A stretch of 38,125 bases of DNA from the NCBI GenBank assembly GCA_016840125.1, contig JAEOSY010000252.1:1-38125 (forward strand). The letters are read 5' to 3'. Below are positions 1 to 38,125 of this stretch, piece by piece (positions within the stretch are counted from its first letter, which is position 1; every line of letters begins with the position of its first letter). The notes below the pieces were generated by a model that worked only from the letters and a program-made list of their open reading frames with translations, ran no database searches and had not been told where the DNA came from. The position numbers were made by a program, and so were the translations under genes. Origin of the DNA: Candidatus Helarchaeota archaeon. GTDB lineage: Archaea > Asgardarchaeota > Lokiarchaeia > Helarchaeales > HEL-GB-A.

Positions 1-691
1 GTATGGCTAATTGTTCCCAGAGATCATTATCCCACAGTTGGTCTAGTTTCTCGGCAAGACCTTTTGTATCAATACTTCGAACGAATTGGATATTTTGTTG
101 TACTTGGGTCTTCTTCTTTTCATCATCCGATGTCGCATCAGTGAAAAGAGCTTTCGAATCATTAACTAACGCTGACCCTTTATCAGTTAGAATCTCAACG
201 AAGTATTTATCGCCTATATCTGTTAAGGCTACATCGAGGTTTTGAGTTCCTGAGGGAGATCCCTCAACGGAGGGACAGAAACAATTGATATCGGCTTCGT
301 TACAGGTCACACCGATGAGAGTAGAGTTCTCACGCCTCTTTACATAATACACATCTAGATAATCTTTTTTATAAACTTCATCAATAACAGAGAGTCCCTT
401 TGCATCACAGGGGCGGATCCCGAGCACGACAAACTTCTCTGAGGGTTCCACTGGGGTAATCTCTTTTTCTTTCCCTAACTTAAAAGTAAAGAGGGTCTCA
501 GTCTGTTTTAAAAACAAATCTTTTGGAGAAATTACAGTATTGATATGATCTAAAGTGATCGCCTTAGGATCGGAAATTTGTTTAAAGATAGGTAGATTAT
601 TTTTTAGAACTGGTGCATATAACATAAACTTCTTTGTTATATCCTTTGCCCACTGCTCCAATTTATCTTTCTTGAGTATTTTATTCACCAT
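1..691 (-). CDS. AsrA/HydB/FlxC-like iron-sulfur electron-transfer subunit (3' end outside window)
   Basis: Partial gene; 230 codons are visible before the left edge. The start is ATG at 691, preceded on the minus strand by GAGGGTGA at good spacing and 11 bases after the stop of the flxB-like gene, so it is the fourth gene of the hdrA operon. The visible part has the marks of the family that includes anaerobic sulfite reductase subunit A, hydrogenase HydB-type subunits and FlxC: a 'GIRPCDAKGL' motif near residue 95, a 'CFCPSVEG' stretch and 'LTDIGDKYFVEI' in the middle. The two C-terminal [4Fe-4S] cysteine motifs expected in the family would lie beyond the edge and cannot be seen. The likely role is passing electrons between a pyridine-nucleotide or F420 partner and the MvhD/HdrA module. 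The family is fairly sure; the exact partner is inference. Confidence 0.75.
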   Translation of the reverse strand, partial: MVNKILKKDKLEQWAKDITKKFMLYAPVLKNNLPIFKQISDPKAITLDHINTVISPKDLFLKQTETLFTFKLGKEKEITPVEPSEKFVVLGIRPCDAKGLSVIDEVYKKDYLDVYYVKRRENSTLIGVTCNEADINCFCPSVEGSPSGTQNLDVALTDIGDKYFVEILTDKGSALVNDSKALFTDATSDDEKKKTQVQQNIQFVRSIDTKGLAEKLDQLWDNDLWEQLAI

Positions 692-702
692 TTTCTCACC
701 CT

Positions 703-1686
703 CTACATAATATCCTTATCAATTACCTCATCTTTTGGATCGAAACATCCTAGTAAGGGTTTCCCTTCCTCTAATCCCGGAAGATAGCCAAATACTCGCT
801 TTATTTCCTTCTCCAGCTTCTTATATAATTTTGTAAGCGGAATGCCTTTTGGACAAGCCCGTTCGCATTCACCGCAGGCTATACATCTTCCAGCCAAATG
901 GAATGCACGCATGAGGTGATAGGCTGTATTTTCAGAAGTATTTACGCTGCGTCTTATCCATTGGGGGTTTAAATCTATAGCTTTGCAGGTTGGACAATAG
1001 CACATGGGACATATATTTTGACACGCATAGCATCGAATACATTCACTGAATTGTTCTCCCCAGAATGCCCACCGTTCTTCAAAGTCCATATTTTCTAATT
1101 CTTCGATTTGTGTATAATCTTCTTTCTTAGTCACTTTAACTTCCTTGCCAACTAGATGATCGTAAATAACGGGGTTGGGATATTCACAAGTTAAGCATTT
1201 TTCCGCGATAATATCATTCTTGGGAATTTCTATAGTTTTATCTCCCGTCTTAACAAGGTACTTTCCATCCTCTTCAGTGACATCGTCAACTTGTTTGATC
1301 CCCTTCAGCTTTGGCTTTAACTTATTCAAATCGATTACTCCTGTACAAGGGAATCCAACTACGATAACTTCGTCCCGTTCAACACCTTTCTCATTAAGCA
1401 ATTGGATGATAGATCGACTATCGCAGCCTTTTACAAGAACTACCATTTTCTTCTTCTCTGCTGTTGTACCCCGGGGCATAGGTAATTTTTCCTCTTTGGT
1501 AAGAAAAGTTGATAGATTTGCAACGCATAGTGGATTGAAAATGAATTTATCAACGTCCTCAGGTGCGATGGCAAACGAGGGTCTAGTTCTTGCACCATAG
1601 GTCCCCTTCTCCCAACCAATTGCATATTTGACATCGTCTTGTTTAACTAAGTCCTTTATTAAAGCCTTCATCTCTTCTAGATTCAT
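703..1686 (-). CDS. FlxB/FrhB-like iron-sulfur electron-transfer subunit
   Basis: A 327-residue cytoplasmic iron-sulfur protein. The N-terminal half has family motifs such as 'AIGWEKGTYGARTRPSF', 'VVLVKGCDSRSIIQLL' and 'VGFPCTGVIDL', which recall FrhB/FdhB-like and FlxB subunits found beside HdrA. A 'CLTCEYPNPVIYDHLVG' element is in the middle. The C-terminal third has two [4Fe-4S] motifs, 'CIRCYACQNICP' followed by extra cysteines (CYCPTC), and 'CIACGECERACP'. The start overlaps the mvhD stop as ATGA (1683-1686), which indicates translational coupling. In the Flx (flavin oxidoreductase)-Hdr systems, proteins like this carry electrons from an NAD(P)H- or F420-oxidising subunit to MvhD and HdrA. 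The electron donor cannot be told from the window; the next gene downstream runs out of view. Confidence 0.75.
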   Translation of the reverse strand: MNLEEMKALIKDLVKQDDVKYAIGWEKGTYGARTRPSFAIAPEDVDKFIFNPLCVANLSTFLTKEEKLPMPRGTTAEKKKMVVLVKGCDSRSIIQLLNEKGVERDEVIVVGFPCTGVIDLNKLKPKLKGIKQVDDVTEEDGKYLVKTGDKTIEIPKNDIIAEKCLTCEYPNPVIYDHLVGKEVKVTKKEDYTQIEELENMDFEERWAFWGEQFSECIRCYACQNICPMCYCPTCKAIDLNPQWIRRSVNTSENTAYHLMRAFHLAGRCIACGECERACPKGIPLTKLYKKLEKEIKRVFGYLPGLEEGKPLLGCFDPKDEVIDKDIM

Positions 1687-2135
1687 TTAGCCAGCACCCT
1701 CTGAAACTTTTTAATTGGTCCTAATTTTTTAACACTATCTACCACTTCCGTCACCACCTCGGCCCAGCGCGTGCCTTCCGATGCTGATACCCATGAAAGT
1801 CGGAAGCGTTCGGGTTCAATACCAATATATTTCAATAATTCCCGTAAAATCGCAAATCTACGTCGGGTATAGTAATTCCCATAAATGTAATGGCAATCCC
1901 CTATGTGACAGCCCGAAATCAATACGCCGTCTGCGCCTTGTTGGAGTGCATTTATCACAAACATTGGGTTAATTCGACTGGAACACATTACTCGAATGAT
2001 TTTTACATTATGTGGATATTTAATTCTGCTCGTACCTGCGAGATCTGCTCCTGCGTAGGTACACCAATTGCATAAAAAGGCGACAATATTGGGTTCAAAA
2101 TCTTTTGGGATTTCGTCTGCGCTCATTTCACACAC
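1683..2135 (-). CDS. mvhD: MvhD/FlxD-family delta subunit
   Basis: A 150-residue protein of the methyl-viologen-reducing hydrogenase delta subunit (MvhD/FlxD) family. It shows the signature cysteines: 'FLCNWCTYAGADLAG' near residues 20-34, 'RVMCSSRI' and 'GADGVLISGCHIGDCHY', which bind a [2Fe-2S] cluster. It links HdrA to its electron-donating partner. It overlaps hdrA by 8 bases (2128-2135) and the flxB-like gene by 4, so the three are translated from one message. No hydrogenase MvhA/MvhG gene is in view; the neighbours are Flx-type instead, so the donor is more likely NAD(P)H, F420 or formate than H2, unless hydrogenase genes lie elsewhere. Length and motifs are normal for the family. Confidence 0.92.
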   Translation of the reverse strand: MCEMSADEIPKDFEPNIVAFLCNWCTYAGADLAGTSRIKYPHNVKIIRVMCSSRINPMFVINALQQGADGVLISGCHIGDCHYIYGNYYTRRRFAILRELLKYIGIEPERFRLSWVSASEGTRWAEVVTEVVDSVKKLGPIKKFQRVLAK

Positions 2136-4095
2136 CCCTCCTAGTAAATGTTTCGATTATTGCCATAATTTGACCATCCTTGAAATGTTTTTGCTCTATT
2201 GCTCCCGAGAGGCAAGCTGCATTACAGCTCCCACATCCTTTGCAGAGCGCTTCATTAACCGTGGCTACGGTCACAAGATGCCCGAAGCGATTCACTACTG
2301 TAAGCTCAATGGCAGTATATGGGCAAACCTCAACACAAAAACCGCATCCTCGGCAAAGCGCTTCATTAACGATGGACGTAATCGGTTCGATTTCTAATTG
2401 TTCCTTTGATAGTATTGCGCAACTTTTGGCTGCGGCGCCACTAGCTTGTGCGACCGTATCTGGAATGTCTTTCGGTGCTTGAACACAACCTGCCAAAAAG
2501 ACTCCATCCGTAAAAGTATCGTTTGGACGTAACTTAGGATGCGCCTCTAGGAGGAATCCATCTGGCGACCGTGAAAGATTGAATAATCTCGCTAATTCAC
2601 CTAAATCATCTTTTGGGACTAGTCCAACCCCTAAAACAACTAAATCGAAGTTTAACTCTAAAACGCGATCTAACATCGTATCGTTTGCTCGAATAGTCAG
2701 CGTTTTATCTTCATTTTCTCGAACTTCCGCTACTCGTCCTCTGATAAATCGAACCCCTGGCTCACTTTGAGTTTTATTATAGAATTCCTCAAATCCTTTT
2801 CCAAACGCTCGAATATCTATATAAAATAAGTAACATTCCGCTTCTGGATGCTTTTCTTTATATAATCTTGCTTGTTTTATTAGATACATACAGCAAACTC
2901 TGCTACAATACTCTTTAAATCCCTCTTGTAGGCTTCTACTACCTACACAATGGATGAACGCAATCCGATGGGGGGCTTCTTTTGGATTTGATATTTTTAC
3001 TACTTTACCTAGTGTCGGTCCAAATGAAGAATAGAGCCGCTCCATCTGAAGCCCATTTATGACATTATCGTACTTCCCATAGCCATAAAATTCAGCTCGG
3101 GATGCATCAAAAATATCAAAACCCGAAGCCATAACTATTGTCCCAACCTCTACTATTTCTTCTTCATCCTTCAAATTCAAATCAATAGCTTCGGGCTCAC
3201 AAGCTTTTACACATAGGCCACATTCAATACACTTATTATTATCTATTACATATTTATTCGGAACGGCCTGCGGGAAGGGAATGTAGATTGCCTTTCTCGG
3301 AGCCAAACCTAATTCAAATTCGTTCGGTACAATCACCGGGCAGATGGTATCGCAGTCCCCACAAGCGTTGCACTTGTCTGGTATGACCTTTATTGCTTTT
3401 TTTAGAAGACTAATCTTAAAATTGCCCACATATCCATCTACCTTGGTGACTTCCGTATTGGGCAGTAGTACGATGTTCGGATTTCGTCCCACATCCGACA
3501 TTTTTGGTGTTAGAATACAAGCAGAACAGTCTAGGGTTGGAAATGTTTTATCCAGCTGTGCCATCCGTCCACCAATTGTTGGAGATTTTTCAACCAAATA
3601 AACTTTAAAACCATTATTTGCAATGTCGAGTGCAGCTTGAATACCTGCAATACCTCCACCAATAACCATGGCTTCTGGTGTAACGCCTACCTTTGTTCTG
3701 ATGAGTGGTTCTAACAGTTCTGAGCGAGCTACCGCCCCGGCTATCAATGTCATAGCCTTCCGTGTGGCAGCCTCCACGTTTATATGAACCCAAGAGTTCT
3801 GTTCTCGGATATTTACCATCTCAAAGCAGTAGGGATTTACCCCATTCTTCTCGCAAACCCCACGAAACGTAGGCTCGTGCATCCGCGGCGAACAAGCGGC
3901 GACCACCACTCTATCCAACCCCAATTCTTCAATATCCTTGGCAATCATATCCTGTCCCGGATCGGAGCACATAAACTTATACCATCGTGCTATCGCTACA
4001 CTCGGTAACTCATTCGCAAATTCGACCACTTTGGGTATATCCACAGTGGCTGCAATATTGATTCCGCACTCACAAACGTAGACACCTATTTTCAT
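2128..4095 (-). CDS. hdrA: Heterodisulfide reductase subunit A (HdrA)-like flavoprotein
   Basis: 655 residues, the usual length for HdrA. The N-terminal segment has 'YVCECG' and 'FMCSDPGQ' (residues 41-48). The FAD-binding site is 'VIGGGIAGIQAALDIANNGF' (about 144-163), followed by 'EKSPTIGGRMAQLDKTFPTLDCSACI'-type HdrA sequence. Two internal [4Fe-4S] motifs begin at C242 and C289 and two C-terminal ones at C581 and C618, each CX2CX2CX3C. HdrA is the bifurcating flavin centre of Hdr complexes. It is first in an operon with MvhD and Flx-like subunits. The start is ATG 4095 with AAGGAG just upstream. HdrB and HdrC are not in this window, so the low- and high-potential acceptors are unknown. The order hdrA-mvhD-flx is seen; electron bifurcation is inferred from the family. 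Confidence 0.93.
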   Translation of the reverse strand: MKIGVYVCECGINIAATVDIPKVVEFANELPSVAIARWYKFMCSDPGQDMIAKDIEELGLDRVVVAACSPRMHEPTFRGVCEKNGVNPYCFEMVNIREQNSWVHINVEAATRKAMTLIAGAVARSELLEPLIRTKVGVTPEAMVIGGGIAGIQAALDIANNGFKVYLVEKSPTIGGRMAQLDKTFPTLDCSACILTPKMSDVGRNPNIVLLPNTEVTKVDGYVGNFKISLLKKAIKVIPDKCNACGDCDTICPVIVPNEFELGLAPRKAIYIPFPQAVPNKYVIDNNKCIECGLCVKACEPEAIDLNLKDEEEIVEVGTIVMASGFDIFDASRAEFYGYGKYDNVINGLQMERLYSSFGPTLGKVVKISNPKEAPHRIAFIHCVGSRSLQEGFKEYCSRVCCMYLIKQARLYKEKHPEAECYLFYIDIRAFGKGFEEFYNKTQSEPGVRFIRGRVAEVRENEDKTLTIRANDTMLDRVLELNFDLVVLGVGLVPKDDLGELARLFNLSRSPDGFLLEAHPKLRPNDTFTDGVFLAGCVQAPKDIPDTVAQASGAAAKSCAILSKEQLEIEPITSIVNEALCRGCGFCVEVCPYTAIELTVVNRFGHLVTVATVNEALCKGCGSCNAACLSGAIEQKHFKDGQIMAIIETFTRRGV

Positions 4096-4160
4096 TTACG
4101 TCTCCTTCTTTTATCTTGATTTCAAATGACATATCCTAACTCTAATTAAAAATATTATGG

Positions 4161-4170
4161 AATATAAAAT
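4161..4170 (-). promoter_or_regulatory. hdrA: Candidate TATA box of the hdrA operon
   Basis: On the minus strand the sequence reads ATTTTATATT, about 66-75 bases before the hdrA ATG. Initiation about 25 bases downstream would leave a leader of about 40 bases that contains the AAGGAG ribosome-binding site. Based on sequence match only. Confidence 0.35.
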
Positions 4171-4398
4171 AGATAAAACAGAGTAGATTAAGTATCCGTC
4201 TTGGCAAAGAAAGCTCTAATGGAATACTTTTGGGGTAGTTTGAAATGAATAATAACAAAATCAAGTCAAACCCAAAAAGTCATCTAAAAAAGAGAGGATC
4301 TTAATGGTCGCACCAAGCAATTTATAATTAATAAGATCCAAACTCTTCAGAATCCTTCCCTCCTAACGAGAAATCAGTAAAGATTGCCTCGTTGTTCC

Positions 4399-4418
4399 TT
4401 TTAAAAAGACATATATAT
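4399..4418 (+). promoter_or_regulatory. Candidate TATA region for the ectodomain membrane protein
   Basis: The sequence CTTTTAAAAAGACATATATA region holds two overlapping TATA-like stretches (about 4400-4407 and 4411-4418). The first would start transcription near 4430, about 70 bases before the chosen ATG. A pattern match only. Confidence 0.35.
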
Positions 4419-4502
4419 TCACTATGATACTAAATTTCTCTACACACTTTCAAACTCTTCGTTGAAGATTGTGTGGTAAAACAAAGATTTAGAGGGTTTC
4501 AT

Positions 4503-6809
4503 ATGCTCCGTAAGAAATTTATTCCTATTTTTTTAATGGTTGCTCTTTTATTTCCGTTGATTTTACCATTTAACATGAATGTGGAAGCTCAGACTGGAAC
4601 AACACCACAATTCATGTCAGGAAATTATAGTGGTAACGCGTCTATGCTTTATTATGATGAGTGGAACCTTCCAGTCTCTTGGGTGGATAATCGATCTACT
4701 GATCTTTATGCTCCTAACATAACAAACACCCAAAGCTATGTTCTCACTGGAAACAACCTTGAAATCCGTGCAGATAGAATCACAGAAGAGCCCTTTACAT
4801 CAATGCAGGTCATAGCAGACAATCAAACCGCTCGAGTTAATATATCAAACGCTGTAAGGGTTGCCCAAGAATTTAACGTTTCCAGATTAGTTACAATTGA
4901 TAGCATAAATCTCTTTTTGGAACATAGTTTATTGAGTAATTATTTTGGTATGATTACGATCATGGAAGCAGATCTTAATACAACCGTAATACAATCAAGC
5001 GAACAATGGATTTCCAGTGTAGTATCAGGTTGGTATTCATTTTGGATGTATGGTCATATTTTAGAACCAAATACAACCTATTATTTCATTTTTGAGATGT
5101 GGTCCCAAGTAGGTATGGGTGCAATGCCCATAGGAAATCACTCCTGGTTCGCTGAACAACACAATAGTTCAAGTTATAATAAGGGTGCATCCCTCACATA
5201 TAATGGCTCGGCGTGGAATCCCATTTCGAATGATGCCTCAACAGACATGTTATGTAGATTCTATTATTACAAGGTGATAGACCCTAGTGCAGTTAATCTC
5301 ACATTCTATATTGATGGACAGTCCAAACCCTATCAAAGACGAATCGCCGGATGGGGCGGCGGGTACGAATGTTATTATAACATGAGGTTTTCCACCCCGC
5401 CTGTTCAAGATATCAATTTAACCATTACCTCGAACACAACGCTTACAAGTGCTAACTTCTTCATTAGATTATTGTATGTTTATATAGTTCCAGCTAGTGG
5501 ATCTTATAATGCAACTATCAGTAGAATTGAATGGACAATGGATTATCCTCACCGCTACGTCGAAGCGTGGGCTTTCCCCGAGCAGTGGTTTGCCTTTGAA
5601 TCGGATTGGGATTACGTGGAATTCCTGGATGAATACGGTTCAGAGCCGAGTGATATATATTTTGGCCCGTTAACTGTATATAATCAATCTTATTATGGTT
5701 TATTTCAATTACCCTTTATGGGTCCACCATTAGACTATGGCGATTACACCGGAGTTTTCACCTCACCAAATTACTGTCATACTATTCTAGGGAAGGTAAA
5801 AGGTGAATCCGGGTTTCAAACAAAATCCTCATTTGAATTGGGTGATTCTGTAAAATTAGAAGCCTTGATAGTAGATACTAACAACAATCCAATTTCTGGC
5901 GGAAATGCTACCGTTAACTTCACCTCTCCCACTGGTGAATTGATCTATTCTAATACCACTCTAACTTCAATAAATGGGCTCCTTAGCACCACCGAATTTG
6001 AAATTGGGGATGATTTTGAAACTGGCTTTTATACTGTTTCTGTATTTTGGACCGATGGCGTCGAAATAGGGTTTTATACCCTTCAAATTGAAGTAACCGA
6101 GCCCCCTTCATGGTTATGGTTATATATAGTATTGGGTGTGGCTTTCGGTTTGGCTATCGTAGCCATCCCACTAGCTACATACACTCGAAGAAAGATAAAA
6201 ACCCGGAACTGGGAAAAACACCTGCAAAATCTATTCATCCTCTCTAAAGATGGTCGTAGTATCTACGGGTATTCCTTCGGGATTGAAATCCAAGATCCCG
6301 CCTTGATCAGTGCTGCATTAGTGGCAATTACCGCCTTTATCTCTGATGCCGTTAAAAGCAAAAAGGAGCTTCGGGTTATCGATTTGCAGGATAAAAAGGT
6401 CATACTCAGCCATGGGACGCATACTACAACTGCGTTAATTGCGGTGAAATCCTTCCCTGTTATCATTAACCGAACTGAAGAATTTACTCAAGCTTTCGAG
6501 AAACAATATGGTGGGAAGGTTGCTGCATGGCGTGGCGATACAAAAACTTTCAAAGGCGTTGATGCACTTATCCAAGACTATTTCCCCGTTAGCATGGAAG
6601 AACGTATCACCCGCGGTGTAAAATTAAAACTCATTGAAACTAAGGAACTCCTCCAATCTGCCGACGATCCTATTGTCATTATCCAAATTATGAAAAACGT
6701 TACCCAACTCTTATCTCGCTATCGTGAAATTATTGAACGATACTACATGAAAGATTATGCTGAGCTAATTGAAGCAGCCGAGGACAAAATGAATACTATT
6801 GAACTCTAA
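4503..6809 (+). CDS. Large ectodomain membrane protein with cytoplasmic longin/roadblock-like tail
   Basis: 768 residues from ATG 4503. I prefer this over the upstream in-frame GTG at 4473 because GAGGG sits 6 bases before it and a signal peptide follows at once (residues 1-30: lysines, a long hydrophobic run, then 'NVEAQ'). Residues ~31-530 are extracellular, rich in aromatic residues and N-glycosylation-like NxT/S sites. The last ~90 before the membrane look like an Ig/macroglobulin-type beta domain ('GDSVKLEALIVDTNNNPISG'). One transmembrane helix covers ~536-560, followed by basic 'TRRKIKTR'. The cytoplasmic part opens with 'LFILSKDGRSIYGYSF' (from ~577) and runs as a mixed alpha/beta domain to ~690, then a helical tail. 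This tail resembles those of the next two genes. It is probably a receptor or surface protein that passes a signal to an inner longin-like module. The topology is well supported; the domain name is inference and the ligand is unknown. Confidence 0.7.
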   Translation: MLRKKFIPIFLMVALLFPLILPFNMNVEAQTGTTPQFMSGNYSGNASMLYYDEWNLPVSWVDNRSTDLYAPNITNTQSYVLTGNNLEIRADRITEEPFTSMQVIADNQTARVNISNAVRVAQEFNVSRLVTIDSINLFLEHSLLSNYFGMITIMEADLNTTVIQSSEQWISSVVSGWYSFWMYGHILEPNTTYYFIFEMWSQVGMGAMPIGNHSWFAEQHNSSSYNKGASLTYNGSAWNPISNDASTDMLCRFYYYKVIDPSAVNLTFYIDGQSKPYQRRIAGWGGGYECYYNMRFSTPPVQDINLTITSNTTLTSANFFIRLLYVYIVPASGSYNATISRIEWTMDYPHRYVEAWAFPEQWFAFESDWDYVEFLDEYGSEPSDIYFGPLTVYNQSYYGLFQLPFMGPPLDYGDYTGVFTSPNYCHTILGKVKGESGFQTKSSFELGDSVKLEALIVDTNNNPISGGNATVNFTSPTGELIYSNTTLTSINGLLSTTEFEIGDDFETGFYTVSVFWTDGVEIGFYTLQIEVTEPPSWLWLYIVLGVAFGLAIVAIPLATYTRRKIKTRNWEKHLQNLFILSKDGRSIYGYSFGIEIQDPALISAALVAITAFISDAVKSKKELRVIDLQDKKVILSHGTHTTTALIAVKSFPVIINRTEEFTQAFEKQYGGKVAAWRGDTKTFKGVDALIQDYFPVSMEERITRGVKLKLIETKELLQSADDPIVIIQIMKNVTQLLSRYREIIERYYMKDYAELIEAAEDKMNTIEL

Positions 6810-6810
6810 C

Positions 6811-6824
6811 TTTTTCTTTTTTTT
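6811..6824 (+). terminator. T-rich stretch between convergent genes
   Basis: A run of 14 bases, 13 of them T, directly follows the stop at 6809, and the next gene ends from the other strand at 6840. Archaeal transcription often ends at such U-runs without a hairpin. Confidence 0.4.
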
Positions 6825-6839
6825 GAAAGAAGATAAAAC

Positions 6840-7967
6840 TCAGTTGGTTTCAAAGGTTTTAAAATGTTTTTTTACTAGTTCTTCCATTTGCAGAATGTTT
6901 GTTTTATCCTTTTCACTCAAACTTTGTTCCTCAAGCAGATTAACACTCATCGTGTCTTCAATAAAATCCTCAAAAAGTTCCTCAAATTCGTCAATAAAAT
7001 TGTTTAACTTATTGTAGATTTGATTGTTAGCTTCCCGAGTAAATAATAATCCAAACACTTTCTTACCGTAATAGAACTGCATTTTTAGTTTTCCAAAATC
7101 CATTGTTCGAAGTATTGTATTATATTCCTCTTTGATTATTTCTTTAATGCCATGGGAGATTGCATAAAGAAAGCCTCCAATTAGATATCGAATCATATTA
7201 TCATCTTTAAGTTCATCTGAGGCCTCAAATTCATATGTATATATCGTTTGCCCATTATTTCTAAGGATATATAGGCTCTTATAAGCGAAAGATGAACCTA
7301 TCTGAACCAACAACTCCGGATACTTTCTATTTAGATAGATACTCATTCCTATTGCTCCAAATAAAGAAATAAAGGAGAACTGTCTAATTTCAGTTAGAAT
7401 AATCACCCCAAATAATGCTAAAAGGTAATATAAGAGCGTTGCTAAGAAGGCAAGCATTGGATAACGAAGATGCTGTTCATAAATTTGTAAAAAATTTTTT
7501 ATGGTTATAATCCCAAGATACAGAACTGGACCTAAAAATACCAAGGCAGCTGGAAGTAAAGTCAGAAAATCTAAGCCGAGGTATGGTCCTCCCAGTTGTT
7601 CTTTGACATTTATCAAATAATAAACCATCGCAAAAATTGATGCAATAAGGACATAACCCATAAATACAATTTTTTCATATCTTGGACGTTTTTCTCCTCC
7701 AAGTGATATCATCTGAAAGTACCCATGACAGGTGAGACCAAATGCGATAATACATATTACCAGAATTATGTAGTAAAGAATATGTTCCGGATTGATTAAA
7801 TATATGAATAGACTAATAAGTAAGGCAACAATAAAAACTTGGAGCATAACCCCTAACTTCTCCAGCTCTGTTTTATGCTGCTGGTAATTTAGGTAATTTA
7901 AAATCATTAATACGGAATTTAATCCAATAGCGACCCCACACAAGATTAAATTTAGCTCAAAAGACAT
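6840..7967 (-). CDS. Seven-helix membrane protein with cytoplasmic longin-like domain (copy 1)
   Basis: 375 residues. Hydrophobicity gives seven likely transmembrane helices at about 5-25, 39-58, 62-84, 99-120, 134-155, 171-193 and 197-212; basic loops suggest N-terminus out and C-terminus in. The cytoplasmic part (~228-340) begins 'YKSLYILRNNGQTIYTYEF', continues with a helix ('FLYAISHGIKEIIKEEY'), then strands ('RTMDFGKLKMQFYYGKKVFG', 'LLFTREANN') and an acidic helix. This order and pattern fit a longin or roadblock-like fold. An acidic/helical tail follows. The next gene upstream is a tandem paralogue with the same layout. The topology recalls 7TM sensor domains joined to histidine kinases, but no kinase is present. 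No recognised family; it is probably a sensor coupled to GTPase-type signalling. Confidence 0.65.
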   Translation of the reverse strand: MSFELNLILCGVAIGLNSVLMILNYLNYQQHKTELEKLGVMLQVFIVALLISLFIYLINPEHILYYIILVICIIAFGLTCHGYFQMISLGGEKRPRYEKIVFMGYVLIASIFAMVYYLINVKEQLGGPYLGLDFLTLLPAALVFLGPVLYLGIITIKNFLQIYEQHLRYPMLAFLATLLYYLLALFGVIILTEIRQFSFISLFGAIGMSIYLNRKYPELLVQIGSSFAYKSLYILRNNGQTIYTYEFEASDELKDDNMIRYLIGGFLYAISHGIKEIIKEEYNTILRTMDFGKLKMQFYYGKKVFGLLFTREANNQIYNKLNNFIDEFEELFEDFIEDTMSVNLLEEQSLSEKDKTNILQMEELVKKHFKTFETN

Positions 7968-8033
7968 TCAATAATCCCTTTCAATTTTCTTAGTTAAAGA
8001 TATTTTGTAATATAGAAATTGATCTTGAATTAT

Positions 8034-9149
8034 TTAGAATTTAAAATAGACTTGTAAAAGATCATCAATTTTCCCTTTGATCGTTTCAGTTATTTCTTTT
8101 CCCTCCATTAAAGATATACTTGTTTTATCCTCTGAAAATTCTTTAAATTCATCTTCAAATTGAGTAATAAAACGTTCTAATCTATTATAAATTACGTTGT
8201 TGGCTTCCCGCGAAAATAAAACTCCGAAAATGTGGTGGCCATAATAAAATAGCATTTTTAAATTTCCAAAATCCATTATTCGCAACTGCGATTCATAATG
8301 CTCCTTTATAATTTCTTTAATACCATGAGTAATCGCATAGATGAATCCTCCAATAAGATACTGGATCGTTTTTATATCCTTGGTGTCATCAGTAATCCGT
8401 TCAAATTCATAAGAGTAAAGTGTTTGACCATTATTTCTGATAACGAACAAACTCTTATAAGCAAAGGTGGAATGAATTAGAGCCATGAAATTATGTTTTT
8501 TATTGAGAAATATAATACCTCCAATTGAAGCTACTATATCTAAGGAAAGTGCAAAAATACGTATTTCTATCGAGTAAATAACTAAATAATGAGCAAGTAC
8601 ATAACAAAATAACAATGAAAAGAAGATAAAATATGTAATACGTATCTCTTTCTCGTATAATTTTACATAATATTTTAATGAAATTGTAATAATATGAATA
8701 AGAGGTAGCACTAATAAAATAATAGGGATTATTAGTGCCCATTCATTCACCCCAAAATAGAATCTTCCCTCAATTTCCACCGTTCTAATATTTAAAAGTA
8801 GAATACCAAGTAAGATAGTGAGAATTATTGCCTCATAGATCAATATCACAATTTTCTCTCTTCTAGGACGAATTTCTCCACTACCTTCTAGGAGAGAAAA
8901 AAATGTATAGGTGGCGAAAAAGAAGCTAAAGGGGATTGTTAATAAGGTTATTTGATAGGTCAATTCATCTTGTACCAAGAAATTAATAAAATAGAGAGCC
9001 GATCCTAAAAAAAGGACAAGAAGAAGCACGACCGCAATTTTTTCAATTTGAGCCTTGTGTCTTCGATAAATTTGATACATTATAATTATGATGATGATAT
9101 CTAGAACCAAACAGCTTACTAATATTATTAGTATTTGTTCAAAGATCAT
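8034..9149 (-). CDS. Seven-helix membrane protein with cytoplasmic longin-like domain (copy 2)
   Basis: 371 residues, a tandem paralogue of the protein at 6840-7967, separated from it by 66 bases. Helices are likely at about 5-26, 38-58, 64-86, 99-120, 137-157, 171-192 and 197-215. The membrane part has diverged strongly, while the cytoplasmic part is much better kept: 'YKSLFVIRNNGQTLYSYEF', 'IKTIQYLIGGFIYAITHGIKEIIKEHY' (shown in part), 'MDFGNLKMLFYYGHHIFG' and 'FSREANNVIYNRLERF'. Selection therefore acts mainly on the inner domain, as expected if that domain binds a shared partner and the outer parts differ in input. The two genes are likely one transcription unit read from the AT-rich gap at 9150-9258. 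The start ATG 9149 is the first in frame. The family is not recognised. Confidence 0.65.
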   Translation of the reverse strand: MIFEQILIILVSCLVLDIIIIIIMYQIYRRHKAQIEKIAVVLLLVLFLGSALYFINFLVQDELTYQITLLTIPFSFFFATYTFFSLLEGSGEIRPRREKIVILIYEAIILTILLGILLLNIRTVEIEGRFYFGVNEWALIIPIILLVLPLIHIITISLKYYVKLYEKEIRITYFIFFSLLFCYVLAHYLVIYSIEIRIFALSLDIVASIGGIIFLNKKHNFMALIHSTFAYKSLFVIRNNGQTLYSYEFERITDDTKDIKTIQYLIGGFIYAITHGIKEIIKEHYESQLRIMDFGNLKMLFYYGHHIFGVLFSREANNVIYNRLERFITQFEDEFKEFSEDKTSISLMEGKEITETIKGKIDDLLQVYFKF

Positions 9150-9258
9150 GTTTCAACCAGATAGATGTAGTTATTTTAATATATTTCTGATAAATTATAA
9201 TTCTCTTTCTATAATTTTATAAATATGTGAATAATTGTTTCAATGAGGTACTAGATGA
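9150..9258. promoter_or_regulatory. AT-rich divergent promoter region
   Basis: A 109-base gap between divergent genes, very AT-rich, with several TATA-like stretches (for example TATAATTTTATAAATA around 9210-9226). The plus-strand gene has GAGGT 9 bases before its ATG at 9259. Exact promoter positions cannot be assigned by eye. Confidence 0.35.
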
Positions 9259-10098
9259 ATGGCAGTAAAAAGTGTGATCTTCTATTTCTCCCAACAAGGC
9301 TCCACCAAACGTATCGCCCAACATATTGCTCAGGGGTTGAATATAGGAGATCACTCTTGTGATCTAGTACAATTCACCAAACTTCAGAAGGATCTCGAAT
9401 TAATCAAAGGATTTAGTTTTAAAAAGTATGATTTAATTGGCTTTGGAACCCCTGTCTATTATTTTTACCCACCACACCATCTTTTTGAAGTGTTGGATAC
9501 ACTTCCCGATTTGGCCTATGCACAAGGATTCCTGTTCTGCACCAGCGGAGGAAATCCAGGCGCAACGCTATTCAAGCTCCAGCAAATTTTGAAGAACAAA
9601 GGTCTCAAGATAATTGATGGGTATGACCGCTGGAAAGGATTAGACCAGCATCGGTGCTATAGTCACTTCCCCCAATCAGCCTTGCCTAGGAGTGTAGGAC
9701 ATCCCACCATAGGAGAACTGAACGAAGCAAAGTCATTTGGTAGAGCCTTAATAGAAAAAGTATTATCCTCCGAAACTCCTGAAAAAACAGATTTTTGGGC
9801 AAAGGACAATCCGTGGGCTAAAAATGGGTGGGAGGGACAATCTGCGCCGTTCATGGAGAAATGGTTTCCGGAGTTTCATTTGAATGAAGACAAATGTACC
9901 GAATGTGGTGAATGCGCAGACCGATGTCCCATCGATGCAATTGTCTTGGATCCCTTTCCAAAGTGGGTAAAAGAATGTGATCGATGTTATTTATGCGACT
10001 TGTATTGTCCCGAACAAGCGATCGAATGTGATTGGTCCAAACAAATTGCCTTTATGGATCAAATTCTGGAAAATGCCCAAAAAGGAAAGAAAGTCTAA
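9259..10098 (+). CDS. EFR1-type flavodoxin-ferredoxin fusion
   Basis: 279 residues. The N-terminus (1-~165) is a flavodoxin-like FMN domain: 'IFYFSQQGSTKRIAQHIAQG' matches the phosphate-binding loop, and 'YDLIGFGTPVYYFYPPHH' and 'FCTSGGNPGAT' match the isoalloxazine loops. The C-terminus carries two [4Fe-4S] clusters, 'CTECGECADRCP' from C213 and 'CDRCYLCDLYCP' from C240. This layout is the EFR1 family common in anaerobic archaea and clostridia, a soluble electron carrier or small reductase. GAGGT precedes the ATG. It stands alone between signalling genes, convergent with the roadblock gene 8 bases further on. Its redox partner is unknown. Confidence 0.85.
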   Translation: MAVKSVIFYFSQQGSTKRIAQHIAQGLNIGDHSCDLVQFTKLQKDLELIKGFSFKKYDLIGFGTPVYYFYPPHHLFEVLDTLPDLAYAQGFLFCTSGGNPGATLFKLQQILKNKGLKIIDGYDRWKGLDQHRCYSHFPQSALPRSVGHPTIGELNEAKSFGRALIEKVLSSETPEKTDFWAKDNPWAKNGWEGQSAPFMEKWFPEFHLNEDKCTECGECADRCPIDAIVLDPFPKWVKECDRCYLCDLYCPEQAIECDWSKQIAFMDQILENAQKGKKV

Positions 10099-10106
10099 TT
10101 ATTTTT

Positions 10107-10817
10107 TCATACTACTCTGAGCACTTTTAGCCATTTCTTCTTTTCATATTTCCGAATAACCATATTGACTCTAAGGATTGCATAGAGTGTTTCATCACAG
10201 ATATCATCAACAGAATATGTCCCGTCACAGTATTGGAGAATTTTCACATCCTCTAGGGGGATCTTCTCTTTCCCAGTTAACGGTTTGATTAATAGCGGGA
10301 CTCTCTTGAGATCTTTGCGCTTTGGCTTGACTGGGCGCGCTATTGGTATAAAGGGTACGGATTCCTCAGCTTGACATGAAGCATCTTGCATATCAGCAGT
10401 AGCGATTTTGGGGGCTAATTTCGCCATCACTTCATCTAATTTAGATGCCCATTCCCGGATTTTTGCCTTTAAGCTGAATAATTGGGCGCTGGGTCCCTGC
10501 TTTAGATATATTACTACAATCACCTTTTCTGAAATCTTAAAGAATCCGAGATTAATGCCACCAAATGGAATACTACAGTCACCCAAAGCTAAATTTTGAA
10601 AATTGTCCCGTACGTAGTTTTGAATAAAACATATATACTCATCGAAGGCGGGTGTATCTATATGCAGGAAGTTCCCTTGTGCATCAATTATGGAAATATA
10701 TGCCCTTGTGGCAAGAACTTCAGAAAATGAGATCACAATTTCCTTACTTAGTTGATAGATTTCCTCCTTACTCTTCAGACTTAATTCGATAGTAGTAGAG
10801 GGGGGAAGACTGCTCAT
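10107..10817 (-). CDS. Roadblock/LC7-like domain fused to a C-terminal winged-helix-like module
   Basis: 236 residues with a strong AAGGAG ribosome-binding site before ATG 10817. Residues ~18-150 have the alternation of roadblock/longin domains: a long first helix, 'AYISIIDAQGNFLHID', a helix, then 'CSIPFGGINLGFFKISEKVI' and a last amphipathic helix. A charged, proline-containing linker follows (~150-185). The last ~50 residues ('ILQYCDGTYSVDDICDET', 'VNMVIRKYEKKKWLKVLR') look like a small winged helix and match the repeated module in the protein at 37440-38125. Roadblock proteins of Asgards are thought to act as platforms or regulators of small GTPases such as those at 15595-18601. No membrane segment. 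The fold calls are by eye. Confidence 0.6.
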   Translation of the reverse strand: MSSLPPSTTIELSLKSKEEIYQLSKEIVISFSEVLATRAYISIIDAQGNFLHIDTPAFDEYICFIQNYVRDNFQNLALGDCSIPFGGINLGFFKISEKVIVVIYLKQGPSAQLFSLKAKIREWASKLDEVMAKLAPKIATADMQDASCQAEESVPFIPIARPVKPKRKDLKRVPLLIKPLTGKEKIPLEDVKILQYCDGTYSVDDICDETLYAILRVNMVIRKYEKKKWLKVLRVV

Positions 10818-10922
10818 ATTAATCTCCTTCGAATGATTTTCTCACACCATTCAGTCGAGGGTGGTTTTTAAGCCTTGGGAATTTAAGGGGGAGAAGTGTT
10901 CTACTAAATCAGCGCGATATAG

Positions 10923-11693
10923 CAAGCTTGCTCAGAAGTCCTGCACATTCAGTATAAACTTACAAAAATTACAGAATTTACAAAAATTACTAGCGCAACC
11001 AATCCGGATACAGACGGGGATGGCTTATCAGACGGCGCGGAGATTGATATCTATTTTACAGACCCCACATTCTGGGATACCGATGGCGATGGTTTATCCG
11101 ATTCGGATGAACTCGGAAATAATACGAACCCGAACTTAGCAGATAGTAATTATGACACCCTTAAGGACGGTTTCGAGATAAGTTATGGGACCGATCCGCT
11201 TGAAGATGATACGGATGGCGATGGTTTGAATGATTATGATGAGATCATGGTGCATTCCACCAATGCGACCACTATCGATACTGACGGGGATGGATTATCC
11301 GATGCTGATGAAATCCAGGCCTATTTGACCAACCCTAACACAAATGATACAGATCATGATACTTTTGCTGATGCAAATGAAATTACTTTCGGAACTAATC
11401 CCAATCTAATGGACACCGATGGGGATGGTTACATAGATGGCGAATGTATACTTGTTCAAGTGGTATCAGCTTTTTTTGATACTGCACAAGTTGTATTGGG
11501 TTCAGTTAGTTGGTATCAAAATGCAATTGTAAGGGGCTTTAACAATATCCCCTATCTTCCCTCGGTTCGATATGCTCTTCGAATCTTGGTGTTTAAATAT
11601 TTTAAATTTAACGAAAAGGCACGAATGGCCCTCTTTAATAAATTACTGAAATTTTTTATCAAAACCGTGGAGAACGCTATAGGATGTGAGTAA
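10923..11693 (+). pseudogene. Remnant of a thrombospondin type-3 repeat (calcium-binding) surface protein
   Basis: The open frame from 10923 to the TGA... stop region at 11693 (stop TAA, 11691-11693) encodes about six repeats of the type 'DTDGDGLSDxDE...TNPN', the calcium-binding thrombospondin type-3 motif of surface proteins. The frame has stops at 10908 and 10920 and contains no ATG, GTG or TTG before the middle of the repeats (first TTG at 11226). There is no signal peptide and no ribosome-binding site. After 'DTDGDGYIDG' the sequence changes abruptly to an unrelated hydrophobic/basic tail of about 80 residues ending near the next gene. I read this as a 5'-truncated gene. It overlaps the start of the following gene by 8 bases. 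A very short expressed form from TTG 11226 is possible but would begin inside a repeat. Confidence 0.55.
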
Positions 11694-14037
11694 TCTGAAA
11701 GAAATAGGCGAACATCATGAGGGGGACGAACGTAAAGAGCGCAAGATCAATGATGCAGAGCTCCGTAATTTGATGGATAAACACTTGGAACGTCAGAAAG
11801 AATCTATAAAAGAAAAGCAACCTACACAAGAGACCAAAGAAGTGAACGGGGTAGAATATGTGGATGTTTTTCTGAAAGCTAGTAAAGAATATAAGGGTGA
11901 TTATGACTCAAAAACGCTCATTGAAGAAATTGGAAGACCACTACAACAAGCTCTGGAAGGTGGTGCTAGGAGCCTTTCGGAGGGCATGGATAATGTAGGA
12001 CAGGCGGTTGAAGGGAAAATGGAGAAAGTGGGAGACGCCTTCTCTAAGCTGGAACAGCCGAAGGAGAAAAGTTCTGAGCCCACCGCACAGGAATTGGGTG
12101 AAATGGCTCGATCCTTACAGGATGATTCGCATGAAGGTAAGATCTCTGAGTCTTCAGATAGGAGTAAAGAAGGCATAGAACCCGATGAAATCGCTGATAG
12201 TCAAGATCTAGAACCTACTGGTGTAGAAGAGGTTGAGGAGCACTCAATGGAGCATAAGGACGATGCCCAGGTGCCACTCCTTGATTCTCATACATTAAAG
12301 CTCGAACAAGGCGAAATTACATGTTCCAATGAACCTAAACCTAAAAATTTAAAATTACAAGGATTAATGGAACGGTATCACGTTGAAACCAACAAGAATG
12401 CCATTAAGGGGTTTCGATTTACAAAACGTTTTCAAAATTGGCTTAAAGGAGATCTGCCTGCAAAGGAGAAACGAGAAACAATGATGCTATTAAATGCATG
12501 CAAAGCTTTTGAAAAGGTACTGCATAATTTTAAGCTCGATGAATTGCGAGAAATCGCTCAGGCACATGGGGGTGAATGTCTTGCAACTGAATTTGTTAAT
12601 TATAAAACCGAATACCCGTTCCGGTGTGAAAATGGACATGAATGGGCTGCTTCTGGCTTTACCATCAAGAAAGGGCATTGGTGCCGAGATTGCTATGATA
12701 ATAGCCGAACAAAATATGATTGGACCAAACCTGAAACGAAGATCTTGGCCATTAAATACGTCCATGACTACGCAAAAACCCATGATGGAAAGCCCCCCCC
12801 ACATGATTTATTCATCAAACATTTTGGAGGAGTGGGGTTTCGAAAAGGGTTCAATAAAACTTATAATAAGTTTTTAGTTGAAGATTGCGACATTCAGCCT
12901 AATAAGCGGAGAGATCTTGATTGGACGAAACCTAAAACAATGGAGTTGGTAAGAGATTATATTAGGGAATACGCAAAAGGTCATGAAGGAAAGGCACCCC
13001 CATTAACCGTAGTTAGAAATCTGTTTGGGGGCTTTCAAAGTGGTCTAGCTTTTATCAATAAAAAATATAATCAATTCATAAAGGAAGATTGCGGAGTTGA
13101 GCCAAATCTCGAATTTAACTTTGATTGGACTGCTCCTGGGACCGTCGAATTAGTTAAAGATTATATTTTTGAATATGCAAGTGAGAACGATGGGAAAGCC
13201 CCAGGATTACAATTAACTATTAATGAGTTCAGTAGTGGATTCGATAAGTATTTACAGGATAATAACACCACCTATAATCAATTCTTAGAACAGGAATGTA
13301 ATTTAACACCTAATATTATTTTTGAACATAATTGGGCTTCTGACTCCCCTGAATGGAAAGTTGCTCAAAAGAAAATAGTTGAGTTTTACAAGGAACATAA
13401 ACGGCCACCTAGCCAACGAGAATCAAGAAAATTTGTGGGTGGTGGATTTGAAGCTGGTTTAAAAAGACAGGGTAAGACTTACAATCTATTCCTGGTTGAG
13501 AATTGCAAAATTCCTATTACCGACTTAGATCAAGCCCAAATCGAGGGCGACCAGTTTGATCGTGCCGCAAAGAAAGCAGTTAAAGTGCTTCATGGCGCCT
13601 CTTGGGGGCGAGTGTATCACCCTGACTTTGCCCAATATGGGCGAGAATATCTTGAACCTGACGGAATAATTCATGACTTTGCTAAACGACCAATTAAAAG
13701 AGTGGGTAAATCCTTTTTTTTGGAGAAGGGACAAAAGTTCGACTTAATATTCGAATTTAAACGAACGTTTGGGGGGATCGGAGCAAAAGATAGTAAGCTA
13801 ACTCCCCTCATTGCTGAGAATTTGAAATATTATTTTTATATTAAACCAGGAAAAGTTAAGGATCGTGAAATTGAGGGTTGCCACGTCACCCATCATACTA
13901 AAAAAGAACTATTGGATGAGCTCCAATCTCATATTCGTCCTTCTAATAAAGCAAAAATACTTAAAATTATCGAGGAAATTAAGATGATAGGGAAAGATCC
14001 CAATTCCAAAGCCCAAAAATCACTTTCGGATTTCTAA
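11686..14037 (+). CDS. Zinc-ribbon, repeat and PD-(D/E)XK-like nuclease protein
   Basis: 783 residues from GTG 11686 (AGGA lies just before it). Residues 1-240 are charged, low-complexity and helical. Residues ~295-340 form a treble-clef/zinc-ribbon with C298, C314, C333 and C336 ('FRCENGHEWAASGFTIKKGH'). Four repeats of 67-69 residues start at about 345, 412, 480 and 549; each begins with a W-containing 'DWTKPxT' motif and has 'YAxxHxGKxPP', 'F.GG' and 'YNxFLxExC'. They resemble homing-endonuclease-associated (HNH_repeat-like) DNA-binding repeats. The C-terminus has 'EPDGII' (D659) and 'DLIFEFKR' (E690, K692), the D...ExK core of PD-(D/E)XK nucleases. It is likely a DNA-binding, DNA-cutting protein from a selfish or defence element. 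It sits next to a decayed surface-protein gene, a sign of an unstable spot. No partner genes are seen. Confidence 0.6.
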   Translation: MSNLKEIGEHHEGDERKERKINDAELRNLMDKHLERQKESIKEKQPTQETKEVNGVEYVDVFLKASKEYKGDYDSKTLIEEIGRPLQQALEGGARSLSEGMDNVGQAVEGKMEKVGDAFSKLEQPKEKSSEPTAQELGEMARSLQDDSHEGKISESSDRSKEGIEPDEIADSQDLEPTGVEEVEEHSMEHKDDAQVPLLDSHTLKLEQGEITCSNEPKPKNLKLQGLMERYHVETNKNAIKGFRFTKRFQNWLKGDLPAKEKRETMMLLNACKAFEKVLHNFKLDELREIAQAHGGECLATEFVNYKTEYPFRCENGHEWAASGFTIKKGHWCRDCYDNSRTKYDWTKPETKILAIKYVHDYAKTHDGKPPPHDLFIKHFGGVGFRKGFNKTYNKFLVEDCDIQPNKRRDLDWTKPKTMELVRDYIREYAKGHEGKAPPLTVVRNLFGGFQSGLAFINKKYNQFIKEDCGVEPNLEFNFDWTAPGTVELVKDYIFEYASENDGKAPGLQLTINEFSSGFDKYLQDNNTTYNQFLEQECNLTPNIIFEHNWASDSPEWKVAQKKIVEFYKEHKRPPSQRESRKFVGGGFEAGLKRQGKTYNLFLVENCKIPITDLDQAQIEGDQFDRAAKKAVKVLHGASWGRVYHPDFAQYGREYLEPDGIIHDFAKRPIKRVGKSFFLEKGQKFDLIFEFKRTFGGIGAKDSKLTPLIAENLKYYFYIKPGKVKDREIEGCHVTHHTKKELLDELQSHIRPSNKAKILKIIEEIKMIGKDPNSKAQKSLSDF

Positions 14038-14143
14038 GGACACTTCCTACTTGCTACTTAATGTTTTCAAAAATACTAATATTTGAGATTAATAATCGTT
14101 TTATTTAGTTTTTTGAAGAATTTCTAATTCGCTAGGTGATTTT

Positions 14144-15592
14144 ATGAGTGATGTAATTCAATCGGATGTGAATACAAGAGAAACAACTCGTAAAGAACGG
14201 ATCCTATTCGGACTTTCAGCCTTAACAGATCAAGCTTCCTATCAATTTTTCACGCTCGCTATCTTTGTTTTCTACTTCGCAATCGCGTTCGAGGATGCTG
14301 GTCCTGAGGCGATCGGTCTTGTCTGGATTGCTTATGTCATATGGGGTGTTTGGAACATGTTTAATGATCCGTTACTAGGGGCATTATCCGAGCGGACAAA
14401 ACAGAGAGCTAGATTTGGAAAACGGAAACTCTATCTTATTGTCTCGATTGTCCCGTTATCCGTGATAATGATTTTACTGTTTAGTGTTCCACTTACTGCG
14501 TCCACAGCTGTGAAATTCATCTATTTTCTCGTTGTAATTTTGATATTTGAGTTAATTTATACAATGTATTCAGTAAATACCAATGCCCTATTTCCAGAAC
14601 AGTTTCCTGACGCAAAAGAAAGAGCGAAAGTCAATCAATTCATTAAAAGTTTTACTGTACTCGCAGTGATATTAGCAACGATGATCCCCTTTCTCGTTAT
14701 TGGACCTTTAGCTCCTGGCCCGGAAGTAACAATCACTCTAGCTATAAGACAAACTTATCAATTAAGTTACATAATAACCGGGGTTATCATGGCATTAGTG
14801 GTTATCATTCCGGGGTTAATTTTTATCAAATATGGTGTAAAGGAGCCCAAAGAGGATCATAAGTCGTTTAAACAACGCCCATCTTTTCTGAGTTCGTTGA
14901 AATTCACCTTAAAAAATCGCAATTTCCTTAAATTCACGATTGCCAACATGTTTATTTGGACCTGCTTTAGCATCCTCCTCATGGTGTTCCCATTATATAG
15001 TATTTTTGTTTTGGGTTTTTCAGAAGGAGCTCTACTCACCTCACTCTCTCTGATGCTCGCACTGATCATAGCAGCCTGCACTCTCCCCTTGCACAAAAGA
15101 ATAGGTGAGCGAATTGGTTCACGTAATGGATTAATGTTAGCCTTAGGTCTTTGGATCGGCATCCTTCTACCCTTTATGTTTCTCACTGATAGTGTATCAA
15201 TGCAATATATCTCGATTGGGGTTACTGCGCTCCAGGGTATCCCCCTTGGAGGTGCTTTGTTCTTTGTCGACCTGCTGATCAGCGATGTTGTAGATCAAGA
15301 CGAACTAAAATTCGGGGTTAAAAGGTCAGCTAGTTATTATGGGATCAATGCGTTCGTCCACAGATTTTCTATCATCATCTCTATCTCAGTAATTGCACTG
15401 GTATTCAGTGGGGCTTCTTGGAGCTCTTTTTCTGCCTGGGTTCCTGGAACTGAAGTGATCGCCTTAAAAATTCTCATGTTTGTCTGTCCAGCTCTAGCCT
15501 GCGCATGCGCAATCTTATTCTTGCGCTGGTATGACTTACATGGTAAGAAATTAAAGGACATGCGGGAAAAGTTACGACAAGCACGAACTTGA
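14144..15592 (+). CDS. GPH-family (MFS_2) glycoside/sugar-cation symporter
   Basis: 482 residues with about 12 transmembrane helices. The loop after helix 2, 'WNMFNDPLLGALSERTKQRA', followed by 'FGKRKLYL', is the hallmark of the glycoside-pentoside-hexuronide symporter family (MelB/GusB type). A second MFS_2 feature is 'FVDLLISDVVDQDELKFG' with 'GIN' in the C-terminal half. It probably imports a glycoside or uronide with H+ or Na+. The hydrolases that could use such sugars (GH2 at 28008, GH20 at 32812) lack signal peptides and are about 13-20 kb away, so a link is only an inference. The ATG follows TAGGTGATTTT, with GGTGA as the ribosome-binding site. It ends 2 bases before a convergent pseudo-GTPase gene. 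Confidence 0.85.
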   Translation: MSDVIQSDVNTRETTRKERILFGLSALTDQASYQFFTLAIFVFYFAIAFEDAGPEAIGLVWIAYVIWGVWNMFNDPLLGALSERTKQRARFGKRKLYLIVSIVPLSVIMILLFSVPLTASTAVKFIYFLVVILIFELIYTMYSVNTNALFPEQFPDAKERAKVNQFIKSFTVLAVILATMIPFLVIGPLAPGPEVTITLAIRQTYQLSYIITGVIMALVVIIPGLIFIKYGVKEPKEDHKSFKQRPSFLSSLKFTLKNRNFLKFTIANMFIWTCFSILLMVFPLYSIFVLGFSEGALLTSLSLMLALIIAACTLPLHKRIGERIGSRNGLMLALGLWIGILLPFMFLTDSVSMQYISIGVTALQGIPLGGALFFVDLLISDVVDQDELKFGVKRSASYYGINAFVHRFSIIISISVIALVFSGASWSSFSAWVPGTEVIALKILMFVCPALACACAILFLRWYDLHGKKLKDMREKLRQART

Positions 15593-15607
15593 GGTCAAGC
15601 ACGAACT
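15578..15607. repeat. Short tandem duplication across convergent gene ends
   Basis: CAAGCACGAACT occurs at 15578-15589 and again at 15596-15607, 18 bases apart. The first copy encodes the last residues of the symporter, the second the last residues of the minus-strand pseudo-GTPase. Confidence 0.6.
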
Positions 15608-16146
15608 CGTGGTCGTAACCCCTTTTGAATTACACAATTTAAGCATAGATTTGTAAATAATTGATCAATTCCAGAATTATTTTTAATTGAAATTTCGATA
15701 GTCGATGACTCTGGTCTATACGGAAAACAGATTTTTGGAGCTAATGCTTCAATTTCTTCATGAGATATGACTCTTTTATCCGAATCACTATTGTCCGCAG
15801 CTATTACTGAAATAGTTTGACCACAAGCTTCAGTTACTTCCTCATGCCAGTTTGTTAGATGTTCAAAACTCGCCCTATTACTTGTATCAAAGAGATAAAT
15901 ACAATTTGCCACACCCAAATAGTATTGATGGCGATTAATTGAAAACCGCTCTTTTGGACTCATAAACCAGACCTGCAACATGATTATTATCCCCTCGACT
16001 TTTACCAACTTTAAATTAAACGCGACGCCAATTGTCATTAGTGTGTCTTCGTTGAAATCTGGGTTAATTCGTCTCATTAGCCCTATTCCGTCTACCTCAG
16101 GATCCCCCACAATGAAAGTTTTATACAAATAATCGTAATATGACAT
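15595..16146 (-). CDS. Pseudo-GTPase of the Rab/Ras fold (single domain)
   Basis: 183 residues that align along their whole length with the intact GTPase at 17819-18601, but the nucleotide-binding motifs are lost. The P-loop is GDPEVDGIG instead of GDAGVGKTS, so the invariant Lys and Ser/Thr are gone. WDTAGQE is replaced by WFMSPKE, and NKxD by an 'AADNSDSD' segment. The switch I Thr ('MTIGV') and the Rab-like core ('YYLGVANCIYLFDTSNRASF', 'NWHEEV') remain. It is most similar to the second domain of the 402-residue neighbour (same DGxG P-loop). The intact frame and the conserved core argue for function without GTP hydrolysis, perhaps as a scaffold or decoy. The C-terminus has no prenylation motif. 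Its start is ATG 16146. Confidence 0.75.
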   Translation of the reverse strand: MSYYDYLYKTFIVGDPEVDGIGLMRRINPDFNEDTLMTIGVAFNLKLVKVEGIIIMLQVWFMSPKERFSINRHQYYLGVANCIYLFDTSNRASFEHLTNWHEEVTEACGQTISVIAADNSDSDKRVISHEEIEALAPKICFPYRPESSTIEISIKNNSGIDQLFTNLCLNCVIQKGLRPRVRA

Positions 16147-16401
16147 TCTTCCATCCTCATCTATTTGTGAACTTACTTATTATTGATATTCCTTTTAAAA
16201 ATTCTCTTATTTGGCTTTAAATTGAAAAGACACACTCATAGTTTTTTCAAAATTAAGGACTACAAATTTTAGGTTGATACCTGTGTCCAAGGTAATTCTT
16301 CCCCCAAATCGTTGAATAGTGATGTCCCTATTTTAAATACGCTATATGTTCTATTAGAACTATTTAAGTTTTAATAGTCATAATCGTAGGTGACTCTGGT
16401 G
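16147..16401. other. Intergenic stretch upstream of the single-domain pseudo-GTPase
   Basis: About 250 AT-rich bases, with no open frame of note. It should contain the minus-strand promoter for the gene ending at 15595. The right end holds the first copy of a 28-base repeat derived from a GTPase P-loop. Confidence 0.5.
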
Positions 16402-16454
16402 TTGGAATATCATAATAGGTTTAAGATCATAATTGTAGGTGACTCTGGTGTTGG
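16378..16454 (+). repeat. Direct repeat of a GTPase P-loop segment
   Basis: A 28-base segment reading TCATAATYGTAGGTGACTCT and GGTGTTGG occurs at 16378-16405 and 16427-16454 with one mismatch, 49 bases apart. Both encode 'IIVGDSGVG', the small-GTPase P-loop. Only the second copy continues into GTPase sequence. Confidence 0.8.
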
Positions 16455-16521
16455 TAAAACCTCAATTGTGACTAGATATGCAAAATCTCACTTTACGAAA
16501 TCCTACCAACTAGGAAGTTAG
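16402..16521 (+). pseudogene. N-terminal fragment of a Rab-like GTPase
   Basis: An open frame from TTG 16402 (or GTG 16399) to TAG 16519-16521 encodes about 39 residues: 'FKIIIVGDSGVGKTSIVTRY' followed by 'AKSHFTKSYQLGS'. At the DNA level the part from ~16420 to ~16510 is nearly the same as the start of the intact GTPase gene at 17855-17945; I count only about ten differences. Homology ends abruptly after 'SYQ', where the intact gene reads 'ITIGVD'. It is a recent, truncated duplicate on the plus strand, wedged between two minus-strand pseudo-GTPase genes, ending 5 bases before the next one. It lacks everything after the P-loop and first helix, so it cannot fold as a GTPase. Confidence 0.8.
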
Positions 16522-16526
16522 TACAA

Positions 16527-17735
16527 TCACTCTTTGTCTGTTGTTGAAACTTTGAAGAGTCTCTGCCAGTTTTGGCCTTTTTGGTCTTGTAACCAGTTCC
16601 GATAGAGAAAACCTAGACATACGGTAGCTAATAAGCGATCAATTCCCGCATCATATTTGATTGAGATTTCGATAGTCGATGCTTCTGGTCTAAATGGAAA
16701 ACCGATTTTTGAAGCTAGGGCTAGAATTTCCTCTCGGGATACGACTCTATTATCCGAATCAATATTGCTCGCACCTATTACTGAAACGATTTGACCACAG
16801 GATTCTGTTACTTCCTCATGCCAGTTGGTTAGGTGTTCAAAACTCGCCCTATTAGCTACATTAAAGAAATAAATACATGCTACCGAACCTTTGTAAAAAC
16901 TAGGGCGGAGATAAGAAAAGCGTTCTTCTTGACTGATCAACCACATCTGGAGCTTGAATTTTATCCCTTCTATAACAACCGGTTTGACAGCAAACGTCAC
17001 CCCAATTGGTGGGTTTTCGTCGATAGTTGGAGTAATTTGTCTAAGTAATCCTAGTCCATCTACCTCCGCATCCCCTACAAGTACAACTTTTAATAAATGA
17101 TCGTAGTCTTTGATTATTTTCTCAGGAACACTTGGTAACTGTGTTAAAAACTCTGGAGGTGGGGTAATGTCCGGTTGAACTACTTCAGGTTGTTCTGGGG
17201 GAATTAAACCTTTGAAATAGGCAAAAAACCAGCATATATTCGTGAATAATTGCTCTATTCCATAATCATCTTTGAGTGATAATTCGAGCGCGGAAGCTTC
17301 TGGCATGTAAGGATAGCAGATCTTTGAGGCTAATTCTTCAATTTCCTCATTAGATACCGCTCTATTATCAGAATCAATGTTCGTTGCAGCGATAACTGAT
17401 ATAATTTCACCAGTATTTTCCGTTACTTCTTTATGCCAGTTAGTTAGATGTTCAAAACTCTCCCTATTTGTTACGTCAAAGATATAAATACACGCCACTG
17501 TACCCCGATAATACAAAGGTCGAAGGAAGGCAAAGCGCTCTTGGCTGGAAGCCATCCAAAGCTGCAATTTAAACCTTTGACCTGCAACGTCTATCGTCTT
17601 AATAGCGAACTCTAATCCAACCGTCATCAAGGATCCATCGTTGAAATGAGAACTAACCTTTTTCATTAACTCGGTCCTGCCTACGTCTGCATCACCTACG
17701 ATGAAAACTTTAAACAAATGATCATAGTCTGACAT
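16527..17735 (-). CDS. Tandem double pseudo-GTPase
   Basis: 402 residues made of two Rab-like domains (about 1-180 and 215-390) joined by a proline-rich linker ('PEQPEVVQPDITPPPEF'). Domain 1 has P-loop GDADVGRTE (Lys to Arg) and WMASSQE for WDTAGQE. Domain 2 has GDAEVDGLG and WLISQEE. In both, NKxD is replaced by TNID/SNID and the SAK motif by SLK/SIK. The surrounding core ('YYRGTVACIYIFDVTNRESF', 'SFEHLTNWHEEVTE') is well kept. Domain 2 is the closest relative of the 183-residue protein downstream. Nucleotide hydrolysis is unlikely; binding by domain 1 (R instead of K) would be weak at best. A two-domain protein of this kind could bridge partners. There is no membrane helix and no C-terminal lipid motif. 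It is divergent from the intact GTPase gene across an 83-base gap. Confidence 0.8.
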   Translation of the reverse strand: MSDYDHLFKVFIVGDADVGRTELMKKVSSHFNDGSLMTVGLEFAIKTIDVAGQRFKLQLWMASSQERFAFLRPLYYRGTVACIYIFDVTNRESFEHLTNWHKEVTENTGEIISVIAATNIDSDNRAVSNEEIEELASKICYPYMPEASALELSLKDDYGIEQLFTNICWFFAYFKGLIPPEQPEVVQPDITPPPEFLTQLPSVPEKIIKDYDHLLKVVLVGDAEVDGLGLLRQITPTIDENPPIGVTFAVKPVVIEGIKFKLQMWLISQEERFSYLRPSFYKGSVACIYFFNVANRASFEHLTNWHEEVTESCGQIVSVIGASNIDSDNRVVSREEILALASKIGFPFRPEASTIEISIKYDAGIDRLLATVCLGFLYRNWLQDQKGQNWQRLFKVSTTDKE

Positions 17736-17818
17736 TGTTCCATCCTCTTCTTTTTATAAATTATATATATGAATAATGTTCTTTAAATAGCGTTAGCTTA
17801 TTTAGGTTTAAACTGAGA
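17736..17818. promoter_or_regulatory. Shared divergent promoter of the pseudo-GTPase and GTPase genes
   Basis: An 83-base AT-rich gap between divergent starts. TTTATAAATTATATATATGA (about 17753-17772) offers TATA boxes on both strands. The arrangement suggests that the double pseudo-GTPase and the intact GTPase are expressed together. Confidence 0.45.
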
Positions 17819-18601
17819 GTGAAAAGGTTGGCATCTCAAATAATTCATAATACTTTCAAGCTCATAATTGTAGGTGACGCTGGGGTCGGGAAAACCTCAA
17901 TTGTGACTAAATATGCAAAATCTCACTTTAAGAAATCTTACCAAATAACAATTGGGGTAGATATATTTACAAAAACTGTTGAAGTACCTACCAATGGAGA
18001 TCTACGCCGTGCTAGACTCTCAATATGGGATACTGCGGGACAAGAACGTTTTTCATATGTAAGACCATCATTTTACAGAGGGGCTGCAGGAGGTTTAGTG
18101 GTATTTGATTTAAGTAAGAGGCAAAGTTTTGAAAATACGCCAAAATGGATGGAGGAAGTCAAGAAAGCACGTGTTTCAATACCTCAAATTCTGGTTGGGA
18201 ACAAATTGGATCTACATGACCGAGAAACTTCTTATGAAGAAGCACTAAACTTTGCATCTGAATTGAATATGGAATATTTTGAATCGTCTGCTAAGGATAA
18301 TCAAAATATTTTCGAGATCTTTCAGAGGTTAGCTGAACTTGTATTAATTCGTCATCTTCAAGAAGTTGAACAAGATTCTGCTGAGGAACAAAAATATGTT
18401 GATGATATCAATAGATACTTGGTGTTAGCTCAACAAGCCTATGAGGACCGACAAGACCAAAAATTTCAAGAAGCTCTCATCCTACTTAAAAAAGCTCAAG
18501 CCTACGCGCAGAAGATAGTATTTCAGGAAGGCTTGGAATGGATCGAAAAGGAAACTCAACTTATTACACAGATTTTAAAGCAACAAGAGCCCCCCGGATA
18601 G
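17819..18601 (+). CDS. Rab-like small GTPase with helical C-terminal extension
   Basis: 260 residues. All five G motifs are intact: P-loop GDAGVGKTS (19-27), switch I T44 in 'TIGVD', WDTAGQE (70-76), GNKLD (127-131) and 'ESSAKD' (155-160). 'SYVRPSFYRGAAGGLVVFDL' and 'SFENTPKWMEEV' are Rab-type. Beyond ~175 there is an unusual extension of about 85 residues, rich in Glu, Gln and Lys and predicted helical, much like a TPR- or coiled-coil-like hairpin ('LVLAQQAYEDRQDQKFQEAL'). No C-terminal cysteine is present, so membrane binding by prenylation is excluded; a partner or the extension must localise it. The start is uncertain: GTG 17819 or TTG 17828. It is likely a GTP-driven switch in membrane or cytoskeleton regulation. 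Substrate partners may include the pseudo-GTPases and the longin/roadblock proteins nearby. Confidence 0.9.
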   Translation: MKRLASQIIHNTFKLIIVGDAGVGKTSIVTKYAKSHFKKSYQITIGVDIFTKTVEVPTNGDLRRARLSIWDTAGQERFSYVRPSFYRGAAGGLVVFDLSKRQSFENTPKWMEEVKKARVSIPQILVGNKLDLHDRETSYEEALNFASELNMEYFESSAKDNQNIFEIFQRLAELVLIRHLQEVEQDSAEEQKYVDDINRYLVLAQQAYEDRQDQKFQEALILLKKAQAYAQKIVFQEGLEWIEKETQLITQILKQQEPPG

Positions 18602-18610
18602 CTAAAATAG

Positions 18611-18627
18611 TTTTTTATATATAATAG
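18611..18627 (+). promoter_or_regulatory. Candidate TATA box for the 389-residue gene
   Basis: TTTTTTATATATAATAG lies about 50-65 bases before the ATG at 18679; a start 25 bases downstream fits a short leader containing GAAGGGA. Confidence 0.35.
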
Positions 18628-18678
18628 TATCTTATTTTTTTAAGAGTTTAAATCAAATAATCTTGAAGGGAAATAACT

Positions 18679-19848
18679 ATGCCAAATACGTATGGAGATA
18701 TTCCAGATCATGTACGCTTCAAGCCGTATATGCCCTTATTCCCGAATACATGGAAACTTTTTCAAACAATCGGGTGGCCAGCGTTCTACCAGTTTAATTT
18801 AGATTCTGAAGCTGGGTGTTATGACTTTTTTGAAACTCGATTTAATGAATCCATTGCCACTTCGGAAGATGTCACAAATAACAAACTCGAGGCTCCCGAT
18901 AAAGTACTTTCCTATGTCTTGTTATTACCGAATGTCGCAATTCGCGCAGATTTATTACAAGGCACGTCAAAGTTGTTTGCAGGAGAATCAGTTGATCTAA
19001 CCTATATCATTTTAAAACATGATACGCAAGAGGTTTTTGCGCTTCTCAACGGTCATATGGAAGAAGGACTCCCTGTCGATTGGTGGTTTGTCCGTCCCGA
19101 TGATGAACTGCTTGATCGCCGTCATATGAAGATTGGCTATAAGTTGAAGGAGATCCCCTCCCGAATAAAAGACCTTCAAAAGTCAAGTATGCGCCTAATC
19201 GATGTTTTCAAGGATATCCGAAACGAACGCACGCCTCAGTGGGCAAACGCCCATTATTTTGTGATAAATGCCTATGAGACTTTCGCCCTCAATTTGCTTT
19301 ATGAACCGAGTAGCTATGAATCAATCAGTCAGGGATTTGATGGATGGGCTGCGAAAGAGCTGTACGGCTTACCTGACTATGCATTTGCTCTAATTCCTTG
19401 GCCACAAATGATAAACATGTTTCTCTACCAAGGAAGAGCTGCATTTACTAAGAAATTAGCGAGTTTAGCCACGCATGGGCATTTATTCATCTCACCGTTT
19501 GAAGAAAAAAATCGCGAGCTAATCATGCGGCTTCATAGTCACATCTACGACTGGTATCAAAAGGAGAAAATAGGGAAAGGGGTTCCATATCCCATTCAAA
19601 CTTTAGGTTGCGAATTTCCAAATCTCAAACAAAAAAAGGATCCGGATACTCGATTTGCATATAAATATCCTCATGGAGATTGGATAAAACCGGACGAACT
19701 TGGAATTCCTCCCGAAGAATTGACGAAGGGTGTCTACTTGGATGTCACTCACGAAACCCCAGTCGAAGAAAAAATAGACCACTCACATATAATTTCAATT
19801 GGAATCGGGCGTGATACTGAATTCATTAAACCTGCTGCAAAAGACTAA
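18679..19848 (+). CDS. Protein of unknown function, 389 residues
   Basis: I do not recognise the family. The ATG at 18679 has GAAGGGA upstream. The protein is soluble-looking: no signal peptide, no transmembrane helix, balanced charge, rich in aromatic residues and prolines. Visible blocks include 'PNTWKLFQTIGWPAFYQFNL' near the N-terminus, 'MEEGLPVDWWFVRPDDELLD' (about 133-152) and 'YGLPDYAFALIPWPQMINMF' in the middle. The last ~70 residues are more polar and carry several His/Asp/Glu. The codon use and composition are like the neighbours. It follows the GTPase gene by 77 bases and has its own probable promoter. It could be an enzyme, but no catalytic signature is visible to me. Confidence 0.6.
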   Translation: MPNTYGDIPDHVRFKPYMPLFPNTWKLFQTIGWPAFYQFNLDSEAGCYDFFETRFNESIATSEDVTNNKLEAPDKVLSYVLLLPNVAIRADLLQGTSKLFAGESVDLTYIILKHDTQEVFALLNGHMEEGLPVDWWFVRPDDELLDRRHMKIGYKLKEIPSRIKDLQKSSMRLIDVFKDIRNERTPQWANAHYFVINAYETFALNLLYEPSSYESISQGFDGWAAKELYGLPDYAFALIPWPQMINMFLYQGRAAFTKKLASLATHGHLFISPFEEKNRELIMRLHSHIYDWYQKEKIGKGVPYPIQTLGCEFPNLKQKKDPDTRFAYKYPHGDWIKPDELGIPPEELTKGVYLDVTHETPVEEKIDHSHIISIGIGRDTEFIKPAAKD

Positions 19849-19885
19849 AACTAGAAACCAATATTTCACGATCTATAAAGAGATT

Positions 19886-20452
19886 TTACAATTTTATTCC
19901 ATACTCTTGTTTTACATATTTTTTGACTTTTTGTTTCTCTTTCTCGTTTGGTTCCATTTCGTAAAGTTGTTGGAAACAGCCTTTTGCTTTTTTCGTTTCT
20001 CCTAGATCCTTATATACTGCACCTAACAGACGCAAACTATCCGAATTCGGTGAAATATCAATTGATTTCTCAAGAAATTGGGCTGCCCTTCGATATTTCT
20101 TCTTTAATCCGTAAATCACTCCTTTTTGAAACCAAGCAAGAGCATGATTTGGGTTAAGTGTAAGCACTGCCTCATAACATTCAAGTGCCTCTCTATATTT
20201 ATTGCCTACCTCATATTCAACGCCCATGAAATACCATGCATCAGTATGATTCGGATTGAGCTTGAGTACTTTTTCAAAACTTTTAACAGCGTACTTGTTT
20301 TTCTTTATAAGCGCATAGCAGAATCCCAGTTTAAACCAAGCTTCCGTTGAGTTTGGGTCAATTTCTGTGGCTTTTTTAAATTGATCGAGTGCTTTTTTGG
20401 GCATTTTCTTCTCTAGGAGGTCGGTTCCTTTTTCAATTATTTCCTGAGCCAT
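19886..20452 (-). CDS. Tetratricopeptide-repeat (TPR) protein
   Basis: 188 residues from ATG 20452; a TTG four codons upstream is possible but has no better ribosome-binding site. The protein is about five TPR units of 34 residues in a row, for example 'AWFKLGFCYALIKKNKYAVK', 'AWYFMGVEYEVGNKYREALE' and 'AWFQKGVIYGLKKKYRRAAQ', with the conserved 'LNPNHTDAW' and 'LNPNHALAW' turns. It ends with a basic helix. TPRs are protein-binding scaffolds; nothing in the sequence names the partner. No membrane segment or other domain. It is convergent with the 389-residue gene (37-base gap). Confidence 0.88.
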   Translation of the reverse strand: MAQEIIEKGTDLLEKKMPKKALDQFKKATEIDPNSTEAWFKLGFCYALIKKNKYAVKSFEKVLKLNPNHTDAWYFMGVEYEVGNKYREALECYEAVLTLNPNHALAWFQKGVIYGLKKKYRRAAQFLEKSIDISPNSDSLRLLGAVYKDLGETKKAKGCFQQLYEMEPNEKEKQKVKKYVKQEYGIKL

Positions 20453-20546
20453 GGTATAGTCCAATCCAGAGTATTATTAACAAGAGTAATCAATAAGGAT
20501 TTTTTATATTTTATTAAATCTTTTAAAAAGAGAAAAAAAGAATATA

Positions 20547-21869
20547 TTAGCCCATTATCTTTTTCGCAATCGCTTCTACTTCTTCAATTTTCATTCCCAT
20601 TGATTCCATGACTTCATTGTAGGTGTCTACGAACTTCTCGAACTTTTCCTTTCCTCTTCGTATTTGCTCCGCCTTCACCTCAAGCACAATTGCGCGTAAT
20701 TGCTCTTTGGTTGGTTTAATGCCCAGCGGTTCCAACGCATCTTTCAAGACAACCTCAGTGCCAGAAAATTTTCCATACCGAAAGATACTTTTTCTCCCAA
20801 ACCAAGCGTGTGGAATTGATTCATAGGTATGTGGATGTGCGAGCACTCCTGCGGCGTGAATCCCACTTTCATGCTTGAATGCATTTGCGCCAATGACTGG
20901 TTTATTTATGGATATGGGAACGCCGCTGAATCTTGAAATCTTCTTTGCGACTTCAAACATTTTTTCCAAGTTAATTCTTAATTTTATACCAAGTAATCCC
21001 ATCATAATAGTAATAATTTCTTCCAGGGGTGCGTTCCCAGCACGTTCGCCTATTCCGGTCAGGGTCCCATTTAAACCAGTGCATCCTACCTCTAAACTTG
21101 ATAAAATATTAGCTGTTGCGAGGCCATAATCATTATGACAATGAATTGCCATTGGTTTAAGTTCTGGATGTCCTTGCTTGGCAAATTCGTCCTCAACGGC
21201 TTTTATCCACCATTGCACTGTCCTCGGGGTCATTGTCCCGGTTGTATCTGCCAGTCCAAAGGTAGCAAAGCAGTGTTTCAACCGTTCTTTCGCAGCTATG
21301 ATTAATTCACACATATACGGGATATCTGCCCGTGAACAATCCTCTCGTCCAAAAACGACCCTCAAGTCGTGATCTTTCACGTACTGACATATATCAAGAA
21401 ATTTCTCCTTGTTGGTCTCCCGATCCATTTTTAGCTTATGTTTTATATGGAAATCCGAGCTGGAAGTGAATAAATCTAGGGCTGGCGCACCCACATCAAT
21501 TGCTGCATCTACATCGCTTTTTAGCGCCCTTGACATTACGAAATTTAACCCTTGCGGATGTTCATCAAAAATAAGTTTACAGGCTTTTCGCTCATCCTCT
21601 GAAACCGCCGGAAATCCTATTTCCATCCCATTGAACCCAATATCTTCCATGTCTTTAAACAATTCTAGTTTTTGTTCTGGTGTAAAATATACGCCCGTTT
21701 GTTGTTCGCCATCTCGAAGTGTCATGTCGACGACATTTATTGGTGTGTTGATCTTTACATCTTTCCAAGCTTCTTCAATATTCCAATTGTGGATTAAACC
21801 TTCCTCGTAAACTTTCGCATATTCTGGAGGCAACAATTTGAGGTATCGACTCATTTTTACTCTTACCAT
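20547..21869 (-). CDS. Homocitrate synthase / isopropylmalate synthase family protein (copy 1)
   Basis: 440 residues if started at ATG 21869, chosen because GGGGTGA lies 5 bases before it; the longer frame begins at a GTG inside that site. It has the DRE-TIM metallolyase core: 'VVDMTLRDGEQQTGV' (R52, D53), the metal-binding 'HCHNDYGLATAN' (from ~243), 'GIGERAGNAPLEEI' and 'HESGIHAAGVLAHPH'. These enzymes join acetyl-CoA to a 2-oxo acid. The C-terminal LeuA feedback domain is missing, so leucine-type IPMS is less likely than homocitrate synthase, (R)-citramalate synthase, AksA-like or Re-citrate synthase function. An N-terminal extension of about 45 residues is unusual. A paralogue is at 26574. 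The substrate cannot be assigned by eye. Confidence 0.85.
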   Translation of the reverse strand: MVRVKMSRYLKLLPPEYAKVYEEGLIHNWNIEEAWKDVKINTPINVVDMTLRDGEQQTGVYFTPEQKLELFKDMEDIGFNGMEIGFPAVSEDERKACKLIFDEHPQGLNFVMSRALKSDVDAAIDVGAPALDLFTSSSDFHIKHKLKMDRETNKEKFLDICQYVKDHDLRVVFGREDCSRADIPYMCELIIAAKERLKHCFATFGLADTTGTMTPRTVQWWIKAVEDEFAKQGHPELKPMAIHCHNDYGLATANILSSLEVGCTGLNGTLTGIGERAGNAPLEEIITIMMGLLGIKLRINLEKMFEVAKKISRFSGVPISINKPVIGANAFKHESGIHAAGVLAHPHTYESIPHAWFGRKSIFRYGKFSGTEVVLKDALEPLGIKPTKEQLRAIVLEVKAEQIRRGKEKFEKFVDTYNEVMESMGMKIEEVEAIAKKIMG

Positions 21870-21923
21870 TTCATTCACCCCTAAGCAATCTGCATATGAT
21901 TATTGTATTATGATTTTTTTTTC

Positions 21924-21936
21924 TTTTAAATTTGTT
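21924..21936 (-). promoter_or_regulatory. Candidate TATA box for the homocitrate-synthase-family gene
   Basis: On the minus strand, AAATTTAAAAGAA about 55-67 bases before the ATG at 21869 fits a BRE/TATA element with a leader of about 30 bases. Confidence 0.35.
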
Positions 21937-21970
21937 ATTAATGATTTAGAATCTATCCATCGAATATTTT

Positions 21971-21990
21971 AAAAAGTACCGTACCTTTTT
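21971..21990. promoter_or_regulatory. Imperfect inverted repeat upstream of the homocitrate-synthase-family gene
   Basis: AAAAAGTACC GTACCTTTTT: arms AAAAAGTAC and GTAC(C)TTTTT, one base out of register. It lies about 100 bases upstream of the minus-strand start, just beyond the candidate TATA box, a usual place for an operator. Confidence 0.4.
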
Positions 21991-22020
21991 GATAATAATT
22001 TCCTAGTTTTTTTGTGGGGA

Positions 22021-22095
22021 ACATGCATGATGAAACGGACTAGATAGCGACCGGGAGTCGCTTGGAAAGAGGTTCATTCAGTAACTAATGCATGT
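22021..22095 (+). ncRNA. Candidate structured RNA or DNA fold-back element
   Basis: ACATGCAT (22021-22028) pairs perfectly with ATGCATGT (22088-22095). Directly inside, GATGAA (22029-22034) can pair with TTCATT (22073-22078, one G-U pair). In the middle AGCGAC (22046-22051) and GTCGCT (22057-22062) form a 6-bp hairpin with loop CGGGA. That gives a three-stem fold in 75 bases within a region without genes. It does not match tRNA, SRP RNA or C/D-box sRNA (a C-box-like ATGATGA is present but no CTGA box follows). It may be an RNA gene or a protein-binding/recombination site. Confidence 0.35.
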
Positions 22096-22251
22096 GGATA
22101 TAAGGTTTTATTCGAAATTATGGGAAATAGCCGCATAGTTTTCTAATTGGGAAGACAACCCTATATAATTTCAAACTAAAATTTCTAAGATTAATCTACT
22201 TCAGATTATATTCGGGAGAATTTTTGCGTCCCAATTTATTTCCCATTAAAT

Positions 22252-22271
22252 TATAGACTACTTAGTCTATA
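22252..22271. promoter_or_regulatory. Perfect 9+2+9 palindrome, likely operator
   Basis: TATAGACTA-CT-TAGTCTATA. It lies 5 bases before a TATA-like TTTATATAC (22277-22285) and about 40 before a second BRE/TATA element. A dimeric regulator could bind here to control the small-protein operon. Confidence 0.5.
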
Positions 22272-22311
22272 TTGAGTTTATATACCCAATAGACAGGCAT
22301 ACTGTTATCTG

Positions 22312-22326
22312 AAAGGTTTAAATATA
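22312..22326 (+). promoter_or_regulatory. BRE/TATA element of the small-protein operon
   Basis: AAAGGTTTAAATATA fits an archaeal BRE (AAAGG) followed by a TATA box. Initiation would fall near 22347, upstream of all small frames between 22377 and 23627. Confidence 0.45.
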
Positions 22327-22376
22327 ATGGAATCTTCCTAGATTCAAGAATTCCAACCGAAATATAACCCCACCAG

Positions 22377-22514
22377 GTGTCTATATCACATCTGGGAGAT
22401 CAAAGATGCTTTTTTGATGAAGCGATCAGGGGGGGTGTTTTGGAGGAATTTGGCCAAAAAATTGTTGGAGAAGAAAAGATGGAAGCAGAATTCGAAGCTA
22501 CGCTGACGAGATAA
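22377..22514 (+). CDS. Possible small acidic protein (weak)
   Basis: A 45-codon frame from GTG 22377 to TAA 22512-22514, or a shorter form from TTG 22440 behind the G-rich GGGGGGGTG. The end, 'LEEFGQKIVGEEKMEAEFEA', is strongly acidic, in contrast to the very basic protein that follows. No convincing ribosome-binding site for the long form and no known family. Included because it lies between the promoter and the next small gene. Confidence 0.2.
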   Translation: MSISHLGDQRCFFDEAIRGGVLEEFGQKIVGEEKMEAEFEATLTR

Positions 22515-22522
22515 CGTTAGCG
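22501..22522 (+). promoter_or_regulatory. Hairpin just upstream of a small gene's ribosome-binding site
   Basis: CGCTGACG-AGATAA-CGTTAGCG forms an 8-bp stem (one G-U pair) with a 6-base loop. It ends one base before GGTGA (22524-22528), the ribosome-binding site of the 45-residue protein. It could modulate translation or mark an RNA end; there is no U-run, so a terminator is less likely. Confidence 0.45.
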
Positions 22523-22533
22523 TGGTGAATTAA

Positions 22534-22671
22534 TTGTCTCCAAAAAGAAAAGGCAAGAAAAAAGATAGATTCGGTAAAAAAAGTTTCTATCATGAAAAAC
22601 GGAGAAATAGAAAGTATCGGAAAGCATTAAAATCATGGAAAATGGATTATCCTGATTATTTCAAGAAGTAA
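22534..22671 (+). CDS. Small, very basic protein (45 residues)
   Basis: TTG 22534 to TAA 22669-22671, with GGTGA five bases before the start. The product begins 'LSPKRKGKKKDRFGKKSF' (first residue Met when initiated) and is over one third Lys/Arg, with aromatic residues towards the end ('WKMDYPDYFKK'). Such composition suits a nucleic-acid-binding or ribosome-associated peptide. No family recognised. It lies 77 bases before the Gly-Gly protein gene and may share its promoter. Confidence 0.4.
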   Translation: MSPKRKGKKKDRFGKKSFYHEKRRNRKYRKALKSWKMDYPDYFKK

Positions 22672-22748
22672 ATAATCCTAAATCGATTTTAATAAGGACT
22701 GATACCCCTTTGATTTTTTTAAAATAAAGGTAAAAAGAGGTGAAAAAG

Positions 22749-22970
22749 TTGGGAAAAGCAAAGAATGTCAGAATCATAAAGCTTACGTCTAGTGGTCATA
22801 CTGAATGCGTTGCAAACCAAAATTACGCATACAACATGGTGCGGCAAGCATTATCCGAGGGATACTTCGCATACTGCGAGCCTGGTAACGTAGTTGTTTC
22901 GCAAGTCAGTGAATTAAGCACTCGCCGGTTAGAAAAGGTTATCCTGTACGCGCCTATCGCAGGAGGATAA
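22749..22970 (+). CDS. Small protein with C-terminal Gly-Gly, candidate ubiquitin/MoaD-like beta-grasp
   Basis: 73-74 residues. TTG 22749 is preferred because GAGGTGA lies five bases before it; GTG 22740 would add three residues but overlaps that site. The order strand ('VRIIKLTS'), strand ('HTECVA'), helix ('NYAYNMVRQALSEG'), strands ('YFAYCE', 'NVVVSQV') and a last strand 'VILYAPIAGG' ending in Gly-Gly at the stop is the ubiquitin/ThiS/MoaD/SAMP beta-grasp pattern. A terminal 'PxxGG' is the part such proteins need for activation by an E1-like enzyme. No E1, E2 or JAB gene is nearby. The next gene begins 3 bases after the stop, and the Gly-Gly codons themselves (GGAGGA) form its ribosome-binding site. 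So the tail could also be selected partly for translation coupling. Role unknown. Confidence 0.5.
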   Translation: MGKAKNVRIIKLTSSGHTECVANQNYAYNMVRQALSEGYFAYCEPGNVVVSQVSELSTRRLEKVILYAPIAGG

Positions 22971-22973
22971 AAT

Positions 22974-23627
22974 ATGAAAACAATTCAACTCAAATTAGAT
23001 GCAGCATGGCATTTCTTCGAGTCCAATTCCCAACAATTTCGCCCTGTGAAAAATAAACATAACTTTCACCATGGAGATCTATTGTATAAAGATAGTGAAT
23101 TTTTTCTCGTACATCGTAAGAAGAAAATCGTCCCTATCAGCTGGTGTCAGGCAGGAAAAAAGATCTATGGAAACATCCGCAATTTTACTCGACGAAGTTT
23201 CAATGTTTCGAAGCAAAAAGTTGTTTTTGCTTTCAAAATAAATGCGGATGAAGAGGTTCAAACCAGCATCAAACCCGACACTTATCCTTACCCTTACGAG
23301 CGAATTGAACCAGTTAGAATCCCCCCATCAAATAAATCTGATAAACCTGATCTAACGATTGCCGAAAGACGAGCAAAGGAATTAATGCGGCATGTAGTCT
23401 CCAGTAATCCTCGCTTAAGTATGAAGGGCAATTTCCTTTATGTCAATAGTAAGAATGGGAAATCATATTACATTTCAATCAGAAATGGTGTCGTCTATAA
23501 TAGCTTCCATCGGTCTGTTTGTGTCACAATGCGATGTGGGAGAGAAAACATCCCCCTCTACGATCAAATCATTGCCAAAGCCTTAACGATAGCCTACGCC
23601 CATAAACGAATCTCGACATTAAACTAA
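22974..23627 (+). CDS. Unknown protein coupled to the Gly-Gly protein
   Basis: 217 residues, ATG 22974, with AGGAGGA overlapping the end of the previous gene, so the two are made together. I do not recognise the family. Residues 1-100 are basic and rich in beta-type sequence ('FFLVHRKKKIVPISWCQAGK'). A polar, proline-rich linker follows ('TYPYPYERIEPVRIPPSNKS'). Residues ~130-217 form a second domain: a helix, then 'GNFLYVNSKNGKSYYISIRN', 'SVCVTMRCGRENIPLYDQII' and a last helix. There is no membrane segment and no E1/E2/JAB signature (no HPN, no JAMM). The basic character would suit nucleic-acid binding, but this is a guess. Confidence 0.55.
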   Translation: MKTIQLKLDAAWHFFESNSQQFRPVKNKHNFHHGDLLYKDSEFFLVHRKKKIVPISWCQAGKKIYGNIRNFTRRSFNVSKQKVVFAFKINADEEVQTSIKPDTYPYPYERIEPVRIPPSNKSDKPDLTIAERRAKELMRHVVSSNPRLSMKGNFLYVNSKNGKSYYISIRNGVVYNSFHRSVCVTMRCGRENIPLYDQIIAKALTIAYAHKRISTLN

Positions 23628-23643
23628 TCTTTTTTTATTTTAA
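23628..23643 (+). terminator. U-run after the small-protein operon
   Basis: TCTTTTTTTATTTTAA follows the stop of the 217-residue gene and fits a simple archaeal U-run terminator. Confidence 0.4.
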
Positions 23644-23689
23644 TCTCCTGAACTAATTCTGGGAAGGGATGATTGAAAGTGCGCATGCT

Positions 23690-23790
23690 TTTGAAAAATA
23701 GTGGAAAAATAGTTATAAGGGAAAAACAGAATATTTGAAAAATAGTAATAAGTAGAAAATCAAGAATTTTTGAAAAATGGTTATAAGGGA
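23690..23790 (+). repeat. Direct repeats before the nitronate monooxygenase-like gene
   Basis: TTTGAAAAATAGT occurs at 23690-23702 and 23734-23746, and TTTGAAAAATGGT at 23769-23781. A longer unit, AAAAATAGTTATAAGGGA (23704-23721), recurs with one change at 23773-23790. The last copy contains the GGGAG ribosome-binding site region of the next gene. Possibly a repeated regulator-binding or RNA element, or simple duplication. Confidence 0.6.
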
Positions 23791-23799
23791 GCTGCAAAT

Positions 23800-24942
23800 T
23801 TGATATACACAAAATTTCAAGAGATGATTGGAACCAAATATCCCATAATCCAAGCGGGAATGGGACCATATAGCACGACCGAACTGAGTATTACCGTGGC
23901 AAAAGAGGGCGCCTTGGGTTTAATTTCCACGATTGGGATGACGGGGGGCTCAGCCAATTCCGCAACACCCGAACGCTCTCAGGAAGTTTTTGGGAAGGGT
24001 CGTCCTAAGGATATTGTGAAACGCGTGATCCAATACGTCTATGACAATTTGAAAGACTACCCCGATGCGAAATTCGGGATGAACACTCCTGTTGCGGGGG
24101 ATTTCGATTTTGCTGCACGTCGCCTAATTGGTGGTTGCGTTGAGCTAATGAAAGAAAATCCGGAAATGCAGGAGAAATTCAAAGTCATCGTTACTTCGGC
24201 CGGAGACCCCTTACCTTGGGCTATCGATGCTAAAGCAAGGGGCGCCCGAAAGCCAAGAATCCCAATCCAGGAAGAATTACCCGGAATTACATGGGCACAT
24301 GTTTGTCCTAGTCTGAGGACGGCAAAGCGGTGTGAAAAGGCTGATGTGGATATTATTATCGCATCTGGGAGAGAAGGTGGGGCGCATTGTTCATGGAGAG
24401 ATGTTTCTTCCATGGTATTGCTTCCTGAAGTTGTCCAAAACGTTAGCAAACCCGTCGTAGGTGCTGGAGGCTTTTCCGATGGTGCGTCCTTAGCGGCTGC
24501 ATTGGCACTTGGTGCCATTGGAATCCAAATGGGAACCCGGTTCATTGCTACTAAAGAGTCGGATTTTCAACAAATGTGGAAAGACGCATTAGTTAAGCGA
24601 ACCGAGGAAGATACTCTTGTTGGACGGGGCGTTTTCGGACCCATGCGATTTCTGAGAAATCCAAAAAGCCTACAAATCATAGACGAAACGATAAAAGGCG
24701 CCTCAGATTTATATCGTGGAATACCTTGTAAAACAACAAGCCCCATTTTGGCATTGGAAATGGAGGGGTTTTCGAATTTGATGGACGAAGTCGAAGATGA
24801 AGCGGCTTTTATGGGTGGCAGCGTTACAGGAAGGATTCATGATATCCCAACAGTGAAAGAATTGCTCGAACGAGTCATGACCCAAGCGGAAAAAGTAATC
24901 GCCAACCTGCCCCGGAATGTCCTGAAATCAATCCCTGTTTGA
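23800..24942 (+). CDS. Nitronate monooxygenase / FabK-like flavoprotein
   Basis: 380 residues from TTG 23800, chosen because GGGAG lies about 8 bases upstream and the family usually begins close to 'MIGTKYPIIQAGM'; the longer frame from TTG 23770 lies within a direct repeat. The FMN TIM-barrel of the 2-nitropropane dioxygenase/IMPDH-like family is shown by 'YPIIQAGMGPYSTTELSITV', 'IIIASGREGGAH', 'PVVGAGGFSDGASLAAALAL' and 'GIQMGTRFIATKES'. Typical reactions are nitronate oxidation or enoyl reduction. It lies between the small-protein operon and the UroD-like gene in the same direction. Its substrate is unknown; in an anaerobe a reductase role is as likely as an oxygenase role. Confidence 0.85.
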   Translation: MIYTKFQEMIGTKYPIIQAGMGPYSTTELSITVAKEGALGLISTIGMTGGSANSATPERSQEVFGKGRPKDIVKRVIQYVYDNLKDYPDAKFGMNTPVAGDFDFAARRLIGGCVELMKENPEMQEKFKVIVTSAGDPLPWAIDAKARGARKPRIPIQEELPGITWAHVCPSLRTAKRCEKADVDIIIASGREGGAHCSWRDVSSMVLLPEVVQNVSKPVVGAGGFSDGASLAAALALGAIGIQMGTRFIATKESDFQQMWKDALVKRTEEDTLVGRGVFGPMRFLRNPKSLQIIDETIKGASDLYRGIPCKTTSPILALEMEGFSNLMDEVEDEAAFMGGSVTGRIHDIPTVKELLERVMTQAEKVIANLPRNVLKSIPV

Positions 24943-25023
24943 GCTCACTTGATAGATTGGAAAAATTAAATGGGTATTTCTTTCCTGTTGAAGATCACAA
25001 GAACATGGTATTTTGGTGAGTGA

Positions 25024-26121
25024 ATGAAGAGTAAGGAACGCGTAAAACGGGCGTTAACCTTTAACAAACCCGATCATGTTCCGATTTATAAATTGAGTTT
25101 CACGCCGCCCTACAATGATGTTTTCGCCATATTTAACCTGCCATTAAAAAGCTGGCAGCCGTGCGAGAAAAACATATACCCTCATGCTATAACTAATCTC
25201 ATCCAAAAATTAAGGTTATACCGATGGAAGCGTCCGGATTGGGCACCTAAAGATTGGTGGAAACATGCGCGGGAAGAAATAGATCAGTGGGGCTGTTATT
25301 GGAATAGAAGTGAAAATGATTTGACAATGGGGCATCCTGGGCGCCCCGCTATCGACACTTGGGATAAATTAGAGACGTGGGAAGGTCCTGATGCAGCTGA
25401 TCCAAAAGCATATAGGATTCTTAACTTGTTATCCAAGCCTTTTTTTAGAAAATATAAGGTTGGAGTTATCCATGATCTTATATACATTCAGAATCGGGTA
25501 TCCATGTTACGAGGGTTCACGAATCTCTTGATTGATCACCATAGAAATCCCAAACAAGTCCACCAATTGATTGAAAAAGTGACAGATATTTTTATGAGTA
25601 ATGTGGAAATGTTAGTTACGAAATATAAACCGGACGGTATCTGGGCGTGTGATGATCTTGGGACTCAACAGGCCCCATTCTTCAGTCCAGCATTATTCCG
25701 AAAATTTTACGCCGACCCATATAAGAGAATAATAGGCTATCTCCACGATCATGATTGTGCCTTTCATTTGCATAGCTGTGGTAACATTGGAGATTTAATC
25801 CCAACATTCATTGATATTGGTATTGATTCGCTCCAGTTTGATTCCCCGCGCATGTCTGGGTTTGAGAGGCTCCGTGAATTCCGCGGTAAACTCCCGTTCT
25901 GGGCGTGCGTCAACATCCAAACGGTCTATCCGAATGGGACGCCTGAAGAAGTTGAAAAAGAAGTGATAGAGATGATCCGAACTTTTAGCACCCAAGAAGG
26001 GGGATTTCTCGCTATCTTTTATACCGATTTAAGAGTCCTTAACGCTCCTAAGGCAAATGCCAAAGCATTTTATAAAGCTGTGAAAAAATGGGGGAAATAT
26101 CCCCTTAAGTGTTTAGCTTGA
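25024..26121 (+). CDS. Uroporphyrinogen decarboxylase-fold methyltransferase-like protein
   Basis: 365 residues; GGTGA precedes ATG 25024. It opens with 'MKSKERVKRALTFNKPDHVP', a typical UroD/MtaA-family start, and has 'WACDDLGTQQAPFFSPALFR' and 'HLHSCGNIGDLIPTFIDIGI' (H250, C252), the metal-ligand region of cobamide-dependent methyltransferases of this family. 'GIDSLQFDS' follows. True UroD lacks the HxC motif, so a role in corrinoid-dependent methyl or group transfer is more likely than in haem synthesis. No corrinoid protein is adjacent. The small ferredoxin 79 bases downstream is the only candidate partner. Confidence 0.8.
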   Translation: MKSKERVKRALTFNKPDHVPIYKLSFTPPYNDVFAIFNLPLKSWQPCEKNIYPHAITNLIQKLRLYRWKRPDWAPKDWWKHAREEIDQWGCYWNRSENDLTMGHPGRPAIDTWDKLETWEGPDAADPKAYRILNLLSKPFFRKYKVGVIHDLIYIQNRVSMLRGFTNLLIDHHRNPKQVHQLIEKVTDIFMSNVEMLVTKYKPDGIWACDDLGTQQAPFFSPALFRKFYADPYKRIIGYLHDHDCAFHLHSCGNIGDLIPTFIDIGIDSLQFDSPRMSGFERLREFRGKLPFWACVNIQTVYPNGTPEEVEKEVIEMIRTFSTQEGGFLAIFYTDLRVLNAPKANAKAFYKAVKKWGKYPLKCLA

Positions 26122-26199
26122 GAATCAAACCCTGTTTAAATCAATTAATCTTTTTTCTGCATTCCTAACTTTTTTAAGGAGAAAATTTGTAGTAAAACT

Positions 26200-26457
26200 A
26201 TGTCACAGCCTCGATACAAAATTAAGATAAAGAAGAAGTTATGTATCGATCCCATAGAGTGTGGCATTCCCTGTGTCAAATCTTGCCCTTATAGACTATT
26301 AGCTTATACTCAAAAACACACACCTGCCTCTGGTGTGGAACCAGAGGCGTTTAAAATCATAGTAGCTTTCCCTATTCTCTGCAACGATTGTGAACGCTGC
26401 ATTAATGCGTGTTCACATAATGCAATCAAAATAATTGCACCGAAAATGAATGTCTAA
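26200..26457 (+). CDS. Small two-cluster ferredoxin-like protein
   Basis: 85 residues with two sets of four cysteines: 'CIDPIECGIPCVKSCP' (spacing CX5-6CX3CX3CP, wider than usual) and 'CNDCERCINACSHNAI' (CX2CX2CX3C). Between them is a longer loop than in the standard 2[4Fe-4S] ferredoxin. The start at ATG 26200 has AAGGAG only at an unusually long distance (about 20 bases), so its expression signal is unclear. It probably carries electrons for the UroD-like or another nearby enzyme. Gene order is the only hint. Confidence 0.75.
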   Translation: MSQPRYKIKIKKKLCIDPIECGIPCVKSCPYRLLAYTQKHTPASGVEPEAFKIIVAFPILCNDCERCINACSHNAIKIIAPKMNV

Positions 26458-26573
26458 GGTTAAAATTATGCCACCTAAAATACGAGTTTTTCCTTTCCAA
26501 CAGATAGAAAATTAAAAAAGCGCCTTTTTTTGTTATTTTACTAAAATCATCTGAAAAAGGAGGAAACTCAAAC

Positions 26574-27899
26574 ATGGTTAAGATTAACAAAGCTCGCTTT
26601 TTAAAGAATCTCCCGGAATCCTATCGAGAAGCCTATGAGAATGACTGGGCCCATAACTATGCCGTTGAGATCGAAGAGGTTACCAAACAATATAACTTTT
26701 CTTCGAACATTAATTTCGCTGATACCACATGTAGAGACGGAGAACAGCAAGTTGGTGTTGTTTTTACACCAGAACAAAAAGTCGAGATTGTAAATGCAAT
26801 CGCCGATGCTGGAATAAACTTAATTGAAGTTGGTTATCCTGGAGTCTCCAAAGAAGAAGAACGATCATGTAAAATGATCACCGAAAACGCACCGAAAGCC
26901 CTATGTTTCGTGATGGCACGCGCCAACGAGGCTGATATTGACGCTGCTTTACGGTCAGATGCTCGAATGGTTGATTTATTCACGAGTTGCTCGGAATATC
27001 ACATTCGAACAAAGATGCACCTCACACCTGATTCCAATATTGAAATGTATTTAAAGGCGCTGGATTACGCAACGGACCACGGCCTCGGAATTGTCTTTGG
27101 CATGGAGGACGTCAGCAGAAGTAGTATAGATTATTTTGTGAAAATTATTTCAACAGTCCATGATCGTGCAGGCGCGAAATGGATGGGCACGGGTATTTCG
27201 GATACCGTAGGAATGTTTAATCCAAAGTCCGCGGCTTGGTTCTATAAACAAGTTTCTTCGAGACTAGAAGGAATATCCTTAGGAATGCATTTCCATAATG
27301 ATTTTGGGATGGCTACGGCGAACTCCCTTGCCTGTTTAGAAGCGGGGGCTCCTGCAGCTCAAGGTACTATTTTAGGTATAGGTGAGCGATGTGGTAACAC
27401 CCCCATCGAAGAAGTCATAGTAGCTATGAAAGTATTATATGGAATGAAGCTCCGTTCCATTAACTTTGAGAAATTGATGGAAGCATGTGAGCTAGTATCA
27501 AGATATTCAGGGGTTCCTATTCCTGTAAATAAACCAATCGCCGGGATGAATGCGTTTCGACATGAGAGCGGTATCCATGCTCACGGAGTCCTCGCACACC
27601 CACACATCTACGAAGCAATACCACATGATCTACTTGGGCGGAAATCCGAATTTGCATTTGGAAAGTTTTCCGGGACTGCTGTGGTTTTAGAGGAAGCTCT
27701 AGCACCTCATGACATTAAACCAACTAAAGAACAACTCAGGGAAATCGTACTCAAAGTGAAAGACAAACAGGAAAAACGTGAATCTGAAAAACAACAGGTT
27801 AAAGAAAAGTTTGTGAATGAATATTACGCTTACATGCGAAAAATGGCCCTAACGATGGACGAAGTGCTCGAAATCGCTAATTCTGTAATGAAAAAATAA
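26574..27899 (+). CDS. Homocitrate synthase / isopropylmalate synthase family protein (copy 2)
   Basis: 441 residues; ATG 26574 with a strong AAGGAGG upstream. It has the same layout as the protein at 20547: an N-terminal extension of about 45 residues, 'FADTTCRDGEQQVGV' (R54, D55), 'HFHNDFGMATANS', 'GIGERCGNTPIEEV' and 'HESGIHAHGVLAHPH', and no LeuA regulatory domain. Notable is Cys in place of Leu before the catalytic Arg and a Cys in 'ERCGN'. The two copies are clearly paralogues but differ at many core positions, so they probably use different 2-oxo acids. Candidates are homocitrate, citramalate, Re-citrate and AksA-type reactions; sequence alone does not decide. Confidence 0.85.
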   Translation: MVKINKARFLKNLPESYREAYENDWAHNYAVEIEEVTKQYNFSSNINFADTTCRDGEQQVGVVFTPEQKVEIVNAIADAGINLIEVGYPGVSKEEERSCKMITENAPKALCFVMARANEADIDAALRSDARMVDLFTSCSEYHIRTKMHLTPDSNIEMYLKALDYATDHGLGIVFGMEDVSRSSIDYFVKIISTVHDRAGAKWMGTGISDTVGMFNPKSAAWFYKQVSSRLEGISLGMHFHNDFGMATANSLACLEAGAPAAQGTILGIGERCGNTPIEEVIVAMKVLYGMKLRSINFEKLMEACELVSRYSGVPIPVNKPIAGMNAFRHESGIHAHGVLAHPHIYEAIPHDLLGRKSEFAFGKFSGTAVVLEEALAPHDIKPTKEQLREIVLKVKDKQEKRESEKQQVKEKFVNEYYAYMRKMALTMDEVLEIANSVMKK

Positions 27900-27900
27900 A

Positions 27901-27943
27901 CCCATTTTTTCATTCAATACCTTTTTTTAATCCTTTTTTTGAA
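27901..27943 (+). terminator. T-rich tract after the second homocitrate-synthase-family gene
   Basis: Three runs of T (6, 7 and 7) within about 40 bases right after the stop at 27899 fit an archaeal U-tract terminator. Confidence 0.45.
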
Positions 27944-27995
27944 ATATAGAAGAGAGATTTCTCTATCCCTCAAAAAGATAGTAAATTAAAAGTAG

Positions 27996-31205
<3,210 letters not shown>

Positions 31206-31215
31206 ATAATGAAAA

Positions 31216-31875
31216 ATGGCAGATGTCGATACTAAAACGGTAGGTAAGGCATTCAAGGTTGAAGTTAATGGACAATTTTTACCCATAAAGAGTTATAGTG
31301 GGGGGGATTTAACTGCAGAAAAGGCGGAGGCAAGTAGCGGCGCTAGCCAACAAAATCAATCTACAATGGGGCATCAACCCATTACAGATGAAGCTTTAGG
31401 GGCAAAAGTCGTGGCATTCGGTACAACTACTGCGGTATCTGTTTATGCTCTTGGGCGAGTTGTTGATCACATTAATAATAGTTACAAGTTTGCCAAAAAG
31501 TTTATGAAAATGCCTATTCCGAAACTAGTGAAAAATCTGGATCATCTTACAGGTCCAAAACCAGTTTGGCCTGAAACTCTTATGGTGGGTAACTTTGGTG
31601 TCGCCTCTGGAGTTGCTGGCACCGTTCTTATGATAAGCGCAGCTATTGTCAAATCCATTGCGGATTCCCCAACCGGACAAGGGCCTTTACCCCCAGAAAT
31701 AGCAATAACTACAGTAAATCTTTTAACTTATTTGGGTTTAGGGACTGGGGTGCTGGCGATTGGTTTGGCGTCCTATTTTTTAACTAGACATGTTTCTAAA
31801 ATGGGTTTCATTGGATTACTGTTTGGTGGACTTGCAGTATTGATTTTTGCAGCCCCTTTCTTCATACAATTTTAA
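31216..31875 (+). CDS. Small membrane protein of unknown function
   Basis: 219 residues, starting 10 bases after the beta-galactosidase stop. The N-terminus (1-60) is soluble: 'FKVEVNGQFLPIKSYSGGDL' followed by a Ser/Gln/Ala-rich stretch. Three or four transmembrane helices follow at about 63-83 (weak), 122-148, 163-189 and 196-216. The N-terminal 'KSYSGG' pattern slightly recalls the beginning of phage tail-tube-like proteins, but the rest does not. I do not recognise a family. Its closeness to the beta-galactosidase suggests a common transcript, yet a transport role is not supported because there are too few helices. Confidence 0.6.
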   Translation: MADVDTKTVGKAFKVEVNGQFLPIKSYSGGDLTAEKAEASSGASQQNQSTMGHQPITDEALGAKVVAFGTTTAVSVYALGRVVDHINNSYKFAKKFMKMPIPKLVKNLDHLTGPKPVWPETLMVGNFGVASGVAGTVLMISAAIVKSIADSPTGQGPLPPEIAITTVNLLTYLGLGTGVLAIGLASYFLTRHVSKMGFIGLLFGGLAVLIFAAPFFIQF

Positions 31876-31882
31876 TATATCC

Positions 31883-32794
31883 CTATTTTTTTTCCATTTT
31901 ATTACTGCTTTTACGAAAGGATAGGTATATACCCATCAAAACTAAAACTCCTCCAGCAATCACGATTGGATGGGGAATTTCTACAAAAAAGGCTATTCCA
32001 AGCAGAATCGATCCAATGGGCTCCGCTAACAGAGCAATCCCCACAACGGTAGCATCCACATATTTCAAGCTCCAGTTGTAGAGAGTGTGACCAAAAATTG
32101 TTGAAACTAATGCAATCCCAATGAAGACTAAATATTCTTGAAGATAGAATTGTTGTGGAATAGGTGGTATAAGTGGTGTAGCTGTAAAAAAACAAGCAAT
32201 TAATAATGTTAGCGTACAGGATATGTAAAGCAAAAATACATAAGGTATAACATCCAGACCTTGTCTACTTTTACGTCCTGCTACAAAATAAATTGCACCA
32301 AAAACTGCTGCCATAAGGGCAAGCATATCACCTAGAAGAGCAGAACCTTCCGTGGAATGTGTAAGCGCAATAAAAACAACCCCTATACATGCTACTAAGA
32401 TTCCTAACATTCGCCACCGATTTAAACTCTCTTTTAGGATGAAGTAAGCAAAAACTGCTATGAATATAGCAGATATATCCACAAGAATGACCGCGCTTGC
32501 AATTGAAGTGTTATTTAGAGCTGCGAACCAAAGAACAAAATGAAATGCTAAAGCAATTCCCGCCCCAATTATGACTAGAACGTTTTTAATTCGAAGGGTG
32601 CGAAGTTGTCGCCAACCTCTCATATATAGAAAAATCGGTACTAAAATAAGTACAGAGAAGAATAATCGATAAAATGCCAGTAGGATCGGGTAAAGAAGAA
32701 CTGAAGAGGACCATCTTACAAAGATCGCGGCAAAAGAGGTTCCTAGGACCCCAATTGCAATAATAATATGAGGATTTATTCGAGGAGCTGTCAT
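31883..32794 (-). CDS. EamA/DMT-family transporter
   Basis: 303 residues with ten transmembrane helices arranged as two EamA repeats. Typical sequences are 'SWAAIFVRWSS'-like start ('GTSFAAIFVRWSSSVLLYPI'), 'ALNNTSIASAVILVDISAIF' at the end of the first repeat and 'WSLKYVDATVVGIALLAEPI' in the second. The drug/metabolite transporter superfamily exports amino acids, nucleobases or other small metabolites. The substrate is unknown. The gene starts 18 bases after the end of the GH20 gene on the same strand, so the two are likely one operon. Confidence 0.88.
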   Translation of the reverse strand: MTAPRINPHIIIAIGVLGTSFAAIFVRWSSSVLLYPILLAFYRLFFSVLILVPIFLYMRGWRQLRTLRIKNVLVIIGAGIALAFHFVLWFAALNNTSIASAVILVDISAIFIAVFAYFILKESLNRWRMLGILVACIGVVFIALTHSTEGSALLGDMLALMAAVFGAIYFVAGRKSRQGLDVIPYVFLLYISCTLTLLIACFFTATPLIPPIPQQFYLQEYLVFIGIALVSTIFGHTLYNWSLKYVDATVVGIALLAEPIGSILLGIAFFVEIPHPIVIAGGVLVLMGIYLSFRKSSNKMEKK

Positions 32795-32811
32795 TTTCTT
32801 AATTTTACTCT

Positions 32812-35376
32812 TTAAAAAATATCTAAGCCCACTACTCTCAATCCAAACTTAATCAAAAATTCAGGTGCCCAAGGGAGTTGGCTTTTAATCTGACTACTCA
32901 ATCCGTAATACGACGATTCCCGAGATCTGATTCCCATGTGAAGATATGGTTTAGTAATATATCCACTTATTTTAGGTGGTGAGCCGTAACTTTTAGCCGC
33001 TGACCATTCAGAATCGTCAAATTTTAATTGCATCCAATTGGCTTCAGATGAATGAGATGCCTTCCATTCTGAATTTGATAGGATAATCTCTTTCTCCCCA
33101 TTTTCATATTCGATTTCGATGTAAATATTTCCTGTAGGTTTTGGGATCAAATAATTATAACATTCCGCTGCTATTACATTTTCTCCTGATTTGATTTTAT
33201 CCGTTACATCAAATACCTGTATCCTTTGTTTTATCGGCTCGACTGAAAGAGATAATTTACTCACAATTTCCCCGAGTTTTTCTCCATTGAGATATAAATG
33301 CATGAGCATATCACACATTCCCTGGATATAACAGCGTTTGACTTTTTTCTTGAGGGTAAAAGCCTTTCGGAGAAAAACAGGTTCGCCAATTTCTACTTTA
33401 ATGGGTGATGTTATAAATTCAGACTTAAGGAATGGGTTCTGCCAAATAATTCCATCTTCTATTTCCTGAATTTTTTGCTGGTAAAAGGATGAATGGGCAT
33501 CAAAATTTTCAAGTAATAGTTCTAATCCATTTGGTTTCGCACATCTTAACCATAATTTTTCATAATCAGCTCTTAGAGATCCAAGATTATCTTTTAAAGC
33601 TTTCACTTTCTCAATTAACTCTTCTGGATTATATGCATCACGCCCTCGATTCAATGAGTTTTGTACTTCAATTGAGGTCTTATATTTCTTTACCAGATAA
33701 ATCCCAAGTTTAGCGCTATATTCTAGATAATCCAAATTATCAGCATTTCTTCGTATTTTTCCTTTTAATTTTTCTATTATCTGCAGCGCCTGCTCACTTT
33801 TCTCAAGAATTTTGTCTAACTTCTTCACTTTGGGCTTAATCTTTTTATCTGGAAAAGGATGTCTCCAAATGTGACAGTAAAATTTGGTTGGATAGCCTGA
33901 GTGAAAGTCATTATATGCGTTTATATTGTTGAGTGCCTCGTTGACCTCTGAATCTTCTATTCCATAAAAGAACCATGCGAAATTCTGTCTAAACTGTTCC
34001 TCATTCCACTTCTGAGGTGCCCATGCCGCTTCTGCAGTCACATAATATCCAAAATAATTGGCTTCTCTCAGATTTTCATTTAGATAATCACCCCATACAG
34101 AGGTGGCTAATCCTAACGCCTCAATTTCCAACCCGTACTTTGCCATTCTGACAACATTTTGAATGGTCCTTTTCGTATCCGAAAAATTTCGTGCATAATC
34201 ATATAAGGTTGGACTCATAATCACCTGAAAACCTGCCTCTCGAAGTTTTTTTGCCTTTTTATATTTCGTTTTTGGGAAGAGGAACCATTTTTTAAGCATA
34301 TAATCCCAATAGAAGACGATCAAATCTTTTGGGAGCCCTTCCAGTAGTTCTTGTGTCCCCAACAGATTATCATGATAACAGATGACTCGGTCTTTACCCA
34401 AGCTTTTCAGCGTATCGATTAAATACTTATAATAATCTAGCATGACCGCTCCTGAACCTTTCTCCTCAATAGCTTGCTTCGATTTATACTTACCAAAGTC
34501 AAAAGTCTCATCGCATCCTACATGAAAGGTCTTTGATTCAAATACTGAACATAATTCCTCCATTAAATCCTTCACAAACTGTCTGGCTTCTGAGCTTCCC
34601 ACATCATAAGAAGATGCACCTGGAAATTCGCCTAAATGGGCGTACTTCGGATAATCCGTCATTAAAATATTATCAACATGTCCGAACATGTTATAAATGG
34701 GCACAAGTTCCACAAAATACCTTTTTGCATATTGTTGGACTTCGTTTATCTCTTCAGCAGTATAGCCTCCCCGTGATTTCCCAATATCTGGATACTTTTT
34801 GAAATTGAAACTATCCTCAAAATAGAGATAATGATAGTTTAACTTAATCTTGCTCAAAAGTTTGATTGTTTTTTTGAGATTTTCAATAGTTGGTATTTGG
34901 TTTCGGGTTGTTTGATCTGTAATACATCGTATTTCATAGGCGGGGTAATCGTAAACTTGAGTTAAAGGAATAACTAGGTTCCCATCAATTGATTTTATGA
35001 GCTGTAAAAATGTGTTCACGCCATAATATATTCCCTTATCAGAATAACCAATGATCATTAAGTAATTACCTTCAAAATAAACGGCATAGGTTTCCTCAAC
35101 CATTTTATCAGGGGGTTCCTCGAAAGTTTTTACTTTCTTTGGAAAGGCACGATCTACTTTTTTACAATTCAATCCTCCAATCGCTGCTAATTCTTCCATT
35201 ATGGTTTCAATCATTACTTCTTCATCATCGACTCCCTGAAATACGATCCCCAGTTCATCTTTTAGTTTAAAATAACTATAAATATCATCTAATTCCTGCG
35301 GAAATGGCAACAAATTTATTTTGTAGTCGCTAACGTTCTCAATCGGCTCAAATCCCTCAATTAATATTCCTTTCAT
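32812..35376 (-). CDS. GH20-family beta-N-acetylhexosaminidase-like protein
   Basis: 854 residues. The N-terminal GH20b-like domain ends with 'MIIGYSDKGIYYGVNTFLQL'. The catalytic TIM barrel shows 'YDYPAYEIRCITDQT', 'LNYHYLYFED', 'FGHVDNIL' and the key 'FHVGCDETFDFG', where D289 and E290 match the catalytic Asp-Glu pair of GH20. A helical region (~520-640) follows, then a C-terminal jelly roll like those of GH2 or rhamnosidases ('MHLYLNGEKLGE', 'SEWKASHSSEANWMQLKFDD'). Substrate-assisted hydrolysis of GlcNAc- or GalNAc-linked sugars is likely, though this branch is divergent. There is no signal peptide, so it works inside the cell, perhaps in glycan recycling. The EamA gene follows in the same operon. 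Confidence 0.82.
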   Translation of the reverse strand: MKGILIEGFEPIENVSDYKINLLPFPQELDDIYSYFKLKDELGIVFQGVDDEEVMIETIMEELAAIGGLNCKKVDRAFPKKVKTFEEPPDKMVEETYAVYFEGNYLMIIGYSDKGIYYGVNTFLQLIKSIDGNLVIPLTQVYDYPAYEIRCITDQTTRNQIPTIENLKKTIKLLSKIKLNYHYLYFEDSFNFKKYPDIGKSRGGYTAEEINEVQQYAKRYFVELVPIYNMFGHVDNILMTDYPKYAHLGEFPGASSYDVGSSEARQFVKDLMEELCSVFESKTFHVGCDETFDFGKYKSKQAIEEKGSGAVMLDYYKYLIDTLKSLGKDRVICYHDNLLGTQELLEGLPKDLIVFYWDYMLKKWFLFPKTKYKKAKKLREAGFQVIMSPTLYDYARNFSDTKRTIQNVVRMAKYGLEIEALGLATSVWGDYLNENLREANYFGYYVTAEAAWAPQKWNEEQFRQNFAWFFYGIEDSEVNEALNNINAYNDFHSGYPTKFYCHIWRHPFPDKKIKPKVKKLDKILEKSEQALQIIEKLKGKIRRNADNLDYLEYSAKLGIYLVKKYKTSIEVQNSLNRGRDAYNPEELIEKVKALKDNLGSLRADYEKLWLRCAKPNGLELLLENFDAHSSFYQQKIQEIEDGIIWQNPFLKSEFITSPIKVEIGEPVFLRKAFTLKKKVKRCYIQGMCDMLMHLYLNGEKLGEIVSKLSLSVEPIKQRIQVFDVTDKIKSGENVIAAECYNYLIPKPTGNIYIEIEYENGEKEIILSNSEWKASHSSEANWMQLKFDDSEWSAAKSYGSPPKISGYITKPYLHMGIRSRESSYYGLSSQIKSQLPWAPEFLIKFGLRVVGLDIF

Positions 35377-35407
35377 TTAAACTCCTTCTCCAAAATTCTT
35401 GAACAAA

Positions 35408-36187
35408 TCATTTTCCTTTTAGGGGGGTCTTATTAATTGGACATACTTCCAAACATTTGGTACAACCCACCGTATACTCTACAAACATCGTATTTGTGAC
35501 CAGTTCCAAGTTTTTCACATACTGTTTATCATAAGGGTGGAAAATATTGAGCCCATGCTTCACGACATCACGTAAACACGCCAACTTTTGAAATTGTCCT
35601 TTCTTATTAAATGCCTTGGCAGGACAGTTTTCTACACACAGGTTGCAATCACGGCAGATTTCGTCCCCCTCATACTTTGGATCCGGAGTTAGCTCTGCCG
35701 TGGTTATTATAGCGGATAATCGTATCAAGGTCCCATATTTTGGGTGGATAAATAACCCATTGCTAGCGATTTGCCCCAACCCTGCCGCTACTGCCGCATG
35801 TTTTAACGAAATAATTCCCCATGGTATCATATTGTGAAAGACCAGGGGGATATAGGCTGGAATGGGAATTGCATAATATCCTTCATTTTCAATATAGTCA
35901 GATATTCTCGTTGCACAAATATCCAAAAATTTGTATAGACTATGATAAAGTCTATGAACTGTATTTAAATGATGGTGCTTGAGTTTGAAAGTACCGCGCG
36001 GCATGGTTTTTCCCGTTATGATAACTGATTTGGCTCCATCCAAGATTTCTTTCGGTCTATGTTCAATTACCGCCTCTAAAAAGAGCTCATTATCGGCACT
36101 CGCAATTCCAACAATGTCTAAATCCAAATTCAACGCAAATTCTTTAACCTTTTTGGTGAGTTCTTTAACATCATTAAGGTTCGGCAT
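35408..36187 (-). CDS. QueG-like [4Fe-4S] reductase family protein
   Basis: 259 residues of the epoxyqueuosine reductase/reductive-dehalogenase-like iron-sulfur family. Visible are 'SVIITGKTMPRGT', 'SLKHAAVAAGLGQIASNGLF' with 'IHPKYGTLIRL', and the cluster motifs 'CRDCNLCVENCP' and 'CTKCLEVCP' with an isolated Cys ('LACLRD') for the second cluster. It is shorter than true QueG (which continues with HEAT-like repeats), so it is better called QueG-like. Many archaea have such short proteins of unknown substrate. The start, ATG 36187, lies in the divergent gap with trm1. Confidence 0.8.
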   Translation of the reverse strand: MPNLNDVKELTKKVKEFALNLDLDIVGIASADNELFLEAVIEHRPKEILDGAKSVIITGKTMPRGTFKLKHHHLNTVHRLYHSLYKFLDICATRISDYIENEGYYAIPIPAYIPLVFHNMIPWGIISLKHAAVAAGLGQIASNGLFIHPKYGTLIRLSAIITTAELTPDPKYEGDEICRDCNLCVENCPAKAFNKKGQFQKLACLRDVVKHGLNIFHPYDKQYVKNLELVTNTMFVEYTVGCTKCLEVCPINKTPLKGK

Positions 36188-36250
36188 AAAGAATTATTTC
36201 GGATAAATAATTAAAAATCATTTTGGATAGAAGATTAATTGGTTCCAAAC

Positions 36251-37438
36251 ATGACACCGTTTTCTTTTCCGTTAATTACTATCAAGGAAGGCGCGGCTCG
36301 CCTACAGATCCCAGATATGGCTCAATATCGCGTTCCAACGGAGGCGCCAGTCTTCTATAATTTCCTTATGGAGTTGAATCGTGATGTAGCTGTGCTTGCT
36401 GTCAAGACTTACCAAGAACTAATAGGACACCCCCTGACCCTCCTGCTCCCTATGGCTGCCACTGGTGTTCGGGGAATCCGATTTCGGCTGGAAGTTCCTA
36501 ACATCGAGCGAATTATCATGAACGATGTTTCTCCTACTGCTTATGATCTGATGTTGCAGAATCTAAAACTAAACCATCTCTCTGATGGTGTAGAGGTCCA
36601 AAACAATGATGCAAACCCTTTTCTAAACTCCTTTGCAAAGCGCGGTAACCGTGTTGATGTAATCGATGTGGACCCCTTCGGCTCCCCCTCTCGATTTATC
36701 GATTCTGCCATCCAAGCCTTAAAAATGAAAACTGGTATGATCTGTTTGACATGTACAGATATGTCTCCGCTCTGTGGGGTCACTCCTAAAGCGTGCTTAC
36801 GGAAATATGGGGCGCGTCCTCTACGGACAGAGTACTGTCATGAACTGGCCGTTCGGATTTGTTTGTATACATTAATGAGCACTGCAGCTAGATATGAGAT
36901 AGCGGTTAAACCAATTTTTTCATACAGCCTTGATCATTACATTCGGGTCTATGCGCTCCTTCAATCCGGCGCGCTCAAAGCGAATGCGATCCTCGAACGA
37001 ATCGGATATATCGTACATTGCCTCCAGTGTAATCATCGTTATCCAGTAACAAATCTATTATTTGCAACCTCTAAATGCACTATCTGTCAAGCCAACAAAG
37101 TTGACTATGCCGGTCCCTTATGGTTGGGACCCCTTTTCGACTCTTCTTTTTGTCAGAAATTAGTTATAGAAAATGAACTGAGGCAATTGGCATCAAAAAA
37201 ACGAGTCTCAAAGATGCTCCAATTTATCCTTGACGAGGCGGCTGGGCCTATCACCTATCATAACATTCATCGTCTCTGTAAAGAATATAAAGTAAGTGCA
37301 GGCCCCATGAAAATAATAATAGAAAACCTAAAAAAGAAAGGATTTTTCGCTTCTCGAACACATTTCTCACGGGTTTCAATTCGTACAACTGCAACACGTA
37401 AAGAAATTGCTCAAGTAATTCAAAACCTCAATGAATAG
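36251..37438 (+). CDS. trm1: tRNA (guanine-26-N2) dimethyltransferase Trm1
   Basis: 395 residues from ATG 36251 (an in-frame TTG at 36239 is possible; neither has a clear ribosome-binding site). SAM-binding motif 'MAATGVRGIRFRLEV', acidic motif 'VIDVDPFGSPSRFID', catalytic 'LTCTDMSPLCG' and the downstream 'YGARPLRTEYCHELAVRI' are diagnostic for archaeal/eukaryotic Trm1. The zinc-like cysteines 'HCLQCNHRY' and 'CTICQ' are also present. It methylates G26 at the D-arm/anticodon-arm junction of tRNA. A C-terminal winged-helix-like end ('YHNIHRLCKEYKVSAGPMKI') is normal for the family. Very secure. Confidence 0.96.
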   Translation: MTPFSFPLITIKEGAARLQIPDMAQYRVPTEAPVFYNFLMELNRDVAVLAVKTYQELIGHPLTLLLPMAATGVRGIRFRLEVPNIERIIMNDVSPTAYDLMLQNLKLNHLSDGVEVQNNDANPFLNSFAKRGNRVDVIDVDPFGSPSRFIDSAIQALKMKTGMICLTCTDMSPLCGVTPKACLRKYGARPLRTEYCHELAVRICLYTLMSTAARYEIAVKPIFSYSLDHYIRVYALLQSGALKANAILERIGYIVHCLQCNHRYPVTNLLFATSKCTICQANKVDYAGPLWLGPLFDSSFCQKLVIENELRQLASKKRVSKMLQFILDEAAGPITYHNIHRLCKEYKVSAGPMKIIIENLKKKGFFASRTHFSRVSIRTTATRKEIAQVIQNLNE

Positions 37439-37439
37439 A

Positions 37440-38125
37440 TTATTTCTTCACCCATTCCACATTATCGCCTAATAAAACTAAGAAATCAGTAATTACGGAA
37501 ATTGGCACATTGAGATTCTTCGCGATCTCCCGGAGAGAGTGTTTTCCATCACACAATCCCACAATTCTCTCATAAATTCTGGCAAGTTCCTTATCATCTG
37601 TGATAGAATCTATTTGCACAGCTTGCTTAATCATGGGAAGTACCCTTACCTGTTTGACTAATTGTTCCGCCAGACAAAACCGAATTATTTCCTTGATGGT
37701 TTCAAGTTCAATAAAGGATTTTCGTTGAATACCTTGGACACTACGGGATCCATTTATTTGAAGGAGGATATCAATCCCTTCATTTCCAAATAAATTTAAA
37801 ATAGTTTCGCGCTCATATGTCTCCTTTCTAAAAATGGTCATGGCCTCGGGCGTGAGTACAAAAATATCCGTTCCTGCTACCGGCGATTCTATTGTTATAA
37901 AATCCCCTAATTCATAGAGATAGCCTATTCTTGCTATTGCTTCCTCGACTGAACATTCCAGCCTGTTTGCAATCTCCTGAACATCTGAAGTTCCGTCTAT
38001 CCTTATTAATAACTCAAGAAGTCCTGCAGATAAATTCAATTCCCCTAACAAATCAAGCTCATCATGCGTGGCGAGAAATTCTTTCACAGATGGGGTGAGG
38101 ACTGGCACATCCGAAATTGCAATTA
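37440..38125 (-). CDS. Protein of three winged-helix-like repeats (5' end probably outside window)
   Basis: At least 222 residues. GTG 38106-38108 would be the first start, but the frame stays open to the right edge ('IAISDVPVLTPS'), with no ribosome-binding site before the GTG, so the gene probably begins further right. Three modules share the form 'ILxxxDGxxxVxEIxxxL...VxxxIxxLxxxGxV': 'LLELLIRIDGTSDVQEIANR', 'ILLQINGSRSVQGIQRK' and 'IVGLCDGKHSLREIAKNLNV'. They look like winged helices and match the C-terminal module of the roadblock protein at 10107-10817. A roadblock domain may lie upstream, beyond the edge. The gene is convergent with trm1 (1-base gap). No known family name is assigned. 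Confidence 0.6.
   Translation of the reverse strand, partial: IAISDVPVLTPSVKEFLATHDELDLLGELNLSAGLLELLIRIDGTSDVQEIANRLECSVEEAIARIGYLYELGDFITIESPVAGTDIFVLTPEAMTIFRKETYERETILNLFGNEGIDILLQINGSRSVQGIQRKSFIELETIKEIIRFCLAEQLVKQVRVLPMIKQAVQIDSITDDKELARIYERIVGLCDGKHSLREIAKNLNVPISVITDFLVLLGDNVEWVKK

What the first reader, a model, noticed from the sequence alone, without database searches (positions are those of the whole stretch)
4503..9149. Three adjacent membrane proteins share a cytoplasmic longin/roadblock-like domain
Seen: a single-pass protein with a ~500-residue ectodomain and two 7-helix proteins all end in a cytoplasmic domain that opens with a similar line (LFILSKDGRSIYGYSF; YKSLYILRNNGQTIYTYEF; YKSLFVIRNNGQTLYSYEF) followed by helix, strands and acidic helix. 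Known: longin and roadblock folds bind small GTPases in eukaryotic trafficking and are abundant in Asgards. Inference: these are receptors or membrane anchors that hand an outside signal to the GTPase machinery through a common inner module, an undescribed type of signalling protein.
Basis: partly seen in the sequence, partly recalled or inferred. Interest (0 to 1): 0.78.

Follow-up and report, generated by a model that had tools for sequence, protein, structure and literature searches.

The report
Asgard membrane receptors with longin tails
Three neighbouring genes of an Asgard archaeon encode membrane proteins that all end inside the cell in the same longin-fold domain, a module that eukaryotes use to control small GTPases, and they belong to a large Asgard family that looks like a receptor system.

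Summary

The trio samples an Asgard-wide superfamily: the domain is in 224 of 227 genomes searched, near-full-length matches to a 7TM-longin profile in at least 85. In one Helarchaeote with 127 domain matches, 45 7TM-like longin ORFs were confirmed. The domain also ends MFS-type transporters, ectodomain proteins and soluble proteins, and precedes Ras-type domains in single chains. Some 7TM-longins are tandem pairs whose members fall in two separate clades; 7 of 26 such pairs have a Ras GTPase as next upstream gene (about three independent cases).

Best explanation: receptors whose longin tails, often paired, bind and regulate small GTPases. Homology, fold, topology (predicted) and fusions are shown; sensing and GTPase regulation are inferred. 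GTPase adjacency is a minority arrangement; the window's trio has none.

The parts
4503..6809 (+). P1, ectodomain - single TM - longin protein (ORF opens at GTG 4473; homologues suggest ATG 4503)
   Evidence: 79 proteins with E <= 0.001 for its C-terminal part, the named ones all Asgard
4503..4589 (+). P1 signal peptide / N-terminal hydrophobic segment (res 11-39)
   Evidence: hydropathy
4590..6101 (+). P1 extracellular part (res 40-543); 20 N-glycosylation sequons counted in res 1-550; membrane-proximal Ig/MG2-like domain at res 457-524 (5841-6044)
   Evidence: Pfam MG2 7.1e-5, Big_1 6.4e-4, both below Pfam's cut-off
6102..6185 (+). P1 transmembrane helix (res 544-571), followed by 6 K/R in 19 residues
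6216..6590 (+). P1 longin domain (res 582-706), order b1 b2 a1 b3 b4 b5 a2 a3
6591..6806 (+). P1 conserved helical tail (res 707-778)
   Evidence: model; alignment
6840..7967 (-). P2, 7TM-longin protein, downstream member of a tandem pair
7323..7964 (-). P2 seven-helix membrane part (res 2-215)
6855..7286 (-). P2 longin domain (res 228-371)
8034..9149 (-). P3, 7TM-longin protein, upstream member of the pair (66 bp before P2)
8499..9149 (-). P3 multi-helix membrane part (about res 1-217), aligned to P2's seven helices
   Evidence: hydropathy; alignment to P2
8103..8468 (-). P3 longin domain (res 228-349)
   Evidence: profile match 1.3e-37, (that profile includes P3); 8.5e-12 with the independent P1-family profile

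Best explanation
P1, P2 and P3 are cell-membrane receptors (or sensor/anchor proteins) of an Asgard-wide superfamily in which variable membrane or extracellular parts are joined to a common cytoplasmic longin domain. The outer part (a large secreted ectodomain in P1, a 7TM bundle with GPCR-like N-out/C-in topology in P2 and P3) senses something or sets location. The longin domains pair, often as heterodimers made from two neighbouring genes such as P3-P2, and form a platform that binds a small Ras/Rab/Rag-like GTPase and changes its nucleotide state or holds it at the membrane, as TRAPP Bet5-Trs23 and Mon1-Ccz1 do for Rabs. Shown: homology of the three domains, longin fold (predicted), topology (predicted), superfamily size and variety of fusions, longin-Ras fusions, conserved two-gene pairs. 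Inferred: ligand sensing, longin dimer formation, GTPase binding, and the direction of regulation.
Against: The window's trio has no adjacent GTPase: nearest are 15598-16146 -, 16530-17735 -, 17819-18598 +. GTPase adjacency is not general: of 14 further longin regions (12 with a 7TM-like ORF, several short) 1 holds a Ras gene, 5.8 kb away; of 20 more 7TM-longin regions 3 hold one and none is co-directional next door. Of the 7 Ras-flanked pairs, four are closely related loci (three share flanking genes, the fourth is cut by the contig end) and two share one Ras gene, so about three are independent. In G001 the enrichment of 7TM-longins near Ras genes is modest (6 of 45 within 300 bp, 1.3 expected, 31 of 4000 rotations as high); ORFs of 500 aa or more show none there (2 of 34 within 2 kb, 1.5 expected), while in G122 they do (4 of 12, 0.8 expected, 20 of 2000) and its three 340-410 aa ORFs do not (0 of 3). 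Two of the 12 close pairs do not follow the two-clade pattern (L073, L108 7879/8978). Longin domains also serve non-GTPase roles (SNAREs, adaptors). No ligand and no known receptor family was found. P1-P3 match no Pfam longin model, and the Pfam matches of relatives are weak and scattered beyond the two named. The P1 model is uneven (five models pLDDT 78.0, 64.1, 63.8, 57.1, 54.5).
Confidence: 0.55

Rival explanations
1. Membrane anchors, not receptors: the TM parts only place longin platforms at the membrane, to gather GTPases, coats or ESCRT parts for membrane remodelling; no outside signal is read.
For: Eukaryotic longins often work at membranes without sensing (top fold matches are SNARE, AP and COPI longins). 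Asgard ESCRT-related proteins combine Vps28-C, adaptin appendage and longin (PMC11188069, passages).
Against: An anchor needs one helix; 45 paralogous ORFs with diverging 7TM-like parts in one genome, large conserved ectodomains and fusion to an MFS-type part and a Y_Y_Y domain look like input variety.
Confidence: 0.2
2. Reverse direction: the longin is an effector that reads GTP-bound small GTPases and so gates the TM part (transporter, channel or receptor), inside-out.
For: Longin fused behind an MFS-type transporter fits control of transport; longin-Ras fusions suggest contact, not direction.
Against: The nearest sequence relatives are longins of GEF complexes, which act on GTPases rather than read them; these leads are weak.
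Confidence: 0.15
3. The longin is a PAS-like dimerisation or small-molecule sensing module that has nothing to do with GTPases here.
For: Longins are counted in the PAS/GAF superfamily (PMC4917890, passages, which adds that many members interact with GTPases); soluble members join it to HTH or TPR parts; most 7TM-longin genes looked at lack GTPase neighbours.
Against: Longin-Ras fusions of the same family, Ras-upstream pairs and the pull to longins of trafficking and RabGEF complexes in fold and sequence searches.
Confidence: 0.1

Closest known systems
TRAPP longin subunits (Bet5/TRAPPC1, Trs23/TRAPPC4; Pfam Sybindin)
   Same: longin fold; the most frequent Pfam lead and the nearest longin-type PDB sequence relatives; heterodimeric longin core that contacts Rab1 (PMC10933270, passages)
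   Different: soluble subunits of a complex; no TM or receptor part
Tri-longin RabGEFs (Mon1-Ccz1, Fuzzy-Inturned, HPS1-HPS4)
   Same: high in both fold searches; Fuz_longin_1 matches in 3 of 62 7TM-longins; heterodimers of paralogues (recalled), as the upstream-downstream pairs suggest
   Different: several longins per chain, soluble, eukaryotic (recalled)
Asgard longin and roadblock proteins and their GTPase fusions
   Same: same phylum, same fold class; 41 longin-like domains in the Lokiarchaeum composite genome, five fused to Arf-like GTPases (PMC4917890, passages); 26 of 74 MK-D1 GTPases combined with roadblock or longin (PMC10933270, passages)
   Different: the passages read describe no TM helices joined to the longin; the word transmembrane does not occur in PMC10933270
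Longin SNAREs (Sec22b, Ykt6, VAMP7)
   Same: best or near-best fold matches; membrane-associated
   Different: longin at the N-terminal side of a SNARE helix (recalled); here it lies C-terminal to the TM helices, and Pfam gave no SNARE match; no other SNARE search was made
Conservons of Actinomycetota (CvnA-D)
   Same: works alike in outline: membrane sensor, MglB-type roadblock and Ras-like GTPase in one operon, likened in a cited title to G protein-coupled systems (PMC13343842, passages)
   Different: sensor is histidine-kinase-like and the roadblock a separate protein; here sensor part and longin are one chain, and a GTPase gene is beside only some
G protein-coupled receptors and microbial rhodopsins

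Membership tests
Longin domain | fold matching solved longins over most of the domain | tested here: met
Longin domain | strand-helix order b1-b2-a1-b3-b4-b5-a2(-a3) | tested here: met
   (secondary structure of both models)
Longin domain | match to a Pfam longin-type family above its cut-off | tested here: not met
   none for P1-P3 at E <= 1; relatives give weak Sybindin and Fuz_longin_1 matches, so membership rests on fold
Roadblock/LC7 | match to PF03259, or roadblocks first in fold ranking | tested here: inconclusive
   no PF03259 match in P1-P3, 1 of 62 relatives at 0.047; MglB and other roadblocks rank below longins; the folds are related
TRAPP/Mon1-type RabGEF | heterodimeric longin platform | tested here: inconclusive
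   tandem paralogues whose members fall in two clades, 10 of 12 close pairs; no complex predicted
TRAPP/Mon1-type RabGEF | catalyses nucleotide exchange on a small GTPase | not testable with these tools
   needs biochemistry
G protein-coupled receptor (Pfam 7tm families) | seven TM helices with cytoplasmic C-terminus | tested here: met
   P2 model; charge pattern of 62 relatives (predicted only)
G protein-coupled receptor (Pfam 7tm families) | sequence match to a GPCR family | tested here: not met
   no 7tm family at E <= 0.1 among 62 members
Conservon-type GTPase system | sensor, roadblock/longin-class part and Ras-like GTPase encoded together | tested here: not met
   not in the window; elsewhere a Ras gene is next upstream in 7 of 26 pairs

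The most novel reading that the evidence does not exclude
Asgard archaea run a large receptor system of their own: up to dozens of 7TM and single-pass receptors per genome, many as heterodimers, whose C-terminal longin domains are the output and act on small Ras/Rab-like GTPases, so that outside signals are coupled to the GTPase switches from which eukaryotic trafficking control grew. Longin RabGEFs of eukaryotes (TRAPP, Mon1-Ccz1, Fuzzy) could then derive from receptor output domains.
Probability: 0.4. Interest if true: 0.93.

Novelty: new variant of a known kind. Interest (0 to 1): 0.8.

Why it matters
Asgard archaea hold very many small GTPases (103 and 79 matches to the Ras model in two genomes; the model also rings in 13 of 14 control genomes, so the weaker matches may be other GTPases), and what controls them is an open question in the origin of eukaryotic trafficking. 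A superfamily of membrane proteins whose inner domain is a longin closest to those of Rab exchange factors gives a concrete, testable candidate for the missing input side. It also offers a reason for the large numbers of longins in Asgards: many are tails of membrane proteins rather than trafficking parts in the eukaryotic sense. I found no report of longin joined to multi-pass membrane parts in the searches, which cover open-licence papers only.

Tried and rejected

Rows dropped before counts: searches used listed rows only (124 of 127 and 26 of 29 longin matches, 82 of 103 and 68 of 79 Ras matches; the G001 Ras rows). One search used 12 of 19 tandem pairs (gap at most 50 bp), leaving out the window's own pair (69 by the same measure). 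One search left out 6 of 30 pairs whose upstream side is not in the fetched DNA; its 'next ORF' is any ORF of 90 aa or more, some probably not genes, and the pair labels come from profiles of the clade members. One search counted only the 150 rows listed; 15 of those rows carry one stop codon in the matched stretch, and not every row was checked for TM segments. Upstream members seen with HMMER's filters off were missing with default filters, so counts made with default filters are probably low. TM numbers come from a simple hydropathy scan, '7TM-like' meaning 5-8 segments; the class 'ectodomain-TM-longin' (11 rows) includes some that look soluble.
Full report
WHAT IS THERE. The window is a 38 kb Asgard contig; the closest named relatives of P1 are Helarchaeota. 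P1 (4503-6809 +) has an N-terminal hydrophobic segment, about 500 extracellular residues with an Ig/MG2-like domain next to the membrane (Pfam MG2 7.1e-5, Big_1 6.4e-4, both under Pfam's cut-offs), one TM helix and a 200-residue inner part. P2 (6840-7967 -) and P3 (8034-9149 -) are 39% identical and in tandem, 66 bp apart, converging on P1. None has a family match above a curated cut-off.

THE SHARED DOMAIN IS REAL. The P1 family (79 proteins) and the P2/P3 family (10 proteins, two of them the window's own) were made into separate domain profiles. They align with each other over 104 columns at probability 97.0, E 8.5e-11. Rebuilt without window rows, each finds the other's window protein: 8.5e-12 (P3), 8.3e-8 (P2), 1.7e-6 (P1), against a best of 0.049 among 900 shuffles. 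In other Asgard loci the cross-matches reach 4.7e-25.

A SUPERFAMILY. A profile of the domain from 18 rows finds it in 224 of 227 genomes of the phylum at E <= 0.001 (where about 19 candidates per genome were scored). The Helarchaeote G001 has 127 matches (150 of 213 candidates scored) and the Lokiarchaeote G122 has 29 of 79 candidates. In 80 fetched regions of these two genomes 107 ORFs carry it: 49 are 7TM-like (5-8 predicted segments; 45 in G001, 4 in G122), 2 have more than nine TM segments, 25 have none, 11 fall in a loose ectodomain-TM class and 20 are mixed; in none of the 107 does a TM segment follow the longin. Pfam names for partner parts: MFS (L149 3.5e-18; L044 2.9e-21; weaker in L041, L042), TPR, HTH, prenyltransferase toroid, Y_Y_Y with TM, longin and wHTH (L035). 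A full-length 7TM-longin profile (62 rows) matches 223 of 227 genomes at E <= 1e-10 with up to 9 candidates scored per genome; among the 150 rows listed, 85 of 87 genomes have a near-full-length match. So the window trio is a sample of a very common Asgard design.

PAIRS. Among 87 distinct 7TM-longin ORFs, 19 tandem same-strand pairs occur. In a tree of all 87, taking the 12 pairs with gaps of at most 50 bp, 10 upstream members form a clade of their own (97/96) and their 10 partners lie in another clade (99/96) that also holds 8 unpaired rows; corresponding subgroups recur in both, which suggests an old two-gene arrangement kept in several genomes. Two pairs do not follow (L073; L108 7879/8978), bootstrap values had not fully settled, and several forks are open. 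P3-P2 is a separate pair that groups together (100/98). Longin platforms of TRAPP and Mon1-Ccz1 are heterodimers, so I read the pairs as heteromeric receptors; this is inference.

LINK TO GTPASES. (a) Five ORFs of 289-326 aa hold this longin at the N-terminal end and a Ras-type domain behind it; longin-GTPase fusions are known from other Asgards (PMC10933270, PMC4917890; passages). (b) Of 30 upstream-downstream pairs, 24 show an upstream ORF and in 7 it is a Ras GTPase, 6 on the same strand; two more pairs have none upstream, so 7 of 26. One GTPase per 42-56 kb (my estimate) would give about 0.5. But four of the seven are closely related loci (Ras 63-72%, U 62-71%, D 57-68% identity; three share flanking genes) and two share one GTPase, so about three are independent. 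(c) In G001, 6 of 45 7TM-longins lie within 300 bp of a Ras gene against 1.3 expected (31 of 4000 rotations). By ORF size, in G001 those of 340-410 aa are enriched within 2 kb (10 of 46, 2.4 expected, 0 of 2000; this class includes a few soluble longins) and those of 500 aa or more are not (2 of 34, 1.5 expected); in G122 it is the larger ones (4 of 12, 0.8 expected, 20 of 2000) and not the 340-410 class (0 of 3) (15 class-by-distance tests per genome). (d) In 3 of 13 P1-type loci a Ras gene follows one gene further on. (e) Elsewhere the link is mostly absent: 1 of 14 longin regions with a Ras gene, 5.8 kb away, and 3 of 20 with none co-directional next door. The window has three GTPase ORFs at 15598-18598, not adjacent. 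Adjacency is therefore supportive in places, not a defining trait.

HOW IT MOST LIKELY WORKS. Outer or TM part senses or localises; longin dimer inside binds a small GTPase and changes its state or place. I give the whole chain 0.55, the longin fold and membrane topology about 0.95. The reverse direction (GTPase controls the TM part) and pure anchoring remain open.

KNOWN OR NEW. Longins, roadblocks and their GTPase fusions in Asgards are known. Conservons show the same idea in bacteria with a separate roadblock (PMC13343842, passages). An ESCRT survey reports longin with Vps28-C and adaptin appendage, with TPR, Ig-like and HTH among additional domains (PMC11188069, passages). PMC9834061 lists longin and NPRL2-like longin as enriched families (passage). 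A transporter survey names longin once, as an Asgard signature protein (PMC7997004, passages); PMC12872458 has no longin in its text. None of the passages read mentions multi-pass membrane proteins with longin tails, nor did the listings show one; subscription papers were not searchable. I rate it a new variant of a known kind, with a case for a new receptor class if the GTPase link is proven.

Noticed in passing
window 16530-17735 (-): A 402-residue protein with two Ras-type GTPase domains in one chain (res 8-167 and 215-367), next to single-domain GTPases at 15598-16146 (-) and 17819-18598 (+).
   Followed up: no
L149:4011-5630 (G001), L044:286-1896; also L038-L050 by TM count: MFS-type proteins of 10-12 predicted TM segments that end in the same longin domain, a possible transporter-receptor class.
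   Followed up: partly
L035 (G082:C57): ORF with a Y_Y_Y domain, TM, longin and a winged helix: it looks like a sensor with the longin where a kinase might be expected.
   Followed up: no
G001, for example L128, L129, L150: Eleven paralogous ORFs of 1112-1137 aa with the longin at the C-terminus; the one scanned has a sub-threshold TPR match.
   Followed up: no
L001, L009, L011: In these three loci a small GTPase gene follows the P1 orthologue, one gene further on, same strand.
   Followed up: partly
rows, for example G209:C222, G201:C36, G214:C1: 15 of 150 listed 7TM-longin matches carry one stop codon in the matched stretch; in the loci fetched (L189-L192) the ORF is still 333-348 aa with TM part and longin, so the stop may lie at an end.
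   Followed up: no
window 10107-10817 (-): A 236-residue protein without a family above cut-off whose first 150 residues look roadblock/longin-like to the eye; my one profile test was void.
   Followed up: partly
window 11226-11693 (+): Short ORF with DTDGDGLSDADE-type repeats, like calcium-binding thrombospondin-3/dockerin repeats (by eye).
   Followed up: no
window 9259-10098 (+): EFR1-family flavodoxin-ferredoxin fusion (NCBIfam 6.2e-26) just beside the receptor genes.
   Followed up: no
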